The notes under the pieces are model-generated. The model had not been told where the DNA came from, searched no databases, and worked only from the letters and a program-made list of their open reading frames with translations. Positions 1-64,000 of a DNA stretch of 64,000 nucleotides are shown one piece after another. Each line of letters begins with the position of its first letter. Within the stretch, counting starts at the first letter, position 1. Both the position numbers and the translations under genes were made by a program. Source of the DNA: Georgenia sp. EYE_87 (GTDB lineage: Bacteria; Actinomycetota; Actinomycetes; Actinomycetales; Actinomycetaceae); the NCBI RefSeq assembly GCF_023148685.1, contig NZ_JAHXNL010000017.1, forward strand, positions 1 to 64,000, read 5' to 3'.

Positions 1-2
1 GT

Positions 3-512
3 TCTACTGAGGGTGACGGGTTGTGCGGCTGCGGGCAGGTGCTGCCGGAGGCGGTGATCGGTGCGGATCTGGACTCCGCCGTGATGGGTGAGGTCGCCCC
101 GGCGACGTTCGAGGACGGCAGTCCGCTCTCGCCGGCCCTGCTGGCGCGCCTGGCCTGCACCGGTGCGGTGCACCGGGTGGTCTTCGGCCCGGACTCGGAG
201 GTCCTGGACGTGGGCCGGGAGCAGCGGATCTTCACCGCCGCCCAGACCCGGGCGATCATCGCCCGCGACAAGCACTGCCAGTACCCGGACTGCGACGCCC
301 CGCCCGGCGAGGGCGAGATCCACCACAGCGTCTGGTGGTGGGAACAGTTCGGCTCCACCAGCGTCAAGCTCGGCGTCCTGCTCTGCTGGGCCCACCACGA
401 CCACGTGCACCAGCACCGCATCACCATCGAACGAAGACAGCGTAGGTGGGTCTTTCTCCGCCGGGACGGCAGCGAGATTGAAGCCACCACACGCAGCGCG
501 CCAAGCGGCTGA
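3..512 (+). CDS. DUF222/HNH endonuclease-like protein, C-terminal part (5' end outside window)
   Basis: The reading frame is open to the left window edge, so only the C-terminal ~170 residues are present. They carry the usual end of actinobacterial DUF222-HNH (REP13E12-like) proteins: a HRVVFGPDSEVLDVGR block, then an HNH zinc/metal nuclease core with CQYPDC, GEIHHSVWWW and LLCWAHHDHVH. The family is multi-copy in many actinobacteria; its role is unproven, though the HNH fold predicts metal-dependent DNA cleavage. All core Cys and His residues look intact, so nothing suggests a dead copy from this half. No neighbour points to a restriction or mobile system. The next gene is on the opposite strand, 39 bases away. 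Confidence 0.85.
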   Translation, partial: STEGDGLCGCGQVLPEAVIGADLDSAVMGEVAPATFEDGSPLSPALLARLACTGAVHRVVFGPDSEVLDVGREQRIFTAAQTRAIIARDKHCQYPDCDAPPGEGEIHHSVWWWEQFGSTSVKLGVLLCWAHHDHVHQHRITIERRQRRWVFLRRDGSEIEATTRSAPSG

Positions 513-550
513 ACCGTGCTCGCCGCTCTGATCGTGCACAACGCCCCAGG

Positions 551-946
551 TCAGCCAGGTGTCGGATGCTCCATGTACCACTCAGTGAACTCGTGACACC
601 TGCCGTCGCCGTCGAGCCGCAGCACCCACAGGTTGCTGTAGACGCGCGGCGGATCGGTGAGGTACTCCGTCCTCGCCTCGATGACCTGCACATCAGCCGT
701 CACGACCAGCGGTTGCCACGAGAACGTCGTCTGGCCCGGTTCGTCCTGGAGCTCGAGCCACTTCTCCACAATCGCTCGGCGCCCTCGCGCCGGCTCGACG
801 TAGGGCTCGGTTCGGTAGGTCGCACCGTCGCTGAACAATGCGCCTATCTCTGCTGGGTCGTTGGAATTCCAGGCCCGTCGGTAGCCGTCCATCCATGCGG
901 TGAGCCTGTCGTTGGTCTTTCCGTCGTCCGTCACGCCGTCATCCAC
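551..946 (-). CDS. SnoaL-like / NTF2-fold protein
   Basis: This small protein (~131 aa from a GTG at 946) has the SnoaL_2/NTF2-like pattern: an N-terminal helix with YRRAWNSNDPAEIGALFSDGATYRTEPY, then RGRRAIVEKWLELQ, and a C-terminal sheet with the aromatic pattern SNLWVLRLDGDGRCHEFTEWYMEHP. Members are small ligand-binding or isomerase-like cone-shaped folds; the substrate cannot be told from sequence. The start is uncertain: an in-frame TTG at 1015 would add 23 residues and the ATG at 896 would remove 17. None has a strong Shine-Dalgarno, so I chose the GTG that keeps the whole first helix. It stands alone, convergent with the HNH gene. Confidence 0.65.
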   Translation of the reverse strand: MDDGVTDDGKTNDRLTAWMDGYRRAWNSNDPAEIGALFSDGATYRTEPYVEPARGRRAIVEKWLELQDEPGQTTFSWQPLVVTADVQVIEARTEYLTDPPRVYSNLWVLRLDGDGRCHEFTEWYMEHPTPG

Positions 947-1080
947 GGTTTGCCCCGTCCGTCGTCGCTCCACCTGTTCTGTGCACGTGGAGCAGTCGCC
1001 AACAAGTGTCGCCAAGCAAGATCATGATCTCGCCGGAGAAGCCGCGCACTGCCGTTCTCGGTCCGGCTGGCAGATTCTTG

Positions 1081-1115
1081 TCGTGGGTCGTGGGTCGTGG
1101 GTCGTGGGTCGTGGG
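1081..1115. repeat. 7-bp tandem repeat, 5 copies
   Basis: Five perfect head-to-tail copies of TCGTGGG, followed by a degenerate sixth (TCCTGG), lie in the 256-bp gap between the SnoaL-like gene and nudC, about 90 bases upstream of the nudC start. The unit is not a multiple of three and no gene is predicted through it. Confidence 0.9.
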
Positions 1116-1190
1116 TCCTGGACCGTGAGCCCTTGAGCCGTGAGACCGCGAGCTGGCGGATCGGTCGTGCCGCGGCTCCTCCTGACGCCG

Positions 1191-1203
1191 TACGGTGGCC
1201 CCG
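1191..1203 (+). promoter_or_regulatory. leaderless -10 box of nudC
   Basis: TACGGT at 1191-1196 ends six bases before the GTG at 1203. This is the spacing expected if transcription starts at the first base of the start codon, and it favours GTG 1203 over the upstream in-frame ATG at 1140. Confidence 0.55.
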
Positions 1204-2171
1204 TGCACGACGTCCTCCCGCTCGCCCGGTCCACCGTCGATCCCGACGCCGTCTCTCGCCCGGTCGACGGGCTCGTGCCCAGACTGCTGGCAGATCCCAC
1301 CACGAAGGTGCTGCTCGTCCAGCGCGGTCTCGTGGCGACACGCGCCGCGGCCCTCGACCTCCGAGCGCCGGCCGAGATTCCGGGGGATGTCTGGGCGGCC
1401 GACCACGTGGTCTATCTCGGGCGGGACGACGGGGCCGCCTACCTGGCGCTCACGCTCCCCGAACACCTGGGCGAGGAGCGTGACCTTGACGGTGTGCCCG
1501 TCATGGAGGACGCCGGCCTCGTCGACCTCGTGGCGACGCTCGACTTCAGCCACCTTCGAGATGTCGGCGACGCGCTCGACGACCGGGACGCAGGGCTCGC
1601 CACCACGGCCGTCGCGCTCAGCGCCTGGCACGTTCGCCACCCCCGCTGTCCCCGCTGCGGTGAGCCGACCGAGGTGATCGACGCCGGCTGGGTGCGCCGA
1701 TGCACTGCTGACGGCTCGCTCCACTACCCGCGCACCGACCCCGCCGTGATCATGCTGGTCACCGACAAGGACGACCGTGTCCTCCTCGGCCACGCCGCCC
1801 ACTGGCCGGAACGACGCTTCTCCACGCTCGCCGGGTACGTGGAGCCTGGTGAGTCGATCGAGGCTGCGGTGGCCCGAGAGGTGATGGAGGAGGCGGGGCT
1901 CGAAGTGGGCTCGGTCGAGTTCGTGGCCTCGCAGCCCTGGCCCTTCCCCGCCTCGCTCATGCTCGGCTTCCGTGCCCGGCTCGCCGACCGCTCCGACGGC
2001 GAGATCCGGGTCGACGGCGTCGAGATCACCGAGGCGCGCTTCTTCAGCCGGGACGAGCTCGCCGCGGCCGTGCGCGCAGGCGACATCCTGCTGCCCATGC
2101 GGTCCTCGATCGCGCGCGCCCTCATCGAGGAGTGGTTCGGCGGACCGCTGCCGACGGTGCCCACCGCCTGA
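1203..2171 (+). CDS. nudC: NAD+ diphosphatase (NudC-type Nudix hydrolase)
   Basis: NudC hydrolyses NAD(H) to NMN(H) and AMP and can remove NAD caps from RNA. The 322-aa protein has the NudC order: N-terminal domain, a zinc-ribbon region with CPRC (C149, C152) and C167, then the Nudix fold. The Nudix box (G211-L233) starts GYVEPGESIE and includes REVMEEAGL, the metal-binding REXXEE core. The diagnostic NudC motif SQPWPFPAS follows at 243-251. The fourth zinc ligand of the E. coli enzyme is not an obvious Cys here. The start was set at GTG 1203 because a -10 box lies six bases upstream; an ATG at 1140 would add 21 residues with no family similarity. It converges on the mycoredoxin gene, with a shared terminator between them. 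Confidence 0.93.
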   Translation: MHDVLPLARSTVDPDAVSRPVDGLVPRLLADPTTKVLLVQRGLVATRAAALDLRAPAEIPGDVWAADHVVYLGRDDGAAYLALTLPEHLGEERDLDGVPVMEDAGLVDLVATLDFSHLRDVGDALDDRDAGLATTAVALSAWHVRHPRCPRCGEPTEVIDAGWVRRCTADGSLHYPRTDPAVIMLVTDKDDRVLLGHAAHWPERRFSTLAGYVEPGESIEAAVAREVMEEAGLEVGSVEFVASQPWPFPASLMLGFRARLADRSDGEIRVDGVEITEARFFSRDELAAAVRAGDILLPMRSSIARALIEEWFGGPLPTVPTA

Positions 2172-2299
2172 GCCGGACGGGCCTACGGTCGCCGGGACGC
2201 GAGCGACCGACCGCGTCGTGGCGCACGTTCACCCGCACACGCGCCCCCCGCCCGAACGGCGGCCCGCCATGTGCCGAGCGAAGCGTGTCCGCGACGGAG

Positions 2300-2334
2300 C
2301 AGGCCCCGCGCACCTGTTCGGTGCGCGGGGCCTG
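2300..2334. terminator. bidirectional hairpin between nudC and mycoredoxin
   Basis: A perfect 15-bp stem (arms 2300-2314 and 2320-2334, loop TGTTC) lies 129 bases after nudC and 17 bases after the mycoredoxin stop. It has no strong T-run, as is usual in high-GC actinobacteria. Confidence 0.8.
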
Positions 2335-2350
2335 GCGTTCGTGCAGAGCC

Positions 2351-2611
2351 TCAGCTCTTGAGCCGCTCCACGACCTCAGCGAGCGAGGGGTTCGTCGCGG
2401 CCGACCCGTCCGGGAACACCACCGTGGGGACGGTCTGGTTACCGTTGTTGACCGACTCGACGAACGACGCCGACGCCTCGTCCTCCTCGATGTTGACCTC
2501 GTTGTAGCCGATGCCCTCGCGGTCCAGCTGGGTCTTCAGCCGGCGGCAGTAGCCGCACCAGGTGGTCGAGTACATCGTGATCGTGCCGGTCTCGGGTGCC
2601 TGAGCCGTCAT
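2351..2611 (-). CDS. mycoredoxin (glutaredoxin-like)
   Basis: This 86-aa thioredoxin-fold protein reduces mycothiol-mixed disulfides in actinobacteria. The redox motif W-CGYC (C19, C22) follows the first strand TITMYSTTWC. The cis-Pro loop TVPTVVFPDG and the C-terminal S-L-A-E-V-V helix complete the family pattern of Mrx1-type proteins, which are normally 80-90 aa. The ATG at 2611 has a strong GAGGAG Shine-Dalgarno six bases upstream. It is divergent from uvrD2 across 322 bases, the same neighbourhood seen for mrx1/uvrD2 in mycobacteria. The cytoplasmic mycothiol/Mrx1 pathway is known for the family; its identity here is inferred from motif and neighbours. Confidence 0.88.
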   Translation of the reverse strand: MTAQAPETGTITMYSTTWCGYCRRLKTQLDREGIGYNEVNIEEDEASASFVESVNNGNQTVPTVVFPDGSAATNPSLAEVVERLKS

Positions 2612-2933
2612 GAGTGCTCCTCTCGTCCGCGCGGGGCGTCTCGTCGCCCAATATTGGCGTAACGCCCGGACCGTTCCGATTCTTCCCGGACCCGCTTGGC
2701 CGGATAGTGGCATCGGGCACGCTCGGGATAGCGGCGTCGGGCACGCTCGGAGCGCCGACGCGGGAGGGTGAGGCGTCGGGCACGCTCGAACCTCCGGGGG
2801 AGTGGGCGTCGCGCAGACCCGCGTCGTTCGAGGCGGCGTACGCCAGCGGACGACCGCCGTCGCGGCCGATCGTGCGCTCCGGACATGGGGATCGGCGGCC
2901 CCGGTGTCGCCGGGGGCTGAGACACTGGCACTG
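2612..2933. other. divergent intergenic region mrx/uvrD2 with three short repeats
   Basis: This 322-bp region holds three copies of TCGGGCACGCTCG at 2713-2725, 2737-2749 and 2776-2788 (24 and 39 bases apart). No protein is supported in it. It must contain the promoters for mycoredoxin and uvrD2. A GACACT box at 2921-2926 lies seven bases before the uvrD2 ATG and may be its -10. Confidence 0.6.
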
Positions 2934-4973
2934 ATGAGTACGAGTACCGAAGAACTGCTGGCCGCGCTCGACGACGACCAGCGTGCCGTGGCCGAGCACC
3001 TCACGGGCCCCCTGTGCGTGCTCGCCGGCGCCGGCACCGGCAAGACGCGCGCCATAACCTACCGCATCGCCAACGGTGTCCTCTCCGGCGTCTACAACCC
3101 CCAGACCGTGCTCGCGGTGACCTTCACGGCGCGCGCGGCGGGCGAGATGCGCTCGCGGCTGCGCGATCTCGGTGTCGGCGGCGTGCAGGCACGCACCTTC
3201 CACGCGGCGGCCCTTCGCCAGCTGTCCTTCTTCTGGCCGACGGCGGTGGGCGGCCAGGTTCCCCGCATCGCCGAGCACAAGGCGTCCCTGGTCGCGGAGG
3301 CGTCCGGCCGGCTCGGCCTCGGGGCCGACCGCACCGCCATCCGGGACCTGTCCAGCGAGGTCGAGTGGGCGAAGGTGTCCCTCATCACCCCCGACGACTA
3401 CGTGGCCCGGGCGGCGCGGGCCGGGCGCGAGGCGGTCGGCGGCCACGACCACGCCACCATCGCGCGCCTGCTGAGCGTGTACGAGGACGTCAAGAACGAA
3501 CGCGGGGTCATCGACTTCGAGGATGTCCTCCTCCTGCTCGTCGGAATCCTCCTCGAGCGGGACGACGTCGCCGCCCAGGTCCGCACCCAGTACCGGCACT
3601 TCGTCGTCGACGAGTACCAGGACGTCTCCCCGCTCCAGCAGCGACTCCTCGACCTCTGGCTCGGGGGACGCCGGGAGCTCTGCGTCGTCGGCGACGTCTC
3701 CCAGACGATCTACTCCTTCACCGGGGCGACCCCGGCGTTCCTCACCGACTTCCCACGGAAGTTCGAGGGTGCGCCAGTCGTGCGCCTCGTGCGCGACTAC
3801 CGGTCGACCCCTCAGGTCGTCGACCTCGCGAACAAGGTGCTCGCCCGTGCGGGCCGGCACCGCAACGCGGCCGCTGTCGAGCTGGTGGCTCAGCGTCCGT
3901 CGTCGGCGCCGGTCCGCTTCGAGACGTACGACGACGATCTTGCCGAGGCGCGCGGTGTCGCCGAGCGCATCGCCGCCCTGGAGAAGGAGGGCGTCCCGCT
4001 CAGCGAGATCGCCGTCCTCTACCGCACCAACGGGCAGTCCGAGGCCATCGAGCAGGCGCTCGCGGACGCCGGGATCGGCTACCTCGTCCGTGGCGGCGAG
4101 CGTTTCTTCTCCCGTCGCGAGGTGCGCGAGGCGATCGTCATGCTGCGCGGGGCTGTGCGCTCGAGCGTCGAGCAGCCGATGCCCGAGGCCGTCCGGGACG
4201 TGCTGGCCTCGGTCGGTTGGGCACCGTCGCCGCCGGCGGCGCGCGGCGCGGCGCGGGAGCGCTGGGAGTCGCTCAACTCGCTCGTCAGCCTGGCTGACGA
4301 GCTGCACCGCACCCGCAGCGCTGACATGGCTGGGCTCGTCGCGGAGCTCGACGAGCGCATGTCCGCGCAGCACGCACCCACCGTCGCAGGGGTGACGCTG
4401 GCGAGCCTCCACGCAGCCAAGGGCCTCGAGTGGGACGCCGTCTTCCTCATCGGCGTCTCGGAGGGCCTGCTCCCCATCTCCCTGGCAGAGGGCGACGACG
4501 CCGTCGAGGAGGAGCGGCGCCTGCTCTACGTCGGGGTCACGCGGGCGCGCGAGCACCTGCAGCTCTCCTTCGCGCGCGCCCGCACCGTCGGGGGACGGGC
4601 CTCGCGCAAGCGCTCCCGGTTCCTCGACGGGGTGTGGCCCGACGACGGACCCGGCGGGCGCGGCGGTGTCTCGCGCCGTGCGGCCGCCAGGGCGCGGACG
4701 ACGGGCTTCCTCGAGGACAACCCCGCCGACGCCGAGCTCTTCGAGCGACTGCGGTCCTGGCGCGGGCAGGTGGCCGCTGCGATCAGCAAGCCTGCCTACA
4801 CGGTCCTGCACGACACCACCCTGCAGGCCATCGCCACCTCGAAGCCAAAGGACCTGCGACAGCTGGCCGTCCTCCGGGGCATCGGTGCGACCAAGCTCGA
4901 GGCGTACGGGGGCCAGGTGCTCGCGGTGGTCCGGGGTGAGGACGTCGACGTCCAGGAGTGGCTGGCCCGCTGA
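2934..4973 (+). CDS. uvrD2: ATP-dependent DNA helicase UvrD2 (SF1A, HRDC tail)
   Basis: This 679-aa superfamily 1A 3'-to-5' helicase unwinds DNA during repair or recombination. Visible motifs are motif I AGAGTGKT (31-38), motif II DEYQD, GDVSQTIYSFTGA (motif III region), the LVRDYRSTPQVV motif IV region, LHAAKGLEWDAV (motif V region) and EEERRLLYVGVTRAR (motif VI). The last ~75 residues form an HRDC domain, which together with the length matches actinobacterial UvrD2 rather than UvrD1/PcrA. I start at ATG 2934 because the protein then begins directly at the Q-motif region (LDDDQRAVA). No Shine-Dalgarno is seen, and a GACACT -10-like box sits seven bases before the ATG, suggesting a leaderless mRNA. 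Confidence 0.93.
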   Translation: MSTSTEELLAALDDDQRAVAEHLTGPLCVLAGAGTGKTRAITYRIANGVLSGVYNPQTVLAVTFTARAAGEMRSRLRDLGVGGVQARTFHAAALRQLSFFWPTAVGGQVPRIAEHKASLVAEASGRLGLGADRTAIRDLSSEVEWAKVSLITPDDYVARAARAGREAVGGHDHATIARLLSVYEDVKNERGVIDFEDVLLLLVGILLERDDVAAQVRTQYRHFVVDEYQDVSPLQQRLLDLWLGGRRELCVVGDVSQTIYSFTGATPAFLTDFPRKFEGAPVVRLVRDYRSTPQVVDLANKVLARAGRHRNAAAVELVAQRPSSAPVRFETYDDDLAEARGVAERIAALEKEGVPLSEIAVLYRTNGQSEAIEQALADAGIGYLVRGGERFFSRREVREAIVMLRGAVRSSVEQPMPEAVRDVLASVGWAPSPPAARGAARERWESLNSLVSLADELHRTRSADMAGLVAELDERMSAQHAPTVAGVTLASLHAAKGLEWDAVFLIGVSEGLLPISLAEGDDAVEEERRLLYVGVTRAREHLQLSFARARTVGGRASRKRSRFLDGVWPDDGPGGRGGVSRRAAARARTTGFLEDNPADAELFERLRSWRGQVAAAISKPAYTVLHDTTLQAIATSKPKDLRQLAVLRGIGATKLEAYGGQVLAVVRGEDVDVQEWLAR

Positions 4974-5107
4974 GCCGTCTCCGGGACGCCCGGGACGAGC
5001 GGGGCGTGAACGGCGCGCGCCCCTCACGCCGGGCGGTGACGAACGTGAGCCCCGTGCCGGGAAGTTGGCCCCGGGCGTGTCGCCGGGGTGAGGAAGGCCC
5101 GAAATGT

Positions 5108-5125
5108 CTCATCCCGGAGGATGAG
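5108..5125. other. small perfect inverted repeat upstream of whiB7
   Basis: CTCATCC, loop CGGA, GGATGAG forms a 7-bp dyad about 25 bases upstream of the A-run in the whiB7 promoter. It could be a protein-binding site or part of the uvrD2 3' end. Confidence 0.4.
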
Positions 5126-5148
5126 GAACACACCGGAAATATCCCCCG

Positions 5149-5187
5149 AAAAAAGGATTGCCCGTGCTCTCGCGCCGGGTCTAGTGT
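5149..5187 (+). promoter_or_regulatory. whiB7 promoter with AT-rich WhiB7-box upstream of -35
   Basis: A six-A run at 5149-5154 lies just before a -35 TTGCCC (5158-5163). An 18-base spacer leads to the -10 TAGTGT (5182-5187). An AT-rich tract three bases upstream of the -35 is the known target of the WhiB7-SigA complex, so this looks autoregulated. Confidence 0.75.
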
Positions 5188-5262
5188 TCTTTCCTGTCCG
5201 AGTCGACCGGATCCTGCCTAGCCAGCACCAAGGATCCCAGCAGCTGAGGGAGGTGCCCGAGA

Positions 5263-5418
5263 GTGATCAACAACGTCTTCGCCGTGAACGCCGCCTGCGC
5301 GATGGCGCCCACGTCCGCCGTGCCCGGGTACCCGTCTGCCCTCGGCACCGCCGTGGCCGGCCTGCGCCGACGCACCCGGCTCATCGGCACCACCCTGAGG
5401 ATCGCCTCCCGGACGTAG
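5263..5418 (+). CDS. whiB7 leader peptide (uORF), 51 aa
   Basis: A short frame from GTG 5263 to TAG 5416-5418 has a good Shine-Dalgarno (GGGAGG at 5248-5253) and encodes a 51-residue peptide beginning MINNVFAVNAACAMA and ending in a basic, Thr-rich tail (RRRTRLIGTTLRIASRT). It lies 120 bases before whiB7 and is followed by two alternative hairpins. whiB7 genes in mycobacteria and streptomycetes have a translated uORF in a long leader whose stalled translation prevents premature termination. Position and hairpins fit that model. The peptide itself probably has no function beyond ribosome position sensing. It is too short for most gene callers. Confidence 0.75.
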   Translation: MINNVFAVNAACAMAPTSAVPGYPSALGTAVAGLRRRTRLIGTTLRIASRT

Positions 5419-5440
5419 CTCGACACCGAGCTGCACGCTC

Positions 5441-5486
5441 CGGCCGCGATCCCGATCGGGACCGCGGCCGTCGTCTTTGGACGACG
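5441..5486 (+). terminator. whiB7 attenuator: terminator hairpin and following hairpin
   Basis: Arms 5441-5455 and 5456-5470 pair over 15 bases with one mismatch and are followed by TCGTCTTT, an intrinsic-terminator-like end. A second hairpin (5469-5475 with 5480-5486, loop TTTG) shares bases with the first. Located after the uORF and before whiB7, this is the expected attenuator. Confidence 0.7.
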
Positions 5487-5537
5487 TCCCGAGGCCCCCT
5501 CAGCCCCCGGACAGAGAACGACTCAACAGGAGCAGCT

Positions 5538-5918
5538 GTGCAGCTCACGGCTCTACTCGACCAGATCAGCCAGGGATCATCCGTCACCTGGCCCGAGACC
5601 CAGTCCAGGTCAGTCGCGGCACCCTTCGACGGTGAGGCCGGCTGGGGGGTCCTCTCCACCCCGTCCCGCAGCGGCGCGCCGGCGACCCCGTGCCAGACCG
5701 CGGAGGACACCGACCTGTGGTTCGCCGAGCGCACCGCCGACGTCGAGGCGGCCAAGGCGCTGTGCCGTGAGTGCCCGGTGCGGGAGGCGTGCCTGGCCGG
5801 CGCCCTCGAGCGTCGGGAGCCGTGGGGAGTCTGGGGTGGCGAGGTGTTCGTCGACGGCGTCGTCGTCGCGCGCAAGCGCGGCCGAGGGCGCCCGCGGAAG
5901 GACGAAGCGGCCGCCTGA
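5538..5918 (+). CDS. whiB7: WhiB7-type Fe-S transcription factor with AT-hook
   Basis: WhiB7 binds the housekeeping sigma factor and activates intrinsic antibiotic-resistance genes. The 126-aa protein has the four cluster-binding cysteines (C52, C76, C79, C85), the WhiB turn GVWGGE (97-102) and a C-terminal AT-hook RGRGRPRK (114-121), which distinguishes WhiB7 from other WhiB proteins. The N-terminal 50 residues are variable, as usual. The GTG start at 5538 has AGGAGC five bases upstream. It sits downstream of uvrD2, the same neighbour as in mycobacteria, and its leader shows a WhiB7 box, a uORF and an attenuator, so expression is probably induced by ribosome-targeting drugs and by WhiB7 itself. 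Confidence 0.93.
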   Translation: MQLTALLDQISQGSSVTWPETQSRSVAAPFDGEAGWGVLSTPSRSGAPATPCQTAEDTDLWFAERTADVEAAKALCRECPVREACLAGALERREPWGVWGGEVFVDGVVVARKRGRGRPRKDEAAA

Positions 5919-5925
5919 GACTCGT

Positions 5926-6001
5926 GCTCGGCGGCTCGCCCGAGGGCGGGGACCGCTCGGCGGCTCGCCCGAGGCGGGAGCGCTCGGCGGCTTGCCCGAG
6001 G
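5926..6001. repeat. three 20-bp repeats, each a small hairpin
   Basis: GCTCGGCGGCTCGCCCGAGG occurs at 5926-5945 and 5955-5974, and with one change at 5982-6001. Each unit folds on itself (CTCGG/CCGAG). The array starts 8 bases after the whiB7 stop and ends before the convergent ThiF-like gene, so it may terminate either transcript. Confidence 0.85.
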
Positions 6002-6036
6002 CAGCGACCCAGAACCGGGAGATGCCAGGAGCACGG

Positions 6037-7140
6037 TCAGGCGGGTGTGGGCACCCGCCTGGCCGGCGCTCCCTCGCTCGGGTCCCGGTCACTTCCGGTC
6101 TCGACCTCCGGTGGCGCCGCGGCGCCGCGCGGCCCGACCGGCACGTCGACACCGACCCCGGAGCAGCCGCACCCGGGATGCACGCCCCACGGCCGGATGA
6201 CGGGCAGAGGGCTCATCCCGATCTCGACGCTCGCCCGGTCCACCACGAGCTCCCGGCCGTCGACCGCCGCGAGGACCTGGTTCGCCGCCACCGCGGACCC
6301 GAGCTGCCCGAGGTGCGTCGCCGCGAGGGGCGGCGGTGACGCTCGCAGCTGGGTGGCCAGGGCCGGCCAGGCCGGGTCCGCGTCGGTCCTGTGCAGGTCC
6401 AGGCACCGGGTGCAGGGTCCCTCGCCCGGGACGACCAGCGGGCCGACCGCGACGTCCACCTCTCCGACGACGACAGGCAGGTGGACGACGTCCTCGCGGA
6501 CCAGGGGGAGGAGCCGCACGGGGTCGGCCACCCCGGTGGAGACTGCCACCAGGACGTCGGGGCGCGCCGCCGCCCGTGCCGTCGTCCGCAGCTGGGGGAA
6601 GGTGGAGCGCAGCACTGCCTCGGCCCGTGCCCCGCGAGGTCCGCCGACGTCCCGCGGGTGGTAAGGCCCGACGTCGGACGGGCGCACCAGCGTCTCGTCC
6701 TCCAGCAGCAGGGTCCCCACGCCCGCCTCGGCGAGATGCATCGCGATCCGCATGCCCACCTGGTCCAGACCCACCACGGCTACCGCGGCCGCCGCCCGGC
6801 GCGCCATGAGCGCCGCGCCGTCGCCGTCGGGCAGCAGGCGTGACCAGTACGCCTCGTCCGGCGTGACGGCGGAACCGGGTGGTCGCGGACGCTGATCCGG
6901 ATCGAGGACCCCGGACCGGCGCAGCAGCGCAACCAGCTCGCGGACACGCTCGGGGGCTACCCCTGACGCACGGCCGACCCGGATGAGGTCCGCCTCGGTC
7001 GGGTCGTGCCGCAGGTGGTCGAGGACGTGCTGCTCACCCGGCGTCAGTTCCTCCAGGACGACGGCGCACCGCGGGTCGACCCCCACCTGGCTCTCGCCCT
7101 TGCGGCGCCAGAGCACCGTCAGTCCCGGCCGTAACCGCAT
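6037..7140 (-). CDS. orphan ThiF/E1-like adenylyltransferase-family protein
   Basis: This 367-aa protein has an N-terminal winged-helix-like segment (LTPGEQHVLDHL ... RVRELVALLRRSGVLD) and then a Rossmann E1/ThiF-like domain whose nucleotide loop reads VAVVGLDQVGMRIAMHLAEAGVG. The glycine pattern is looser than in active E1 enzymes. Two cysteine pairs, CTRC and CGC in HPGCGC near the C-terminus, match the structural zinc site of ThiF/MoeB proteins. No ubiquitin-like or peptide substrate gene, YcaO or protease lies beside it, so this is the stand-alone actinobacterial type whose reaction is unknown. It could bind a nucleotide and a peptide without catalysis. The ATG at 7140 has a GGGGGCGAG purine tract upstream. 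Confidence 0.7.
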   Translation of the reverse strand: MRLRPGLTVLWRRKGESQVGVDPRCAVVLEELTPGEQHVLDHLRHDPTEADLIRVGRASGVAPERVRELVALLRRSGVLDPDQRPRPPGSAVTPDEAYWSRLLPDGDGAALMARRAAAAVAVVGLDQVGMRIAMHLAEAGVGTLLLEDETLVRPSDVGPYHPRDVGGPRGARAEAVLRSTFPQLRTTARAAARPDVLVAVSTGVADPVRLLPLVREDVVHLPVVVGEVDVAVGPLVVPGEGPCTRCLDLHRTDADPAWPALATQLRASPPPLAATHLGQLGSAVAANQVLAAVDGRELVVDRASVEIGMSPLPVIRPWGVHPGCGCSGVGVDVPVGPRGAAAPPEVETGSDRDPSEGAPARRVPTPA

Positions 7141-7267
7141 CTCGCCCCCGTCTCACCTCTGGTGGGACGGACTGTGGCACGGACGCTCCGACGGGCGCAG
7201 GCGCAATCCACAGGTCACCGTTGGGTCCCCTCGAACCAGGCCGTGCCAGAACCGCAGCAGCGCACGC

Positions 7268-8764
7268 TCAGCGTGCCGGGCGGTCTCCGGTGTCGTCCGG
7301 GCCGCCGTCGGGCCCCGGGCCTCCCGCGTCGCTCTCCGGCTGGGCCGGCGCGTCGTCGACGTCCCCGCCAGCTCCGCCGTCGGCAAGCGTTCCGTCGAGC
7401 ATCGCCGCCAGCGCGGCGTCGACATCCTCCTCGGCAGCGCGGGCGGCGCGGCGGGCGGCGACGAAACCGCTGGGGTCGTCCAGCTCCTCAGGCGTGGGCA
7501 TCAGGTCCGGGTGGGACCACAGGGCGTCACGCTCCGCGGTACCCCGTTCGGCCCCGAGCGTCGCCCACAGGGTCGACGCCTCGCGCAGGCGGCGCGGACG
7601 CAGCTCGAGCCCGACGAGCGTGGCGAACGTCTGCTCCGCCGGGCCTCCGCTCGCGCGCCGACGCCGCAGCATCTCGCGCAGCGGCACGGCGTGGGGGAGG
7701 TGAGGTGCGACCGCCTGCGCGGTGACCTCCTCGACCCAGCCCTCGACCAGCGCGAGCGCCGTCTCGAGGCGCACGAGCGCGGCACGCTGCGCCGGGGACT
7801 GCTCGAGCGCGAACACCCCGCCCGAGAACGCCTCACGCAGCTGCTCCGGGTCGGTCGGGTCGATCCCGCGGACCGCCTCCTCCATCGCGTCCGTGTCGAT
7901 GGTGATCTCGCGGGCGTAGGACTCGACGATGCCGAGCAGATGCGCCCGCAGCCACGGCACCTGGGCGAAAAGTCTGGCGTGCGCGACCTCGCGGACGGCG
8001 AGGAACAGTCGCACCTCCTCCGCCGGGGCGTCCAGGCCCTCCGCGAAGTCGGCGACGTTGGCGGGCACGAGCGCCGCCGTCGGCTCCTCCACCAGCGGCA
8101 GCCCGGTGTCGGCGGTGCCGAACGCCTCGCGGGCGAGCGTGCCCACGGCCTGCCCCACCTGCATCCCGAAGACCGCGCTGCCGAGCTGGCGCAGCATCCC
8201 CTGGACCGGGCCCATCTGCGCCGCCATCGCCTGAACCTCGGGCGGCAGGTGCTCCGCCTGGGCCTCGATGGTCTCGACCAGCGCCTGGGAGACGGACGTG
8301 GCCACCGGCTCCGAGAGCCGCTTCCACGTCGGCAGCGTTCGCTCCACCCAGTCGGCGCGGCTCCACGCCTCCTGACGGCCGCCCGCGGGCCCGAGCTCCG
8401 TGGCGGTGTCCAGCCACAGGTCGGCCACGGACAGGGTGGAGCGCACGCGCTCGGCCTCGGCGGCGCTCACGGAGGGATCGCCGCCGGCGTGGGCCGTCTG
8501 GCGGGCGAGGTCGTGGGCGAGGCGCCAGTTGACCGGGTCGCCGCCGCCCGAGGCGAGCAGCTGCTGCATCTGCCCGATCATCATCATCAGCTGGTTGCGG
8601 TCCGCCGGGAGCCCGGCCGCCTGGGACATCGCCTCAGGGTCCAGACCGGACGCCCGCATCGCCCGCATCGCCTCCTCGGCGGCGGCGGGGCCCATCATCG
8701 ATCGGAGCAGCTCCTCCCAGCTGTTGGGCTCGCCGCCCTCCGGGCGGGTGGGGTCCTGACTCAT
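7268..8764 (-). CDS. DUF2342 zincin-like protein (predicted zinc-dependent metalloprotease family)
   Basis: This 498-aa protein matches the actinobacterial DUF2342 family in length and landmarks: an N-terminal Met-rich segment (MMMIGQMQQLLASGGGDPVNW), AVFGMQVGQAVGTLAREAFG, then REVAHARLF (258-266) and the C-terminal LRPRRLREASTLW block. The zincin-like motif reads R-E-x-x-H rather than H-E-x-x-H, so the first metal ligand is replaced by Arg and catalysis is doubtful. The last ~45 residues are an acidic, low-complexity Gly/Asp/Pro tail. The ATG has CAGGAG upstream. It is divergent from the PDZ-Lon protease gene, a conserved pairing in actinobacteria that suggests a common envelope-related role; this is inference. 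Confidence 0.82.
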   Translation of the reverse strand: MSQDPTRPEGGEPNSWEELLRSMMGPAAAEEAMRAMRASGLDPEAMSQAAGLPADRNQLMMMIGQMQQLLASGGGDPVNWRLAHDLARQTAHAGGDPSVSAAEAERVRSTLSVADLWLDTATELGPAGGRQEAWSRADWVERTLPTWKRLSEPVATSVSQALVETIEAQAEHLPPEVQAMAAQMGPVQGMLRQLGSAVFGMQVGQAVGTLAREAFGTADTGLPLVEEPTAALVPANVADFAEGLDAPAEEVRLFLAVREVAHARLFAQVPWLRAHLLGIVESYAREITIDTDAMEEAVRGIDPTDPEQLREAFSGGVFALEQSPAQRAALVRLETALALVEGWVEEVTAQAVAPHLPHAVPLREMLRRRRASGGPAEQTFATLVGLELRPRRLREASTLWATLGAERGTAERDALWSHPDLMPTPEELDDPSGFVAARRAARAAEEDVDAALAAMLDGTLADGGAGGDVDDAPAQPESDAGGPGPDGGPDDTGDRPAR

Positions 8765-8904
8765 GACAGCTCCTGACGGTGGCGGGCCTCAACGGTAACC
8801 GGCCGCGACGCGCCTCTGCAGCGGCGGGGCGGCCTCCGTGGCCGCTGGTTCGCTGAGGGCGCAGCGACGCCGGACGCCCCCAGGGAACACCCAGCCTCGT
8901 GCGG

Positions 8905-8917
8905 CATGATGACCCGG
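8905..8917 (+). promoter_or_regulatory. leaderless -10 box of the PDZ-Lon gene
   Basis: CATGAT (8905-8910) ends six bases before GTG 8917, fitting a transcript that begins at the start codon. Confidence 0.5.
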
Positions 8918-10233
8918 TGAGCGAGCAGGGCACCGGCCGGACCGGTCACGACCGTCGTCCCGTACCGCCCTCGCCCGCCGGGAGGGTGGGCGTCCCACGG
9001 CCCTCAGACCTCGGGACGACGGCGAACGCGGATCCCGTCCCCGCGGAGCCGGCGCGGCCCGGCTGGCGGGCTACGACGGCGCAGCAGGCCGCTCCGCACC
9101 GGGAACCGGAGGACGGGCACGCCGAGCCTGACGAGCCGTACGTCTCGCGTCGCGCGGTCACCATGGTCGTCTCGGGGGCCCTGCTCTCGGCGCTGCTGCT
9201 GGTGATCATGCTCGTGCCCCTGCCCTACGCCGTCCAGCGGCCCGGGCCGACCGTGAACACCCTCGGGGAGGCCGACGGCGAACCGCTCATCCAGATCGAC
9301 GGCGCCGAGACCTACCCGACCTCGGGCGAGCTCCGCCTCACCACCGTCTCGGTCATCGGGGGACCGGGCTATCCCGTCACCGCAGCCGACGTCGTCGCCG
9401 GCTGGTTGGACGAGGAGGAGGTGGTGATGCCGGTGGAGGCGGTCTTCCCGGACGGCACCACGCGCGAGGAGATCGACGAGCAGTCGACGGCGCAGATGGC
9501 CTCCTCGCAGGACAACGCCACGGTGGCCGCCCTCGAGGAGCTCGGGTACGACGTCCCCATGGTCCTCACCGTCAGGGACGTCGCGCCCGGGTCCGGGGCC
9601 GAGGGCGTGGTCGAGGAGGGGGACGTGATCGCGTCGATCCAGCCCGAGGGGGAGGAGCGCACCGAGGTGGAGGCGTTCTCCGACCTCGCCGCCGTCCTCT
9701 CGCGCACGGAGGCGGGCGCGCCGGTGACTCTCGGCGTCCTGCGCGACGGCGAGCCGACGGACCTGACCGTGGCGACCATGAGCCACCCCGGGACCGCCGC
9801 CGACCCGGACGAGGCACGGCAGGGATCGCTCCTCGGCGTGGTCCTGGACCCGGAGGTCGAGCTCCCGGTCGACATCGACTTCGACATCGACAACATCGGC
9901 GGCCCGAGCGCGGGGACGATGTTCGCGCTGGGGATCATCGACCGCCTGACACCCGGCGAGATGACCGGCGGGGAGAAGATCGCCGGCACGGGGACCGTGA
10001 ACCTCGCCGGCGAGGTCGGCGCCATCGGCGGGATCCGGCAGAAGCTCGCCGGGGCCACCCGCGCCGGCGCCGAGTGGTTCCTCGCGCCGCAGGGAAACTG
10101 CGGCGAGGTCGTCGGGCACGTGCCGGACGGGTTGCGGGTGGTGCGGGTCGGCACCCTGGGCGAGGCGCGCGACGCCGTCGAGGCCATCGGCTCCGGCGAC
10201 GGCGCATCGCTCCCGACCTGCGAGGCCGGCTGA
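8917..10233 (+). CDS. membrane-anchored PDZ and Lon-type protease (YlbL family)
   Basis: The 438-aa protein has a cytoplasmic Pro-rich N-terminus, one membrane segment (82-104, SGALLSALLLVIMLVPLPYAV), a PDZ domain (~200-290) and a Lon-type proteolytic domain. The Ser-Lys dyad is visible: S331 in GGPSAG and K376 in GGIRQK, 45 residues apart as in Lon. There is no AAA+ domain, so it is a stand-alone protease acting outside the membrane on exported or membrane substrates. The family in Bacillus is YlbL. The start is GTG 8917, with a -10 box six bases upstream; a GTG at 8899 is possible. It is followed on the other strand by a PPA1309 gene and then UPF0182, a conserved actinobacterial set. Confidence 0.87.
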   Translation: MSEQGTGRTGHDRRPVPPSPAGRVGVPRPSDLGTTANADPVPAEPARPGWRATTAQQAAPHREPEDGHAEPDEPYVSRRAVTMVVSGALLSALLLVIMLVPLPYAVQRPGPTVNTLGEADGEPLIQIDGAETYPTSGELRLTTVSVIGGPGYPVTAADVVAGWLDEEEVVMPVEAVFPDGTTREEIDEQSTAQMASSQDNATVAALEELGYDVPMVLTVRDVAPGSGAEGVVEEGDVIASIQPEGEERTEVEAFSDLAAVLSRTEAGAPVTLGVLRDGEPTDLTVATMSHPGTAADPDEARQGSLLGVVLDPEVELPVDIDFDIDNIGGPSAGTMFALGIIDRLTPGEMTGGEKIAGTGTVNLAGEVGAIGGIRQKLAGATRAGAEWFLAPQGNCGEVVGHVPDGLRVVRVGTLGEARDAVEAIGSGDGASLPTCEAG

Positions 10234-10236
10234 CCG

Positions 10237-10260
10237 GACCACCGGACCACCGGACCACCA
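10237..10260. repeat. 8-bp tandem repeat, 3 copies
   Basis: GGACCACC is repeated three times head to tail starting four bases after the PDZ-Lon stop codon. The rest of the 137-bp gap is GC-rich with no gene. Confidence 0.75.
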
Positions 10261-10370
10261 CCGTCGGCCGTCCGACCAGGCAGACCCGCGAGCTCGCGCC
10301 GGGGCCGGGCCGGGCGGGCCCGGGCGGTGCTTGTGGGCGGGGCTGGGTTGGCTGGTCCGGGCGGGGCCGG

Positions 10371-10937
10371 TCAGGCCAGCGTCGCGCGGAGCGCCTCGAC
10401 GAGCCCGGGCACGGCGTCGGGGGAGCCCGCGACGGCGTCGTCGAAGTCGTGGCTGCGGCTGCGCAGCGCGCACCAGGACTCTCCGGTCCGGAGCACCCCT
10501 GCGGCCATCCGGACGTCCTGACGCTCCGGGTGACCCATCAGGTACTCCACCGCGGCCTGCGGATCCTCGGGCATGCCCTGCTCCGCCTCCGGCGGGACCA
10601 CCATCCGCTCGACGACGATCGCGGCCCCGTCGACCTCGTCGGGCCACGCGAGCTGACCGAGCAGCTCCTCGATCGTCGACGCCTCCGGCAGACCGTCCTG
10701 CTCGATGCTGGTCAGGTGCTCGGGGTCGTCCTGGGCGGCGAGGACCGCCTCGGACGGCAGCTCCTGGGCGAGCGACGGCGTCGCCGCGATCGCGCCGGCC
10801 GTGCGGACCAGCGCGAAGACGAACACCGGCCCGTCCCACCCCAGGGAGGAGACGTGCCGCTCGATGTCGTCCACCGCCAGCCGCAGGGCGCGCTCGCGGG
10901 CGGTGGGGCCGTCGGGGACGGGCTGCTCGTCGCTCAT
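10371..10937 (-). CDS. PPA1309-family conserved protein
   Basis: This 188-aa soluble, acidic protein has no known catalytic motif. Recognisable features are ALRLAVDDIERHVSSLGWDGPVFVFALVRT near the N-terminus and the mid-protein DEVDGAAIVVERMVVPPEAE with EHLMGHPERQDVRMAAGVLRTGESWCALR-like text afterwards. These match an actinobacterial family of unknown function found between the YlbL-like protease and UPF0182 genes. The ATG at 10937 is immediately preceded by GGAGGC, and an AATGAT box lies upstream, so either a very short leader or none is likely. It is divergent from UPF0182. No membrane segment or signal peptide is seen. Confidence 0.7.
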   Translation of the reverse strand: MSDEQPVPDGPTARERALRLAVDDIERHVSSLGWDGPVFVFALVRTAGAIAATPSLAQELPSEAVLAAQDDPEHLTSIEQDGLPEASTIEELLGQLAWPDEVDGAAIVVERMVVPPEAEQGMPEDPQAAVEYLMGHPERQDVRMAAGVLRTGESWCALRSRSHDFDDAVAGSPDAVPGLVEALRATLA

Positions 10938-11117
10938 GCCTCCATCATTGCGCCGCCCCGCGCGTGATCGGAAACCCGCATCGTGACCGGACCGTTTCTC
11001 CATGCCTCCGGCGGTTGTGGGAACCTTGGAGCAGGCCGGGGCGTTGTGCGGATGGACGTGGAACCCCTGGAACCGAAGCCACGACAAGACAGCTGCACGA
11101 CGACTCGAAGGTGCTCA

Positions 11118-14100
11118 GTGACGTTCGCATCCGCCCCACGTACATCAGGACCCGCGCCTGCCCCCCGCCGCCGCGGCGCCCTCGTGCCCACCCTCGTCGT
11201 GCTGGGCGTCCTCGCGGCGCTGGTCATGGCGGCGGCCCAGGTGTGGACCGAGGTGCAGTGGTACAGCCAGCTCGGGTTCACCGACGTCCTCGTGCGTGAG
11301 TGGGTCACCCGCGCCGTCCTCTTCGCGATCGGCTTCGTGCTCATGGGAGGGGCCGTCTGGCTGAACCTCCATCTCGCCTACGCGCGCCGGCAGGTCTACC
11401 CGCCGACGACGCCCGAGGAGCGCAACCTCGACCGGTACCGGGAGAGCATCGAGCCGCTGCGCCGTCTGATCATGATCGGGGCGCCCGTGGTGCTCGGCCT
11501 CTTCGCCGGGTCCTCGCTCAGCGGGATGTGGCGTCCGGTCCTCACGGCGCTGAACCAGGTGCCTTTCGGCGAGACCGACCCGCAGTTCGACATGGACATC
11601 GCGTTCTTCGTGTTCACGCTGCCGGTCGTGCGGGCGGTGGTCTCGTTCCTCATGACCGTCGTCTTCCTCTCCGCCGTCGCCGCGCTCATCACCCACTACC
11701 TCTACGGCGGCATCTCGCTGGCGCCGCGCCAGCAGAAGGTCTCGCCGGCGGCCCGGGTGCACCTGTCGGTGCTGGCCGCCGTCTTCGTGCTGCTCATCGC
11801 GGTCAGCTACTGGCTCGACCGCTACTCGATGCTGGTGGGCGAGAACACCCGCTTCGCCGGGGCCTCCTACACGGACATCAACGCCAACCTGCCCGCCAAG
11901 GCGATCCTCGCGGCCATCGCGCTCGTCGTCGTCGTCCTCTTCATCGTGGCCGCCTTCCGCGGCTCCTGGACGGTCCCGGTCGCCGGCATCGCGGTCATGA
12001 TCGTCTCCGCCCTGGTGGTGGGCACCGCCTACCCGGCCGTCATCCAGCGCTTCCAGGTCGAGCCCAACGCGCAGACCGTCGAGCGGCCGTACATCCAGCG
12101 CAACATCGACGCCACGCTCGCCGCCTACGGTCTCGAGGACGTCGAGGTGGAGACCTACTCGGCCACCACCGAGGCCGAGGCCGGCCAGCTCCGCGAGGAC
12201 AGCCAGTCCACCGCCTCCATCCGCCTGCTCGACCCGAACATCGTCTCCCCGACGTTCAACCAGCTGCAGCAGAACCGGCAGTACTACGGCTTCCCGACGA
12301 CGCTGTCCGTGGACCGGTACGACATCGACGGCGAGAAGCGGGACACCGTCATCGCCGTGCGCGAGCTGAACCAGGACGGACTCGGGGCGGACCAGCGCAC
12401 GTGGATCAACGACCACACCGTCTACACCCACGGCTTCGGCGTCGTCGCCGCGTACGGCAACACCACCAGCGCCGACGGCCGCCCGGCGTTCTTCCAGCAG
12501 GGCATCCCCTCAGTGGGTGAGCTGGGCGAGTACGAGCCGCGCGTCTACTTCGGGCAGAACAGCCCTCAGTACTCGATCGTCGGCGCACCCGAGGGCACCG
12601 ACCCGTGGGAGCTCGACTACCCCGACGACGACGCCGAGAACAGCGCCGTGAACACCACCTACACCGGAGACGGCGGCCCGTCGGTCGGCAACTTCTTCCA
12701 GAAGCTGCTCTACGCCCTGAAGTTCGGCGACATGCAGATCCTCTTCTCCGACCGGGTGACCGAGGAGTCGCAGATCCTCTTCGACCGCGACCCGCACCAG
12801 CGCGTGGCCAAGGTGGCGCCGTACCTCACCCTCGACAACCGCGCGTACCCGGCGGTGGTCGACATGGACGGGGACGAGTCGACCCCCAAGGACCTCGTCT
12901 GGATCGTGGACGGCTACACCACCACGAACGACTACCCGTACTCGGCGCGTGAGTCCCTCGAGGAGGCGACGACGGACTCCATCGTCGACGCCAACGGCCA
13001 GCCGGTCACCGTCGGCGCGCTGCCCGAGCAGGTCAACTACATCCGCAACTCCGTCAAGGCCGTGGTCGACGCCTACGACGGTGAGGTCACGCTCTTCGAG
13101 TGGGACGACCAGGACCCGATCCTGCAGACCTGGGAGAACATCTTCCCCGAGCACATCACCCCGATGACGGAGATCAGCGGGGACCTGATGAGCCACCTGC
13201 GCTACCCGGAGGACCTCTTCAAGGTCCAGCGGACGCTGCTCACCGAGTACCACGTCACCGACGCCGCATCGTTCTACTCCGGCTCCAACTTCTGGAACAT
13301 CCCCACCGACCCCACGGTCGCGACCGGTGTCCAGCAGCCGCCGTTCTACCTCACGATGCAGATGCCCGGCCAGGAGGACGCCCGCTTCTCGCTGACGTCC
13401 AGCTTCATCCCGGGCGGTAACACGGACCGCAACATCCTCACCGGCTTCCTGGCGGTCGACTCCGAGACCGGCGACGCCGAGGGCGAGGTCCGCGACGGGT
13501 ACGGGACGATGCGGCTGCTCGAGCTGCCCTCGGACGTCACCGTCCCCGGTCCCGGCCAGGTCCAGAACAACTTCAACTCCAACCCGGCGGTCTCCTCCGA
13601 GCTCAACCTGCTGCGCCAGGGCAACTCGAACGTCCAGCTGGGCAACCTGCTGACGCTGCCGGTCGGTGGCGGCCTGCTGTACGTCCAGCCGGTGTACGTC
13701 CAGTCCGCGGCGGGCACGTCCTACCCGCTCCTGCAGCGCGTGCTCGTCTCGTTCGGTGACGAGATCGGGTTCGCCTCCACCCTCGACGAGGCCCTCGACG
13801 AGGTCTTCGGCGGGGACTCCGGGGCCGAGGCGGGCGACGCCGACGTCCAGCCGGGCGAGGAGCCGACCGACGGCGGGACCGAGCCGGATGGCACCACCGA
13901 GGTGCCGGCTGCGGCCCAGGAGCGCCTGACGCGGGCGCTGGCGGACGCGCAGGAGGCGCTCGCCGACAGCAACGCCGCCCTGGCCGAGGGGGACTGGACC
14001 GCGTACGGCGAGGCGCAGGAGCGGCTCAGCGCGGCCATCTCGGCGGCGCTCGCCGCCGAGGACGAGATCGCCCAGGCCGCGGGGGAGACGCCGGACGGCG

Positions 14101-14153
14101 CCGCCACCGAGGCTCCGGCCGACGGTGCGACGGAGCAGCCCACCGAGGGCTGA
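11118..14153 (+). CDS. UPF0182 integral membrane protein
   Basis: This ~1011-aa protein matches the UPF0182 family (mycobacterial Rv0064 type). The N-terminal ~330 residues hold about seven membrane segments, beginning with LVVLGVLAALVMAAAQVW (~24-42). The rest is a large extracytoplasmic domain with family landmarks such as NQLQQNRQYYGFP, HGFGVVAAYGN, YFGQNSPQYSIVG and SHLRYPEDLFKVQ. The last ~110 residues are an acidic, Ala/Glu/Pro-rich tail ending in a TEAPADGATEQPTEG repeat-like end. Function is unknown. I start at GTG 11118 (AAGGTG upstream); earlier in-frame codons back to 10983 add an unconserved 45 residues. A hairpin terminator follows the stop. Confidence 0.88.
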   Translation: MTFASAPRTSGPAPAPRRRGALVPTLVVLGVLAALVMAAAQVWTEVQWYSQLGFTDVLVREWVTRAVLFAIGFVLMGGAVWLNLHLAYARRQVYPPTTPEERNLDRYRESIEPLRRLIMIGAPVVLGLFAGSSLSGMWRPVLTALNQVPFGETDPQFDMDIAFFVFTLPVVRAVVSFLMTVVFLSAVAALITHYLYGGISLAPRQQKVSPAARVHLSVLAAVFVLLIAVSYWLDRYSMLVGENTRFAGASYTDINANLPAKAILAAIALVVVVLFIVAAFRGSWTVPVAGIAVMIVSALVVGTAYPAVIQRFQVEPNAQTVERPYIQRNIDATLAAYGLEDVEVETYSATTEAEAGQLREDSQSTASIRLLDPNIVSPTFNQLQQNRQYYGFPTTLSVDRYDIDGEKRDTVIAVRELNQDGLGADQRTWINDHTVYTHGFGVVAAYGNTTSADGRPAFFQQGIPSVGELGEYEPRVYFGQNSPQYSIVGAPEGTDPWELDYPDDDAENSAVNTTYTGDGGPSVGNFFQKLLYALKFGDMQILFSDRVTEESQILFDRDPHQRVAKVAPYLTLDNRAYPAVVDMDGDESTPKDLVWIVDGYTTTNDYPYSARESLEEATTDSIVDANGQPVTVGALPEQVNYIRNSVKAVVDAYDGEVTLFEWDDQDPILQTWENIFPEHITPMTEISGDLMSHLRYPEDLFKVQRTLLTEYHVTDAASFYSGSNFWNIPTDPTVATGVQQPPFYLTMQMPGQEDARFSLTSSFIPGGNTDRNILTGFLAVDSETGDAEGEVRDGYGTMRLLELPSDVTVPGPGQVQNNFNSNPAVSSELNLLRQGNSNVQLGNLLTLPVGGGLLYVQPVYVQSAAGTSYPLLQRVLVSFGDEIGFASTLDEALDEVFGGDSGAEAGDADVQPGEEPTDGGTEPDGTTEVPAAAQERLTRALADAQEALADSNAALAEGDWTAYGEAQERLSAAISAALAAEDEIAQAAGETPDGAATEAPADGATEQPTEG

Positions 14154-14166
14154 GCCAACACCTCGA

Positions 14167-14202
14167 GACGGGGGCCGTCCGCCGGTGCGGGCGGCCTCCG
14201 TC
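14167..14202 (+). terminator. hairpin after UPF0182
   Basis: A 16-bp stem with two imperfect pairs (14167-14182 with 14187-14202, loop CGGT) begins 14 bases after the UPF0182 stop. Confidence 0.6.
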
Positions 14203-14297
14203 GTCGGTGGGGGCAACGCCGGCGACCGGCTGTGACCGAGCGCACGCCCGGCCGGTTTGCACCGGCGGTCCACGGCGACGTAATCTGTACATACCGA

Positions 14298-14374
14298 CGC
14301 GGGGTGGAGCAGCTCGGTAGCTCGCCGGGCTCATAACCCGGAGGTCGCAGGTTCAAATCCTGCCCCCGCTACCA
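14298..14374 (+). tRNA. initiator tRNA-fMet (CAT)
   Basis: A complete 77-base cloverleaf with encoded CCA. The anticodon loop is CTCATAA on a CCGGG/CCCGG stem, giving the three consecutive G-C pairs of initiator tRNA. The first base C1 faces T72, the unpaired acceptor end that marks fMet tRNA. The T-loop is GTTCAAAT. Confidence 0.97.
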
Positions 14375-14387
14375 CGAGGTAGTTGAC

Positions 14388-14424
14388 GAAGAAGGCCCGC
14401 ACGCTCAGCGTGCGGGCCTTCTTC
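14388..14424 (+). terminator. tRNA-fMet terminator
   Basis: A perfect 18-bp stem (14388-14405 with 14407-14424) ends in CCTTCTTC and lies 14 bases after the tRNA. Confidence 0.85.
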
Positions 14425-14513
14425 ATACCCGGGAGCGGGAGCGGGGGCGCGGGCGGACCTGCGGCCCGCGGTTCCCGTGGGGGCCGGAGCGGCCGATCGT
14501 CGCGGCGGTCCCA

Positions 14514-14589
14514 GTCGAGGCCCCCGGGTAGGCCCTCGCGTCGAGGCTCCGGGAGTCGAGGCCCTCGCGTCGAGGTCCTCGGGTCGAGG
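14514..14589. repeat. interspersed GTCGAGG repeats
   Basis: GTCGAGG occurs at 14514, 14540, 14555, 14569 and 14583. The 16-mer GGCCCTCGCGTCGAGG is repeated exactly at 14531-14546 and 14560-14575. This lies in the 321-bp gene-free gap between the tRNA terminator and the VOC dioxygenase; nothing else is visible there except the promoter at its right end. Confidence 0.75.
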
Positions 14590-14682
14590 CCCCAGATGGA
14601 CGGGGACGGCTCGAACGGGACGACCAGGGTCAGGTCGAGCGGGACGAGACGCGGCTCACGTGGGAACAAGGTCCCAACCTAT

Positions 14683-14711
14683 TGAGTTGAAGTGTCAACT
14701 ACTTGTACCGT
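14683..14711 (+). promoter_or_regulatory. dioxygenase promoter with overlapping palindromic operator
   Basis: -35 TTGAGT (14683-14688) and -10 TACCGT (14706-14711) are 17 bases apart. The palindrome AGTTGA-AGTG-TCAACT (14685-14700) covers the -35 and spacer, the usual place for a MarR-type repressor of quinone/catechol-responsive genes. Confidence 0.7.
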
Positions 14712-14745
14712 GGAAGCCAGCACCCACCGACCCGAGGGGAATCCC

Positions 14746-15684
14746 ATGAGCGCCACCAGCAGCCACGCCGCACCCGTGTCGAGCCGTCGAGCCGACGAGC
14801 TCCTGCCCGCCGAGACCTCCATGGGGACCGTGACGCTCCTGGTCGGCGACCTCGACCTCATGACCCGCTACTACCGCGACATCGTCCTGCTCGACGTCAT
14901 GCGGGCCGAGGGCAACGAGGTGATCCTCGGGCGGCACGGCGTCGAGCTGCTCCTGCTGCGCCACGACCCGTCGCTGCCTCCTGGCTCGCCTCGGAGCGCC
15001 GGCCTGTTCCACACCGCGATCCTCTTCGAGTCGCGCGCCGCCCTCGCCGCCGCTCTGGCGTCCGTCGCCGTCAAGGCCCCGGGCACCTACGCGGGCGCCG
15101 GCGACCACGACGTCTCCGAGGCGTTCTACTTCACCGACCCCGAGGGCAACGGCGTCGAGCTCTACTTCGACCGCCCCCGCAGCTCCTGGGAGTGGACCGA
15201 CGGTCAGGTCAAGATGGGCACGAAGTGGCTCGACCCGAACCGCTTCCTCGCCGATCACCTGACCGACGACGCCCGCGAGCTCATCGCGACGGCGGAGCGG
15301 CCGACCATCTCCACCCCGGCCCTGGCCGGCGCGGTCGTCGGGCACGTGCACCTGCAGGTGGGCGACGTCGCCACCGCCCGCGACTTCTACGTGGACCGGC
15401 TGGGCTTCGAGGAGACGACGACCTACGGCAGCCAGGCGCTCTTCGTCTCCGCGGGCGGCTACCACCACCACATGGCGATGAACACCTGGAACAGCGCCGG
15501 CGCAGGCCCGCGCGTGCCGGCCCTGGGGCTGGGAACGGTCGACATCGTGGTGCCCACCACCGAGCAGGTCGCCTCGGTCAACGCCCGGCTCGTGGCCCAC
15601 GGGGTGCCGACGCGGCACGACGGCGCGGTCCTGCGGGTCAACGACCCGTGGAACAACCTCATCGAGATCCGCGCCGCGGCCTGA
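14746..15684 (+). CDS. VOC-family ring-cleaving dioxygenase (CatE/MhqO-like)
   Basis: This 312-aa protein has two vicinal-oxygen-chelate modules (~20-150 and ~195-305). Metal-ligand positions are visible as FHTAILF with DPEGNGVELYFDRP in the first half and VVGHVHLQVGD with the final NNLIEIRA in the second. The architecture matches extradiol dioxygenases of the CatE/MhqO group that cleave catechol- or hydroquinone-like rings using Fe(II) or Mn(II). The substrate cannot be set from sequence. The ATG at 14746 has GAGGGG upstream; an ATG at 14692 would lie inside the promoter palindrome. It is a single-gene transcript, probably repressed through the palindrome in its promoter. No cognate MarR gene lies beside it. 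Confidence 0.85.
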   Translation: MSATSSHAAPVSSRRADELLPAETSMGTVTLLVGDLDLMTRYYRDIVLLDVMRAEGNEVILGRHGVELLLLRHDPSLPPGSPRSAGLFHTAILFESRAALAAALASVAVKAPGTYAGAGDHDVSEAFYFTDPEGNGVELYFDRPRSSWEWTDGQVKMGTKWLDPNRFLADHLTDDARELIATAERPTISTPALAGAVVGHVHLQVGDVATARDFYVDRLGFEETTTYGSQALFVSAGGYHHHMAMNTWNSAGAGPRVPALGLGTVDIVVPTTEQVASVNARLVAHGVPTRHDGAVLRVNDPWNNLIEIRAAA

Positions 15685-15741
15685 GCCGACGTCGCACCCG
15701 GGGGCCGGTCGTCACCGTCGCACCCGGCACGGTGCCGGCCG

Positions 15742-16272
15742 TCACCGCTGCGCGGTGGTGGTCGGCCCTTCGGCTTGGTTTGCCCGGACCAGCGTGGTGA
15801 AGCGGTACCGCAGCCCGCCGGCGGAGGCGTGCCAGCCCCGGTCGGGGTCGGCGGCCGCGACCTCCCACTCCCGGTCGTCGACCACGGGGGCGCGGGTGTC
15901 GCCGTCGACCGCTAGGTCGATGTCGGTCACCTCGAGGCGGTCCGCCCGGTCGATCGACTCGGCGTAGAGCTGCCCGCCGCCGATGACCCACACGTCCCCG
16001 TCGCCCGCCATGGCGAGCGCCTCGTCGAGCGTCGTGGCCGTCTCCGCGCCGTCGGCGACGAAGCCGGGGCGGCGTGAGAGGACGATGTTCCGGCGCCCCG
16101 GAAGAGGTCGGTAGCGCGGGTCGAGCGACTCCCAGGTCGCCCGTCCCATGACGACCGTCGCGCCCGAGGTGGTGCTGCGGAAATGCCTGAGGTCCTCCGG
16201 CAGGTGCCAGGGCATCGTGCCGTGGGCGCCGATCACGCGGTCGTGGGCCTGGGCCCAGATGAGGCCGAGCAC
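15742..16272 (-). CDS. folA: dihydrofolate reductase
   Basis: This 176-aa enzyme reduces dihydrofolate to tetrahydrofolate with NADPH. Family motifs are LIWAQAHDRVIGAHGTMPWHLPEDLRHF at the N-terminus (substrate and cofactor loop), VVMGRATWESL and VWVIGGGQLYAE. The acidic active-site residue is in LPEDL. The start is a GTG overlapping the thyA stop by one base (TAGTG), so the two are translationally coupled and the product order ThyA then FolA follows the pathway, because thymidylate synthase generates dihydrofolate. The protein length is normal for a bacterial type I DHFR. A DHFR active site of this type is the usual trimethoprim target. Confidence 0.93.
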   Translation of the reverse strand: MLGLIWAQAHDRVIGAHGTMPWHLPEDLRHFRSTTSGATVVMGRATWESLDPRYRPLPGRRNIVLSRRPGFVADGAETATTLDEALAMAGDGDVWVIGGGQLYAESIDRADRLEVTDIDLAVDGDTRAPVVDDREWEVAAADPDRGWHASAGGLRYRFTTLVRANQAEGPTTTAQR

Positions 16273-17135
16273 TAGACGGCGACCGGCGCCTTGATGGCGG
16301 GGTGGTGCCGATAGCCCACGACCTCGACGTCGTCGAAGCCGTACTCGAAGAGCGACGGCGCCCTCCGCAGCTTGAGGGTGGGGAACGGGAACGGGGCGCG
16401 GGCCAGCTGCTCGCGGACCTGCTCGACGTGGTTGTCGTAGATGTGGCAGTCCCCGCCGGTCCACACGAAGTCCCCCACCTCGAGGCCGGTCTGCTGGGCG
16501 ACCATGTGGGTGAGCAGCGCGTAGGAGGCGATGTTGAACGGCACGCCGAGGAACAGGTCGGCGCTGCGCTGGTAGAGCTGGCAGGACAGCTTCCCGTCGG
16601 CCACGTAGAACTGGAAGAAAGCGTGGCACGGCATCAGCGCCATCTTGTCCAGGTCGGCCACGTTCCAGGCGGAGACGATGATGCGGCGTGAGTCGGGGTT
16701 GGTGCGCAGCGTCTCGAGCACCTGCTGCAGCTGGTCGATGTGCCCGCCGTCGGGCGTGGGCCAGGAGCGCCACTGCACGCCATAGACCGGGCCCAGCTCG
16801 CCGTCGTCCGCGGCCCACTCGTTCCAGATCCGGATCCCGTTCTCCTGCAGCCACCGCACGTTGGAGTCCCCGCGCAGGAACCACAGCAGCTCGCCGACCA
16901 CCGAGTGGAGGTGCACGCGCTTGGTGGTGACCAGCGGGAAGCCCTCGGCGAGGTCGAAGCGCATCTGGTGGCCGAAGACGCTCCGCGTACCCGTCCCCGT
17001 GCGGTCGCTCTTGGGCGTGCCGTGCTCGAGGACGTGACGCAGCAGGTCTTCGTAGGCGGTGCTGACAGCGCGAGCGCCGGCGGCGCTCTCCTGCGGCTCG
17101 GCGACGGACGGGGCGGCGGCGGGGGAGGACGTCAC
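16272..17135 (-). CDS. thyA: thymidylate synthase ThyA
   Basis: ThyA methylates dUMP to dTMP using methylene-tetrahydrofolate. The 287-aa sequence shows the [11 protein letters not shown] phosphate-binding loop, [11 protein letters not shown], the active-site [11 protein letters not shown] (C170), [13 protein letters not shown] and GDCHIYDNH. The first ~25 residues are an Ala-rich extension before the conserved [12 protein letters not shown]. The start is GTG 17135, placed six bases after a TAGGAT -10 box, giving a leaderless transcript; no Shine-Dalgarno is present. It heads the thyA-folA pair. An 8-bp tandem repeat array starts three bases upstream of the -10 box. Confidence 0.95.
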
Positions 17136-17147
17136 CCCTGCATCCTA
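17135..17147 (-). promoter_or_regulatory. leaderless -10 box of thyA
   Basis: On the minus strand TAGGAT (17147-17142) ends six bases before GTG 17135, so the mRNA probably starts with the GTG. Confidence 0.6.
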
Positions 17148-17150
17148 GGC

Positions 17151-17214
17151 GGCCCTGCGGCCCTGCGGCCCTGCGGCCCTGCGGCCCTGCGGACCTGCGG
17201 ACCCGCGGACCTGC
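17151..17214. repeat. 8-bp tandem repeat, 8 copies, beside thyA promoter
   Basis: Five perfect copies of GGCCCTGC (17151-17190) are followed by three variants (GGACCTGC, GGACCCGC, GGACCTGC). The array fills the place of the thyA -35 region. Confidence 0.9.
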
Positions 17215-17261
17215 GGGCGTGACGGCGGCGGGGCGGCGGGTGGGGCGCCCGCAGACGTGAG

Positions 17262-17290
17262 GACGCCCACGCCGGCGCGGCGTGGGCGTC
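17262..17290 (-). terminator. hsp20 terminator hairpin
   Basis: A perfect 12-bp stem (17262-17273 with 17279-17290, loop GGCGC) lies 24 bases beyond the hsp20 stop on the minus strand. Confidence 0.75.
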
Positions 17291-17313
17291 GGGCGGGTCC
17301 GCGGTACGCGGGG

Positions 17314-17760
17314 TTAGGCGGACGCGCTCTCCTTCTGCTCGACGGCCGCCGGCTCCGAGCTCGCCGTGTGGCTGACCTGGATCTTGCGGGGCCTGGCCTC
17401 CTCGGCCACCGGGATCGTCAGGGTCAGCACGCCGTCGGCGTAGGAGGCCTCGATGCGGTCGAGTGCGAGGCCGTTGCCGAGGGAGAGCTGGCGTGCGAAC
17501 GTGCCGGTGGGGCGCTCGTGCGAGAGCCACTGGGCGTCCTCGGCGACGTCGGAACGGCGCTCGGCGCGCACCGTCAGGGTGCGGTCCTCGACGTCGATGT
17601 CGATCGAGGACGGGTCGACGCCGGGGAGGTCCATGCGGGCGATGAAGTTCTCACCCTGGCGGAAGAGGTCGAGGGGCATGCCGGGCGAGGAAGGGACCTG
17701 GCGCATCGCGTTGGTGAGCCAGCGGTCCATGTCACGGAACGGGTCGTAGCGGGTAGCCAT
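17314..17760 (-). CDS. Hsp20/alpha-crystallin small heat-shock protein
   Basis: This 148-aa ATP-independent chaperone holds unfolding proteins. It has a short N-terminal arm (TRYDPFRDMDRWLTNAM), an alpha-crystallin domain from ~35 to ~130 with FIARMDLPGVDPSSIDIDVEDRTLTVRAERR, and a C-terminal AR-R-K-IQV variant of the I-x-I oligomer motif region. The start is ATG 17760, which has GGAGG eight bases upstream; the ATG at 17775 has no Shine-Dalgarno and would add only five residues. A perfect CIRCE element lies 74-100 bases upstream and a HAIR-like dyad just beyond it, so heat induction through HrcA and possibly HspR is likely. It is transcribed alone and ends at a hairpin. Confidence 0.9.
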   Translation of the reverse strand: MATRYDPFRDMDRWLTNAMRQVPSSPGMPLDLFRQGENFIARMDLPGVDPSSIDIDVEDRTLTVRAERRSDVAEDAQWLSHERPTGTFARQLSLGNGLALDRIEASYADGVLTLTIPVAEEARPRKIQVSHTASSEPAAVEQKESASA

Positions 17761-17833
17761 GGGATCAGCCTCCATGAGTGTCGGTCCGGACGGTCCGGAC
17801 CAGCCGACCGAGCTCCCGGCCGGTGCCTCATTT

Positions 17834-17860
17834 TTAGCACTCAGCCACTGCGAGTGCTAA
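17834..17860. promoter_or_regulatory. perfect CIRCE element (HrcA operator)
   Basis: TTAGCACTC, nine bases, GAGTGCTAA: an exact match to the HrcA-binding CIRCE consensus, 74 bases upstream of the hsp20 start. Confidence 0.92.
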
Positions 17861-17883
17861 GGGCTATCGCTGACGGCGAAAAG

Positions 17884-17902
17884 TTGAGCCGGTGACGCTC
17901 AA
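17884..17902. promoter_or_regulatory. HAIR-like dyad (possible HspR site)
   Basis: TTGAGC-N7-GCTCAA has the geometry of the HspR HAIR box (CTTGAGT-N7-ACTCAAG) with one changed base per arm. It lies 24 bases from CIRCE on the upstream side of hsp20. Confidence 0.5.
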
Positions 17903-17968
17903 GTCTTATTAACCCGCAGGTGGGACGGTCAGTTCGCGCGGGAGAGGTAGGCCGGACGCGCAGCGCGG

Positions 17969-18062
17969 GCAGGCCCTGATCGTGCGCGTCGGGCGTCACG
18001 GCGACCGTCGCCGGGCGCTGCAGGCAGGCCCTGGTCGCGCGCGTCGGGGGGGCGCCACGGCG
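17969..18062. repeat. imperfect direct repeat of ~36 bp
   Basis: 17969-18003 and 18024-18062 are close copies, starting GCAGGCCCTG(A/G)TCG and ending CACGGCG. They lie in the 466-bp region between hsp20 and the flavodoxin-like gene. The rest of that region holds CIRCE, the HAIR-like site and no gene. Confidence 0.7.
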
Positions 18063-18226
18063 GACGGCCGGGGGGTGCGGCGGGGACACGGCGGGGCTGC
18101 GGAAGCGGACATCGAGAGCGACACCGGCCACCACCCGGATGTCGACCGTTCCTGCCGGACTGAGGGCGCCGAGGTCTGGCTTTTGACCTCCGCATGCCGC
18201 ATCCTTGGCACGTCGAAGGAGTCGCC

Positions 18227-18763
18227 ATGAAGATCCTCGTGACAGCGGCCAGCCGCCACGGTGCGACGGCCGAGATCGCCGGGCTGCTCGCGGAGCGGCT
18301 CGCCGCCCGCGGCCACGAGGGCGACCTGCGGCCACCCGAGGAGGTCGAGGACCTGCAAGGGATCGAGGCGGTCGTCCTGGGCAGCGCCGTGTACGCCGGC
18401 ATGTGGCTCAAGACGGCGCGGGACGCGGTGGACAGGCTCGGGCCAGACCTGCGGCGGCTACCGGTCTGGCTCTTCTCGTCCGGCCCGCTGGGGGACCCGC
18501 CGCTGCCGCACGAGGAGCCCGACGTCGCCGGGCTCGTCGCGGCGACCGGTGCGATCGAGCACCGGACCTTCCCCGGCGCGCTCGACCTGCACAAGCTGCA
18601 GTACAGCGAGCGGCTGATCGTGCGCGCGTCGCACGTGCCCGAGGGGGACTTCAGGGACCCCGCGGCGGTGCGGGAGTGGGCCGAGCGCATCGACGCGCAC
18701 CTGCGGGCCGGCCCGCGGCCCGCGCGGCAGGGGGTGACCGACGGCGGGGAGGCCGCCGCGTGA
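18227..18763 (+). CDS. flavodoxin-domain protein (HemG-like)
   Basis: This 178-aa protein belongs to the flavodoxin-5 group. The N-terminal FMN phosphate loop reads VTAASRHGATAEIA (5-18), and GSAVYAGMWLKTARDAVDR follows (~55-73), with LPVWLFSSGPLGD as the next strand and FMN loop. These are the landmarks of proteins often labelled menaquinone-dependent protoporphyrinogen oxidase, but in actinobacteria without other heme genes alongside, a general FMN-redox role is as likely. The ATG at 18227 has AAGGAG seven bases upstream. Its stop codon lies inside the left arm of a 14-bp hairpin that probably terminates transcription toward the convergent aldo-keto reductase operon. Confidence 0.8.
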   Translation: MKILVTAASRHGATAEIAGLLAERLAARGHEGDLRPPEEVEDLQGIEAVVLGSAVYAGMWLKTARDAVDRLGPDLRRLPVWLFSSGPLGDPPLPHEEPDVAGLVAATGAIEHRTFPGALDLHKLQYSERLIVRASHVPEGDFRDPAAVREWAERIDAHLRAGPRPARQGVTDGGEAAA

Positions 18764-18809
18764 GCCGGTGACGGCTCCCGCGCAGAGGACCCTCTCCGGC
18801 TCACGCGGC
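18755..18809. terminator. long-loop hairpin between convergent genes
   Basis: A perfect 14-bp stem (18755-18768 with 18796-18809) with a 27-base loop spans the flavodoxin-like stop codon. It is shared between the convergent flavodoxin-like and aldo-keto reductase genes. Confidence 0.5.
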
Positions 18810-18854
18810 GGAGGTGGACGCTCCCCGCGCAGAGGGAACGGTCCTTCGTCCGGC

Positions 18855-19652
18855 TCAGGACCCGAGCGCGTCGATCGCCGCGATCTCCTCCGCGCTCAGG
18901 TCGAGCTCGACGGAGGCGAGGTTCGACGCGAGGCGCTCCGCCCGCACGGACTTGGGGATGACCACGTACCCGTGCCCGAGGTGCCAGGCGAGCACCACCT
19001 GGGCCGCGGTGGCGCCGTGCGCGTCCGCCACGCGGGCGAGCGTGGGATGGTCGAGATCGGTGCGCCTGAACGGGCTGTACCCCTCGAGGACGACGCCGCG
19101 GTCGCGGAGGGACTCGACCAGCTTGGGGTCGTGGTCCGTCGGGCTCCAGGGGACCTGGTCGATCGCGGGACCGGTGCCGGTGGCTCGGACCAGCTCGTCG
19201 ATGAGGTCCGGGGAGTAGTTCGAGACGCCGACGGCGGTCGTCCGCCCGCGCTCGCGGGCGACGAGGAAGCGTTCCCACATCCGCACGCTGCCGTCCTCGC
19301 CGTGCGGCGGCCAGTGCACGAGCCAGAGGTCGACGCGGTCGAGCCGGAGGTCGCGCAGCGACCGCTCGAGGGTCGCGTCCTCCTGCCCGAGGCGGTCGGG
19401 CGGGCACTTCGTGGTGATGAAGAGCTCGTCACGATCCACGCCCGAGTCGGCGAGGGCTCGGCCGATCTCCGCCTCGTTGCCGTACATCGTGGCGGTGTCG
19501 AGGTGGCGGTAGCCGAGGTCGAGGGCCGTCCGCACCGCCCGGTACGCCTCGTCGCCGCGTGCCTGCCAGGTGCCGAGCCCGAGCAGGGGGACCGGAACGG
19601 TGCCGCCCGCCGTCGCCAGCGGCACCGTCGGCACGGTCACCGCCGTCATCAT
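18855..19652 (-). CDS. aldo/keto reductase (2,5-diketo-D-gluconate reductase-like)
   Basis: This 265-aa NADPH-dependent TIM-barrel oxidoreductase has the catalytic tetrad in order: Asp in LGYRHLDTA, Tyr in MYGNE, Lys in FITTKCP and His in LWLVHWPP. The C-terminal cofactor motif is YVVIPKSVRAERLASN. Length and motifs place it near the 2,5-diketo-D-gluconic acid reductase group (AKR5 type), though small aldehydes are possible substrates. The ATG at 19652 overlaps the stop of the EcsC-like gene (ATGA), and a second ATG follows at 19649; GGAGG lies one to four bases upstream. It is the last gene of an osmC/EcsC-like/AKR operon, suggesting a role in dealing with reactive carbonyls or peroxides. 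Confidence 0.87.
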   Translation of the reverse strand: MMTAVTVPTVPLATAGGTVPVPLLGLGTWQARGDEAYRAVRTALDLGYRHLDTATMYGNEAEIGRALADSGVDRDELFITTKCPPDRLGQEDATLERSLRDLRLDRVDLWLVHWPPHGEDGSVRMWERFLVARERGRTTAVGVSNYSPDLIDELVRATGTGPAIDQVPWSPTDHDPKLVESLRDRGVVLEGYSPFRRTDLDHPTLARVADAHGATAAQVVLAWHLGHGYVVIPKSVRAERLASNLASVELDLSAEEIAAIDALGS

Positions 19653-20359
19653 GCCTCCGCGAAGGTCGCCGGAGCCGGGCCGAACAGTGCCTGCGTCCCC
19701 TCGATGACGTTCTTGGCCATGGCACGGGTGCCGGCGTAGCCGATCACGGCACCGACGCCGAAGGGTGCGAGACGCCCCAGCGCGAGCGCGCCGCCGCGGG
19801 CGGCCCCCCACCGCAGGAGCCGGTGGGTGATGGCCTTGTTCACCGCGCGGACGGTGCCGAGCGGCAGCTTGGTGATGGCCGCCTTGGTCCAGTAGAGCGT
19901 GCCGAGACCGAGCTGCCCCGAGATCGCCTCGGCGCCGTCCTCGCCGAGGAGTGCGGCGAGGAGGAGGGTGCGACGTCGTTCGACGTCCTCCACCCGCACC
20001 CCGTGGATCGAGGCGAGGCCCATGACGTGGTTGGCCGAGGCGGAGAGGAACGCGACCGTCTGGACGGTGGTGAGGCCGAGGGCGGTGACGGTGCCCACGC
20101 CCGGGACCGCCGCTGTGGCGCCCACGGCGCCGCCGAGGCGGGACGCGCGGCGCAGGTAGCGCTTCTCGAGGAGCGCGACGAGCTCCGCCGGGCTCAGAGC
20201 CGGGTTCGAGCGGCGCAGCTCTGCCACGTGCTCGTCCGCCCGCGACGCCCGGCGGACCGCCAGGTCCAGGAGCCGCTCGGGGGCGTTGCGCCGCCTCGCC
20301 GATCCGCGCACGTCCTGCTCGTCGCGCACGGAGGCCGCGGCACCGTTGCGCGCGCTCAT
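19649..20359 (-). CDS. EcsC-like hydrophobic protein
   Basis: This 236-aa protein has a basic, hydrophilic N-terminus, then glycine- and alanine-rich hydrophobic stretches (GGAVGATAAVPGVGTVTALG ~75-94, and APFGVGAVIGYAGTRAMAK ~205-223) separated by helical charged segments. This alternation resembles EcsC-family proteins, which are membrane-associated and of unknown biochemical function; I see no catalytic motif. It starts with an ATG overlapping the osmC stop (ATGA) and ends overlapping the AKR start, so the three proteins are made together. The family call is tentative. A membrane-inserted helper of the stress operon is the most I can infer. Confidence 0.5.
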   Translation of the reverse strand: MSARNGAAASVRDEQDVRGSARRRNAPERLLDLAVRRASRADEHVAELRRSNPALSPAELVALLEKRYLRRASRLGGAVGATAAVPGVGTVTALGLTTVQTVAFLSASANHVMGLASIHGVRVEDVERRRTLLLAALLGEDGAEAISGQLGLGTLYWTKAAITKLPLGTVRAVNKAITHRLLRWGAARGGALALGRLAPFGVGAVIGYAGTRAMAKNVIEGTQALFGPAPATFAEA

Positions 20360-20823
20360 CCGGCCACCTCGTCGGTGAAGAGAATGGTGTGCGGCGCGCC
20401 GGCGTCCAGCGTCCGCCCGACGGTGCAGTGCCGCTCGATGGCCGCCTCGGCCCGCTCGAGCGTCCGCGTGCGGGTCGCCTCGTCCAGGCCCGAGAGATCG
20501 GTGACGATCTCGACGGTCAGCGCCTCGTACCGGTTCTCGTCCTCGTTCTTCTGGTTCGCGACCCCGATGGCCGCGGCGAAGTCCGCGCCGAGGGCGTGCG
20601 AGAGGCGGTGGTCCGCCGAGAGGCCGCTGCAGGTGGCAAGGGCCAGCTGCAGCAGCTCGCCCGGTGTGAACTCGCCCTCGCCGTCGCCCACGCGCACCTG
20701 CGCGCCGCGGGCGTTGTGTCCCGTGTAGGCGCGGGTGCCGGTGCGCTCGGCCCACAGCGCCCGGCTGGGTGGGTCGTCGACGGTGTCCGGGGAGGTGGTG
20801 GTGTCCAGCTCGACATCGCTCAT
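20356..20823 (-). CDS. OsmC-family peroxide-reducing protein
   Basis: This 155-aa protein has the OsmC/Ohr fold pattern: GEFTPGELLQLALATCSGLSADHRLSHALG with the peroxidatic Cys in ATCSG, and the second Cys in IERHCTVGRTLDAG near the C-terminus. Both thiols needed for organic or fatty-acid hydroperoxide reduction are present. The N-terminal ~15 residues are an acidic Thr/Asp extension. It starts at ATG 20823, divergent from zwf across 128 bases. It heads the coupled operon with the EcsC-like and aldo-keto reductase genes. Proximity to zwf, which makes NADPH, fits an oxidative-stress theme, but co-regulation is not proved. Confidence 0.87.
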   Translation of the reverse strand: MSDVELDTTTSPDTVDDPPSRALWAERTGTRAYTGHNARGAQVRVGDGEGEFTPGELLQLALATCSGLSADHRLSHALGADFAAAIGVANQKNEDENRYEALTVEIVTDLSGLDEATRTRTLERAEAAIERHCTVGRTLDAGAPHTILFTDEVAG

Positions 20824-20939
20824 GGGCACGATCGTGGCACGCCACGGAGCGGGATGCCTGCCGCGTGCGCGTCCGCGGGACGGTGTCGCGCCGGACGCCC
20901 GCACGGCAGAGGCGGCGCGCCGGGCCCCGTCCGTCGGCG

Positions 20940-20952
20940 TAGGTTGTCGGCG
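20940..20952 (+). promoter_or_regulatory. leaderless -10 box of zwf
   Basis: TAGGTT (20940-20945) ends six bases before GTG 20952. No Shine-Dalgarno precedes the GTG. Confidence 0.6.
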
Positions 20953-22388
20953 TGAACGCTCCGACAGAACGGCACTCCCTGCCGGACTCCGTGGTCATCG
21001 TCCTCTTCGGCGCCACCGGCGACCTCGCCGGGCGCATGGTGATGCCTGCCATCCACGAGGTGCACTCCCGCGGCCTGATGCCGGACCACTGGCGTCTGAT
21101 CGGGTGCGCGGCGGAGGAGCTCGACGACGAGGGGTTCCGGGACCGCGTGGCGGCGTCGCTCGACGGCTCCGACACCGGCAGGCCGGCCGACTGGGCGACC
21201 ACCCGCTCGTGGCTCCGGTACTGCGGCGGCACCTTCAGCGCCGACGACCCGGGGGCTCTGCCTCGCACGCTGGCGGAGGTCCGCGAGGAGCTGGTGGCCG
21301 AGAGTGGCAGCGAGCCCCTCGTCCTGCACTTCCTCGCCGTGCCGCCCGTCGCGTTCACGCCGATCGCCCGCGGGCTGGGCGCGCACGGGCTCGCCGACGG
21401 CGCCCGGGTCGTCTTCGAGAAGCCGTACGGCACGTCGCTGGAGTCCTTCGAGGAGCTCGACGCCGCGGTGAAGGAGGTTCTCGCGGAGGACCAGATCTTC
21501 CGAATCGACCACTTCCTGGGCAAGGAGGGTGTCCAGACCATCTACGTCCTGCGCTTCGCCAACCAGCTCTTCGGCTCGGAGTGGTCCCGCGCGAGCGTCG
21601 ACCAGGTGCAGATCGACGTGCCCGAGGACCTCGACGTCGCGAACCGCATCGCGTTCTACGAGGCCACCGGGGCGGCGCTCGACATGATCGTCACCCACCT
21701 GTTCCAGGTGGCCGGGCAGGTGGCGATGGAGCCGCCGACGGACCTGCGCGACCCCGCGTCGGTCATCGCCGCCCGGGAGGCCGTGCTGCGGGCCTTCCGC
21801 CCCCTGGACCCGGTGCAGGACGTCGTCCTCGGCCAGTTCGAGGGGTACCGGGACATCGAGGGGGCCGCGCCGGACTCGACGCAGGACACGTTCGCCGCCG
21901 TCCGGCTCTGGGTGGACACGGAGCGCTGGCGCGGCGTGCCGTTCCTGCTGCGCACGGGCAAGCGCATGGCGCGCAAGACGCAGCGGATCACGCTCGTGCT
22001 CAAGCCACCGTTCGGGCCGCTGGCCGACAAGCTCGACGCCCCGAACACCATCGAGATCTGCTTCAGCGGCGACGGCGAGATCCAGCTCGGCATCACGGTC
22101 AAGACCCCGGGTCCGGACCTGAGCTACTCGTCCGGCAAGGCGGTGCTCGAGCTCGACGACGTCCCTGGCGGGGACCCGATCTCGCCGTACGCGTCGCTCA
22201 TCCACGACGCCCTGGTCGGGGACCGCTCGCTCTACACGACGGCAGAGGGGCTGCGGGCCGCCTTCGCCGCGTTCGCCCCGCTCCAGGGGCCCGAACGTCC
22301 CGACCCGGTCCCGTACGCACCCGGTTCCTGGGGCCCCGAGGAGGCGCACCGGCTCGCCGCGCCGCACCGGTGGATGCTGGGGGAGTAG
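20952..22388 (+). CDS. zwf: glucose-6-phosphate 1-dehydrogenase
   Basis: Zwf oxidises glucose-6-phosphate to 6-phosphogluconolactone and makes NADPH at the head of the pentose phosphate pathway. The 478-aa sequence shows the coenzyme loop GATGDLAG (20-27), EKPYG (156-160) and the active-site RIDHFLGKE (184-192), where the usual Tyr of RIDHYLGKE is Phe. The C-terminal beta+alpha domain is complete. It is the short single-gene form; no opcA, tal or tkt lies beside it, so it may be a second zwf paralogue in the genome. The GTG at 20952 follows a -10 box by six bases. A hairpin 150 bases downstream separates it from the convergent DUF2505 gene. Confidence 0.93.
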   Translation: MNAPTERHSLPDSVVIVLFGATGDLAGRMVMPAIHEVHSRGLMPDHWRLIGCAAEELDDEGFRDRVAASLDGSDTGRPADWATTRSWLRYCGGTFSADDPGALPRTLAEVREELVAESGSEPLVLHFLAVPPVAFTPIARGLGAHGLADGARVVFEKPYGTSLESFEELDAAVKEVLAEDQIFRIDHFLGKEGVQTIYVLRFANQLFGSEWSRASVDQVQIDVPEDLDVANRIAFYEATGAALDMIVTHLFQVAGQVAMEPPTDLRDPASVIAAREAVLRAFRPLDPVQDVVLGQFEGYRDIEGAAPDSTQDTFAAVRLWVDTERWRGVPFLLRTGKRMARKTQRITLVLKPPFGPLADKLDAPNTIEICFSGDGEIQLGITVKTPGPDLSYSSGKAVLELDDVPGGDPISPYASLIHDALVGDRSLYTTAEGLRAAFAAFAPLQGPERPDPVPYAPGSWGPEEAHRLAAPHRWMLGE

Positions 22389-22540
22389 GCGGCTGGCAGC
22401 TGGCCGCAGCGACCCGTCGAACCCTCAGCCGCAGCCCCGTTCGACGCTCGTGCTCCTTTCGGGACGGCGAGGCACGCTCGGTGCGGGGGCCATGAGAGTG
22501 TGCGTGGCGCAGATCACGGATCAGGTACGGTAGGGCCGCA

Positions 22541-22562
22541 CCTGGCTCAACGGCGAGCCAGG
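22541..22562. terminator. hairpin between zwf and DUF2505
   Basis: CCTGGCTC, loop AACGGC, GAGCCAGG: an 8-bp perfect stem in the 231-bp gap between convergent genes. Nothing else is visible in the gap. Confidence 0.5.
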
Positions 22563-22619
22563 CGCCTCGGCCCGGAGCCGTGCTTAGTCCACCGGCCCGG
22601 CGGCAGGGGCCGCGCGCAC

Positions 22620-23117
22620 TCAGCGCTGGGCCGCCAGGTGCTCGAGCCCGAGTCGTCGCTCCACGTCGACGACCTGGTCCACGGTGTCGACGGCGGCCTG
22701 CTCGATCGGCCTGCCGAAGAGCGGGACGGACGCCGTCACCTCGCCGTCGTAGGTCTCCTCGCACCCGGCCGCCGTCGGCGCGAGGCGCTGGCTGCCGCTG
22801 ACCCTGACCGGCACTCCCTGGATGTCGAGGGCGAGCGTGGAGGTCCGGGTGCCGTCCGCGGCCGGCGGTTCCCAGGCCTCGACGAGGCGCACGTCGAGCG
22901 ACTCGCCGACCAGGGAACGGAACGACGCCGGAACGGCTGTCGTGGGCATCTTCGCCCGCGTCGTCACGGTGAACGCCTGGCCGTCGCGGATGATCTCGGT
23001 GTCGGTCTCCAGGGCGCCCGCCGCCGCCATCTTGCGCTCGACGAACTCCTGGCTCGCCAGCATGGCGGCCACCGTCTCGACGTCGGCGGGGTAGGCGATG
23101 GTGGCGGCGAAGCGCAC
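22620..23117 (-). CDS. DUF2505 family protein (START/SRPBCC-like fold)
   Basis: This 165-aa protein begins MRFAATIAYPADVETVAAMLASQEFVERKM, the standard opening of DUF2505 proteins, and alternates strands and a final amphipathic helix (DTVDQVVDVERRLGLEHLA) as in SRPBCC/START-like lipid- or ligand-binding folds. No catalytic residues are evident; function is unknown. The GTG at 23117 has AAGGAG seven bases upstream, so this gene is read from a leader, unlike its divergent neighbour pdtaS whose transcript seems leaderless. Codon use and GC match the surroundings. Confidence 0.8.
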   Translation of the reverse strand: MRFAATIAYPADVETVAAMLASQEFVERKMAAAGALETDTEIIRDGQAFTVTTRAKMPTTAVPASFRSLVGESLDVRLVEAWEPPAADGTRTSTLALDIQGVPVRVSGSQRLAPTAAGCEETYDGEVTASVPLFGRPIEQAAVDTVDQVVDVERRLGLEHLAAQR

Positions 23118-23235
23118 GGCGACTCCTTCTCGGGCGGTGGCGCCCCGGGGGCGAGCGAACTGGCCGGCTCAGCGTAACCGGCACGGTGCGGACCGGCAGG
23201 TCGCCGGGGTGACCGGCCCGGCGCCCGCCAGCACC

Positions 23236-23248
23236 TACGCTGGGGTGG
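23236..23248 (+). promoter_or_regulatory. leaderless -10 box of pdtaS
   Basis: TACGCT (23236-23241) ends six bases before GTG 23248. Confidence 0.55.
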
Positions 23249-24732
23249 TGCCCACCACGCTCGCCAACATGATCGCCCAGTCCGGAGAGATCCAGGAGCG
23301 CGACGCCGAGTGGCTCCACCAGCTCGTCGGGGACTGGCAGGTCGTCGCCGACCTCGCGTTCGCCGACCTCGTGCTGTGGCTGCCCACGGACGGCGACGAC
23401 TTCATCGTCGCGGCCCACTGCCGGCCCTCGACGGCCGCCACGGTCCACTACGAGGACATCGTCGGCCAGCGCCCCTCCCAGGTGCGCCGCGAGCTGATGC
23501 GCCAGACGTTGCTCGACCGGGGCATCCACGTGCGCGCAGACCCCCACGGGCAGGGGGCGGACGCGATGCGGGAGGTGGTGCTCCCGGTGGTGCACGAGGA
23601 CCGCGTCCTCGGCGTGCTGACCCGCGAGGTCGCCCTGCCCACCTCCCGCGTGCCCTCGCGCCTCGACGTGTCCTACATCGAGATCGCCGACGTGCTGTGC
23701 GGGATGATCAGCCGCGGCGAGTTCCCCCAGGAGGGGGCTCCCACGAGCTCGCGGCGCGGGGCGCCGCGCGTCGGCGACGGCCTCGTGCGGCTCGACCCGG
23801 AGGGCCGGGTCGTGTACGCCAGCCCGAACGCCCTGAGCAACTTCCACCGGCTCGGCGTCATCGGTGAGCTCAAGGGCCAGGTGCTCGCCGAGGTGGTCAC
23901 CGAGCTCATCGAGGATCACACGCCCGTCGAGGAGACGATGGCCGTCGTCGTCATGGGGCGGGCGGCGTGGCGCACCGAGATCGAGTCGCGTGGGGTCACC
24001 CTGTCGCTGCGAGCGGTCCCGCTCACCGACGGCGGCGAGCGGCGCGGGGCGCTGCTGCTGTGCCGCGACGTCTCCGAGGTGCGTCGCCGCGAGAGGGAGC
24101 TGATCACCAAGGACGCCACCATCCGGGAGATCCACCACCGGGTGAAGAACAACCTCCAGACGGTCTCTGCTCTGCTGCGTCTGCAGGCCCGGCGCAGCGC
24201 CAACCCGGAGACGAAGGCCGCGCTGGACGAGGCGGAGCGACGGGTCTCCACCATCGCGCTCGTGCACGAGACGTTGTCGCAGAACATCGACGAGGTGGTC
24301 GACTTCGACGAGGTCTTCGGCCGGGTGCTCCGGCTCGCAGGGGACGTCGCCTCGCCGGACTCCTCCGTGCGCACCGTCGTCGAGGGCACGTTCGGTGCGG
24401 TCGGGGCGGAGGCCGCGACGTCGCTGGCCGTCGTGCTCACCGAGCTGGTCTCCAACGCGGTGGAGCACGGGCTCGCCGGACGGTCGGGGACCGTCTCGGT
24501 CACCGCGAGGCGCACGGGCCCCGAACTCGAGGTGCTGGTGTGCGACGACGGCGCGGGCATCGACGAGGGGCGCGTGCTCAGCGGGCTGGGCACGCAGATC
24601 GTCAAGACGCTCGTGACCGGGGAGCTGCGGGGGGCGATCGCGTGGCACCGCCGGCCGGAGGGCGGCACCGAGGTGGAGCTGCACGCCCGGATCGGGGCCT
24701 ACGGGCCCGACCCGGCGGTGGTGCGACGGTAG
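23248..24732 (+). CDS. pdtaS: PdtaS-type sensor histidine kinase (HisKA_2)
   Basis: The 494-aa soluble kinase has a GAF-like N-terminal domain (~10-165), a PAS domain (~176-280) and the HisKA_2/HATPase core. The H-box EIHHRVKNNLQTVSALLRLQ has His at 296-297, and the N-box is ELVSNAVEHGLAG, with DDGAGID and GLGTQIV completing the ATP site. There is no membrane segment. Architecture and the neighbouring whiB1 match mycobacterial PdtaS (Rv3220c next to WhiB1), whose partner PdtaR is an ANTAR antiterminator usually encoded elsewhere. The family senses cytoplasmic signals such as nitric oxide and copper. The GTG 23248 start follows a -10 box; the stop codon lies in a 22-bp direct repeat. Confidence 0.88.
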   Translation: MPTTLANMIAQSGEIQERDAEWLHQLVGDWQVVADLAFADLVLWLPTDGDDFIVAAHCRPSTAATVHYEDIVGQRPSQVRRELMRQTLLDRGIHVRADPHGQGADAMREVVLPVVHEDRVLGVLTREVALPTSRVPSRLDVSYIEIADVLCGMISRGEFPQEGAPTSSRRGAPRVGDGLVRLDPEGRVVYASPNALSNFHRLGVIGELKGQVLAEVVTELIEDHTPVEETMAVVVMGRAAWRTEIESRGVTLSLRAVPLTDGGERRGALLLCRDVSEVRRRERELITKDATIREIHHRVKNNLQTVSALLRLQARRSANPETKAALDEAERRVSTIALVHETLSQNIDEVVDFDEVFGRVLRLAGDVASPDSSVRTVVEGTFGAVGAEAATSLAVVLTELVSNAVEHGLAGRSGTVSVTARRTGPELEVLVCDDGAGIDEGRVLSGLGTQIVKTLVTGELRGAIAWHRRPEGGTEVELHARIGAYGPDPAVVRR

Positions 24733-24772
24733 GTGGGAGTCCCACGGCACGCGGTGGTGCGACGGTAGGTGG
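24715..24772. repeat. 22-bp direct repeat across the pdtaS stop codon
   Basis: The 22 bases at 24715-24736, which include the pdtaS stop TAG, are repeated exactly at 24751-24772. The copies are 36 bases apart. Confidence 0.85.
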
Positions 24773-24866
24773 TGGCCCGACGGCGGTCGAGGCTTACCGC
24801 CGGCGGTCGTCGGACGGCGCGGCCCTCGCCGGCGCGGGCCGCGGAGGTGAGGACGGCGCAGACACG

Positions 24867-24896
24867 ACGACGCCGCCGGTCTCCCGGCGGCGTCGT
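24867..24896. terminator. bidirectional terminator pdtaS/whiB1
   Basis: A perfect 13-bp stem (24867-24879 with 24884-24896, loop TCTC) sits between the convergent pdtaS and whiB1 genes, 25 bases beyond the whiB1 stop. Confidence 0.8.
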
Positions 24897-24920
24897 GCTG
24901 GGTGCGTCTCGGTTCGGCGG

Positions 24921-25169
24921 TCAGCCGGCGCGACGTGCGCGCGCGGTGCGACGCTTGAGCGAGCGGCGCTCGTCCTCGCTCAGGCCGCCCCAGACCCCGG
25001 AGTCCTGCCCGGTCTCCAGCGCCCACTTCAGGCACGTGTCGACGACGGGGCACTTCTGGCACACGGCCTTGGCCTCTTCAATCTGCACGAGGGCGGGGCC
25101 CGTGTTCCCGATCGGGAAGAACAGCTCCGGATCCTCGGTGAGGCAGGCGGCGCGGTGACGCCAATCCAT
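24921..25169 (-). CDS. whiB1: WhiB1-type Fe-S transcription factor
   Basis: This 82-aa protein begins MDWRHRAACLTEDPELFFP and keeps the WhiB1 pattern throughout: cysteines C9, C37, C40 and C46 bind the [4Fe-4S] cluster, TGQDSGVWGG (53-62) is the turn, and SLKRRTARARRAG is the basic DNA-binding tail. WhiB1 is essential in mycobacteria, reacts with nitric oxide and binds the SigA region 4. The ATG at 25169 has AAGGAG upstream. It lies convergent to pdtaS as in mycobacteria. A Crp-like half-palindrome sits about 150 bases upstream. Confidence 0.95.
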   Translation of the reverse strand: MDWRHRAACLTEDPELFFPIGNTGPALVQIEEAKAVCQKCPVVDTCLKWALETGQDSGVWGGLSEDERRSLKRRTARARRAG

Positions 25170-25313
25170 TCGGTCTCCTTAGCGCATGCGTCGGACCACA
25201 AGATCTGGAGGGGAGCAGCGGCCCGACGCGACGGGGTCAACTGCTTCACCAAGCCTGACACGCGGTGCAACCCACGACAAGAGGTTTCCGGAAAATGACT
25301 GCCCGGTAACGGC

Positions 25314-25329
25314 CGTAACGTTCCTCACA
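25314..25329 (-). promoter_or_regulatory. possible Crp site upstream of whiB1
   Basis: On the minus strand TGTGA-GGAACG-TTACG has one full Crp half-site and a partial second (consensus TGTGA-N6-TCACA). Mycobacterial whiB1 is Crp-controlled, which makes the match more interesting than its score. Confidence 0.35.
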
Positions 25330-25390
25330 ACGCGGGGGGCTTTCCCGGGACCGCCTGCGCCGCCCTCGCCACCCGTGGCCGAGGGGTAAG

Positions 25391-25403
25391 TACGCTCGGA
25401 ACG
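25391..25403 (+). promoter_or_regulatory. leaderless -10 box of the 25403 gene
   Basis: TACGCT (25391-25396) ends six bases before GTG 25403, the same box and spacing as pdtaS. Confidence 0.55.
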
Positions 25404-25840
25404 TGACCCGCGAAGCCGACCCACGACGCCCGCCCGCACCGGAACGGGGCGCAGTGCCTGCACCGCTCCGCGCCGCCGGGCTCCTGGTGCTGGCCGAGGC
25501 GGTCGCCCTTGTGGGCATGGCCGGCACGTTCGTCGTGGACGCGTTTCGTGGAGCAGCGCCGCACCTGCCCTCCGCGATTGCGCTCGCGGTCTTCTTTGTC
25601 GGGTTCGCCCTCATGCTGGCAGGCGCGGTGCGCGCGCTGTGGCGCGGACAGCGCTGGGGCAGGGGGCCCACCATCACGTGGCAGGTGCTGCAGGCCGCCA
25701 GCGTGCTGACCTTCGCCGGCCTGCCGACGGCGCTCGTCGTCCTGGCCGTGGGGGTCGCGGTCGCAGCGGTGGTCGGGATCCTCTGGCCCGCCTCCCGCGA
25801 CTACGCCTCGGGCACGCGCGCACCGAGTGCTGTGATGTGA
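25403..25840 (+). CDS. small four-helix membrane protein, unknown function
   Basis: This 145-aa protein has a charged Pro-rich N-terminus (~20 residues) and then four hydrophobic segments: about 22-46 (LRAAGLLVLAEAVALVGMAG), 56-77, 91-104 and 105-129. The loop between the second and third holds RALWRGQRWGRGPTITWQ, a pattern common in small actinobacterial membrane proteins beside PdtaS/WhiB1. No catalytic motif is seen. The GTG 25403 follows a TACGCT box by six bases. Its last 40 bases overlap the 3' end of the convergent FHA-FtsK gene. Confidence 0.75.
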   Translation: MTREADPRRPPAPERGAVPAPLRAAGLLVLAEAVALVGMAGTFVVDAFRGAAPHLPSAIALAVFFVGFALMLAGAVRALWRGQRWGRGPTITWQVLQAASVLTFAGLPTALVVLAVGVAVAAVVGILWPASRDYASGTRAPSAVM

Positions 25841-28800
25841 TGGGCTGACGCAATGTCCGGCGTCGCCACCTGCACGGCGGTCGCCGTACCCCGTGCGACG
25901 AGCACGCCGCGGCCCGGGTGCCTCGGCCTTGCCCGGTCGGCAGCCGTAGCCAGGTCGACGTCGGTGAGCTGCGCCGTCGTCGGGTGCGAGGCGCGCAGGA
26001 GCAGGAGGTCGGCTGTCACGCGCCAGGTGGCGAGGGCGCCGCGGTACGCGCCCGCGACCGGCTCCGGGCGCGCCGAGGCGAGGACCGTCAGGTCCCGCCG
26101 CGACGCCAGCAGGTGATCGAGGTCGTCCAGCGCGGCAGGCGACCACCGGTCGACGTCGTCGATCACCAGCACCGCGCGCCCGGCCGGCACGTCGGCCGCT
26201 GCGGACGGGGCCGACGCCCGCACCGCGAGCTGGGCCCGGAGCGTGGCCAGCGCACTGGTGCGACCGCTGCCCGGCGGGCCGACGACGAGGAGCACGTCGC
26301 CAGGCCCGCACCCGACCCGCAGCGGCCCGGCGTCGTCGCCACCCCGGCCGAGCACGACACACTCGCCCGCCCCGGGCCCCGCGACCTGCAGGGCGGCACG
26401 CGCCCCGGCCGGTGCCGCGCAGCGGGGCGCGTTCGCCGCGGCCACCCGCAGGAGCTCGCCGAGCTGGACGGCGTCCGGCAGCGCCGCGACCCGCAGCACG
26501 CCCGACGCGGGCGGACCGAGGTCGACCGGTCCGGTGAGCGCCACCTGCACGGCTGTGGCCCGGCCCGGGTCCAGCAGGACGCCGCGGCCCGCGACCGAGT
26601 CCGCCAGGTGCAGGCCGCGCGGCACGCCGGCGAGGAGCGCCTCGGTCTCGTCCCGGGGCGAGAGCACGAGACGGGTGCGGACCAGCTCCGCCCAGCGGGC
26701 CGCGAGCAGCGACGGCGGACCGGACAGCACGGTGTCCACGCCGGATCGGCGTCCCGACCGCAGCGCGCGGGCGAGGAGCTGCAGGCCCTGGCCCGGCCCG
26801 ACGGCGAGGTCGAGCTCCTCGGCGACGGTCTCCGCGTCGTCGATGACCAGGAGGTGGGCGCCGCTGGCCCCAGGGGCTGCGCTCGTCGACAGGGGACTGA
26901 CCCGGCGATCTGAGCCGTCCGGTGCGGGAGGTGCTCCCTCCGCCCTCTCCAGCAGCTGGAGCAGCCGCGCGACCCGGCGAGGATCGTCGCTGCCGACGAG
27001 CGTGCCCGCGGTAGGCCCTCGCAGGTCCGCGAAGCGGAGCGGCTCCGTGGCGACCACGTGCACCACCACGCCCGCTTGCAGCGCGGCCGCCACGACGGTG
27101 CGCAGCGTCTCCGTCCGCCCGGTACCGGGGCCTCCGGCCACGAGGAGCGCGGACGGTTCCCACGCCCAGACTCCCAGGCGTTGCTCCTCCGGCAGGTCGG
27201 TGCGGCCGAGCGCGAGCCCGGTGCCGGTCGCCGGCAGGTCCGCCAGCGCGACGCGACCGGGGAGCGGGGGAGCCCAGGGACGCCCCGGGACCGCCCCGCG
27301 GGGCGCTGGTCCCTCCGCGATCGGCTCCTTGCGTGCAGACCACGCGTCTGCGACTGCACGGACCACCCGGTCCGGCCACCCGTCCTCGCCGCACCACGGG
27401 GCCTGGACGGTCCGGAGCCCGTCCGTGCGCACGAGCGCCCGCCCCGGCACGGCCGGCAGGTGCGCGGCGCCGGCGGTACCCACGACGTCCTGCGACTCCG
27501 CCGCCTCGAGCACCCTCAGACAGATGCGCACGGTGAGGTTGGCGCGCACGTCGGCGCTCACGGAGCCGCCGGGCCGCTGGGTGGCAAGGACGAGGTGGAT
27601 ACCCAGCGACCGGCCCTGCGCCGCCAGCCGCACGAGCGCGTCGAGGACGTCCGGATGGGCGTCCGCCAGCACCCGGAACTCGTCGACCACCACCACGAGC
27701 CGCGGCAGCGCCACGGCGGGGCGGTCGGCGAGGTAGCTGGCGAGGTCCTTGGCGCCGGCGTCCGCGAGCAGCCGCTCGCGGCGGCGCACCTCGGCGTGCA
27801 GGCTGGTCAGTGCCCGCCGCGTTGCCGCAGGCTCCAGATCCGTGAGCACCCCCGCGGTGTGCGGCAGGCCTGCGAGGCCGGCGAAGGTCGCCCCACCCTT
27901 GTAGTCCACGAGCACCAGCTGCAGCGCGGTGGGGGCGTGGCGCACCGCCAGGCCCAGGAGCCAGGCGAGCAGCAACTCCGACTTCCCCGAGCCCGTGGTT
28001 CCGGCCAGCAGCGCGTGCGGCCCGTGAGCGACCAGATCGAGCTCGACCGCCCCATCCCTGGCAAGCCCGACCGGCGCGGCCAGACCCGGGTGTTCCCGGG
28101 CCCACTCGGCCGCGACGAAACCGGGGCTCTCCGCCGGACCCAGCAGGTCGGCGAGGTGCACCTCGGAGGGCAGCGTGGCGTGAGCCTCCGGCTTCGGGGC
28201 AACCAGTGCGGCGACGGCGGCGGCCCAGGCCTCGGGGACGCAGCCGCGCGGGACGCTGACCACTCGGGTGCACCAGGACGGGACGTCCTCCAGCGACGTC
28301 GCCAGCACGAGGTGCGCCGTCCCTGCGGCAGGTGCGGAGCCGGCGGCGGGCTCGTCGGCGGCGACGACCGGTGCTGCACCTCCCTCGGCACCGGCCACGG
28401 CCGGGAGGGGCGACGGCGCGAGGTGGACCGTGAGCCGCCGGGGTGCGTCCGCCGGGCCGAGCCGGCGCAGTCGCCCGGCCCAGCGCCAGGGCTGCGGCAG
28501 GTCCACCCGCAGGTCGCCGTGCCAGGTCGCGAGCTGGCACACGAGCCAGCGCGCCGCCGCCGCGGTGTCGTGCGGCGCGCCGACCAGGGCGACGCGGTCG
28601 CCGTCGCCCAGGACGAGATCTTCTCCGCCAGGGGTCGCGGCCACGCGGGCTCTGAGCGGCGTGCCCGCCGCCATCCGCGCGGCGCGGGCGGCGGCGAGGA
28701 GCAGCAGGCCGGCGGGGTCCGGCAGCTGCGGAGCGGCGGGCGGCCTGCTCCCTGCCACCGTTGCGGCCACGAGCACGAGGGGGACGGCGAGGATCGCCCA

Positions 28801-29472
28801 CCGCCAGGGCCCCGCGGCGCTCGAGAGCAGCAGCGGCACCATGGTCAGGCAGGCGACCAGCGGCAGCGCCAGGCGGAGCCAGTCCCGCCGTTCGTGGGGC
28901 CGGGTGGGCTCAGGCGCGGCGGGCGGGGAGAGCTCCGTGGGACGACGGCGGACCTCCAGGACGGTCGTCCCCAGCGAGAGCCGCGCTCCGGGCGGGAGGT
29001 CGTGCCAGCGCGCCGGCAGGCGACGACGGAACCGTGGTGCTCCGTCGGCGACGCCGGGCCTCACGACGCCGGGCCTCACGACGCCGGGTCTCAGGACGCC
29101 GGGTCTCACGGCGCCGCGCCGCAGGTTGCCGGGCCGCAGGACGGGAAGCCACTGCAGGGAGGGAAGCAGCCGTGGCATGCGAAGAATCGGCGACGGACGG
29201 CGCGTCCGCCGCCCCGGCCGGCGGACGGCCGGTCGCCACCGGGTGCCGTTGGCCGAACCGTGGTCGCGGGCCTGGACCCGCCCCCGGCGCTCGCGGACCT
29301 GGAGGTGGCGCCGCGAGACGAGCGGGTCGGTCAGCGGTAGGTCGGGGGCGCCGCGCCCGACCTCCGCCGGCTCCGGGCCCAGGCCCAGGCACCACCCGGT
29401 GTCCGGGCCTTCTACGACGGCCAGGTGCCAGGCGGAGCGCAACGCCTCCCGCGGGTCAGGGTGGTGGCTCAC
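25801..29472 (-). CDS. FHA domain plus FtsK/SpoIIIE (EccC-like) ATPase
   Basis: This ~1223-aa protein starts with an FHA domain (G-R40, S53-RRH, N75-GT) that is split by a low-complexity insert (~83-160) containing tandem VRPGV units. Two membrane segments follow (~199-218 and ~223-241), then three FtsK/SpoIIIE-type ATPase modules. Module 1 has an intact P-loop GTTGSGKSE (~493) and Walker B VVVVDEF. Modules 2 (GGPGTGRTE, ~780) and 3 (GPPGSGRTS, ~1067) have Arg in place of the Walker A Lys. The layout resembles EccC of type VII secretion with an added FHA sensor. No WXG100, EccB, EccD, EccE or mycosin gene is in the window, so it is an orphan here. Start: GTG 29472, before VSHHPDPREAL; upstream frame is unconserved. 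Forked substrate and partners are unknown. Confidence 0.8.
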   Translation of the reverse strand: MSHHPDPREALRSAWHLAVVEGPDTGWCLGLGPEPAEVGRGAPDLPLTDPLVSRRHLQVRERRGRVQARDHGSANGTRWRPAVRRPGRRTRRPSPILRMPRLLPSLQWLPVLRPGNLRRGAVRPGVLRPGVVRPGVVRPGVADGAPRFRRRLPARWHDLPPGARLSLGTTVLEVRRRPTELSPPAAPEPTRPHERRDWLRLALPLVACLTMVPLLLSSAAGPWRWAILAVPLVLVAATVAGSRPPAAPQLPDPAGLLLLAAARAARMAAGTPLRARVAATPGGEDLVLGDGDRVALVGAPHDTAAAARWLVCQLATWHGDLRVDLPQPWRWAGRLRRLGPADAPRRLTVHLAPSPLPAVAGAEGGAAPVVAADEPAAGSAPAAGTAHLVLATSLEDVPSWCTRVVSVPRGCVPEAWAAAVAALVAPKPEAHATLPSEVHLADLLGPAESPGFVAAEWAREHPGLAAPVGLARDGAVELDLVAHGPHALLAGTTGSGKSELLLAWLLGLAVRHAPTALQLVLVDYKGGATFAGLAGLPHTAGVLTDLEPAATRRALTSLHAEVRRRERLLADAGAKDLASYLADRPAVALPRLVVVVDEFRVLADAHPDVLDALVRLAAQGRSLGIHLVLATQRPGGSVSADVRANLTVRICLRVLEAAESQDVVGTAGAAHLPAVPGRALVRTDGLRTVQAPWCGEDGWPDRVVRAVADAWSARKEPIAEGPAPRGAVPGRPWAPPLPGRVALADLPATGTGLALGRTDLPEEQRLGVWAWEPSALLVAGGPGTGRTETLRTVVAAALQAGVVVHVVATEPLRFADLRGPTAGTLVGSDDPRRVARLLQLLERAEGAPPAPDGSDRRVSPLSTSAAPGASGAHLLVIDDAETVAEELDLAVGPGQGLQLLARALRSGRRSGVDTVLSGPPSLLAARWAELVRTRLVLSPRDETEALLAGVPRGLHLADSVAGRGVLLDPGRATAVQVALTGPVDLGPPASGVLRVAALPDAVQLGELLRVAAANAPRCAAPAGARAALQVAGPGAGECVVLGRGGDDAGPLRVGCGPGDVLLVVGPPGSGRTSALATLRAQLAVRASAPSAAADVPAGRAVLVIDDVDRWSPAALDDLDHLLASRRDLTVLASARPEPVAGAYRGALATWRVTADLLLLRASHPTTAQLTDVDLATAADRARPRHPGRGVLVARGTATAVQVATPDIASAHHITALGARVPEA
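29051..29140. repeat. 15-bp in-frame repeat inside the FHA insert
   Basis: Four close copies of ACGCCGGG(C/T)CTCA(C/G)G (29051-29110) and two degenerate ones (to 29140). On the minus strand each encodes a V-R-P-G-V unit of the large ATPase. Confidence 0.85.
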
Positions 29473-29587
29473 CCGAGCAAGCGTGGCCGCTGGCCGGGCC
29501 GCGCGGCCGGCGCCCTGTGGACCGGAGGAGGGGGCTCCGCCCTGTGGACGCAGGCCGCGCCGCGCCTCGGCCGGGCCCGCGCACCGC

Positions 29588-32182
29588 TCAGGCGGCGAGC
29601 GCGGCCACCGGCGGCGTGCGCGCGGCGGAGCGCGCCGGGAGCACCGAGGCCACCATCCCGGCCAGCAGGGCGACGGCGGCGACCGCCCCGAGGTGCCCCC
29701 ACGGCACCGCCGGGACCAGGTCCCCGGTGCCACCGAGCAGGACCGCCGAGCCCGCCCAGCCGTACAGCAGCCCCAGCACCGTCCCCAGCAGCGTGCCGAC
29801 GACGGCGATGAGCGTCCCCTCGACCATCAGCGTGCCGCGCAGCTGCCTGCGGGTCATGCCCATCGCCCGCAGCAGCGCGTGCTCGTGGCGGCGCTCGATG
29901 ACCGACAGCGAGAGGGTGTTGGCCACGCCCACCAGCGCGATGACCACCGCCACGCCCAGCAGGCCCACGACGATGGCCAGCAGGGTGTCGACGATCTGGG
30001 TGAACCCCTCCCGCTCGGCCGCCAGGCCGGTCACGAACGGCACGGCGTCGGTGCTGACGGCGGCCAGCGCGTCCTGGACGTCGACGACCACGTCGGCCGC
30101 CGCCGCGCCGTCGCCCACCCGGGCCCAGATGCCCACCACGGGGCTGCCGGGCGCGAGCTCCTCGAGCGTGGCGGCCGAGAGCACCGTCATCGTGCCGACG
30201 GGTACCACCTCCACCGTGAGGATCACCTCGGCGACCGGGGCAGCTTCGTCCACCGGGGCGAGCTCGCCCGCTCCGGCGACCGCGGCCGACACGGTGACCA
30301 CCTCGCCGTCCTCCACGCTGGCCGCGGCGGCCGCCTTGTCGCCCATCAGGATCACGTCGTCGGCGAGGGCGGCGAAGATCTCGCGGTCGCGCAGGAGCGT
30401 CCGGGCCCGGTCGGGGTCGAGCCCGATCGCGTCCATCTCGGCTGGCGAGCCGGCGTCGACCACGACGGTGGCCGCCGGCACGGCGAGCGCCTCCGCGATC
30501 CCCCGGGCGCCGGAGACGGCGTCGAGGTGGGCCGGGGTGAGGGCCGCGCCGTCGACGATGACGTCCACCGGGAAGGTGCTCGCCAGCGTGCGGTCCAGGG
30601 ACGAGCGCGCGGTGGCCGCCCCGGTGGCCATCATGGTCACCAGCGCCACCCCGATGACCAGGGCGGAGGCCGTCGCCGCCGTGCGCCGCGGGTTCCGGAC
30701 CGCGTTGACCGTCGCCAGGCGCACCGTCGGGCGCCACCCACGCCCGGCGAGCGCGGCAAGGAGCGCGCCGACGGCCCGGAGGGCCCGAGGGACGAGGAAC
30801 ACCGCGCCGACCATCACGCCGGCGAAGGAGACGATGCCGCCGAGGATCCCGATCAGCAGTGCAGGCGCCAGCTCGAGGGGCTCCTCGAGGAGCAGCATCC
30901 CGGCGGTCGCCCCGCCGAGCAGGAGAGCCCCCACGGCGACGAGGGAGACGGCGAACCACCGGCGCAGCCGCCCCCCGCCCCCGCGGGAGCCGGGGTCCGG
31001 CGCCGGGCGCAGGGCGCTGAGGGGTGCCACCCGGGTGGCGGCACGGGCCGGCGCGAGCGCCGCGACCACGGTGACGGCGGTGCCGGTCAGCACGGGCACG
31101 GCGAGGACGACCGCCGTGACCGGGACCGTCGGGGCGACCTCGATCCAGAGATCGACCCCCTGAAGGAACCACAGGGCCGCCTGACCCAGCCCGAGGCCCA
31201 GCAGCACGCCGACCACGGACGCGAGCATGCCGAGGACGAGGGCCTCCAGCATCACGGAGCGGTGCACCTGGGTCTTGGTGGCGCCCACGCAGCGCAGCAG
31301 CGCCAGGATCCGCGCCCGCTGGGCGACCAGCACCTGGAAGGTGTTGGAGATGACGAGGGCGGCGACGAACATCGCCACGGCGGCGAAGGCGAGCACGAAG
31401 TACGTCAGCGTCTCGGCCTCGCCGGTCAGCTCCGCCGTCCTCGCCTCCGCCTGCTCCAGCGCGGTGCGCACGAGCGTCCCGGGCAGCTCGGCGCGGACCG
31501 CCTCCGCCACGGCGTCGGCGCCGGCTGCGGCGTCCCCGGCCACGAGGACGTGGTCGTAGGCCAGCCGTCCGTCCGGCGACCCTTCCGCCGCCCAGGCCTC
31601 CACGTTGGCGCGGGAGACGAGGACGACGCCGAGCGGTGCGGAGATCAGCGACGGGTCGCTGAGGATCCCGCTCAGCCGCAGCTGGACCGCACGCACTGTC
31701 GAGGTCTCGCCGTCGAGGACCTCGTGCTCCACGCGGAGCCGGTCCCCGATGCCGACGCCCAGGCGCTCCGCCGTCGACTCGGTGACCGCGGCCTCGTCGT
31801 CGCCCGCCGGTGCCTCACCCTCGACGACGTCGAACGGGTCGAGGCGCGGGGACGACGCCGTCGGGGTGAGGAGCGCGGCGTCCCGCTCGCCGCCCGCGAG
31901 GACCTGCCCGGGCACCTGGACGACGCCGTCCGCCGCCGCCACCTCGTCCAGCTCTGTCAGGGCCCGGACCGAGGCGGCGTCGAGGGGCCGCTCGTCGGTC
32001 GGGTGGACCACCACGGAGGCGTCACCCAGCGACGCCGTCACCGCACGGTAGGCGGTGTCGCGCACCAGGCCGCCGCCCAGCAGCGTGGCCGTGACGAACG
32101 CCGTCGCGACGACGATCGCCACGGCGGCCGCGCCGAGCCGCGTCACGCCCGCGCGCATCTGGGACAGGGTCAGACGGATCAT
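29588..32182 (-). CDS. FtsX/MacB-type ABC transporter permease, duplicated
   Basis: This 864-aa permease begins MIRLTLSQMRAG, the usual first cytoplasmic helix of MacB-like permeases. It has an extracytoplasmic MacB-PCD-like domain (~45-260), an FtsX core of three helices (~265-410), a second half with another membrane helix set (~450-560), a second periplasmic-type domain and a final FtsX core (~740-864) with NTLSLSVIERRHEHALLRAMGMTRRQ. The doubled arrangement is typical of actinobacterial exporters linked to lipoprotein, peptide or antibiotic efflux. The ATG overlaps the ATPase stop (ATGA). The two-component system just upstream probably controls it. Confidence 0.88.
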   Translation of the reverse strand: MIRLTLSQMRAGVTRLGAAAVAIVVATAFVTATLLGGGLVRDTAYRAVTASLGDASVVVHPTDERPLDAASVRALTELDEVAAADGVVQVPGQVLAGGERDAALLTPTASSPRLDPFDVVEGEAPAGDDEAAVTESTAERLGVGIGDRLRVEHEVLDGETSTVRAVQLRLSGILSDPSLISAPLGVVLVSRANVEAWAAEGSPDGRLAYDHVLVAGDAAAGADAVAEAVRAELPGTLVRTALEQAEARTAELTGEAETLTYFVLAFAAVAMFVAALVISNTFQVLVAQRARILALLRCVGATKTQVHRSVMLEALVLGMLASVVGVLLGLGLGQAALWFLQGVDLWIEVAPTVPVTAVVLAVPVLTGTAVTVVAALAPARAATRVAPLSALRPAPDPGSRGGGGRLRRWFAVSLVAVGALLLGGATAGMLLLEEPLELAPALLIGILGGIVSFAGVMVGAVFLVPRALRAVGALLAALAGRGWRPTVRLATVNAVRNPRRTAATASALVIGVALVTMMATGAATARSSLDRTLASTFPVDVIVDGAALTPAHLDAVSGARGIAEALAVPAATVVVDAGSPAEMDAIGLDPDRARTLLRDREIFAALADDVILMGDKAAAAASVEDGEVVTVSAAVAGAGELAPVDEAAPVAEVILTVEVVPVGTMTVLSAATLEELAPGSPVVGIWARVGDGAAAADVVVDVQDALAAVSTDAVPFVTGLAAEREGFTQIVDTLLAIVVGLLGVAVVIALVGVANTLSLSVIERRHEHALLRAMGMTRRQLRGTLMVEGTLIAVVGTLLGTVLGLLYGWAGSAVLLGGTGDLVPAVPWGHLGAVAAVALLAGMVASVLPARSAARTPPVAALAA

Positions 32183-32928
32183 CGGGCCACCGCCACGGCG
32201 GGGCGCAGGGCGTCGAGACCGGTGAGCACGGACTCCGGCGTCGGGTCGGTGATCTCCCCGGCCAGCCGGCCGTCGGCGATCAGGACCACCCGCTCGGCGT
32301 AGGAGGCTGCCGTCGGGTCGTGCGTGACCATGACGACGGTCTGGTCGAGCTCGCGCACGCAGGTCCGCAGGAAGGACAGCACCTCTGCGCCGGCGGCGGA
32401 GTCGAGGTTCCCGGTGGGCTCGTCGGCGAAGACGACGTCCGGCCGGGTCACGAGGGCGCGAGCGATGGCGACCCGCTGCTGCTGGCCGCCGGAGAGCTCG
32501 GCGGGACGGTGCGTCAGCCGCTCCCGCAGCCCGAGGATGCCGACCAGCGTGTCGAACCACGTCCGGTCCACCGGCCGCCCGGCCAGCTCGCACGGCAGCG
32601 TGATGTTCTGCTCGGCGGTGTACATCGGCAGCAGGTTGAAGGACTGGAAGACGAAGCCGACCCGTTCGCGGCGCAGCAGCGTCAGCCGGCGGTCGTCCAG
32701 ACCGCCCAGGTCGGTCTCGCCCAGGAGGACCCTGCCTCCGCTGGGCTCGTCCAGCCCCGCGAGCAGGTGCATGAGTGTGGACTTCCCCGAGCCGGACGGC
32801 CCCATGATGGCGGTGAAGGCGCCGGCGTCGAACGAGACGTCGACGCCGCGCAGCGCGTGGACGGCGACGTCGCCACGTCCGTAGACCTTCGTCAGGCCGG
32901 TGGCGCGGACGGCGGGATGGGGGCTCAT
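32179..32928 (-). CDS. ABC transporter ATP-binding protein (MacB/LolD type)
   Basis: This 249-aa ATPase powers the FtsX-type permease encoded next. Walker A is GPSGSGKST (~43-51), the Q-loop is VGFVFQSFNLLP, the signature is LSGGQQQR, Walker B is VVFADEPTGNLD and the H-loop is VMVTHDP. The combination FNLLP plus DEPTGNLD marks the MacB/LolD/YknY subfamily that works mechanically on extracytoplasmic substrates rather than by import. The ATG at 32928 has CAGGAG seven bases upstream. It is coupled to the permease by an ATGA overlap and lies 177 bases after a response regulator gene on the same strand. Confidence 0.93.
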   Translation of the reverse strand: MSPHPAVRATGLTKVYGRGDVAVHALRGVDVSFDAGAFTAIMGPSGSGKSTLMHLLAGLDEPSGGRVLLGETDLGGLDDRRLTLLRRERVGFVFQSFNLLPMYTAEQNITLPCELAGRPVDRTWFDTLVGILGLRERLTHRPAELSGGQQQRVAIARALVTRPDVVFADEPTGNLDSAAGAEVLSFLRTCVRELDQTVVMVTHDPTAASYAERVVLIADGRLAGEITDPTPESVLTGLDALRPAVAVAR

Positions 32929-33105
32929 GTGCGGCTCCTGGCAGCGGGCGGTGCACGCGCCCGGACGCAGCGGTCCGGGCCCGTGGCCGGGAGCTCCCCG
33001 GCACCGACGACGCTACGGACGGCCCACGTCGGCGTCGTCGGGCGGCGGGCTCATCCGCTCGTCATGCCGTGGTCTGACATGTAGCGCCCTGCTCCACCCG
33101 TGGCG

Positions 33106-33798
33106 TCAGGAGCCGGGGGTGACGAGTCCCGTCTCGTAGGCGACGACGACGGCCTGGACCCGGTCCCGCGCGCCGAGCTTGGCCAGCACCCGGCCGACGT
33201 GGGTCTTGACGGTCGCCTCGGCGACGTACAGCTCGGCCGCGATCTCGGTGTTCGATCGACCGCGGGCCATGAGCACGAGCACCTCGCGCTCGCGGTCGGT
33301 CAGCGCGTCCAGGATCGCGGGCGAGGTCTTCTGCTCGTCCGGCAGGACGTCGGCCAGGTGCTCGATGAGGCGCCGGGTCGAGGACGGCGCGATGACGGCG
33401 TCGCCCCGGTGGACGGTACGGATGGCGGCGAGCATCTCTTCCGGCGGCGCGTCCTTGAGCAGGAACCCGCTGGCGCCGGCCTTGATCGCCTGGAGGACGT
33501 ACTCGTCCAGGTCGAAGGTCGTCAGGATGATGACGCGCGGCGCGAGCGCGCCCGGCCCGGGGCCGCCGGTGAGCTCCGCCGTGGCGGCGAGGCCGTCCAT
33601 CGTGGGCATGCGCACGTCCATGAGTACGACGTCCACGGGGTGGGAGCCGAGCAGCCGCAGCGCCTGGGCGCCGTCGCCCGCCTCGACCACCACGTCCATG
33701 TCCGGCTGCGAGCCGATGACCATGGCGAACCCCGCGCGGACCAGCTGCTGGTCGTCGACCAGGGCGACGCGGATCGTGGCGGTGTCGGTGGTGGTCAT
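33106..33798 (-). CDS. NarL/LuxR-family response regulator
   Basis: This 230-aa regulator has a receiver domain with the acidic pocket VALVDDQ (D15, D16), phosphorylation site D61 in VVLMDVRMP and conserved K115 in FLLKDA. A LuxR-type helix-turn-helix follows (~164-228; LTDREREVLVLMARGRSNTEIAAEL). The ATG overlaps the stop of the kinase gene (ATGA), so kinase and regulator are made together. It is the partner of the DesK-type kinase upstream and probably acts on the ABC pair downstream, a common arrangement for envelope-stress or antimicrobial-peptide modules. Confidence 0.93.
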   Translation of the reverse strand: MTTTDTATIRVALVDDQQLVRAGFAMVIGSQPDMDVVVEAGDGAQALRLLGSHPVDVVLMDVRMPTMDGLAATAELTGGPGPGALAPRVIILTTFDLDEYVLQAIKAGASGFLLKDAPPEEMLAAIRTVHRGDAVIAPSSTRRLIEHLADVLPDEQKTSPAILDALTDREREVLVLMARGRSNTEIAAELYVAEATVKTHVGRVLAKLGARDRVQAVVVAYETGLVTPGS

Positions 33799-35051
33799 GA
33801 AGGAGCTCCGGGGACGGTGGGGCGGGGGGCGAGGGGCGGCCGGGTGCCGGGCACGGGCAGGGGGATCTCGGCACGGACACGGTAGCCGCCGCCGGGTCGC
33901 GGCCCCGCCTCCACGGTGCCGCCGAACAGGGCGGCGCGCTCGCGCATGCCCACCAGGCCCTGCCCGCGGCCGTCGGAGGTGGCGGCGGCACCACGGCCGT
34001 CGTCGTCGACCTGGACGGCCATCACCTGCGGTCCCCGGTGCAGCGCGACGGTCACCCGGACGTCGGGCCCGGCGTGCTTGAGGACGTTCGTCAGGGCCTC
34101 CTGGACGATCCGGTAGACGCTCAGCCCCACGCCCGGCGGGAGGGAGCCGCCGGTGCCGGTGCGGACCACGGAGACCCCGAGCCCGGTGGCGCGGACCTGC
34201 TCGACGAGGCGGTCGAGATCGGCGTCGTCGGGCTGGGGGAGGCGCTCGGTGGCGTCCTCGGTGCGCAGCACGCCGAGGATGCGGCGCATGTCCGCGAGGG
34301 CGTCCCGCCCCATGGCGGAGATCGTGCTGAGTGCCCGTTCCGCCGCCTCGGGGTCGGTGCGGGCCGCGTACCGGCCGCCGTCGGCCTGGGCGACGACGAC
34401 GGAGAGGGAGTGCGCGACGACGTCGTGCATCTCGCGCGCGATACGGGTGCGCTCGGCCGCGGTGGCGAGGCGGATCTCCTGGTCGCGCTCGACCTCGAGG
34501 CGGCGGGCCCGCTCCATCAGCGCCTCGAGCCGCTCGATCCTGCTGCGGCGGCTGAGGGCGACGGCCCAGGTGGCGAAGACGGTGCCGGCGACGCCGAGGA
34601 ACATCAGGACGAACGTGGACCACAGCAGCTGCCCGGGGACCACGACGCCCACCGTCACGGCGATCGCCAGCGCGCCGACGAGCGCCCCGCCGAGCCCGGC
34701 CCGGCGGGCCCACAGCGGTCCGTAGACCGTCACCGAGTACAGCGCCACCAGGACGAGGAGGTCCGTGGGCAGGAAGTAGGCACCGGCGAGCAGGTGCCCG
34801 AGAGCGGCGGCGTAGACCGCCGCCGCCGACGCCGCTGGGCGGGACCGACGCCACGCGAGCATGGCGCACATGACGAGCGAGGCCGCCGCCCCGACGGCCT
34901 GCGCGGCGGGGAGGGACGTGAAGGAGGTGACGGCCGCGACGGAGGGAAGGCCGAGGAGGAGCACCGCGAGGAGCGCGACGAGGGAGTCCACGGTCCTGCG
35001 CCGGGTCGCGGGGTCACGCAGGCGCTCGCGCACGCCCCCGATCGTCTCCAT
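33795..35051 (-). CDS. DesK-type (HisKA_3) sensor histidine kinase
   Basis: This 418-aa membrane kinase has an N-terminal sensor of about six hydrophobic segments between 24 and 165 with very short loops, a coiled linker (~168-200) and the HisKA_3 dimer/phosphorylation helix with H209 in IAREMHDVVAHSLS. The ATPase domain shows the N-box QEALTNVLKHAG, DDDGRG and GLVGMRERAALFGG. The short loops suggest it senses something within the membrane. The ATG at 35051 follows TACTCT by eight bases, so a very short leader is possible. It is divergent from the ehu operon over 440 bases. Confidence 0.92.
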   Translation of the reverse strand: METIGGVRERLRDPATRRRTVDSLVALLAVLLLGLPSVAAVTSFTSLPAAQAVGAAASLVMCAMLAWRRSRPAASAAAVYAAALGHLLAGAYFLPTDLLVLVALYSVTVYGPLWARRAGLGGALVGALAIAVTVGVVVPGQLLWSTFVLMFLGVAGTVFATWAVALSRRSRIERLEALMERARRLEVERDQEIRLATAAERTRIAREMHDVVAHSLSVVVAQADGGRYAARTDPEAAERALSTISAMGRDALADMRRILGVLRTEDATERLPQPDDADLDRLVEQVRATGLGVSVVRTGTGGSLPPGVGLSVYRIVQEALTNVLKHAGPDVRVTVALHRGPQVMAVQVDDDGRGAAATSDGRGQGLVGMRERAALFGGTVEAGPRPGGGYRVRAEIPLPVPGTRPPLAPRPTVPGAPS

Positions 35052-35491
35052 GACTTCCGAGAGTAGGAGGTCCGATGACGACGGCGGATCAGTCGCTGGA
35101 CGGACCCCGGCCGTCGCGGCGTCATCCCGCGGTCGCTCCGGCGCCGGACGGCGCGGTCAGCGGTCCCGTTGGGCAAAGTCCGTCTCGCAACCAGTTAACA
35201 AGAGCGTCAAAGAGGTCACAGAGCTGTAACGATATTCCTGTCAAATCCGTCGGAAACCCGACTCTGTCGCCAGGCCGGTCGAGGGTGACGAAACCGCGCC
35301 ACCTTGCGGCTGTCCGGCGGTCGCCGGGGAGTCGAGAAGTCAGCGAGCCAGACCACGACGGCCTGTTTGTCACCCTCCGAGGGCCTCCCTAGCGTGGCCG
35401 GGCACCATGACCACTCGGGGTGACCCGTCCGGTGCCGTGCGCCCCGGGCGACGGCGTCGGGAGGCTGTGCCTCGTCCGAACCGAAGGGACC
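35052..35491. other. 440-bp divergent region, kinase/ehuB
   Basis: No gene is supported here. It contains the ehu promoter at its right end and AT-richer text (GTTAACAAGAGCGTCAAAG, and TGTAACGATATTCCTG at ~35225-35240) that may hold other control sites. Confidence 0.5.
35368..35396 (+). promoter_or_regulatory. ehuBCDA promoter
   Basis: -35 TTGTCA (35368-35373), 17-base spacer, -10 TAGCGT (35391-35396). The leader to ehuB would be about 90 bases. Confidence 0.65.
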
Positions 35492-36400
35492 ATGATGACC
35501 ACCACGACCCGCCGCAGAGCTGCGGCCGCCGCCACCGCCGGAGTCCTGGCGGCCGGGCTCGGCGCCTGCAGCGCAGGGGACGGAGCCTCCGCCGGCGGTA
35601 CCGCGTCCGGAGAGGCGCTCACGCTCGAGCAGCTCACCGAGGACGGCACGATCACCGTCGGCTTCGCCGGCGAGGCGCCCTACAGCTACCAGGAGGACGG
35701 GGAGCTCACCGGCGCGACCGTCGCGCTGCACGAGAAGATCTGGGGCGAGCTCGGCGTCGAGAATGTCGAGGGCGTGCAGGCCGAGTTCGGCCAGCTGATC
35801 CAGGGGCTGAACGCCGGGCGCTTCGACGTCATCGCCGCCGGCATGTCGATCCTGCCCGAGCGCTGCGAGCAGGCATCGTTCTCCGAGCCGGAGTTCATGT
35901 ACACCACCGCCCTCATGGTCGAGGAGGGCAACCCCCACGGCCTGACCGACATGCAGTCGATCGCCGAGGCGGAGGGCGTCCAGATGGCCGCCATGACCGG
36001 GGCGATCGAGGCCTCCTACGCCGACTCGCTCGGTCTCGAGACCCTCCAGGTCGGCAACCCGCAGGACGGGATGGACGCCGTCACCGGCGGCCGCGCCGAC
36101 GTCTTCGCGCTGACCGGCATCTCGCTGAACTGGATGGCTGACAACAACCCCGACGCCCCCGTCGAGGTCACGGAGTCCTTCGAGGCCGTCATCGACGGCG
36201 TCGAGCAGGTCGGTGCCGGCGGCACCGTCTTCCGCGACGCCGACACCGAGCTGCGGGACGCCTACAACGAGGAGCTGGCGAAGATCGTCGAGGACGAGAC
36301 CGCCTACCTCGACGTCGTGGGCGACTTCGGTTTCACCGCCCAGGAGCGGCCCACCGGGGACCTGACGACCGAGCAGCTCTGCGCCGGCGACCTGGGCTGA
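35492..36400 (+). CDS. ehuB: ectoine/hydroxyectoine ABC transporter substrate-binding lipoprotein
   Basis: EhuB captures the compatible solutes ectoine and hydroxyectoine outside the membrane. The ~302-aa protein has a lipoprotein signal (TTTTRRRAAAAATAGVLAAG, lipobox L-G-A-C), then a family 3 solute-binding fold with GFAGEAPYSYQEDGELTGATVAL and the EhuB-like LIQGLNAGRFDVIAAGMSILPERCEQ. The paired ATGs at 35492 and 35495 are both possible; AGGGA spacing slightly favours the second. It opens an operon ehuB-C-D-A, the standard order. The call rests on the LI-GL-AGRFDVIAAGM block and operon order; a general polar amino acid transporter is the alternative. Uptake may serve osmoprotection or use as carbon and nitrogen. 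Confidence 0.8.
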   Translation: MMTTTTRRRAAAAATAGVLAAGLGACSAGDGASAGGTASGEALTLEQLTEDGTITVGFAGEAPYSYQEDGELTGATVALHEKIWGELGVENVEGVQAEFGQLIQGLNAGRFDVIAAGMSILPERCEQASFSEPEFMYTTALMVEEGNPHGLTDMQSIAEAEGVQMAAMTGAIEASYADSLGLETLQVGNPQDGMDAVTGGRADVFALTGISLNWMADNNPDAPVEVTESFEAVIDGVEQVGAGGTVFRDADTELRDAYNEELAKIVEDETAYLDVVGDFGFTAQERPTGDLTTEQLCAGDLG

Positions 36401-36410
36401 CGCCCCGCTG

Positions 36411-37130
36411 ATGACCGACAACGTCGAGGTACTGGCGGCGCGGCTGCCGAGCCTGGCTGACGGGGTGCTCGTCACCCTGCAGCTGACGCTCGGCGGCGGC
36501 GCGCTCGCCTTCGTGATCGCGGTGCTGCTGGGCCTCTCGGCCCGCAGCGGCCCGACCCTCCTGCGCGGCGCCGCACGCGTCTTCATCGAGTTCTTCCGCG
36601 GCACCTCGCTGCTCGTCCAGCTCTTCTGGTTCTTCTACGTCCTGCCGCTGTTAGGCGTGCAGCTGAGCTCGCTGCTCTGCGGGATCCTCGCGCTGGGCCT
36701 CAACTACGGCGCGTACGGGGCCGAGGTGGTCCGCGGGGCCATCAACTCGGTGCCCAGGGGACAGTGGGAGGCGACGACCGCGCTGAGCATGAGCCCGGCC
36801 CGCACCATGGTCAAGATCGTCTGGCCGCAGGCCTGGGCGATCATGATCCCGTCCCTGAGCAACCTCCTCGTCATGCTGCTCAAGGGCACCGCCGTCGCGT
36901 ACGTGATCCTCATGCACGACATCACGTTCGTCACGGGCCAGCTGCGCCAGGCCACCGGGGACACCTTCTTCTCCTACGGCGTGGGCATGGTGCTCTACTT
37001 CCTCATCGCCCTGGCGATCGTCATGGTGGCCAACGCGCTCGAACGGCGGGCGAAGCGTCGTCTCGGTCGGGGGGAGGCCACGCGTCGTCGCCCCACGGCC
37101 GCGGCCGCACCGGTGGGGGTGGTGGGCTGA
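36411..37130 (+). CDS. ehuC: ectoine ABC transporter permease EhuC
   Basis: This 239-aa HisM/GlnP-type permease has about five membrane segments. The first runs through LADGVLVTLQLTLGGGALAFVIAVLLGL. IEFFRGTSLLVQLFWFFYVLP and the EAA loop (YGAEVVRGAINSVPRGQWEATTALSMS) contact the ATPase. It lies 10 bases after ehuB. Paired with EhuD it forms the membrane channel, as expected when the two permeases of the operon are similar but not identical. The C-terminus is a short basic tail rich in Arg and Ala. Confidence 0.85.
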   Translation: MTDNVEVLAARLPSLADGVLVTLQLTLGGGALAFVIAVLLGLSARSGPTLLRGAARVFIEFFRGTSLLVQLFWFFYVLPLLGVQLSSLLCGILALGLNYGAYGAEVVRGAINSVPRGQWEATTALSMSPARTMVKIVWPQAWAIMIPSLSNLLVMLLKGTAVAYVILMHDITFVTGQLRQATGDTFFSYGVGMVLYFLIALAIVMVANALERRAKRRLGRGEATRRRPTAAAAPVGVVG

Positions 37131-37131
37131 C

Positions 37132-37771
37132 ATGGACAACGACATCTGGAGCTGGGACCGTGCCGCGGCCGTCCTTCCTCAGCTCGTCGAGACCTTCCTC
37201 CAGGTCACCCTGGTCGCCACCGTGGTGGGCTCGGTCATCGCGGCCGTGCTCGGACTCGCCGTCGCGATGGTCCGCCGGCTTGCGCCCGTCTGGATCGCCC
37301 GGCCGGTCCACTGGGTCATGGAGTTCGTCCGCATGACACCGCTGGTGATCCAGCTGCTGTTCGCCTACTACACCTTCGGGAGCTTCTCGAACCTGACCAT
37401 CGGCATCACCGTCCTCGGCATCCACTACGCCGCCTACATGGCCGAGGTGTACCGCTCCGGGATCGACGCGGTGCCGAAGGGCCAGTGGGAGGCAGCCACC
37501 GCGCTGTCGATGTCCAGGACCCGTACCTGGCGGAAGATCGTCATCCCGCAGGCGCTGCGCACGACGGTGCCCGCGTTGGGCACCTGGGTGATCTCGATGT
37601 TCAAGGACACCCCGTTCCTCACCGTCATCTTCGTCGTGGAGATGGTGACCCGGGCGGAGGAGTACGGCGCCCAGACCTTCACCTACACCGAGGCACTGAC
37701 GCTCGCCGGCCTGATCTTCCTCGCCGCGAGCTACCCCACCTCGGTCCTGCTGCGCAGATTGGAGACCCGCC

Positions 37772-37785
<14 letters not shown>
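37132..37785 (+). CDS. ehuD: ectoine ABC transporter permease EhuD
   Basis: This 217-aa permease is the partner of EhuC. It keeps the amino-acid-type permease layout: LVETFLQVTLVATVVGSVIAAVLGLAVAM as first membrane helix, VMEFVRMTPLVIQLLFAYYTF, and the EAA loop YMAEVYRSGIDAVPKGQWEAATALSMS. The EAA loop is nearly the same as in EhuC, supporting a heterodimer contacting one ATPase dimer. It starts one base after the EhuC stop codon and its end overlaps the ehuA start by 14 bases, so translation is coupled. Confidence 0.85.
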
Positions 37786-38647
<862 letters not shown>

Positions 38648-38693
38648 TTTCTGTGGGCGTCCGGAGCCGCCGGGGGCGCGACCGGAGCCGCGG

Positions 38694-38723
38694 GGCGCCG
38701 GGAGTCGCGGGACACCCGGCGCC
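38694..38723 (+). terminator. hairpin after ehuA
   Basis: GGCGCCGGG (38694-38702) pairs with CCCGGCGCC (38715-38723) around a 12-base loop, 46 bases after the ehuA stop and before the convergent exporter gene. Confidence 0.5.
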
Positions 38724-38785
38724 ATGGGGTCGCGGGGCCGCACCCGTGCCCCGCGCGGCCACGGCCCGCGGGACCACAGGGCCCA

Positions 38786-40636
38786 TCAGCCCGCGAGCGC
38801 GGGCTCCCGGCGCTCCTCCGACGCCGCGAGCAGGGCGGCGTAACGCCCGCCGGCCGCGGCGAGGGTGGCGTGGTCGCCGACCTCGATCACGCGTCCGCCG
38901 TCCAGCACCGCGATGAGGTCCGCGTCGCGCACGGTGGAGAGACGGTGGGCGATCGTGATGGTCGTGCGGCCGTGGCTGACGGCGTCGAGCGCGGCCTGCA
39001 CGCTCCGCTCGGTCCGGGTGTCCAGGGCGCTGGTCGCCTCGTCCAGGACGAGGACCCGCGGGTCGCGCAGGAGCGTCCGGGCGATCGCGAGCCGTTGTTT
39101 CTCCCCACCCGAGAAGCGGTGCCCGCGCGCCCCGACGACCGTGTCGTAGCCGTCCGGCAGCGAGACGATGAGGTCGTGCACCTGGGCGGCGCGGGCGGCC
39201 TGCTCGATCTCGACGTCCGTGGCGTCCGGGCGGGCGTAGCGCAGGTTCTCCCGCACGGTGGCGTGGAGCAGGTAGGTCTCCTGGGAGACCATGCCCACGA
39301 TCTGCGCGAGGGTGCCCAGCCGCAGGTCCCGCAGGTCCACGCCGTCGATGCTCACCCGCCCGGTGGACGGGTCGTGCAGGCGGGCGACGAGCGAGGCGAG
39401 CGTCGTCTTGCCGGCGCCCGTCGAGCCCACCAGCGCCAGCCGGGCGCCCGCGGGGACCACGAGGTCGACGGCGGCGAGGGCGGGCCGGTCGCCGCCGGGA
39501 TAGGTCAGGCCCACGCCCTCGAACCGCACCGTGCCGCGCACGAGGCCGGGGTCCAGGTCCACGGGGTCCGCGGGGTCGGCGATGTCGACGGGCAGGTCGA
39601 GGTACTCGAAGATCCGGCTGAAGAGCGCCAGGGAGCTGGTGATCTGCACGCCGACGTTCAGCACGCCCATCAGCGGGCGGAACAGTCCGGCCTGGAGGGC
39701 GGTGAACGCGACGAGCGTGCCGATGGTCATCCCGCCCGAGGTGGCCGGGAGGCCGGCGGCGAGGTAGATCAGGGCCGGGATGGCCGCGAAGACCACGCTC
39801 ATGGTCGCCATCCGCCAGCGGCCGGCGAGCTCGGCGCGCACCTCGAGGTCCAGCAGGTCCTCCGACGACGCGCGGAAGCGCTCGGAGAGCAGCGGTCCGG
39901 TGCCCATCGTCTTGCCGAGCAGCACCCCGCTGACGGAGAGGGACTCCTCGACCTGCCCGTGCAGGCCGGCCAGCGCGCGCTGGCGCTTCGCCGTCACGGC
40001 ACGGCGCAGCTGCGCGACCCGGCGAGTGAGCCAGATCGCGGGCGGCAGGACCACGAGGGAGAGGAGAGACAGGCGCCAGCTGAGTGCGGCCATGGCGACG
40101 GCGGTGCCGACGGCAGTGGTGACGTTGGAGGCGATCGACGTGGCCGCCGTCGTCACCACGGACTGCATCGCGCCGATGTCGTGGGTCAGGCGCGACTGGA
40201 CCTCGCCGCCGCGGGTCCGGGTGAAGAAGTCGAGGGACTGGCGCTGCAGGTGGACGAAGACGTCCGTGCGAAGCCCGTGCATCACGCGCTGGCCCACAGT
40301 CGTGGACAGCCAGGTCTGGACGACGCCCAGCACCGCGGCGACCACGGTGACCGCGAGCATCCCGCCCACCAGGAGCAGCAGGAGCGGGACGTCCTGCTCC
40401 GGGATCGCCTCGTCGATCAGGCGCCGGGTGAGGAAGGGGGTGGCCAGCCCGACGACGGAGGCGGCCACGATGAGTCCGACGACGACGGCCAGGCGACCGC
40501 GGAACGGTCGGAAGAGCGCGCCGATCCGGCGCAGGCTGACCGGGTGAGACTCGAGCTGGGCGAGATCCTTCGGGTCCTTGCGGACGGGGCCGCCGGAGGG
40601 GCCGCCCCGTGGCGGCCCGGTGATGATGTCGCTCAC
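38786..40636 (-). CDS. ABC exporter, fused membrane and ATPase domains (MDR type)
   Basis: This ~616-aa half-transporter has a cytoplasmic N-terminus (~45 residues), six membrane helices (~52-340; VVVGLIVAASVVGLATPFLTRRLIDEAIPEQD opens the set) and an ATPase domain with Walker A VGSTGAGKTT, signature FSGGEKQRLAIARTL, Walker B VLVLDEATSALDT and the H-loop IAHRLSTV. It forms a homodimer and exports lipids, drugs or peptides. GTG 40636 was chosen as start because GAGGTGG lies eight bases before it; GTGs at 40645 and 40642 overlap that site. It is divergent from a MarR regulator with palindromes between, so it is probably that regulator's target. Confidence 0.9.
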   Translation of the reverse strand: MSDIITGPPRGGPSGGPVRKDPKDLAQLESHPVSLRRIGALFRPFRGRLAVVVGLIVAASVVGLATPFLTRRLIDEAIPEQDVPLLLLLVGGMLAVTVVAAVLGVVQTWLSTTVGQRVMHGLRTDVFVHLQRQSLDFFTRTRGGEVQSRLTHDIGAMQSVVTTAATSIASNVTTAVGTAVAMAALSWRLSLLSLVVLPPAIWLTRRVAQLRRAVTAKRQRALAGLHGQVEESLSVSGVLLGKTMGTGPLLSERFRASSEDLLDLEVRAELAGRWRMATMSVVFAAIPALIYLAAGLPATSGGMTIGTLVAFTALQAGLFRPLMGVLNVGVQITSSLALFSRIFEYLDLPVDIADPADPVDLDPGLVRGTVRFEGVGLTYPGGDRPALAAVDLVVPAGARLALVGSTGAGKTTLASLVARLHDPSTGRVSIDGVDLRDLRLGTLAQIVGMVSQETYLLHATVRENLRYARPDATDVEIEQAARAAQVHDLIVSLPDGYDTVVGARGHRFSGGEKQRLAIARTLLRDPRVLVLDEATSALDTRTERSVQAALDAVSHGRTTITIAHRLSTVRDADLIAVLDGGRVIEVGDHATLAAAGGRYAALLAASEERREPALAG

Positions 40637-40672
40637 GGACACCACCTCGATTCAGTCTGGAGGAACTAGATG

Positions 40673-40694
40673 GTGAGGCTACCTCACAATGAGG
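40673..40694. promoter_or_regulatory. double palindrome operator, exporter/MarR
   Basis: GTGAGG-CTA-CCTCAC (40673-40687) and CCTCA-CAA-TGAGG (40682-40694) overlap by one arm in the divergent promoter region. This is a likely MarR binding site controlling both directions. Confidence 0.7.
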
Positions 40695-40709
40695 TGATGA
40701 CGCCACCGA

Positions 40710-40721
40710 TAGGGTGGACGC

Positions 40722-40722
<1 letters not shown>
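40710..40722 (+). promoter_or_regulatory. leaderless -10 box of marR
   Basis: TAGGGT (40710-40715) ends six bases before ATG 40722, just downstream of the palindromes. Confidence 0.5.
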
Positions 40723-43749
<3,027 letters not shown>

Positions 43750-43769
43750 CCGCCACGCCGCCCGTACAA

Positions 43770-44162
43770 CTACGTCGACGGGCGGGCGGCGTCCTGCCAG
43801 AGCCCCACGACGTTGCCCTCCGAGTCCCTGAAGTAGGCCGCGAAGCCCATGTCGCCCACCGGCAGCTTCTCCTGGAGCACCTCGCCACCGTGCGCGGCGA
43901 CGGTCGCCAGGGTGGCGTCCGCGTCGTCGGTGTCGATCGTGATGACGGTGGCGCGGTTGATGTCGTTCCGGGGCGTCATGCCGCCGCCGATGTAGCCGGG
44001 CTCGGTCGCCGTCCCGTCCTCCCGGGTGGGGCCGGAGGAGACGGTGACGTAGTCCCACTCGGGCATGTCCTGAAGCCGCCAGCTGAAGACCTCCCGGTAG
44101 AAGGCCTTGGCGCGCTCGGCGTCGTCGAACGGGATCTCGAAGTGCACCACTCGCCCGGTCAT
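43770..44162 (-). CDS. VOC-family (glyoxalase-like) protein
   Basis: This 130-aa single-copy VOC protein shows VVHFEIPFDDAERAKAFYREVFSWRL at the N-terminus and ends MGFAAYFRDSEGNVVGLWQD, where the Glu of DSEGN is the usual metal ligand. One VOC module folds as a homodimer. It resembles the broad group of hydroxylase/glyoxalase/bleomycin-resistance-like proteins; a substrate cannot be given. The ATG at 44162 has GAGGAGG eight bases upstream, a strong site. It is convergent with ligA, ending 20 bases from the ligA stop. Confidence 0.85.
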   Translation of the reverse strand: MTGRVVHFEIPFDDAERAKAFYREVFSWRLQDMPEWDYVTVSSGPTREDGTATEPGYIGGGMTPRNDINRATVITIDTDDADATLATVAAHGGEVLQEKLPVGDMGFAAYFRDSEGNVVGLWQDAARPST

Positions 44163-44345
44163 GGCGGACACCTCCTCGTGCCGGGGGCGCCGGCCGGCGC
44201 CCGAGGTCCCCAGCATAGGAAGGGACGCTGGGGACGGGAACGGCCGGGAGCACGATCGGGCGACGCGCGATGGCCGACGGAGCGAGGTCGATCAAGCGCG
44301 CACGTCGGTCGGATCCGGTCCGTCGCGGACGCCTGTGTGCGGCTG

Positions 44346-44359
44346 CATAATGTCGCCCG
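44346..44359 (+). promoter_or_regulatory. leaderless -10 box of the GNAT gene
   Basis: CATAAT (44346-44351) lies seven bases before GTG 44359; the ATG at 44350 falls inside the box. Confidence 0.5.
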
Positions 44360-44865
44360 TGCTCCCTACCGCGCGCATCACCGTCGACCTCGCCCGCCCG
44401 GAGGACTTCGAGCGGGCCGGCGAGATCGGCGTCGCCGCCTACGGCGCCGTCCTCGACCTGTCCGAGGAGTACGCCGCCGCGCTGCGTGACGTCGCCGCCC
44501 GGGCGGCGGACGCCGTCGTGCTGGTGGCACGCTCCGGCCGGGAGGTCCTCGGCTCGCTGACGCTGGCCGCGGCGGGCGGCGCCTACGCGGACCTCGCCCG
44601 CGGTGACGAGCTCGAGGTGCGCATGCTCACCGTCGACCCCACGGCGCAGCGCCGCGGGGCGGGCGAGGCGCTGCTGCGCGGTGCGGCGGAGTGGGCGCAG
44701 GAGCAGGGATATCCGGCGCTCGTGCTCTCGGTGGTCAGCAGCGACGGCCCCGGCGCGCCGCACCGTCTCTACGAGAGGCTCGGCTTTCGCCGCGAGCCGT
44801 CCCGTGACTACGTGGGCGGCTGGGAACCGCACCCGCAGATGTGGGTCTACGAGCTCACCGTCTGA
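44359..44865 (+). CDS. GNAT-family N-acetyltransferase
   Basis: This 168-aa acetyltransferase has the GNAT acetyl-CoA signature VRMLTVDPTAQRRGAGEALLRGAAEWAQ (motif A, Q/R-x-x-G-x-G/A) and a motif B region LVLSVVSSDGPGAPHRLYERLGFRRE. The N-terminus opens ITVDLARPEDFERAGEIGVAAYG. The acceptor is unknown; small amines and protein N-termini are typical. The start is GTG 44359, because the alternative ATG at 44350 lies in the -10 box CATAAT. It ends 21 bases before the convergent phospholipase-D type gene. Confidence 0.85.
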   Translation: MLPTARITVDLARPEDFERAGEIGVAAYGAVLDLSEEYAAALRDVAARAADAVVLVARSGREVLGSLTLAAAGGAYADLARGDELEVRMLTVDPTAQRRGAGEALLRGAAEWAQEQGYPALVLSVVSSDGPGAPHRLYERLGFRREPSRDYVGGWEPHPQMWVYELTV

Positions 44866-44886
44866 CCGGGCCGGACGCCGGCCGGC

Positions 44887-46176
44887 TCACAGCAGCGGCG
44901 CGAGCGGCTTGAGGACCCGCTCCAGGACGCGGCGGTGCAGCCCACGCTGCTCCCACTCCTCGAGCGTGAGCTGGCGGGAGTTGCCGAGATCGTTGAGGAA
45001 GATCTTCTCCATCTGCTCGGCCAGGTCGTCGTCGTACAGCTCGAGGTTGATCTCGAAGTTCCCGGTCATGGACAGCCGGTCGATGTTGGTCGTGCCCACC
45101 GTCGTCCAGCGGCCGTCCACGGTCATGGTCTTCGCGTGCACCATCGCGTCCTGGAAGAGCCAGATGGTGACCCCCGCCTCCAGCAGGCGCGAGTAGTAGG
45201 TGCGGGCCGCCCAGTCCGCGAGGATGTGGTTCGAGTACTCGGGGATGAGCACCCGGACGTCGACGCCCCGGCGGGAGGCTGAGATGAGGGCGTGAAGGAT
45301 CTCCCGGTCGGGGATGAAGTAGCCCTGCGTGATGTACACGTGGTCCTCGGCGCGGTCGATCGCCTCGAGATAGATGCCGCGTACCGGGAAGATCAGCCGG
45401 GCGGGCGCGTTCTGCGCCGCGCGGATCCGGGCGTCCCACGACCGCGCACCGCGGTCCGGGATCTCCGGGTGCTTCTTCTTGCGATGGTCGTTCCAGAAGT
45501 CGACGAAGGCGTTCTCCAGCTCCCAGGCCGAGGGGCCGTCCACCCGCAGGTGGGTGTCCCGCCACGTGGTGGCGTAGAGGTCGCCGATGTTGTACCCGCC
45601 CACGTAACCGGTCACGCCGTCGACCACCAGCAGCTTGCGGTGGTCGCGACCGGTCTTGCGCAGGTTGAGGGTCAGCAGGCCGGGCCGGAAGAAGGGGAAC
45701 TTCAGCACGTGCAGGTTCGGGAGGTCGGGGAACCGCTTGAACCGGGGGGAGACCACGCCGTTCCCCCAGCTGTCGAACACGATGAAGACCTCCACGCCGC
45801 GCTGCGCCGCGGCGAGGAGGGCGTCCTTGAACCGGTGCCCGGTCCTGTCCGCCTTCCAGATGAAGGTCTCGAAGTAGATGGTGTGCTCGGCGGTCTCGAT
45901 GCGCGCCAGCATGTCCTCGTACAGGTCGGCGCCGTAGGTGAACGTCGTGACCTGCGAGTCCGCCACCGCCACCCGTGCGGGCTCGGTCCGGGGAAACTCG
46001 CCCGACGGCGGCTCCCGGTGCTTGCGCACCCGGTCGACGGCCAGCACCGTGGCGATCGCCGAGGCCTGCAGCGTGGCCACCGCACCGACGTACCACCGAA
46101 CCGCACGCCACACGTCCCGAGGCTCGACGTGCGGGAGGCTGAGGACCGCGTGGCCGACGCGCTGACGGAGCGACAT
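44887..46176 (-). CDS. phospholipase-D-type cardiolipin synthase
   Basis: This 429-aa membrane-bound enzyme likely joins two phosphatidylglycerols, or a related pair, to make cardiolipin. It has an N-terminal membrane anchor (~30-48), then two HKD motifs: HRKLLVVDG (H-x-K-x4-D) in the first half and HAKTMTVDG in the second, both with following GG or GT-N residues. The spacing and the FETFIWKADRTG segment match the ClsB/ClsC group without the second N-terminal helix of ClsA. The start is ATG 46176 behind a TAGGTT box six bases upstream on the minus strand. It is divergent from a small unknown gene that also seems leaderless. Confidence 0.88.
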   Translation of the reverse strand: MSLRQRVGHAVLSLPHVEPRDVWRAVRWYVGAVATLQASAIATVLAVDRVRKHREPPSGEFPRTEPARVAVADSQVTTFTYGADLYEDMLARIETAEHTIYFETFIWKADRTGHRFKDALLAAAQRGVEVFIVFDSWGNGVVSPRFKRFPDLPNLHVLKFPFFRPGLLTLNLRKTGRDHRKLLVVDGVTGYVGGYNIGDLYATTWRDTHLRVDGPSAWELENAFVDFWNDHRKKKHPEIPDRGARSWDARIRAAQNAPARLIFPVRGIYLEAIDRAEDHVYITQGYFIPDREILHALISASRRGVDVRVLIPEYSNHILADWAARTYYSRLLEAGVTIWLFQDAMVHAKTMTVDGRWTTVGTTNIDRLSMTGNFEINLELYDDDLAEQMEKIFLNDLGNSRQLTLEEWEQRGLHRRVLERVLKPLAPLL

Positions 46177-46188
46177 GGCCCAAACCTA
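46176..46188 (-). promoter_or_regulatory. leaderless -10 box of the cardiolipin synthase gene
   Basis: Minus-strand TAGGTT (46188-46183) ends six bases before ATG 46176. Confidence 0.55.
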
Positions 46189-46345
46189 TGGCACGGCGCG
46201 GTCCGGAACATCCGCTGCGCGGCCTCCGCCCGCCACGCGCGACGGCGGCCCACCCCGTTACCTTCTAGCCATCCCTCGGGGCTGCCGGCACCCCGAGCAG
46301 CTGAGCCCGCAGCCCGGCTGCCGGGCCGCCCGCGCCTGGCTGGCC

Positions 46346-46358
46346 GATACTGGGCCGA
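46346..46358 (+). promoter_or_regulatory. leaderless -10 box of the 46358 gene
   Basis: GATACT (46346-46351) ends six bases before ATG 46358. Confidence 0.55.
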
Positions 46359-46777
46359 TGATCTCCCTCGAACTCGCGCGGGCCCTGCAGGAGGCCGGAC
46401 TGCGCTGGCACCCGGCGCCAGGGGACCGCTTCTCGATCGACCAGCCCGAGCTCGCCGGCGACGTCTTCACGATCTCGGAGATGACCGTCGAGGCGCGCAC
46501 GTACCCCACGGGCACGATCCTCGGCTTCAACGGCACCACCGAGTGGGCTCTGGACTCGGTGACGATCGACCAGACGGTGTGGCGGCCCCGTGAGGACCAG
46601 CTGAGAGAGCTCCTCGGCGCCACGTTCCGCCGGCTCGAGCGCGAGGTGGACGGCTACCGCGTGCGGGCGAGGTTCCCCGCCGGCCCGGGCACGGAGGACG
46701 TCGAGCACGCGGCCGCGGAGCCCGCCGACGCGTACGGCGCCGCGCTGCTGGACCTCATCGGCCGCTCGGCGCTCTAA
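46358..46777 (+). CDS. conserved hypothetical protein upstream of gatCAB
   Basis: This 139-aa soluble protein begins MISLELARALQEAGLRWHPAPGDRFSID and has a regular helix-strand pattern (VFTISEMTVEARTYPTGTILGFNGTTEWAL, then WRPREDQLRELLG). I recognise it only as a small actinobacterial family found beside gatCAB; no catalytic motif, metal site or membrane segment is present. The length is complete. The start is ATG 46358, six bases after GATACT. Only 31 bases separate it from gatC, but gatC has its own -10 box, so they are probably separate transcripts with some read-through. Confidence 0.7.
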   Translation: MISLELARALQEAGLRWHPAPGDRFSIDQPELAGDVFTISEMTVEARTYPTGTILGFNGTTEWALDSVTIDQTVWRPREDQLRELLGATFRRLEREVDGYRVRARFPAGPGTEDVEHAAAEPADAYGAALLDLIGRSAL

Positions 46778-46795
46778 GGGCCGCCGCCCGCCACG

Positions 46796-46809
46796 TAGAA
46801 TCTGCGGCA
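46796..46809 (+). promoter_or_regulatory. leaderless -10 box of gatCAB
   Basis: TAGAAT (46796-46801) ends seven bases before ATG 46809. It is the closest match to the -10 consensus among the leaderless candidates here. Confidence 0.6.
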
Positions 46810-47108
46810 TGTCCACCATCTCTTCCGACGAGGTCGCGCGCGTCGCGGCCCTGGCACGGATCGCGCTGACCCCCGAGGAGATCGACCGGCTCGCCGGCGA
46901 GCTCGACGTCATCGCCGGCGCCGTCGCCCGGGTCAACGAGGTCGCCACCCCCGACGTGCCCGCCACCTCCCACCCCATCCCGCTGAGCAACGTCTGGCGC
47001 GCGGACGAGGTGGTCGAGACCCTCGACGTCGACGCCGTCATGGCGGCGGCGCCCGAGGCGCACGACGGCATGTTCGCCGTTCCGCAGATCCTGGGGGAGG
47101 ACGCATGA
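46809..47108 (+). CDS. gatC: Asp-tRNA(Asn)/Glu-tRNA(Gln) amidotransferase subunit C
   Basis: GatC is the small scaffold subunit that wraps around GatA and GatB. The 99-aa protein begins [36 protein letters not shown], the family's helical N-terminus, and ends with the [16 protein letters not shown] clamp. It opens the gatC-gatA-gatB operon, overlapping gatA by four bases (ATGA). Transcription probably starts at its ATG, since TAGAAT lies seven bases upstream and there is no Shine-Dalgarno. Confidence 0.95.
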
Positions 47109-48613
47109 GCGACCTCACCCGCCGCACCGCGGCCGAGCTCGCCGAGCTGCTCCGCTCCCGCGAGGTGTCCAGCGTCGAGGTCACCCAGGCCCACCTTGAC
47201 CGGATGGCCGCCGTCGACGGCGCCGTCCACGCCTTCCTGCACACCAACACCGACGAGGCGCTCGCCGCGGCCGCCGACGTCGACGCCCGCCGGGCCGCGG
47301 GGGAGGACCTCCCCGAGCTGGCCGGCGTGCCGATCGCCGTCAAGGACGTCGTCGTGACCAAGGGGCAGGTCACCACCGCCGCCTCGAAGATCCTCGAGGG
47401 CTGGGTACCGCCCTACGACGCGACCATCGTGCGCAAGCTGCGCCAGGCAGGCATGCCGATCCTCGGCAAGACCAACATGGACGAGTTCGCCATGGGCTCC
47501 AGCACGGAGCACTCCGCCTACGGGCCCACGCGCAACCCGTGGGACCTCGAGCGCATCCCCGGCGGCTCGGGCGGCGGCTCCGCGGCCGCCGTCGCCGCCT
47601 TCGAGGCCCCGCTCGCCATCGGCACCGACACCGGCGGCTCCATCCGTCAGCCCGCGGCCGTCACCGGCACCGTCGGCACCAAGCCGACCTACGGCGGCGT
47701 CTCGCGCTACGGCCTCATCGCCATGGCGTCCTCGCTCGACCAGGCGGGCCCGGTCTCCCGCACGGTGCTCGACTCCGCGCTCCTGCACGAGGTCATCGGC
47801 GGGCACGACCCGCTCGACTCGACCTCGCTGACCGACCCGGTCGGCGGCCTCGTCGAGGCCGCCCGGTCCACAGACCTCGCCGGGGTGCGCGTGGGCATCG
47901 TCTCCGAGCTCGGCGGCGAGGGCTACCAGCCCGGCGTCCGCGCGAGCTTCGAGCACGCGGTGGAGCTGCTGCGCTCCGCCGGCGCGGAGGTCGTCGAGGT
48001 CTCCTGCCCCAGCTTCGAGTACGCGCTCGCCGCCTACTACCTGATCATGCCCGCGGAGGCGTCCTCGAACCTCGCCCGGTTCGACGGCATGCGCTTCGGG
48101 CTGCGGGTCGAGCCCGCCGACGGACCCGTCACCGCCGAGACCGTCATGGCCGCCACCCGCGGTCAGGGCTTCGGCGACGAGGTCAAGCGCCGGATCATCC
48201 TGGGCACCCACGCCCTCTCGGCCGGCTACTACGACGCCTACTACGGCTCCGCCCAGAAGGTGCGCACCCTCATCCAGCGCGACTTCGCGGCGGCCTTCGC
48301 CCAGGCCGACGTGCTGGTCTCGCCGACGGCGCCCACCACGGCGTTCCGCTTCGGCGAGAAGCTGGACGACCCGATGGCCATGTACCTCAACGACGTCGCC
48401 ACGATCCCGGCGAACCTCGCCGGCATCCCCGGCCTCTCGCTCCCCTCGGGCCTGAGCGACGACGGTCTGCCGGTCGGCTTCCAGGTGCTCGCCCCGGCCC
48501 GGGAGGACGCCCGGCTGTACCGGGTCGGCGGCGTCCTCGAGCGTCTGCTGACCAAGGAGTGGGGCGTGCCCCTGCTCGACAAGGCCCCCGAGCTGGAGGT
48601 GAGCGCCCGATGA
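47105..48613 (+). CDS. gatA: Asp-tRNA(Asn)/Glu-tRNA(Gln) amidotransferase subunit A
   Basis: GatA is the glutaminase subunit that releases ammonia for transamidation of mischarged tRNA. The 502-aa protein is an amidase-signature enzyme with the catalytic Lys in PIAVKDVVV (~79), the [14 protein letters not shown] glycine-serine core and the nucleophilic Ser region [13 protein letters not shown]. The C-terminal [29 protein letters not shown] block is standard. It overlaps both neighbours by four bases, ensuring equal production of the three subunits. Confidence 0.96.
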
Positions 48614-50115
48614 GCGCCCAGACCGAGACCCTGGTCGACTACGACGAGGCCGTGCGCAAGTACGACCCCGTGCTCGGCATCGAGGTGCACGTCGAGCTCG
48701 GCACGGCCACCAAGATGTTCGACGGCGCGCCCCAGACCTTCGGCGCCGCACCCAACACCGCCGTCACGCCCGTCTCCCTGGGCCTGCCGGGCGCACTGCC
48801 CGCGGTGAACGGCAAGGCCGTCGAGTACGCCGTGCGCATCGGGCTCGCGCTGAACTGCCAGATCGCGGAGTCCTGCCGGTTCGCCCGGAAGAACTACTTC
48901 TACCCGGACGTGCCGAAGAACTTCCAGACCTCGCAGTACGACGAGCCGATCGCGCACGACGGCTACCTCGACGTCGAGCTCTCCGACGGCGAGATCTTCC
49001 GCGTGCAGATCGAGCGGGCGCACATGGAGGAGGACGCCGGCAAGAACACCCACGTGGGCGGCTCCACCGGGCGCATCCACGGGGCCACGCACTCGCTGGT
49101 GGACTACAACCGCGCGGGCATCCCGCTGGTCGAGATCGTCACGCGGCCGATCGAGGGCGCCGGCGAGCGCGCCCCCGAGGTGGCCCGTGCGTACGTCAGC
49201 GCGCTGCGGGACATCTTCCGTTCGCTCGGCGTCTCCGAGGCGCGGATGGAGCGCGGGAACGTCCGCGCGGACGTCAACGTCTCCCTGCGGGCGAACCCCA
49301 CCGACCCGCTGGGCACCCGTACTGAGACGAAGAACGTCAACTCCTTCCGTTCCGTCGAGCGGGCCGTGCGGTACGAGATCTCGCGCCAGGCGGGCATCCT
49401 CGACGACGGCGGCTCGATCGTCCAGGAGACCCGGCACTGGCACGAGGACACCGGCACGACCTCTCCGGGCCGCGTGAAGTCGGACGCCGAGGACTACCGG
49501 TACTTCCCCGAGCCGGACCTGGTCCCGATCGCGCCGCCGCGCGAGTGGGTCGAGGAGATCCGGGCGTCCCTGCCGGAGCTGCCGGCCGTGCGCCGCCGCC
49601 GGCTGCAGGGCGAGTGGGGTTTCTCGGACGCCGAGATGCGCGACCTCGTCAACGCCGGCGCGAGCGACCTCGTCGAGGCCACCGTCGCGGCCGGCGCGGA
49701 CCCCGCCGCCGCCCGCAAGTGGTGGATGGGCGAGCTGTCCCGGACCGCGAAGAACGACGGTGTGAGCCTGGAGGAGCTGTCCGTGACGCCGGCGCAGGTG
49801 GCCGAGCTGGCCGCCCTCGTGGAGTCCGGGCGGATCAACGACAAGCTCGCCAAGCAGGTGCTGGCCGGCGTGCTGGCCGGCGAGGGCTCGCCCGAGGAGG
49901 TCGTCGTGGCCCGGGGCCTGGAGGTCGTCTCCGACGACGGCGCCCTCGAGGCGGCCGTCGACGAGGCGCTGGCGGCCAACCCCGACGTCGCGGAGAAGAT
50001 CCGCGGCGGCAAGGTCCAGGCCGCGGGCGCGATCGTCGGCGCGGTCATGAAGGCCACGCGCGGACAGGCGGACGCCGCGAAGGTGCGCGAGATCCTCATG
50101 GCGCGCATCGGCTGA
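48610..50115 (+). CDS. gatB: Asp-tRNA(Asn)/Glu-tRNA(Gln) amidotransferase subunit B
   Basis: GatB activates the tRNA-bound Asp or Glu with ATP and amidates it. The 501-aa protein shows the cradle domain with [42 protein letters not shown] and [17 protein letters not shown], then the helical and YqeY tail (~355-501, [27 protein letters not shown]). Presence of GatCAB implies indirect charging of Gln-tRNA or Asn-tRNA in this organism. The ATG overlaps the gatA stop. A 14-bp hairpin follows the gene. Confidence 0.96.
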
Positions 50116-50127
50116 CGCCCGCACGCG

Positions 50128-50159
50128 CGGCGGGTTCTCCCTGCGGGGAGGACCCGCCG
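50128..50159 (+). terminator. gatCAB terminator
   Basis: A 14-bp stem with one G-T type mismatch (50128-50141 with 50146-50159, loop TGCG) begins 13 bases after the gatB stop. Confidence 0.65.
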
Positions 50160-50263
50160 TCGCCGTCCCCGCCGGATGCCGATTTGGGCGGGGCACGGCG
50201 CGCGGGGAGCGGGCGAGCGCGGCGCGCGGGGCGCGGCCGGGGCTGCTGCGCGGACCGCCGGGA

Positions 50264-50269
50264 TAGGAT
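50264..50269 (+). promoter_or_regulatory. -10 box of the malic enzyme gene
   Basis: TAGGAT lies 37 bases before the ATG, giving a leader of about 30 bases that contains the GGAAGG Shine-Dalgarno. No clear -35 is visible. Confidence 0.45.
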
Positions 50270-50305
50270 GCAACGCACTTTCACCCCGCCCGGAAGGCTT
50301 CAGAC

Positions 50306-51727
50306 ATGGCACTCCCCAGCCCTAGCTACACGATCACCCTGCGGGTGGAGGTTCCGGCGTCGCAGCGGGCGACGAGCACGGTCGTCTCGGCCGTCGCGGA
50401 GGCCGGTGCGGCGGTCATGGGGGTCGACATCGTGCACTCCTCGACGACGAAGCTGACGGTCGACGTCACGTGCGACACGGTGGACGGCGAGCACGGGGAG
50501 CGCGTGCGGGACGCGCTGAACGCCCTGGAGGGCGTGCAGGTGCTGAAGATGTCGGACTCGACGTTCCTGATGCACCTGGGCGGGAAGATCGAGGTGGCGC
50601 TGAAGGTGCCGCTGAAGACCCGGCGCGACCTGTCGCGGGCGTACACCCCGGGTGTCGCGCGGGTGTGCCTGGCGATCGCGGAGAAGCCGGAGGACGCGCG
50701 CCGGCTGACGATCAAGCGCAACACGGTCGCGGTGGTCACGGACGGCACGGCGGTGCTGGGTCTGGGGGACATCGGTCCGGCGGCTGCGCTGCCGGTGATG
50801 GAGGGCAAGGCCGCCCTGTTCAAGGAGTTCGGGCACGTCGACGCGTGGCCGGTGTGCCTGGACACCAAGGACACCGAGGAGATCATCTCGATCGTCAAGG
50901 CGATGGCACCGGTCTACGGGGGGATCAACCTCGAGGACATCTCCGCGCCGCGGTGCTTCGAGATCGAGGCGCGACTGCGCGAGGAGCTGGACATCCCGGT
51001 CTTCCATGACGACCAGCACGGCACCGCGATCGTGGTGCTGGCGGCGCTGATCAACGCGTTGAAGGTGGTCGGCAAGTCGATGGAGGAGGTGCGCATCGTC
51101 GTCTCCGGCGTCGGGGCCGCCGGCTCGGCGATCATCAAGCTGCTCAAGGCCCAGGGCGCCCGGCACATCGTGGGCTTCGGACGCGGGGGCGCCCTCCACA
51201 GGGGCGCCACCAACGGCGACGAGTACCGCCGGTGGATCGCCGAGAACACCAACGAGGAGGAGTTCACCGGGACGCTGAAGGAGGGCCTGGCGGGGGCGGA
51301 CGTCTTCATCGGCGTCTCCGCGGGCAACATCCTCACCGGCGCGGACGTGGCGACGATGAACGACGACGCGATCGTCTTCGCCCTGGCCAACCCCACCCCC
51401 GAGGTCGACCCGATCGAGGCCGGCGAGACGGCGGCCGTGGTGGCGACCGGCCGGTCGGACTACCCGAACCAGATCAACAACGTCCTGGCCTTCCCGGGCC
51501 TGTTCCGCGGGCTGCTCGACGCCGGCGCCACCCACATCTCGCCGGAGCTGCTGCGGGTGGCGGCGGTGGCGATCGCCGAGGTCGTCTCCGACGACGAGCT
51601 CAACCCGGCGTTCATCATCCCCGGCGTCTTCGACACCCGGGTGGCGGAGGCCGTGGCCGACGCCGTGCGGACCGAGGCCCAGCGCCACCTCGACGAGCAG
51701 CGCGCCGACGCCGCCGAGGTGCGCTGA
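50306..51727 (+). CDS. NAD(P)-dependent malic enzyme with ACT domain
   Basis: Malic enzyme decarboxylates malate to pyruvate and makes NAD(P)H. The 473-aa protein has an N-terminal ACT-like regulatory domain (~8-85; [28 protein letters not shown]), followed by the short bacterial malic-enzyme core: [15 protein letters not shown] with the catalytic Tyr, [13 protein letters not shown] with the catalytic Lys, [16 protein letters not shown] for divalent metal, and the NAD fold [20 protein letters not shown] domains normally bind amino acids, so allosteric control is likely. The ATG has GGAAGG eight bases upstream. It is a single-gene unit ended by a 23-bp hairpin. Confidence 0.93.
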
Positions 51728-51730
51728 CCT

Positions 51731-51780
51731 CCGGCACGACGAAGGCCCTGGCCGTGCGGCCAGGGCCTTCGTCGTGCCGG
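51731..51780. terminator. strong bidirectional terminator, malic enzyme/DoxX
   Basis: A perfect 23-bp stem (51731-51753 with 51758-51780, loop GTGC) lies four bases after the malic enzyme stop and 28 bases from the convergent DoxX stop. It is the longest hairpin in the window. Confidence 0.92.
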
Positions 51781-51808
51781 GTCGGTACGACCCGTCGGCA
51801 TCGGTGGT

Positions 51809-52354
51809 TCAGCGGAGCCAGCTGTTGCCGACCTTGCCGCCCCACCACTTGCCGAGCCCCCACGTGTCGCCCGCGAGGGTGACCGCCGGGATGATCAGCA
51901 GCATGGCCTCGACCCAGTGGGAGTCGGTGATCGGGTTGGTCCCGTGCTCACCCACGAAGGGCAGGGCCGCCAGGTACATGAACAGCATGAGCAGGGTGCC
52001 GGTGACGGCGGCGATCTTCAGCCCGCAGCCCGTGATCAGCGCGACGCCGATGCCCAGCAGGCCGAGCATGAACAGGTAGTCGCCGAACGGGTTGGCGAAC
52101 AGCTGGAAGAAGCCGGCGAACGGCCCCTCGATGCCGTTGATGTATCCCTGGGCAGGGGTGCCGCCGTTCAGCATCGCGCGCTCCGCCGGGGTGGCGAAGC
52201 CGAGGCCGAACAGCTTGTCGATGAAGGCCCAGAGGAAGACCCACCCGATGATGATCCGGCCGACGGCCAGCGTCTTGCGGGCCGCGGACGAGGTGATGAT
52301 GTCTTCCTGGTAGGTCACCGCTCGCGCTGTGCGGTGCGGGGTCGTGGTAGCCAT
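51809..52354 (-). CDS. DoxX-family membrane protein
   Basis: This 181-aa protein has four membrane segments: ~29-49 (TLAVGRIIIGWVFLWAFIDKLFG), ~82-105 (FGDYLFMLGLLGIGVALITG), ~108-130 (KIAAVTGTLLMLFMYLAALPF) and ~147-162. This is the DoxX/SURF4-like four-helix pattern; actinobacterial members have been linked to thiol-oxidative stress and other redox roles but without proven chemistry. The ATG at 52354 has AAGGAG upstream. It is divergent from the urate operon across 264 bases, so the two could share control, though the AllR-type operator lies nearer uraD. Confidence 0.83.
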   Translation of the reverse strand: MATTTPHRTARAVTYQEDIITSSAARKTLAVGRIIIGWVFLWAFIDKLFGLGFATPAERAMLNGGTPAQGYINGIEGPFAGFFQLFANPFGDYLFMLGLLGIGVALITGCGLKIAAVTGTLLMLFMYLAALPFVGEHGTNPITDSHWVEAMLLIIPAVTLAGDTWGLGKWWGGKVGNSWLR

Positions 52355-52564
52355 CGTGCTCTCCTTCGAGCGGTTGTCACCTGATGAAGCTCTTGAGTAA
52401 GAGCATGGCGCGCCCAAATGTCCGTTTCCTGGGGCTAACGTCCCGTCCGTCGGAGTTGTCACCGACCGATCGGGGGAGATGCCCGTAGCCGCGCGGTCCG
52501 GAGTGCAGGACCGCTCGTCCCGGCCTCTTGACACCCGGTTCCGGGCCGAGTTGACTGCACGGGA

Positions 52565-52593
52565 TTGGAAGCGTGCTTCCAACATGTGAAAAT
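52565..52593 (+). promoter_or_regulatory. uraD-uraH-uox promoter with IclR/AllR-type operator
   Basis: -35 TTGGAA (52565-52570), 17-base spacer, -10 GAAAAT (52588-52593). A perfect palindrome TTGGAAGC-GT-GCTTCCAA (52565-52582) and a third half-site GAAA (52588-52591) make the composite GGAA/TTCC/GAAA motif (52567-52591) that overlaps the whole promoter. Confidence 0.7.
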
Positions 52594-52618
52594 CTCGACG
52601 ACATCGCCGGAGGACTTC

Positions 52619-53119
52619 GTGGCCCCAGGACTCGACCGGTTCAACGCGGCCGACCCGGCGGAGGCCAGGGCGCTGCTGCTGGCGTGCGCGACCGTCCCGC
52701 GCTGGGCCGAGGAGGTCGTGCGGGGCAGGCCGTACGCCACGGTCGCCGACGCCGTCGCCGCCGCCCGTGCCGCGGCCGACCCGTGGACGGACGAGGAGGT
52801 CGACGCCGCGCTGGCGCGCCACCCCCGGATCGGGGAGCGGCCGGAGGGGGAGGCGGCCGACGCCGAGCACTCCCGTCGCGAGCAGGCAGGCGTGGCCGGC
52901 ATGCACGAGGATCTCGCCCGTCGGCTCGCCGAGGGCAACCGCGCCTACGAGGAACGCTTCGGGCACGTCTTCCTCATCCGGGCCGCCGGCCGCGGGCCCG
53001 AGGAGATCCTCGCCGCGCTCGACGAACGCCTGACCCACGACCGCGCCACGGAGCGCCGGACCGCCGCGGAGCAGCTCCGGGAGATCGCCGTCCTCAGACT
53101 CCAGGGAGAGCTCTCATGA
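52619..53119 (+). CDS. uraD: OHCU decarboxylase
   Basis: UraD turns 2-oxo-4-hydroxy-4-carboxy-5-ureidoimidazoline into (S)-allantoin, the third step of urate breakdown. The 166-aa helical protein has the family landmarks LDRFNAADPAEARALLLACATVPRWAEEV, LARHPRIGERP (catalytic His in the HPRIG motif) and YEERFGHVFLIRAAGRGPEEIL, close to the usual ~165 aa. I start at GTG 52619, which has GGAGG five bases upstream; the earlier TTG 52565 and GTG 52586 lie inside the operator/promoter. It overlaps uraH by four bases and opens the urate operon. The usual partner enzymes follow directly. Confidence 0.93.
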   Translation: MAPGLDRFNAADPAEARALLLACATVPRWAEEVVRGRPYATVADAVAAARAAADPWTDEEVDAALARHPRIGERPEGEAADAEHSRREQAGVAGMHEDLARRLAEGNRAYEERFGHVFLIRAAGRGPEEILAALDERLTHDRATERRTAAEQLREIAVLRLQGELS

Positions 53120-53454
53120 CGTCGCACATCACCACCCACGTCCTCGACGCCGTCACCGGCGTCCCCGCCGCCGGCGTCGGGCTTCGGCTCTCGCGCCACC
53201 ACGCCGACCGGGTGACCGAGGTCGCCGCCGGCGTCACCGACCAGGACGGGCGCAACCGCGAGCTTGGCCCGGAGCGGCTCGAGGCGGGCACCTACCGCCT
53301 CGTCTTCGCCACCGGGGAGTACTTCGCCGCCCACGGCCGGCGCACGTTCTACCCCCAGGTCACGATCGACTTCGTCGTCGAGGAGGGGCAGGACCACTAC
53401 CACGTGCCGATCCTGCTCAGCCCGTTCGCCTACTCGACGTACCGCGGAAGCTGA
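53116..53454 (+). CDS. uraH: 5-hydroxyisourate hydrolase
   Basis: UraH opens the ring of 5-hydroxyisourate to give OHCU. The 112-aa transthyretin-like protein starts SHITTHVLDAVTGVPAAGVGL with the catalytic His in the THVLD strand, keeps the conserved Arg region (DQDGRNRELG) and ends in the diagnostic YRGS tetrapeptide (109-112). It is coupled to uraD by an ATGA overlap. Product order UraD-UraH-Uox in the operon lets the unstable intermediates be processed together. Assembly as a homotetramer is known for the family. Confidence 0.95.
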   Translation: MTSHITTHVLDAVTGVPAAGVGLRLSRHHADRVTEVAAGVTDQDGRNRELGPERLEAGTYRLVFATGEYFAAHGRRTFYPQVTIDFVVEEGQDHYHVPILLSPFAYSTYRGS

Positions 53455-53510
53455 CCGTCCGCCGCACGCCTCCCGTCCGTCCGCCGCACCACCCATCGAA
53501 GGAGCGAGAA

Positions 53511-54470
53511 ATGAGCGAGACCCTCACCGACCCGGCGGCCTCCGGCGCCCCCAGGAGCGACGGCTCGATCGTGCTGGGCGAGAACCAGTACGGCAAGGCC
53601 GAGGTGCGGCTGGTCAAGGTGGACCGGGACCAGCCGCGCCACCGCATCACCGACCTCTCGGTGACCTCCCAGCTGCGCGGCGACTTCACGGTGGCGCACA
53701 CCGAGGGCGACAACTCCCCGGTCGTGGCCACCGACACCCAGAAGAACACCGTCTTCGCCCTCGCCAAGGACGGCATCGGCTCTCCCGAGGAGTTCGCGAT
53801 CCGCCTCTCGGAGCACTTCACCACCTCCTTCGACTGGGTCACCGGGGGGCGTTGGGGCGTCAAGCAGTACACCTGGGAGCGCATCCGCACCTCGCTCCTC
53901 AACGACGCGGCGGGCGGCGAGCACAACCACTCCTTCGTCAAGGGCGGCACGGAGACGCGCACCGCCGTCGTCCAGCGGGACGGCGACGAGGTGTTCGTCG
54001 TGGCCGGGCTGGAGGACCTGTCGGTCCTGAAGTCCACCGGGTCGGAGTTCAAGGGCTTCCCGCGCGACCGCTACACGACGCTGGAGGAGACGGACGACCG
54101 GATCCTGGCCACGTCGGTGACCGCGCGGTGGCGCTACCTGAGCGACGACGTCGACTTCAACGCCGTCTACGGCGACGTGCGCCGCATCCTGCTCGAGACG
54201 TTCGCGGACGTGCACTCCTACGCCCTGCAGCAGACGCTGTACCAGATGGGCGCCCGGGTGCTCGAGGCGCACCCGGAGATCGGCGAGATCAAGTTCTCGA
54301 TGCCGAACCTGCACCACTTCCTCGTGGACCTCAAGCCCTTCGGCCTGGAGAACCCGAACGAGGTGTTCTACGCCGCGGACCGGCCCTACGGCCTCATCGA
54401 GGCGGAGGTCCGGCGTTCGGAGGTCCAGCCTGAGCCCCGGGCCTGGGCCACCGTGACCGGCTTCTGCTGA
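53511..54470 (+). CDS. uox: urate oxidase (factor-independent)
   Basis: Uricase oxidises urate to 5-hydroxyisourate with O2 and releases H2O2; no cofactor is needed. The 319-aa protein has two tunnelling-fold halves. Visible landmarks are LGENQYGKAEVRLVKV with the catalytic Lys, VVATDTQKNTVFALA with the catalytic Thr, the SFVKGG loop, FKGFPRDRYTTLEETDDRILATSV with the substrate Arg, and NLHHFLVDLKPFGLENPNEVFYAADRPYG at the C-terminus. The N-terminal 17 residues are an unconserved extension. GAAGGAG lies upstream of the ATG. The H2O2 it makes may be removed by the Bcp peroxiredoxin encoded in the neighbouring operon (inference). Confidence 0.96.
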   Translation: MSETLTDPAASGAPRSDGSIVLGENQYGKAEVRLVKVDRDQPRHRITDLSVTSQLRGDFTVAHTEGDNSPVVATDTQKNTVFALAKDGIGSPEEFAIRLSEHFTTSFDWVTGGRWGVKQYTWERIRTSLLNDAAGGEHNHSFVKGGTETRTAVVQRDGDEVFVVAGLEDLSVLKSTGSEFKGFPRDRYTTLEETDDRILATSVTARWRYLSDDVDFNAVYGDVRRILLETFADVHSYALQQTLYQMGARVLEAHPEIGEIKFSMPNLHHFLVDLKPFGLENPNEVFYAADRPYGLIEAEVRRSEVQPEPRAWATVTGFC

Positions 54471-54578
54471 CCGGCCCGCGGGACGGCGGACGGGCGTGGG
54501 TCTGCGTCCGGAGTCGTACGGTCGAGCGGGGGCTGCCGCTGCGGCTGCGCCTTTGACGGCGACGACGTCCGGGCGGCC

Positions 54579-54627
54579 GAGCTGCTCGGCGCGCGCTGAG
54601 GGCTGCTCAGCGCGCGCTGAGCAGCTC
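54579..54627. terminator. hairpin between uox and the IclR gene
   Basis: A 19-bp stem with one mismatch (54579-54597 with 54609-54627) and an 11-base loop spans the IclR stop codon. It should stop transcription from both sides. Confidence 0.7.
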
Positions 54628-55359
54628 GCCGGCGACCCGCTGGGCCGCCTCGTGGAGCACGGGCACGGCCTTCTCGCCGAACTCGAAGGTGACGCGCGCC
54701 GCCGGCCCGGAGACGGAGACGGCCGAGGGGGTGGGGGCGTCCGGGACGGCGACGGCGAAGCACCGCACGCCGATCTCCTGCTCGCCGTCGTCGACGGCGT
54801 AGCCGCGCTGGCGGATCCTGGCGAGCTCGACGAGGAGATCCTCGACGTTCGTGATCGAGAGGTCCGTGGCCGCCGGCATGCCCGTGCGCGCCACGATCTC
54901 CCGCACCGTGGCGTCGGGAAGCTGCGCGAGCACCATCTTCCCCACGCCGGTGCAGTGGCAGTACACGCGGCGGCCGACCTCGGTGAACATGCGCATCGAG
55001 TGCGAGGACGACGCCTGGGCGACGTAGACGGCCATGTCACGGTCGATCATGGCCATGTTCGCCGTCTCGCCGAGCTCCCGCGCCACGCGCTCGAGGTGGG
55101 GGCGGGCCCCGGCCCCCAGCTGGCGGCCGGCGCTCTCGCCGAGGCGGATCAGCCGCGGCCCGAGGGTGTAGCGGCGCGAGGGCAGCTGCCGCGCGTAGCC
55201 GCGGTTGACCAGGGTCCGCATGAGACGGTGGATCGTCGGCAGCGGCAGGCCGGTGCTGGTGGCCAGCTCGCTCAGCGTGGCGTCGCCGCCCACGTCCGTC
55301 AGGATCTCGAGCAGGTCGATGGCCCGGTCCACGGACTGGACCCCGGTGTTCTCAGCCAT
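54607..55359 (-). CDS. IclR-family regulator (AllR-like) of ureide/glyoxylate genes
   Basis: This 250-aa regulator has an N-terminal winged helix (QSVDRAIDLLEILTDVGGDATLSELATSTGLPLPTIHRLMRTLVNRGY) and a C-terminal GAF-like ligand domain with the IclR pattern CTGVGKMVLAQLP, and DDGEQEIGVRCFAVAVPD. Position in the middle of urate/glyoxylate genes fits AllR, which in E. coli and Streptomyces represses allantoin genes and responds to allantoate or glyoxylate-type effectors. ATG 55359 has GGGAGG upstream. A copy of its presumed operator lies in the shared divergent region with the DUF6986 gene, so it probably represses itself too. Confidence 0.9.
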   Translation of the reverse strand: MAENTGVQSVDRAIDLLEILTDVGGDATLSELATSTGLPLPTIHRLMRTLVNRGYARQLPSRRYTLGPRLIRLGESAGRQLGAGARPHLERVARELGETANMAMIDRDMAVYVAQASSSHSMRMFTEVGRRVYCHCTGVGKMVLAQLPDATVREIVARTGMPAATDLSITNVEDLLVELARIRQRGYAVDDGEQEIGVRCFAVAVPDAPTPSAVSVSGPAARVTFEFGEKAVPVLHEAAQRVAGELLSAR

Positions 55360-55416
55360 CCTTGCCTCCCGCCGTTCGGGGCGTCGCCCGGTGCCTCGCG
55401 GTCCCGCCGACCGTGC

Positions 55417-55441
55417 GGAACCAGTCTTCCACATGTCGAAA
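55417..55441. promoter_or_regulatory. IclR/AllR-type operator, IclR/DUF6986 divergent region
   Basis: Composite site with GGAA-N6-TTCC (55417-55430) followed by A-CAT-N3-GAAA; the inner palindrome is TTCCA-CATGT-CGAAA (55427-55441). It lies in the 116-bp gap between the divergent genes. Confidence 0.7.
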
Positions 55442-55475
55442 GTTCAGCGCCAGATCCGGAAGGAAACTCCTGACC

Positions 55476-56768
55476 ATGCGTGTGCCCGGCCGCAGCTCCG
55501 ACGATCCACCCACGAGAACCACGCTGGACGAAGCCGCCCTCCGCGCCGTCGAGGATCTCCTCGCACCCGTGGACGCCCGCCTCGAGCGGGACTATCCGGG
55601 CGACGACGTGAGCCGTCAGCCCGTCCACACCGTCTACGTCCCGGCCGACCGCTACCACGCCGGGCTCGCCGGGGAGTGGGGCGAGCAGGCGCAGGCCGCC
55701 CTCGCCCGGGCGGGCGGGGTCGAGGCGGTGCTCGACGCGGCCGGGGTGCCCCCGGAGCTCCGTGACGCGGTCGCCGACCGGGTGCGTGCCAAGCTCGACC
55801 GCGAGCCGGTCGAGGACCTGCGCATCGACCTCGAGGACGGCTACGGCGACCACGGCGACGCCGAGGACGAGGTGGTGGTCGCCGCAGCGCGCGCCCTGCG
55901 GAACGAGCTCGAGCGCGGGAGCGCCACACCCTTCGTCGGGATCCGGTTCAAGAGCTTCGAGCGGCCTACCAGGCGACGGGGGCTGCGGACCCTCGACCTG
56001 TTCCTCACCACGCTCCTCGAGAGCGGGGACCTTCCGGACGGGCTCCTGCTCACCCTGCCGAAGGTCACCGCCGTCGAGCAGGTCGAGGCGATGGTGACCG
56101 TCTGCGCCGGCATCGAGCGGGCCCACCGGCTCCCCGCGGGGCGGCTCGGGTTCGAGGTGCAGATCGAGACCCCGCAGGCGATCCTCGGCGCCGACGGCAC
56201 GGCTCTCGTGGCCCGCATGGTGCACGCCGGGCAGGGGCGCGTCACGGGCCTGCACTACGGCACCTACGACTACTCGGCCTCCCTCGGCATCGCCGCGGCG
56301 CAGCAGTCCATGGAGCACCCCGCGGCGGACCACGCCAAGGCGGTCATGCAGCTGGCGGCCGCGGGGACGGGCGTGCGCCTCTCCGACGGGTCGACGAACG
56401 TGCTCCCGGTGGGGGCGGCGGAGCAGGTGCGGGCGGCCTGGGCGCTGCACGCCCGGCTCGTGCGCAGGTCCCTCGAGCGCGGCTACTACCAGGGCTGGGA
56501 CCTCCACCCCGCGCACCTGCCGAGCCGCTTCGCGGCCACGTACGCCTTCTACCGCGACGGCATGCCGGCCGCGGCCGACCGCCTGCGCGCGTACCTCGCC
56601 CGCGAGGAGGGGGCGGTGATGGACGAGCCCGCGACGGCGCGCGCGCTGGCCTGGTATCTCCAGCGCGGCCTGGACTGCGGCGCGGTCGGCGAGGACGAGC
56701 TCGTCGTGCTCGGCGTCGACGTCTCGGGACTGGGGCGGCTGCTCCGCCGGCAGGGAGCCGAGGGCTGA
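55476..56768 (+). CDS. DUF6986 / CitE-like (HpcH/HpaI aldolase superfamily) protein, function unknown
   Basis: This 430-aa protein has the CitE/HpcH-like TIM-barrel marks: RIDLEDGYG (116-124), GIRFKSFE, LTLPKV (193-198), FEVQIET (226-232, acidic metal ligand E227 or E231), GLHYGTYDYSASLGI (258-272, second acidic ligand D265) and GWDLHPAHLPSR (340-351), similar to the lyase loop that closes over CoA or oxoacid substrates. Relatives cleave or form C-C bonds of malyl-CoA, citramalyl-CoA or 2-oxo acids such as glyoxylate. Its place, divergent from the AllR-like gene and between urate and glyoxylate operons, suggests a step in ureide or glyoxylate metabolism. The reaction is not known. ATG 55476 follows GGAAGGA by eleven bases. 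Confidence 0.75.
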   Translation: MRVPGRSSDDPPTRTTLDEAALRAVEDLLAPVDARLERDYPGDDVSRQPVHTVYVPADRYHAGLAGEWGEQAQAALARAGGVEAVLDAAGVPPELRDAVADRVRAKLDREPVEDLRIDLEDGYGDHGDAEDEVVVAAARALRNELERGSATPFVGIRFKSFERPTRRRGLRTLDLFLTTLLESGDLPDGLLLTLPKVTAVEQVEAMVTVCAGIERAHRLPAGRLGFEVQIETPQAILGADGTALVARMVHAGQGRVTGLHYGTYDYSASLGIAAAQQSMEHPAADHAKAVMQLAAAGTGVRLSDGSTNVLPVGAAEQVRAAWALHARLVRRSLERGYYQGWDLHPAHLPSRFAATYAFYRDGMPAAADRLRAYLAREEGAVMDEPATARALAWYLQRGLDCGAVGEDELVVLGVDVSGLGRLLRRQGAEG

Positions 56769-56886
56769 GGCTCCGCCCGGCAGGAGGGCCGAGGCTGTAG
56801 CCAGGGCGGGACGGCCGAGGCTGGATCCCCGCGTGGAGGCGCGGTCAGGGCGCCCGGGGCGGCCCCGAAGAAAGCCGCGGGACGGG

Positions 56887-56915
56887 CCCCGGCGAGGGGT
56901 TGACCCTCACCGGGG
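56887..56915 (+). terminator. hairpin overlapping the hyi -35 box
   Basis: A 12-bp stem with one mismatch (56887-56898 with 56904-56915, loop GTTGA). It follows the DUF6986 gene by 118 bases and its loop and right arm contain the -35 TTGACC of the next promoter. Confidence 0.5.
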
Positions 56916-56963
56916 TGGTCTCTAGGCTTTCGACACAAGGAAGGTTGTTTTCACATCCTGAAA
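56900..56963 (+). promoter_or_regulatory. hyi-glxR-gcl-glxK-allB promoter with IclR/AllR-type operator
   Basis: -35 TTGACC (56900-56905), 17-base spacer, -10 TAGGCT (56923-56928). The composite operator GGAA-N6-TTTC-A-CAT-N3-GAAA lies at 56939-56963, just downstream of the predicted start, with the perfect dyad TTTCA-CATCC-TGAAA at 56949-56963. Confidence 0.75.
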
Positions 56964-56974
56964 GAGAGCCGACG

Positions 56975-57805
56975 ATGGCCAGCCCTGTGCCTTACACCGT
57001 GAACTGCTCGATACTGCTGACCGACCTCCCGCTCGGCGAGCGCCCGGCCGCGGCACGGGCCGCCGGCTTCGCGGGCATCGAGCTGTGGTGGCCGTTCGAG
57101 ACGTCCACGCCGGAGGCCGACGAGGTCGACGCGCTGGTCCGGACGGTCGAGCGGGCCGGCGTCCAGCTGACGGGCCTGAACTTCAACGCCGGGGACATGC
57201 CCGGCGGAGACCGCGGCCTCGTCTCGTGGCCCGGCCGCGAGCAGGAGCTGCGCGTCAACCTCGACGTCGTCACCGCCATCGGGGAGCGCACGGGGTGCCG
57301 CGCTTTCAACGCCCTCTACGGCAACCGGGTCGACGGGGCCGACCCGACCCGCCAGGACGACCTCGCCGCGGAGAACCTCCACCTCGCCGCCCAGGCCGTC
57401 GCCCGCATCGGCGGCACCGTCCTTCTCGAGCCCGTCTCCGGCGCCCCGGCCTATCCCCTGAAGACCTCCGCCGACGCCGTCGCCGTCATCGACCGCGTCG
57501 CGTCCGAGCACGGCTCCACCAACATCGGGCTGCTCCTCGACGTCTACCACCTGTCGGTCAACGGCGCCGACGTGGACGCGGACATCGCCGAGCACCGCGA
57601 CCGGATCGCCCACGTGCAGATCGCCGACGCCCCCGGGCGCGGCGCGCCCGGCAGCGGGGAGCTCCCGATCACCCGGTGGATCGAGGACCTGCGCGCCGGT
57701 GGGTACGCCGGGCCCGTCGGCCTGGAGTACAAGACCGGCGACGCGGACCCCTTCGCCTGGCTGCCCCGCGAGGAGCGGGGCGCCGAGGCCCCCGTCGCGC
57801 GCTGA
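56975..57805 (+). CDS. hyi: hydroxypyruvate isomerase (TIM-barrel)
   Basis: Hyi interconverts hydroxypyruvate and tartronate semialdehyde in the glycerate branch of glyoxylate use. The 276-aa AP endonuclease-2-like TIM barrel begins YTVNCSILLTDLPLGERPAAARAAGFAGIELWWPF, carries the metal-site Glu in VLLEPVSG and LLLDVYHLSVNG, and ends with GYAGPVGLEYKTGDADPFAWL. The usual length is ~260. ATG 56975 follows an AGAGAG purine stretch. It is the first gene of the glyoxylate operon and lies 12 bases after an IclR-type operator. The family call is from motifs and context, since other sugar isomerases share the fold. Confidence 0.88.
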   Translation: MASPVPYTVNCSILLTDLPLGERPAAARAAGFAGIELWWPFETSTPEADEVDALVRTVERAGVQLTGLNFNAGDMPGGDRGLVSWPGREQELRVNLDVVTAIGERTGCRAFNALYGNRVDGADPTRQDDLAAENLHLAAQAVARIGGTVLLEPVSGAPAYPLKTSADAVAVIDRVASEHGSTNIGLLLDVYHLSVNGADVDADIAEHRDRIAHVQIADAPGRGAPGSGELPITRWIEDLRAGGYAGPVGLEYKTGDADPFAWLPREERGAEAPVAR

Positions 57806-57838
57806 CCGACCCCGTCCACGAACCAGAAGGATCCCCGG

Positions 57839-58735
57839 ATGACTCGCATCGCCTTCATCGGTCTCGGCATCATGGGCAGCCCCATGGCCGTGCACCTCCA
57901 GAACGCCGGCCACGACGTCGTCGGCCACAACCGCAGCCCGGAGAAGACCGCGCGGCTGGTCGAGGCGGGCGGCACGGCCGCCGCCTCCGTGGCCGAGGCC
58001 GTCGCCGACGCCGACGTCGTCGCGCTCATGGTCCCCGACTCTCCCGACGTGACCGAGGTGCTCACCGGCGAGGGGGGCGTGCTCGCCTCCGCCCGTCCCG
58101 GTACCCTGATCATCGACTTCTCCACCATCCGCCCCGACGTCACCGTCGAGCTCGCAGCGCGGGCCAGGGAGCAGGGCTTCCGGATCCTGGACGCCCCGGT
58201 CTCCGGAGGCGAGGCCGGCGCGAAGAACGCCGCCCTGTCGATCATGGTCGGCGGCCCGGCCGAGGACTTCGAGGCCGCCAGGCCGATCCTCGACGTCGTC
58301 GGCCGCACCGTCGTCCATGTCGGGCCGGCCGGCTCCGGACAGACGGTCAAGGCCGCCAACCAGCTCATCGTGGCCGGCAACATCGGCCTGCTGGCGGAGG
58401 CCATCGTCTTCCTCGAGGCCTACGGCGTCGACACCGCGGCCGCCGTGACGGTGCTCGGCGGCGGGCTCGCGGGCTCGGCCGTGCTCGAGCAGAAGGCGGA
58501 GAAGATGCTGAACCGCTCCTTCGAGCCGGGCTTCCGCATCGACCTGCACCACAAGGACCTGGGCATCGTCACCTCCGCCGCCCGCGAGGCCGGCGTGACC
58601 ATCCCGCTCGGTGCCACGGTCGCCCAGCTCATGCAGAGCGCCCGCTCCAACGGCGAGGGCTCGCTGGACCACTCGGCCCTGTTCCGCACCGTCGAGCGGC
58701 TCGCCGGCCGTGACCGCGGCGCTCGCGACGACTGA
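57839..58735 (+). CDS. glxR: tartronate semialdehyde reductase (2-hydroxy-3-oxopropionate reductase)
   Basis: GlxR reduces tartronate semialdehyde to D-glycerate with NAD(P)H. The 298-aa protein is a beta-hydroxyacid dehydrogenase: dinucleotide loop FIGLGIMGSPMAVHLQNAGHDVVGHNRS (5-32), substrate motif DAPVSGGEAGAKNAALSIMVGG (~120-141) and catalytic Lys in GQTVKAANQLIVAGNI (~172-178). These match 2-hydroxy-3-oxopropionate reductase rather than 3-hydroxyisobutyrate dehydrogenase mainly through its operon position between hyi and gcl. AGAAGGA lies eight bases before the ATG. Confidence 0.92.
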   Translation: MTRIAFIGLGIMGSPMAVHLQNAGHDVVGHNRSPEKTARLVEAGGTAAASVAEAVADADVVALMVPDSPDVTEVLTGEGGVLASARPGTLIIDFSTIRPDVTVELAARAREQGFRILDAPVSGGEAGAKNAALSIMVGGPAEDFEAARPILDVVGRTVVHVGPAGSGQTVKAANQLIVAGNIGLLAEAIVFLEAYGVDTAAAVTVLGGGLAGSAVLEQKAEKMLNRSFEPGFRIDLHHKDLGIVTSAAREAGVTIPLGATVAQLMQSARSNGEGSLDHSALFRTVERLAGRDRGARDD

Positions 58736-58771
58736 CCTGCCTCCTGACCGACGACGATCCTGGAGACCGAC

Positions 58772-60547
58772 ATGCCCCGAATGAGAGCCGTGGACGCCGC
58801 CGTCGCCATCCTCGAGAAGGAGGGCGCGACCCAGGCCTTCGGCGTGCCCGGCGCCGCGATCAACCCGTTCTACGACGCCATGCGCAGGCACGGCGGCATC
58901 CGGCACGTCCTCGCCCGCCACGTCGAGGCCGCCTCCCACATGGCCGACGGGTACACCCGCGCCGTGGCCGGCAACATCGGCATCTGCGTCGGCACGTCCG
59001 GCCCCGCGGGCACCGACATGATCACTGGCCTGTACGCCGCGTGGGCCGACTCGGTGCCGATCCTGTGCATCACCGGGCAGGCCCCCGTGGCGAAGCTCGA
59101 CAAGGAGGACTTCCAGGCCGTCGACATCGCCTCCATCGCGGCGCCGGTGACCAAGCTGGCGAAGACCGTGCTCGAGGCCGCCCAGGTGCCGGGCGTCCTC
59201 GCCCAGGCCTTCCAGCTCATGCGCTCGGGCCGCCCGGGGCCCGTCCTGATCGACCTGCCGATCGACGTCCAGCTGACCGAGATCGAGTTCGACCCCGACA
59301 CCTACGCCCCGCTCCCGGTCCTCCGGCCCGAGGCCACCCGCGCGCAGGTCGCCCGGGCGCTGGACATGCTCCAGGCCGCCGAGCGCCCGCTGATCGTCGC
59401 CGGCGGCGGGATCGTCAACGCCGGCGCCGAGGATCTCCTGGTCACCCTGGCCGAGACCCTCGACGTCCCGGTGGTGCCCACCCTCATGGGCTGGGGCGTC
59501 ATCCCGGACGACCACCCGCTCGCGGCGGGCATGGTCGGCATCCAGACGTCCCGGCGCTACGGCAACGCCACCTTCCTCGAGTCCGACCTCGTGCTCGGCG
59601 TCGGCAACCGGTGGGCCAACCGCCACACCGGCGGCCTGGACGCCTACCGTCGTGGCCGCACCTTCGTCCACGTGGACATCGAGCCCACGCAGATCGGCCG
59701 CGTCTTCGCCCCCGACTACGGCATCGTCTCCGACGCGAGGGCCTTCCTGGCCCTCGCCGTCGAGATCGCGACGGAGCGCCGCGCCGCGAGCGAGCTTCCC
59801 GACCGCACCCGATGGGTGGCGCGGTGCGCCGGGCGCAAGGGCACGCTGCTGCGCCGGACGCACTTCACCGACGTCCCGATCAAGCCCCAGCGCGTGTACC
59901 AGGAGATGAACCGGGCGTTCGGCCGGGACACCGTCTACGTCACCACGATCGGGCTGTCCCAGATCGCCGGCGCACAGTTCCTGCACACCTACGCCTCGCG
60001 CCACTGGATCAACGCCGGCCAGGCCGGGCCGCTCGGCTGGACCGGACCCGCGGCGCTCGGGGTGGCCACCGCGCGGCCCGACGCCGAGGTCGTCGCCCTC
60101 TCCGGCGACTACGACTTCCAGTTCATGCTCGAGGAGCTCGCCGTCGGCGCCCAGCACCACCTGCCGTACGTCCACGTGGTGGTCAACAACGCCTACCTCG
60201 GGCTGATCCGCCAGTCCCAGCGGGCGTTCGAGATGGACTACCACGTCTCCCTGGCCTTCGAGAACATCAACTCCGCCGAGACCGACGGGTACGGCGTCGA
60301 CCACGTCAAGGTCGCCGAGGCGCTGGGCTGCAGGGCCATCCGGGTCAAGGACCCGGAAAGGCTCCAGCCGGCCTTCGCCGAGGCGCGCGCCCTGGCCGCC
60401 GAGCACCGGGTCCCGGTGGTCGTCGAGGTCATCCTCGAGCGCGTCACCAACATCGCCATGGGCGCCGAGCTCGACGGCGTCAACGAGTTCGAGGACCTCG
60501 CCATCAGCGCCGAGGACTCCCCGACCGCGCTGGCACTGCTTGACTGA
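58772..60547 (+). CDS. gcl: glyoxylate carboligase (tartronate semialdehyde synthase)
   Basis: Gcl joins two glyoxylates to tartronate semialdehyde and CO2 using thiamine diphosphate. The 591-aa enzyme has the three ThDP domains. The first contains [14 protein letters not shown] where V51 replaces the usual catalytic Glu, a known hallmark of Gcl. The ThDP motif is [21 protein letters not shown]...VVNNAYLG (~445-480). The C-terminus, [18 protein letters not shown], is also Gcl-specific. It lies 37 bases after glxR. This enzyme plus GlxR, Hyi and GlxK make the full glycerate pathway, so glyoxylate from allantoin can serve as a carbon source. Confidence 0.96.
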
Positions 60548-60551
60548 GCCC

Positions 60552-61697
60552 ATGAAACTGCTCCTCGCGCCGGACAAGTTCAAGGGCTCGCTGACCGCGG
60601 CCGAGGTCGCCGCCCACCTCGCGGCCGGCTTCCGGCGTGCGCTGCCGGGGGTCGAGATCGACGAGCTGCCCGTGGCGGACGGGGGCGAGGGAACGGTGCA
60701 GGCCGCCCTTGCGGCGGGCTTCTCGCCGGTCACCCTCACGGCCACCGGACCGCTCGGCGAACCGGTCACCACCCGGTACGCCGTCCGGGACCGCACCGCC
60801 GTCGTCGAGATGGCGGCGGTGACGGGCCTCGAGATGGTCGAACCCGACGACGTCACGGCCCGCCGGGCCACCTCGCGCGGGCTCGGCGAGCTGATCGCCC
60901 ACGCGCTCGACCATGGCGCCACCACTGTCGTCGTCGGCGTGGGCGGCTCCGCCAGCACCGACGGCGGGGCCGGCATGCTCGCCGCCCTGGGCGCCCGCCT
61001 CGCCGGTCCCGACGGCGAGCTCCCTGACGGGGGCGACGCGCTCCGCGCGGTCACGACCGTCGACCTCGCCGGTCTGCACCCGCGCCTGGCGACGGCGGAG
61101 CTGGTCCTGGCCTCCGATGTCGACAACCCCCTCCTCGGGCCCCGCGGCGCCGCCGCCGTGTACGGACCCCAGAAGGGCGCCGACCCGGTCGCCGTCGCCG
61201 ACCTCGAGGCCTCGCTCGCCGCCTGGGTGAGCGCGCTCGAGCGCGCGGGAGCCGACCGGGCGCGGGAACGGGCCGACGCCCCGGGTGCCGGCGCGGCCGG
61301 GGGAGTGGGCTATGCCTGCCTCCTCCTCGGAGCGACGCGCCGGCCCGGCGTCGACGTCGTCCTCGACCTGGCCAGCTTCGACCGTCGCCTCGCCGGGGTG
61401 GACCTCGTCGTCACCGGCGAGGGCAGCCTCGACGAGCAGTCGCTGGCAGGGAAGACGCCGATGGGCGTGGCCGAGGCCGCCGCCACGCACGCCGTGCCCA
61501 CCGTCGCGGTCTGCGGCCGGGCCACCCTCACCCGGGAGCAGGCGCAGGCGGCCGGCATCGAGGCCGTCCACGCGCTCACGGACCTGGAGCCCGACGTCGC
61601 ACGCTGCATCGCGAACGCCGGCGAGCTCCTGGAGCGGCTCGCCGCGCGGGTCGCCGACGAGCGGTTCGCCCGCCAGCAGGAAAGGGTGGACCGGTGA
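60552..61697 (+). CDS. glxK: glycerate 2-kinase
   Basis: GlxK phosphorylates D-glycerate to 2-phosphoglycerate, feeding glycolysis. The 381-aa protein begins [20 protein letters not shown], the family's signature opening, and has [36 protein letters not shown] and [23 protein letters not shown], all typical of the GckA/GlxK (type 1) glycerate kinases. The ATG 60552 comes four bases after the gcl stop; a TTG at 60540 would start inside gcl. The gene is coupled to allB by a GTGA overlap. The product is 2-phosphoglycerate in this family, rather than 3-phosphoglycerate. Confidence 0.93.
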
Positions 61698-63073
61698 ACG
61701 GTCCCGACCCGGTCGTCGCCCCGCCGCGGGACGGGGCCGGCGTGCGTCACGACCTCGTCGTGCGCGCCGCCCGGGCGGTCACGCCCGAGGGTCTGCGCGC
61801 GGTGGAGGTCGGTGTCCGCGACGGCGTGATCGCCGCCGTCGAGCCGCTCGGCGCCGGGCTCGCGGCCGACGCCGTGGTCGACCTCGCCGGCGACGAGGTG
61901 CTGCTGCCCGGGCTGGTCGACTCCCACGTGCACGTCAACGAGCCCGGCCGCACCGAGTGGGAGGGCTTCGAGTCCGCCACCCGAGCGGCCGCGGCAGGCG
62001 GCGTCACGACGATAATCGACATGCCGCTGAACTCCGTGCCGCCCACCACCGACGTCGCGGCGCTGGAGGCCAAGCGCTCCGTGGCCCGGCGCAGCTCCTT
62101 CGTGGACGTCGGCTTCTGGGGCGGCGCCGTGCCCGGCAACACCGGCGACCTGCGCCCGCTGCACGACGCCGGGGTCTTCGGGTTCAAGTGCTTCCTGATC
62201 GACTCGGGCGTGCCCGAGTTCGGCCACCTCGACCCCGACGAGCTCGAGCGGGACCTGACCGAGCTCGCGAGCTTCGACGGTCTGATGATCGTCCACGCCG
62301 AGGACCCCGGCGTCATCGGCTCCGCCCCGCACGCCCACGGCCGCCGTTACGCGGACTTTCTCGGCTCCCGCCCGCCGCAGGCGGAGGAGGCGGCCGTCGC
62401 CACCGTCATCGAGGCCGCTCGCCGCACCGGCGCCCGCGTCCACGTCCTGCACCTCTCCGACGCCGGCGCGCTGCCGATGATCGCGGCCGCCCGTGCCGAG
62501 GGCATCCGGCTGACGGTCGAGACCTGCCCGCACTACCTGACCCTCGCCGCCGAGGGGGTGCCCGACGGCGCCACCGCCTTCAAGTGCTGCCCGCCCATCC
62601 GTGAGGAGGCCAACCGGGAGGCGCTCTGGCAGGGGCTGCTGGACGGCACGATCGACATCGTCGTCACGGACCACTCGCCGTCGACCCTCGACCTCAAGGC
62701 CCTGGACACCGGCGACTTCGGGCAGGCGTGGGGCGGCGTCGCCTCGCTCCAGCTCGGGCTCGCGGCCGTGTGGACCGAGGCGCGCGCCCGCGGCGTCGGG
62801 CTCGAGCAGGTGGTGCGATGGATGTCGGCCGGGCCCGCCGCCCTGGCCGGGCTCGCCACCAAGGGTGCGATCGCCGTCGGGAAGCAGGCGGACCTGGCGG
62901 TCCTCGCACCGGACGAGGAGCTCGACGTCGATCCGGCCGGGCTCCATCACCGCAACCCGATCACGCCGTACGCCGGGCGCCGGCTCGCCGGCGTGGTGCG
63001 TCGCACCCTGCTGCGCGGGCGGGACGTGACCGGCGAGCCGGCGGGTTCCCTGCTGCGCCGGGGCGAGGCCTGA
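61694..63073 (+). CDS. allB: allantoinase
   Basis: AllB opens the hydantoin ring of allantoin to allantoate. The 459-aa cyclic amidohydrolase shows the metal-binding [31 protein letters not shown] block (~77-107), [13 protein letters not shown] with the carboxylated Lys region, [17 protein letters not shown] and TDHSPS with the catalytic Asp. HVNEPGR and FKCFL favour allantoinase over dihydropyrimidinase. The first ~20 residues are an unconserved extension. GTG 61694 overlaps the glxK stop by one base. Enzymes that use allantoate are not in the window, so they must be encoded further on or replaced. Confidence 0.94.
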
Positions 63074-63129
63074 CGGACCATGTCCGGAGCACGACGAGCA
63101 CGACCCACCCACCATCGAAGGAGAGCCGC

Positions 63130-63606
63130 ATGACGAGGCTGCCCCCCGGCGACACCGCCCCCGACTTCACCCTCCCGACCCCGGACGGCACCACCGTCTC
63201 GCTCGCCGGGCTGCGCGCGAGCGCCGAGAGCGGCGTGATCGTGTACTTCTACCCGAAGGCCTCGACCCCGGGCTGCACCACCGAGGCCTGCGACTTCCGC
63301 GACAACCTGGCCTCCCTCGCGAGCGCGGGCTACGCCGTCGTCGGCATCTCGGCGGACCCGGTCGAGGACCTCCGGGCCTTCGCCGACGCCGAGCGGCTCA
63401 CCTTCCCGCTCGCGTCCGACGCGGACCACGCCGTCGCGGACGCCTACGGCGCGTGGGGGCCGAAGACGCTGAACGGGCGCACGTTCGACGGCGTGCACCG
63501 CTCGACGTTCGTGGTCGACACCGGCGGCGTGGTACGGGAGGCCTACTACGACGTCGAGGCGCGGGGGCACGTGGCCGCGCTGCGCGAGTCGCTCGTCAGC
63601 GTCTGA
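63130..63606 (+). CDS. bcp: peroxiredoxin Bcp/PrxQ
   Basis: This 158-aa thiol peroxidase reduces H2O2 and organic peroxides. Peroxidatic C49 and resolving C54 are five apart in TPGCTTEACDFRDNL, the alpha-2 type PrxQ pattern, and the N-terminus LPPGDTAPDFTLPTPDG is standard. GAAGGAG lies eight bases before the ATG. It follows allB by 56 bases on the same strand with no clear promoter between, so it is likely the last gene of the glyoxylate operon. That would place H2O2 removal next to uricase, which makes H2O2; this link is inference. Confidence 0.92.
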   Translation: MTRLPPGDTAPDFTLPTPDGTTVSLAGLRASAESGVIVYFYPKASTPGCTTEACDFRDNLASLASAGYAVVGISADPVEDLRAFADAERLTFPLASDADHAVADAYGAWGPKTLNGRTFDGVHRSTFVVDTGGVVREAYYDVEARGHVAALRESLVSV

Positions 63607-63613
63607 GCCCGGG

Positions 63614-63627
63614 CCGACGCGCGTCGG
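63614..63627 (+). terminator. possible terminator after bcp
   Basis: CCGACGC-GCGTCGG is a perfect 14-base palindrome eight bases after the bcp stop, followed by TTCTC. The stem is short. Confidence 0.35.
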
Positions 63628-63707
63628 TTCTCGACGCCGACCTGCGACCGCGTCCGTGGCAGGTGGCGGGCAACCGTCCGCGGCTGCACCTCCCGCCGGC
63701 CGCAGCG

Positions 63708-63772
63708 TTGACCCGGGTGACCGCCCTCACTACTGTTTCCACCAGGAAGAGTGTTCGTTCCGCATCGTGAAA
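63708..63772 (+). promoter_or_regulatory. aceB promoter with IclR/AllR-type operator
   Basis: -35 TTGACC (63708-63713), 17-base spacer, -10 TACTGT (63731-63736), the same layout as hyi. The operator (GGAA at 63745, then TTCCG-CATCG-TGAAA at 63758-63772) again lies ~22 bases after the -10. Confidence 0.75.
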
Positions 63773-63784
63773 GAGAGACGCATC

Positions 63785-64000
63785 GTGGCAACTCCCGACG
63801 GCCTGACGATCACCGGCGAGATGAACGAGCGGTACGAGGAGGTGCTCACCCCCGCGGCGCTCGACCTCATCGCCTCGCTGCACCGCCAGCTCAACGGGCG
63901 CCGCCTCGAGCTGCTCGAGGCGCGGCGCCGGCGGGTCGCCGACCTCGCCGACAGCGGCACGCTGGACTTCCTGCCCGAGACCAGGCACATCCGCGAGGAC
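63785..64000 (+). CDS. aceB: malate synthase A, N-terminal part (3' end outside window)
   Basis: Malate synthase condenses glyoxylate with acetyl-CoA. Only 72 codons are present from GTG 63785 to the window end. They read LTPAALDLIASLHRQLNG, then RRLELLEARRRRVADLADSGTLDFLPETRHIRED, which matches the conserved start of malate synthase A (LH-N-R-LL-R-RQ-DFLPET-IR). The GTG lies 13 bases after a TTCC/GAAA operator and is preceded by the AGAGAG purine stretch seen before hyi, so expression is probably co-regulated with the glyoxylate operon. No stop codon is seen; the frame runs off the end of the window. Confidence 0.9.
   Translation, partial: MATPDGLTITGEMNERYEEVLTPAALDLIASLHRQLNGRRLELLEARRRRVADLADSGTLDFLPETRHIRED

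Follow-up and report, generated by a model that had tools for sequence, protein, structure and literature searches.

Four sites ahead of urate and glyoxylate genes in Georgenia sp. EYE_87 are very probably the operators of one AllR-type regulon, with tandem dyads that would be bound by two dimers and released by glyoxylate. They lie in a 64,000-nucleotide stretch (the window), positions 1–64,000 of the forward strand of NZ_JAHXNL010000017.1; the whole genome comprises 4,348,284 bases in 38 contigs. The genes of the cluster are:

52619..54470, + strand: uraD (OHCU decarboxylase), hiuH (HIU hydrolase) and uricase, urate to allantoin (Pfam, NCBIfam)
54607..55359, − strand: IclR-family regulator of 250 aa, probable cognate regulator, AllR-type (Pfam, NCBIfam, orthologs, helix and effector residues)
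55476..56768, + strand: DUF6986 protein, HpcH/HpaI-like, weakly similar to malyl-CoA lyase (Pfam, NCBIfam)
56975..63073, + strand: hyi-type gene, glxR, gcl, glycerate kinase and allB; glyoxylate to phosphoglycerate route and allantoinase
63785..64000, + strand: aceB (malate synthase; N-terminus by Pfam), continuing beyond the window end

The hyi product is AP_endonuc_2 by Pfam, and its NCBIfam hydroxypyruvate isomerase score, 231 bits, falls below the cut-off of 353. A glcD-like FAD oxidase gene follows downstream of aceB and, ~8 kb on, lctP with a site of its own.

Probable operator sites and promoters in the window

The original prediction placed one site each ahead of uraD, the iclR/DUF6986 pair, hyi and aceB (S1–S4). 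All four are present where it put them, and Pfam identities and site positions agree with the genes it named. It had also described CAT-N3-GAAA as common to all sites, but uraD carries CAT-N2-GAAA, and the truly common element is TTYCR-N5-YGAAA, the inner dyad (boxes 1 and 2). The spacing from GGAA (box 3) to TTYC is 6, 6, 6 and 9 across S1, S2, S3 and S4. Two further boxes had been overlooked, TTTCG at 56928–56932 and TTCCA at 63737–63741, each exactly 21 bases ahead of the inner dyad's left box (box 4).

52567..52570, + strand: S1 box 3, GGAA, 6 bases ahead of the inner dyad; box 4 position, TGCAC, degenerate
52577..52591, + strand: S1 inner dyad TTCCAACATGTGAAA, ahead of uraD (genome pattern matches)
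55417..55420, + strand: S2 box 3, GGAA, at N6; box 4 position, GCCGA, degenerate
55427..55441, no strand assigned: S2 inner dyad TTCCACATGTCGAAA, between divergent iclR and DUF6986 genes (top match of the outside-trained matrix)
56900..56928, + strand: hyi promoter TTGACC-17-TAGGCT (comparable promoter at 18/19 relatives' hyi sites)
56928..56942, + strand: S3 outer dyad TTTCGACACAAGGAA, boxes 4 and 3, its centre 21 bp from the inner dyad centre
56949..56963, + strand: S3 inner dyad TTTCACATCCTGAAA, ahead of hyi (genome pattern matches)
63708..63736, + strand: aceB promoter TTGACC-17-TACTGT (comparable promoter at 13/19 relatives' aceB sites)
63737..63748, + strand: S4 box 4, TTCCA (63737–63741), and displaced GGAA (63745–63748)
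63758..63772, + strand: S4 inner dyad TTCCGCATCGTGAAA, ahead of aceB (genome pattern and matrix matches)

S3 has all four boxes; S4 keeps boxes 4, 2 and 1, with GGAA 3 bp out of register; and the uraD and iclR/DUF6986 sites, whose box 4 is degenerate, resemble three boxes. The near-identical architecture noted earlier for two of the promoters was also found: TTGACC-17-TANNNT is exact at hyi and aceB, with the inner dyad 20 and 21 bases past the −10 element, which box 4 abuts in both. At relatives' uraD and lctP sites, TTGACC-17/18-TANNNT was present in 1/11 and 0/6, respectively.

Rarity of the motif and its conservation in relatives

Across the whole genome, the composite pattern GGAAN{6,9}TTYCRNNNNNYGAAA matched four times, at S1–S4 only, and its reversed form gave 0 matches. 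The dyad TTYCR-N5-YGAAA gave 12 strand-matches at 10 places (1+1 in the reversed control): S1–S4, which are its only exact occurrences in the window; one ahead of an LctP-type permease gene (C9:71839); a tandem pair ahead of an NCS2/PbuX-type (xanthine/urate-type) permease gene (C6:26232 and 26251); two in the cluster of a second IclR gene; and one inside a reading frame. The lctP and permease dyads precede functionally matching genes. We looked genome-wide for signs that the motif is common at unrelated promoters, and with 4 composite and 10 dyad places it is not. In the window, GGAA-N5..9-TTYC occurred 9 times against 2.7 expected, a count reached in 2 of 100 shuffles. Two pattern matches were judged chance and set aside as operators, one within an apparent reading frame (C33:67947) and one within a tRNA-Ala gene (C37:150803).

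A matrix was trained on 54 sites from other genera; Georgenia was excluded, as were all aceB sites and any site with fewer than 3 letters of GGAA in box 3. With 150 of 191 first-look candidates scored, it recovered S2, S3 and S4 in the Georgenia genome at modest E-values (0.0035, 0.31 and 0.37), gave one further, probably chance, match at E 0.46, and missed S1 and the lctP and permease sites. The matrix match at C9:72213, which by eye resembles an rRNA leader, was judged chance as an operator.

Among relatives, 75 loci were found and 56 counted; 19 (L074–L090, L092 and L093), in which the regulator was ≤41% identical, were omitted. Dyads were counted as promoter sites if they lay within −260..+20 of a gene start. 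In these 56 loci, 94 of 103 dyads, comprising 92 distinct sequences, were near the starts of hyi, uraD, aceB, iclR-type, allB, lctP or permease genes. Genes with a dyad in relatives' loci were:

hyi: 19/21
uraD: 15/16
lctP: 6/7
aceB: 18/25
iclR-type genes: 39/58
allB: 7/21
permease: 3/16
glxK: 1/18

Over the same interval and loci, no dyad was found at gcl (0/19), glxR (0/20), uricase (0/16), hiuH (0/16), glcD (0/24) or bcp (0/5). Directly upstream of relatives' DUF6986 genes the count was 0/14; in both relatives inspected, a malic enzyme gene stands between the dyad and the DUF6986 gene. Since many relatives carry the site at these same genes, it looks like a real regulon, of mostly familiar design.

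Co-occurrence was scored in 61 family genomes, an IclR ortholog being defined by E up to 1e-60 (our choice). A matrix match was found in 7/7 genomes with the ortholog versus 8/54 without (Fisher p 1.5e-5, kinship ignored). In all 7 a match lay ≤0.6 kb from the IclR gene, upstream in 5 genomes and past the 3′ end in 2 (G029 and G058). One genome, G039, has no ortholog at 1e-60, yet 5 matrix matches. An exact-pattern search of the family was discarded as evidence: 31/61 genomes matched, mostly at single scattered places, and the control was similar in several.

A chance likeness among AT-rich promoter segments within a GC-rich genome is an explanation to which we give almost no credence. It would account for the behavior of looser motifs, which were no commoner than controls: dyads with ≤2 mismatches numbered 50 in the window, where 62.3 were expected, and in the Georgenia genome TTYCR-N5-YGGAA, the sister form, gave 10 strand-matches, as did its reversed control. 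Of the 9 places of the sister form, 8 are TTYCR-N5-YGAAA places read on the opposite strand and the ninth lies in a tRNA-Ala gene. Chance likeness does not fit the exact composite, 4 versus 0 in the control, or the conservation of the site at the same genes across many genera. The earlier proposal of a single regulon under the IclR/AllR-like gene thus gains from rarity, same-gene conservation, operator–regulator co-occurrence and position beside iclR; judged from sequence, a single regulon governed by the IclR protein is well supported.

Half-site arrangement of the probable operator

TTYCR-N5-YGRAA is present at S1–S4 and at the 94 relatives' sites, and fits the group 1 WTT-11-AAW type of the IclR family. 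With the account of the family by Suvorova and Gelfand (2021; PMC8222616), our sites share this core motif class and, at some of them, tandem dyads 18–22 nt apart, which it reports for 94 orthologous groups, or three-box arrangements, which it already describes; the aceB variant with a displaced GGAA is not known to be among the sites it covers. Of the 94 relatives' sites, 40 have exact GGAA as box 3 at N6 and 8, all aceB, at N9; each other spacing from 0 to 15 accounts for ≤3 sites (both sides pooled). Scored as GGAA, AGAA or GAAA, box 3 was at N6 in 23 of 33 genus-by-gene groups; the next-best spacing, N5, accounted for 6. Box 4 (YCR) occurred at its predicted offset in 43/56, and at other offsets in 58/896. 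As a general design, the three-half-site operator originally proposed therefore gives way to one in which a fourth box, seen in relatives, completes an outer dyad centered 21 bp from the inner. Dyad centers are 21 bp apart at S3 and 19 bp at the permease gene, and the outer dyad is incomplete at S1, S2 and S4. Binding by two dimers, the other part of that proposal, is plausible.

A three-box operator with alternative dimerisation, proposed by Suvorova and Gelfand and close to the original prediction, would let dimers choose between boxes 1 and 2 (the group 1 palindrome) and boxes 2 and 3 (GGAA-N6-TTCC, group 2). S1 and S2, with three good boxes only, conform to this, and GGAA-N6-TTYC, found at S1, S2 and S3 (S4 has N9), agrees with the group 2 consensus; three-box sites are predicted for 32 orthologous groups (PMC8222616). 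Nonetheless, the conservation of box 4 in relatives, precisely at the mirror position, its presence at S3 and S4, and the two complete dyads at the Georgenia permease gene make this arrangement unlikely. It is also quite improbable that GGAA and box 4 belong to a different regulator, the promoter or the early transcript, leaving an IclR dimer on the inner dyad alone: boxes 3 and 4 match the inner dyad in sequence and mutual spacing, and also occur at iclR, permease and Streptomyces allB sites. What speaks for such a division is that box 4 abuts the −10 at hyi and aceB, that GGAA is at N9 in 8/19 of relatives' aceB sites, and that the outer boxes are weak at lctP, in relatives as in Georgenia, where the site has no recognisable box 4, like S1 and S2.

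The aceB geometry, with box 4 at −21 and GGAA shifted 3 bp, recurs in Promicromonospora and congeners. At C23:117467 and 121640, the two sites in the cluster of the second IclR gene, the inner dyad is the same and GGAA stands at a distance of five bases from it. With GGAA at N6 in three of the four operators described here and at N5 in that cluster, the register of the outer dyad could insulate paralogous IclR proteins from one another. A code of half-site spacing, in which register separates paralogs reading the same core and the aceB geometry gives malate synthase an induction threshold of its own, is a tentative and rather doubtful extension.

The IclR regulator and a model for the regulon

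HTH_IclR (PF09339; 70 bits, cut-off 22) and IclR_C (PF01614; 130.9 bits, cut-off 24) place the regulator in the IclR family. Its scores were below the cut-offs for the equivalogs E. coli AllR (NF007548; 98.1 versus 406 bits), E. coli IclR (NF008601; 138.1 versus 380) and BhcR (NF045644; 182.3 versus 350), the last being nonetheless its best NCBIfam match, and for the PcaR/PcaU/PobR subfamily (TIGR02431; 157.2 versus 284.75).

One of the closest known systems is found in Streptomyces, where in 7 loci (L044–L049 and L054) IclR proteins adjoining allB, which we take to be the published AllR, are 62–64% identical to this regulator. In 6/7 loci the tandem dyads described here recur at the allB site with the 21-bp distance, and in 4/7 aceB is within ~1.6 to 6.3 kb. 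Beyond what these loci carry, the Georgenia cluster includes urate oxidation, DUF6986 and the Gcl/Hyi route, and its predicted regulon extends to the permease and lctP sites. The AllR regulon of Streptomyces coelicolor is reportedly the subject of Navone et al. 2015 (AEM 81:6649).

In an alignment of 17 of the 56 orthologs, numbered after E. coli IclR by our own count, the recognition-helix motif PTIHR was kept in 15/17. Among counterparts of the E. coli IclR effector residues listed in PMC11323563, Asp212 and Ser239 were kept in 17/17, Ser241 in 16/17 and Gly160 in 13/17. In the effector pocket, position 161 has Val in place of Ala and the hydrophobic patch departs from that of E. coli IclR, so the releasing effector may be a compound other than glyoxylate. 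E. coli AllR/IclR share with our regulator the family, the allantoin/glyoxylate pathway and most oxygen-contacting effector residues, but the E. coli AllR motif, KTTGGAAWAWTWTTCCAAC, has a GGAA-TTCC orientation (PMC8222616, Table 1), unlike the sites here. Glyoxylate lowers DNA binding by Paracoccus BhcR, also of the IclR family, and position 161 is branched in both proteins (Ile in BhcR, Val here); unlike our regulator, BhcR controls the beta-hydroxyaspartate cycle, with an activating role proposed in vivo (PMC11323563). The name allR is used for an unrelated enzyme in PMC4606968.

In the model that we favor, the protein encoded at 54607–55359 would act on a full operator of two 15-bp dyads TTYCR-N5-YGRAA in tandem, with 21 bp, or two helical turns, from center to center; the inner dyad is strongly conserved and the outer one degenerate, often with only GGAA left. 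Two AllR-like dimers would occupy the same face of the DNA next to each other, presumably as a tetramer. At hyi and aceB they would span −10 to ~+29, over the predicted transcription start, and repress by blocking RNA polymerase. Release, most likely by glyoxylate as the effector, would co-induce urate oxidation, allantoinase, the Gcl/Hyi/GlxR/glycerate kinase route and malate synthase, with the LctP-type and xanthine/urate-type permeases induced together with them.

The resulting model of regulon and operator concerns purine and glyoxylate catabolism in many genera of actinobacteria; it predicts glyoxylate as the signal and would place the uncharacterised enzyme family DUF6986 in glyoxylate metabolism. 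Its natural variants, with four boxes at hyi, three at uraD and iclR and a displaced GGAA at aceB, bear on the choice between two-dimer and alternative-dimer binding.

Putative operator sites in the Georgenia genome

All four operator sites predicted between 52567 and 63772 were present as described; in the window they and the regulator gene lie as follows.

52567-52591: S1, before uraD
55417-55441: S2, before iclR/DUF6986
56939-56963: S3, before hyi
63745-63772: S4, before aceB
54607-55359, minus strand: IclR-family protein of 250 aa, the probable AllR-type cognate regulator

A pattern search of the 4,348,284 bases of the strain's own genome for the composite GGAA-N6..9-TTYCR-N5-YGAAA returned four matches, exactly S1-S4, and none with the reversed control. 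The inner dyad by itself (TTYCR-N5-YGAAA) occurs at ten places (reversed control, 1+1 strand-matches), seven of them at genes fitting urate, allantoin, glyoxylate or, probably, glycolate metabolism. Places beyond S1-S4 are given by contig (C) and by locus position (L).

C9:71839-71853 (L015 8840-8854): dyad upstream of an LctP-family permease gene, 8 kb beyond the aceB site
C6 (L016 6233-6266): two complete dyads in tandem (19 bp between centres), on a different contig and upstream of an NCS2/PbuX-type permease gene
C23 (L017 6468-6482 and 10641-10655): two inner dyads at a thiolase/3-hydroxyacyl-CoA dehydrogenase cluster with its own IclR gene

The permease tandem is the cleanest tandem operator seen in this genome. 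The outer boxes are weak at lctP sites, both C23 sites have GGAA 5, not 6, bases outside the core, and the tenth place lies, by our reading, within an apparent reading frame. With two mismatches allowed, the dyad shows no enrichment in the window (50 matches versus 62.3 expected), and TTYCR-N5-YGGAA is no commoner in the genome than its control (10 versus 10 strand-matches). The signal is the exact composite together with the conservation in relatives. Away from the cluster, an isolated GGAA-N5-TTCC inverted repeat (GGAATGGTCTTCC) lies at 38159-38171.

Conservation and geometry of the proposed operator

Of 75 loci fetched with the IclR protein, 56 were analysed (regulator identity at least 56%; 916,460 bp) and 19 with at most 41% identity were dropped; many come from congeners, so the relatives are not independent. 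The genes found with the regulator are uricase, hyi, gcl and allB in Krasilnikoviella and several loci of Isoptericola and Georgenia; aceB and glcD, often joined by lctP, in Promicromonospora and Myceligenerans; allB in Streptomyces; and, in several Nocardia, hyi, uraD and uricase. TTYCR-N5-YGRAA occurs 103 times in the 56 loci, 94 of these within -260 to +20 of target genes. Upstream dyads were found for hyi (19/21 gene copies), uraD (15/16), lctP (6/7), aceB (18/25), iclR-type genes (39/58), allB (7/21), permease genes (3/16) and glxK (1/18), and for no copy of gcl (0/19), glxR (0/20), uricase (0/16), hiuH (0/16), glcD (0/24), bcp (0/5) or DUF6986 (0/14) in these loci. The dyad therefore marks the heads of transcription units.

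We define the inner dyad as boxes 2 and 1, and GGAA as box 3. In the window, the hyi site has four boxes, the uraD and iclR/DUF6986 sites have boxes 3, 2 and 1, and the aceB site has boxes 4, 2 and 1 with GGAA displaced. The original prediction gave CAT-N3-GAAA as common to the four sites, but the uraD site is without it; GGAA spacing is 6 bases elsewhere, but 9, not 6, at aceB. In 40 of 94 relatives' sites an exact GGAA stands 6 bases outside the inner dyad, 28 of them having it on one side and 12 on the other; in 8 of 94, all of them aceB, it stands at 9 bases, and no other single spacing between 0 and 15 accounts for more than 3 of 94. When GGAA, AGAA or GAAA is accepted, 23 of 33 genus-by-gene groups have it at N6, and 6 at the runner-up spacing. 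In the aligned relatives' sites a fourth element, TNYCR, forms with box 3 a second 15-bp dyad, 21 bp from the inner one. YCR is present at the box 4 offset in 43 of 56 non-aceB sites having box 3, versus 58 of 896 at other offsets. At aceB sites box 4 is kept as TTY.R in 16/19, GGAA is at N9 in 8/19, and box 3 is at N6 in 1/19 (2 if either side is counted).

The matching hyi and aceB promoters proved exact, as TTGACC-17-TANNNT, the inner dyad lying 20 (hyi) and 21 (aceB) bases after the -10. At 18/19 hyi and 13/19 aceB sites of relatives, the operator follows a TTGACC-like -35 and a TANNNT separated by 17-18 bases; this order is scarce at their uraD (1/11) and absent at lctP (0/6). In the window, box 4 of the hyi and aceB sites reaches the -10. 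If transcription starts 7 bases downstream of the -10, the inner dyad would fall near +15 to +29, where bound regulator should block initiation.

Matrix search and the regulator

Trained on 54 sites from other genera, with Georgenia and aceB sites left out, a sequence-only model gave four own-genome matches at E ≤10 (150 of 191 candidates scored), the top three being S2, S3 and S4 (E 0.0035, 0.31 and 0.37); S1 and the lctP and permease sites were not recovered among the candidates scored. The fourth (E 0.46) is a probable chance match. Across nine genomes of the genus, own included, 24 of the 30 matches listed at E ≤1 lie at iclR, hyi, uraD, aceB or permease genes; the other 6 are elsewhere or ambiguous, including the sole matches of G066 and of G022 (0.69), a genome also without the regulator. 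Among 61 family genomes, a match at E ≤0.2 was found in 7/7 with an IclR ortholog versus 8/54 without (p 1.5e-5, shared ancestry uncorrected). One genome, G039, has no IclR ortholog at threshold, yet carries five model matches.

Domain search identifies the regulator as an IclR-family protein; it falls below the curated cut-offs for E. coli AllR, E. coli IclR, BhcR and PcaR/PcaU, BhcR being the nearest. Of 17 aligned orthologs, 15 retain PTIHR in the region of the recognition helix, whereas the paralogous C23 IclR (23% identity) differs there. Judged against the effector residues listed in PMC11323563, counterparts of IclR Asp212 and Ser239 are present in 17/17 orthologs, Ser241 in 16 and Gly160 in 13. 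Pocket position 161 is Val in the regulator, and the hydrophobic patch is unlike that of E. coli IclR.

Content of the proposed regulon and candidate effector

DUF6986 (window 55476-56768; L020 7169-8425 and 8422-9858; L019 8366-9847) is part of the urate-glyoxylate gene set. Its similarity to malyl-CoA lyase is weak, and our open-licence literature search found no paper on it. In Georgenia thermotolerans and an Isoptericola, iclR with its site is separated from DUF6986 by a malic-enzyme gene, an arrangement suggesting that DUF6986 converts glyoxylate to malate or a malyl-type compound. In the window the malic-enzyme gene (50306-51727) is placed apart from DUF6986, with no exact dyad there. 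A long GC-rich inverted repeat (CGGCACGACGAAGGCCCTGGCC...GGCCAGGGCCTTCGTCGTGCCG) 3′ of it, at approximately 51731-51780, looks by eye like a terminator.

The own genome has allB. For the conversion of allantoate to glyoxylate, neither allantoicase (PF03561; 4/6 comparison genomes positive) nor AllC (TIGR03176; 8/14 control genomes positive) was found in this genome, which is about 99% complete.

No text in the open-licence literature searched mentions the aceB variant with displaced GGAA or, for these genera, a urate-glyoxylate-DUF6986 regulon. IclR-family operators of this motif class are described in PMC8222616, with tandem dyads 18-22 nt apart in 94 groups and three-box sites in 32, and control of allantoin genes by Streptomyces AllR is published, according to a citation in PMC12772271; the present regulon is therefore a further case of a described design. 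Glyoxylate weakens DNA binding of IclR, AllR and BhcR, as stated in PMC11323563. It is our best guess for the effector of the regulator, because the allantoin and probably the glycolate routes of the regulon meet at glyoxylate.
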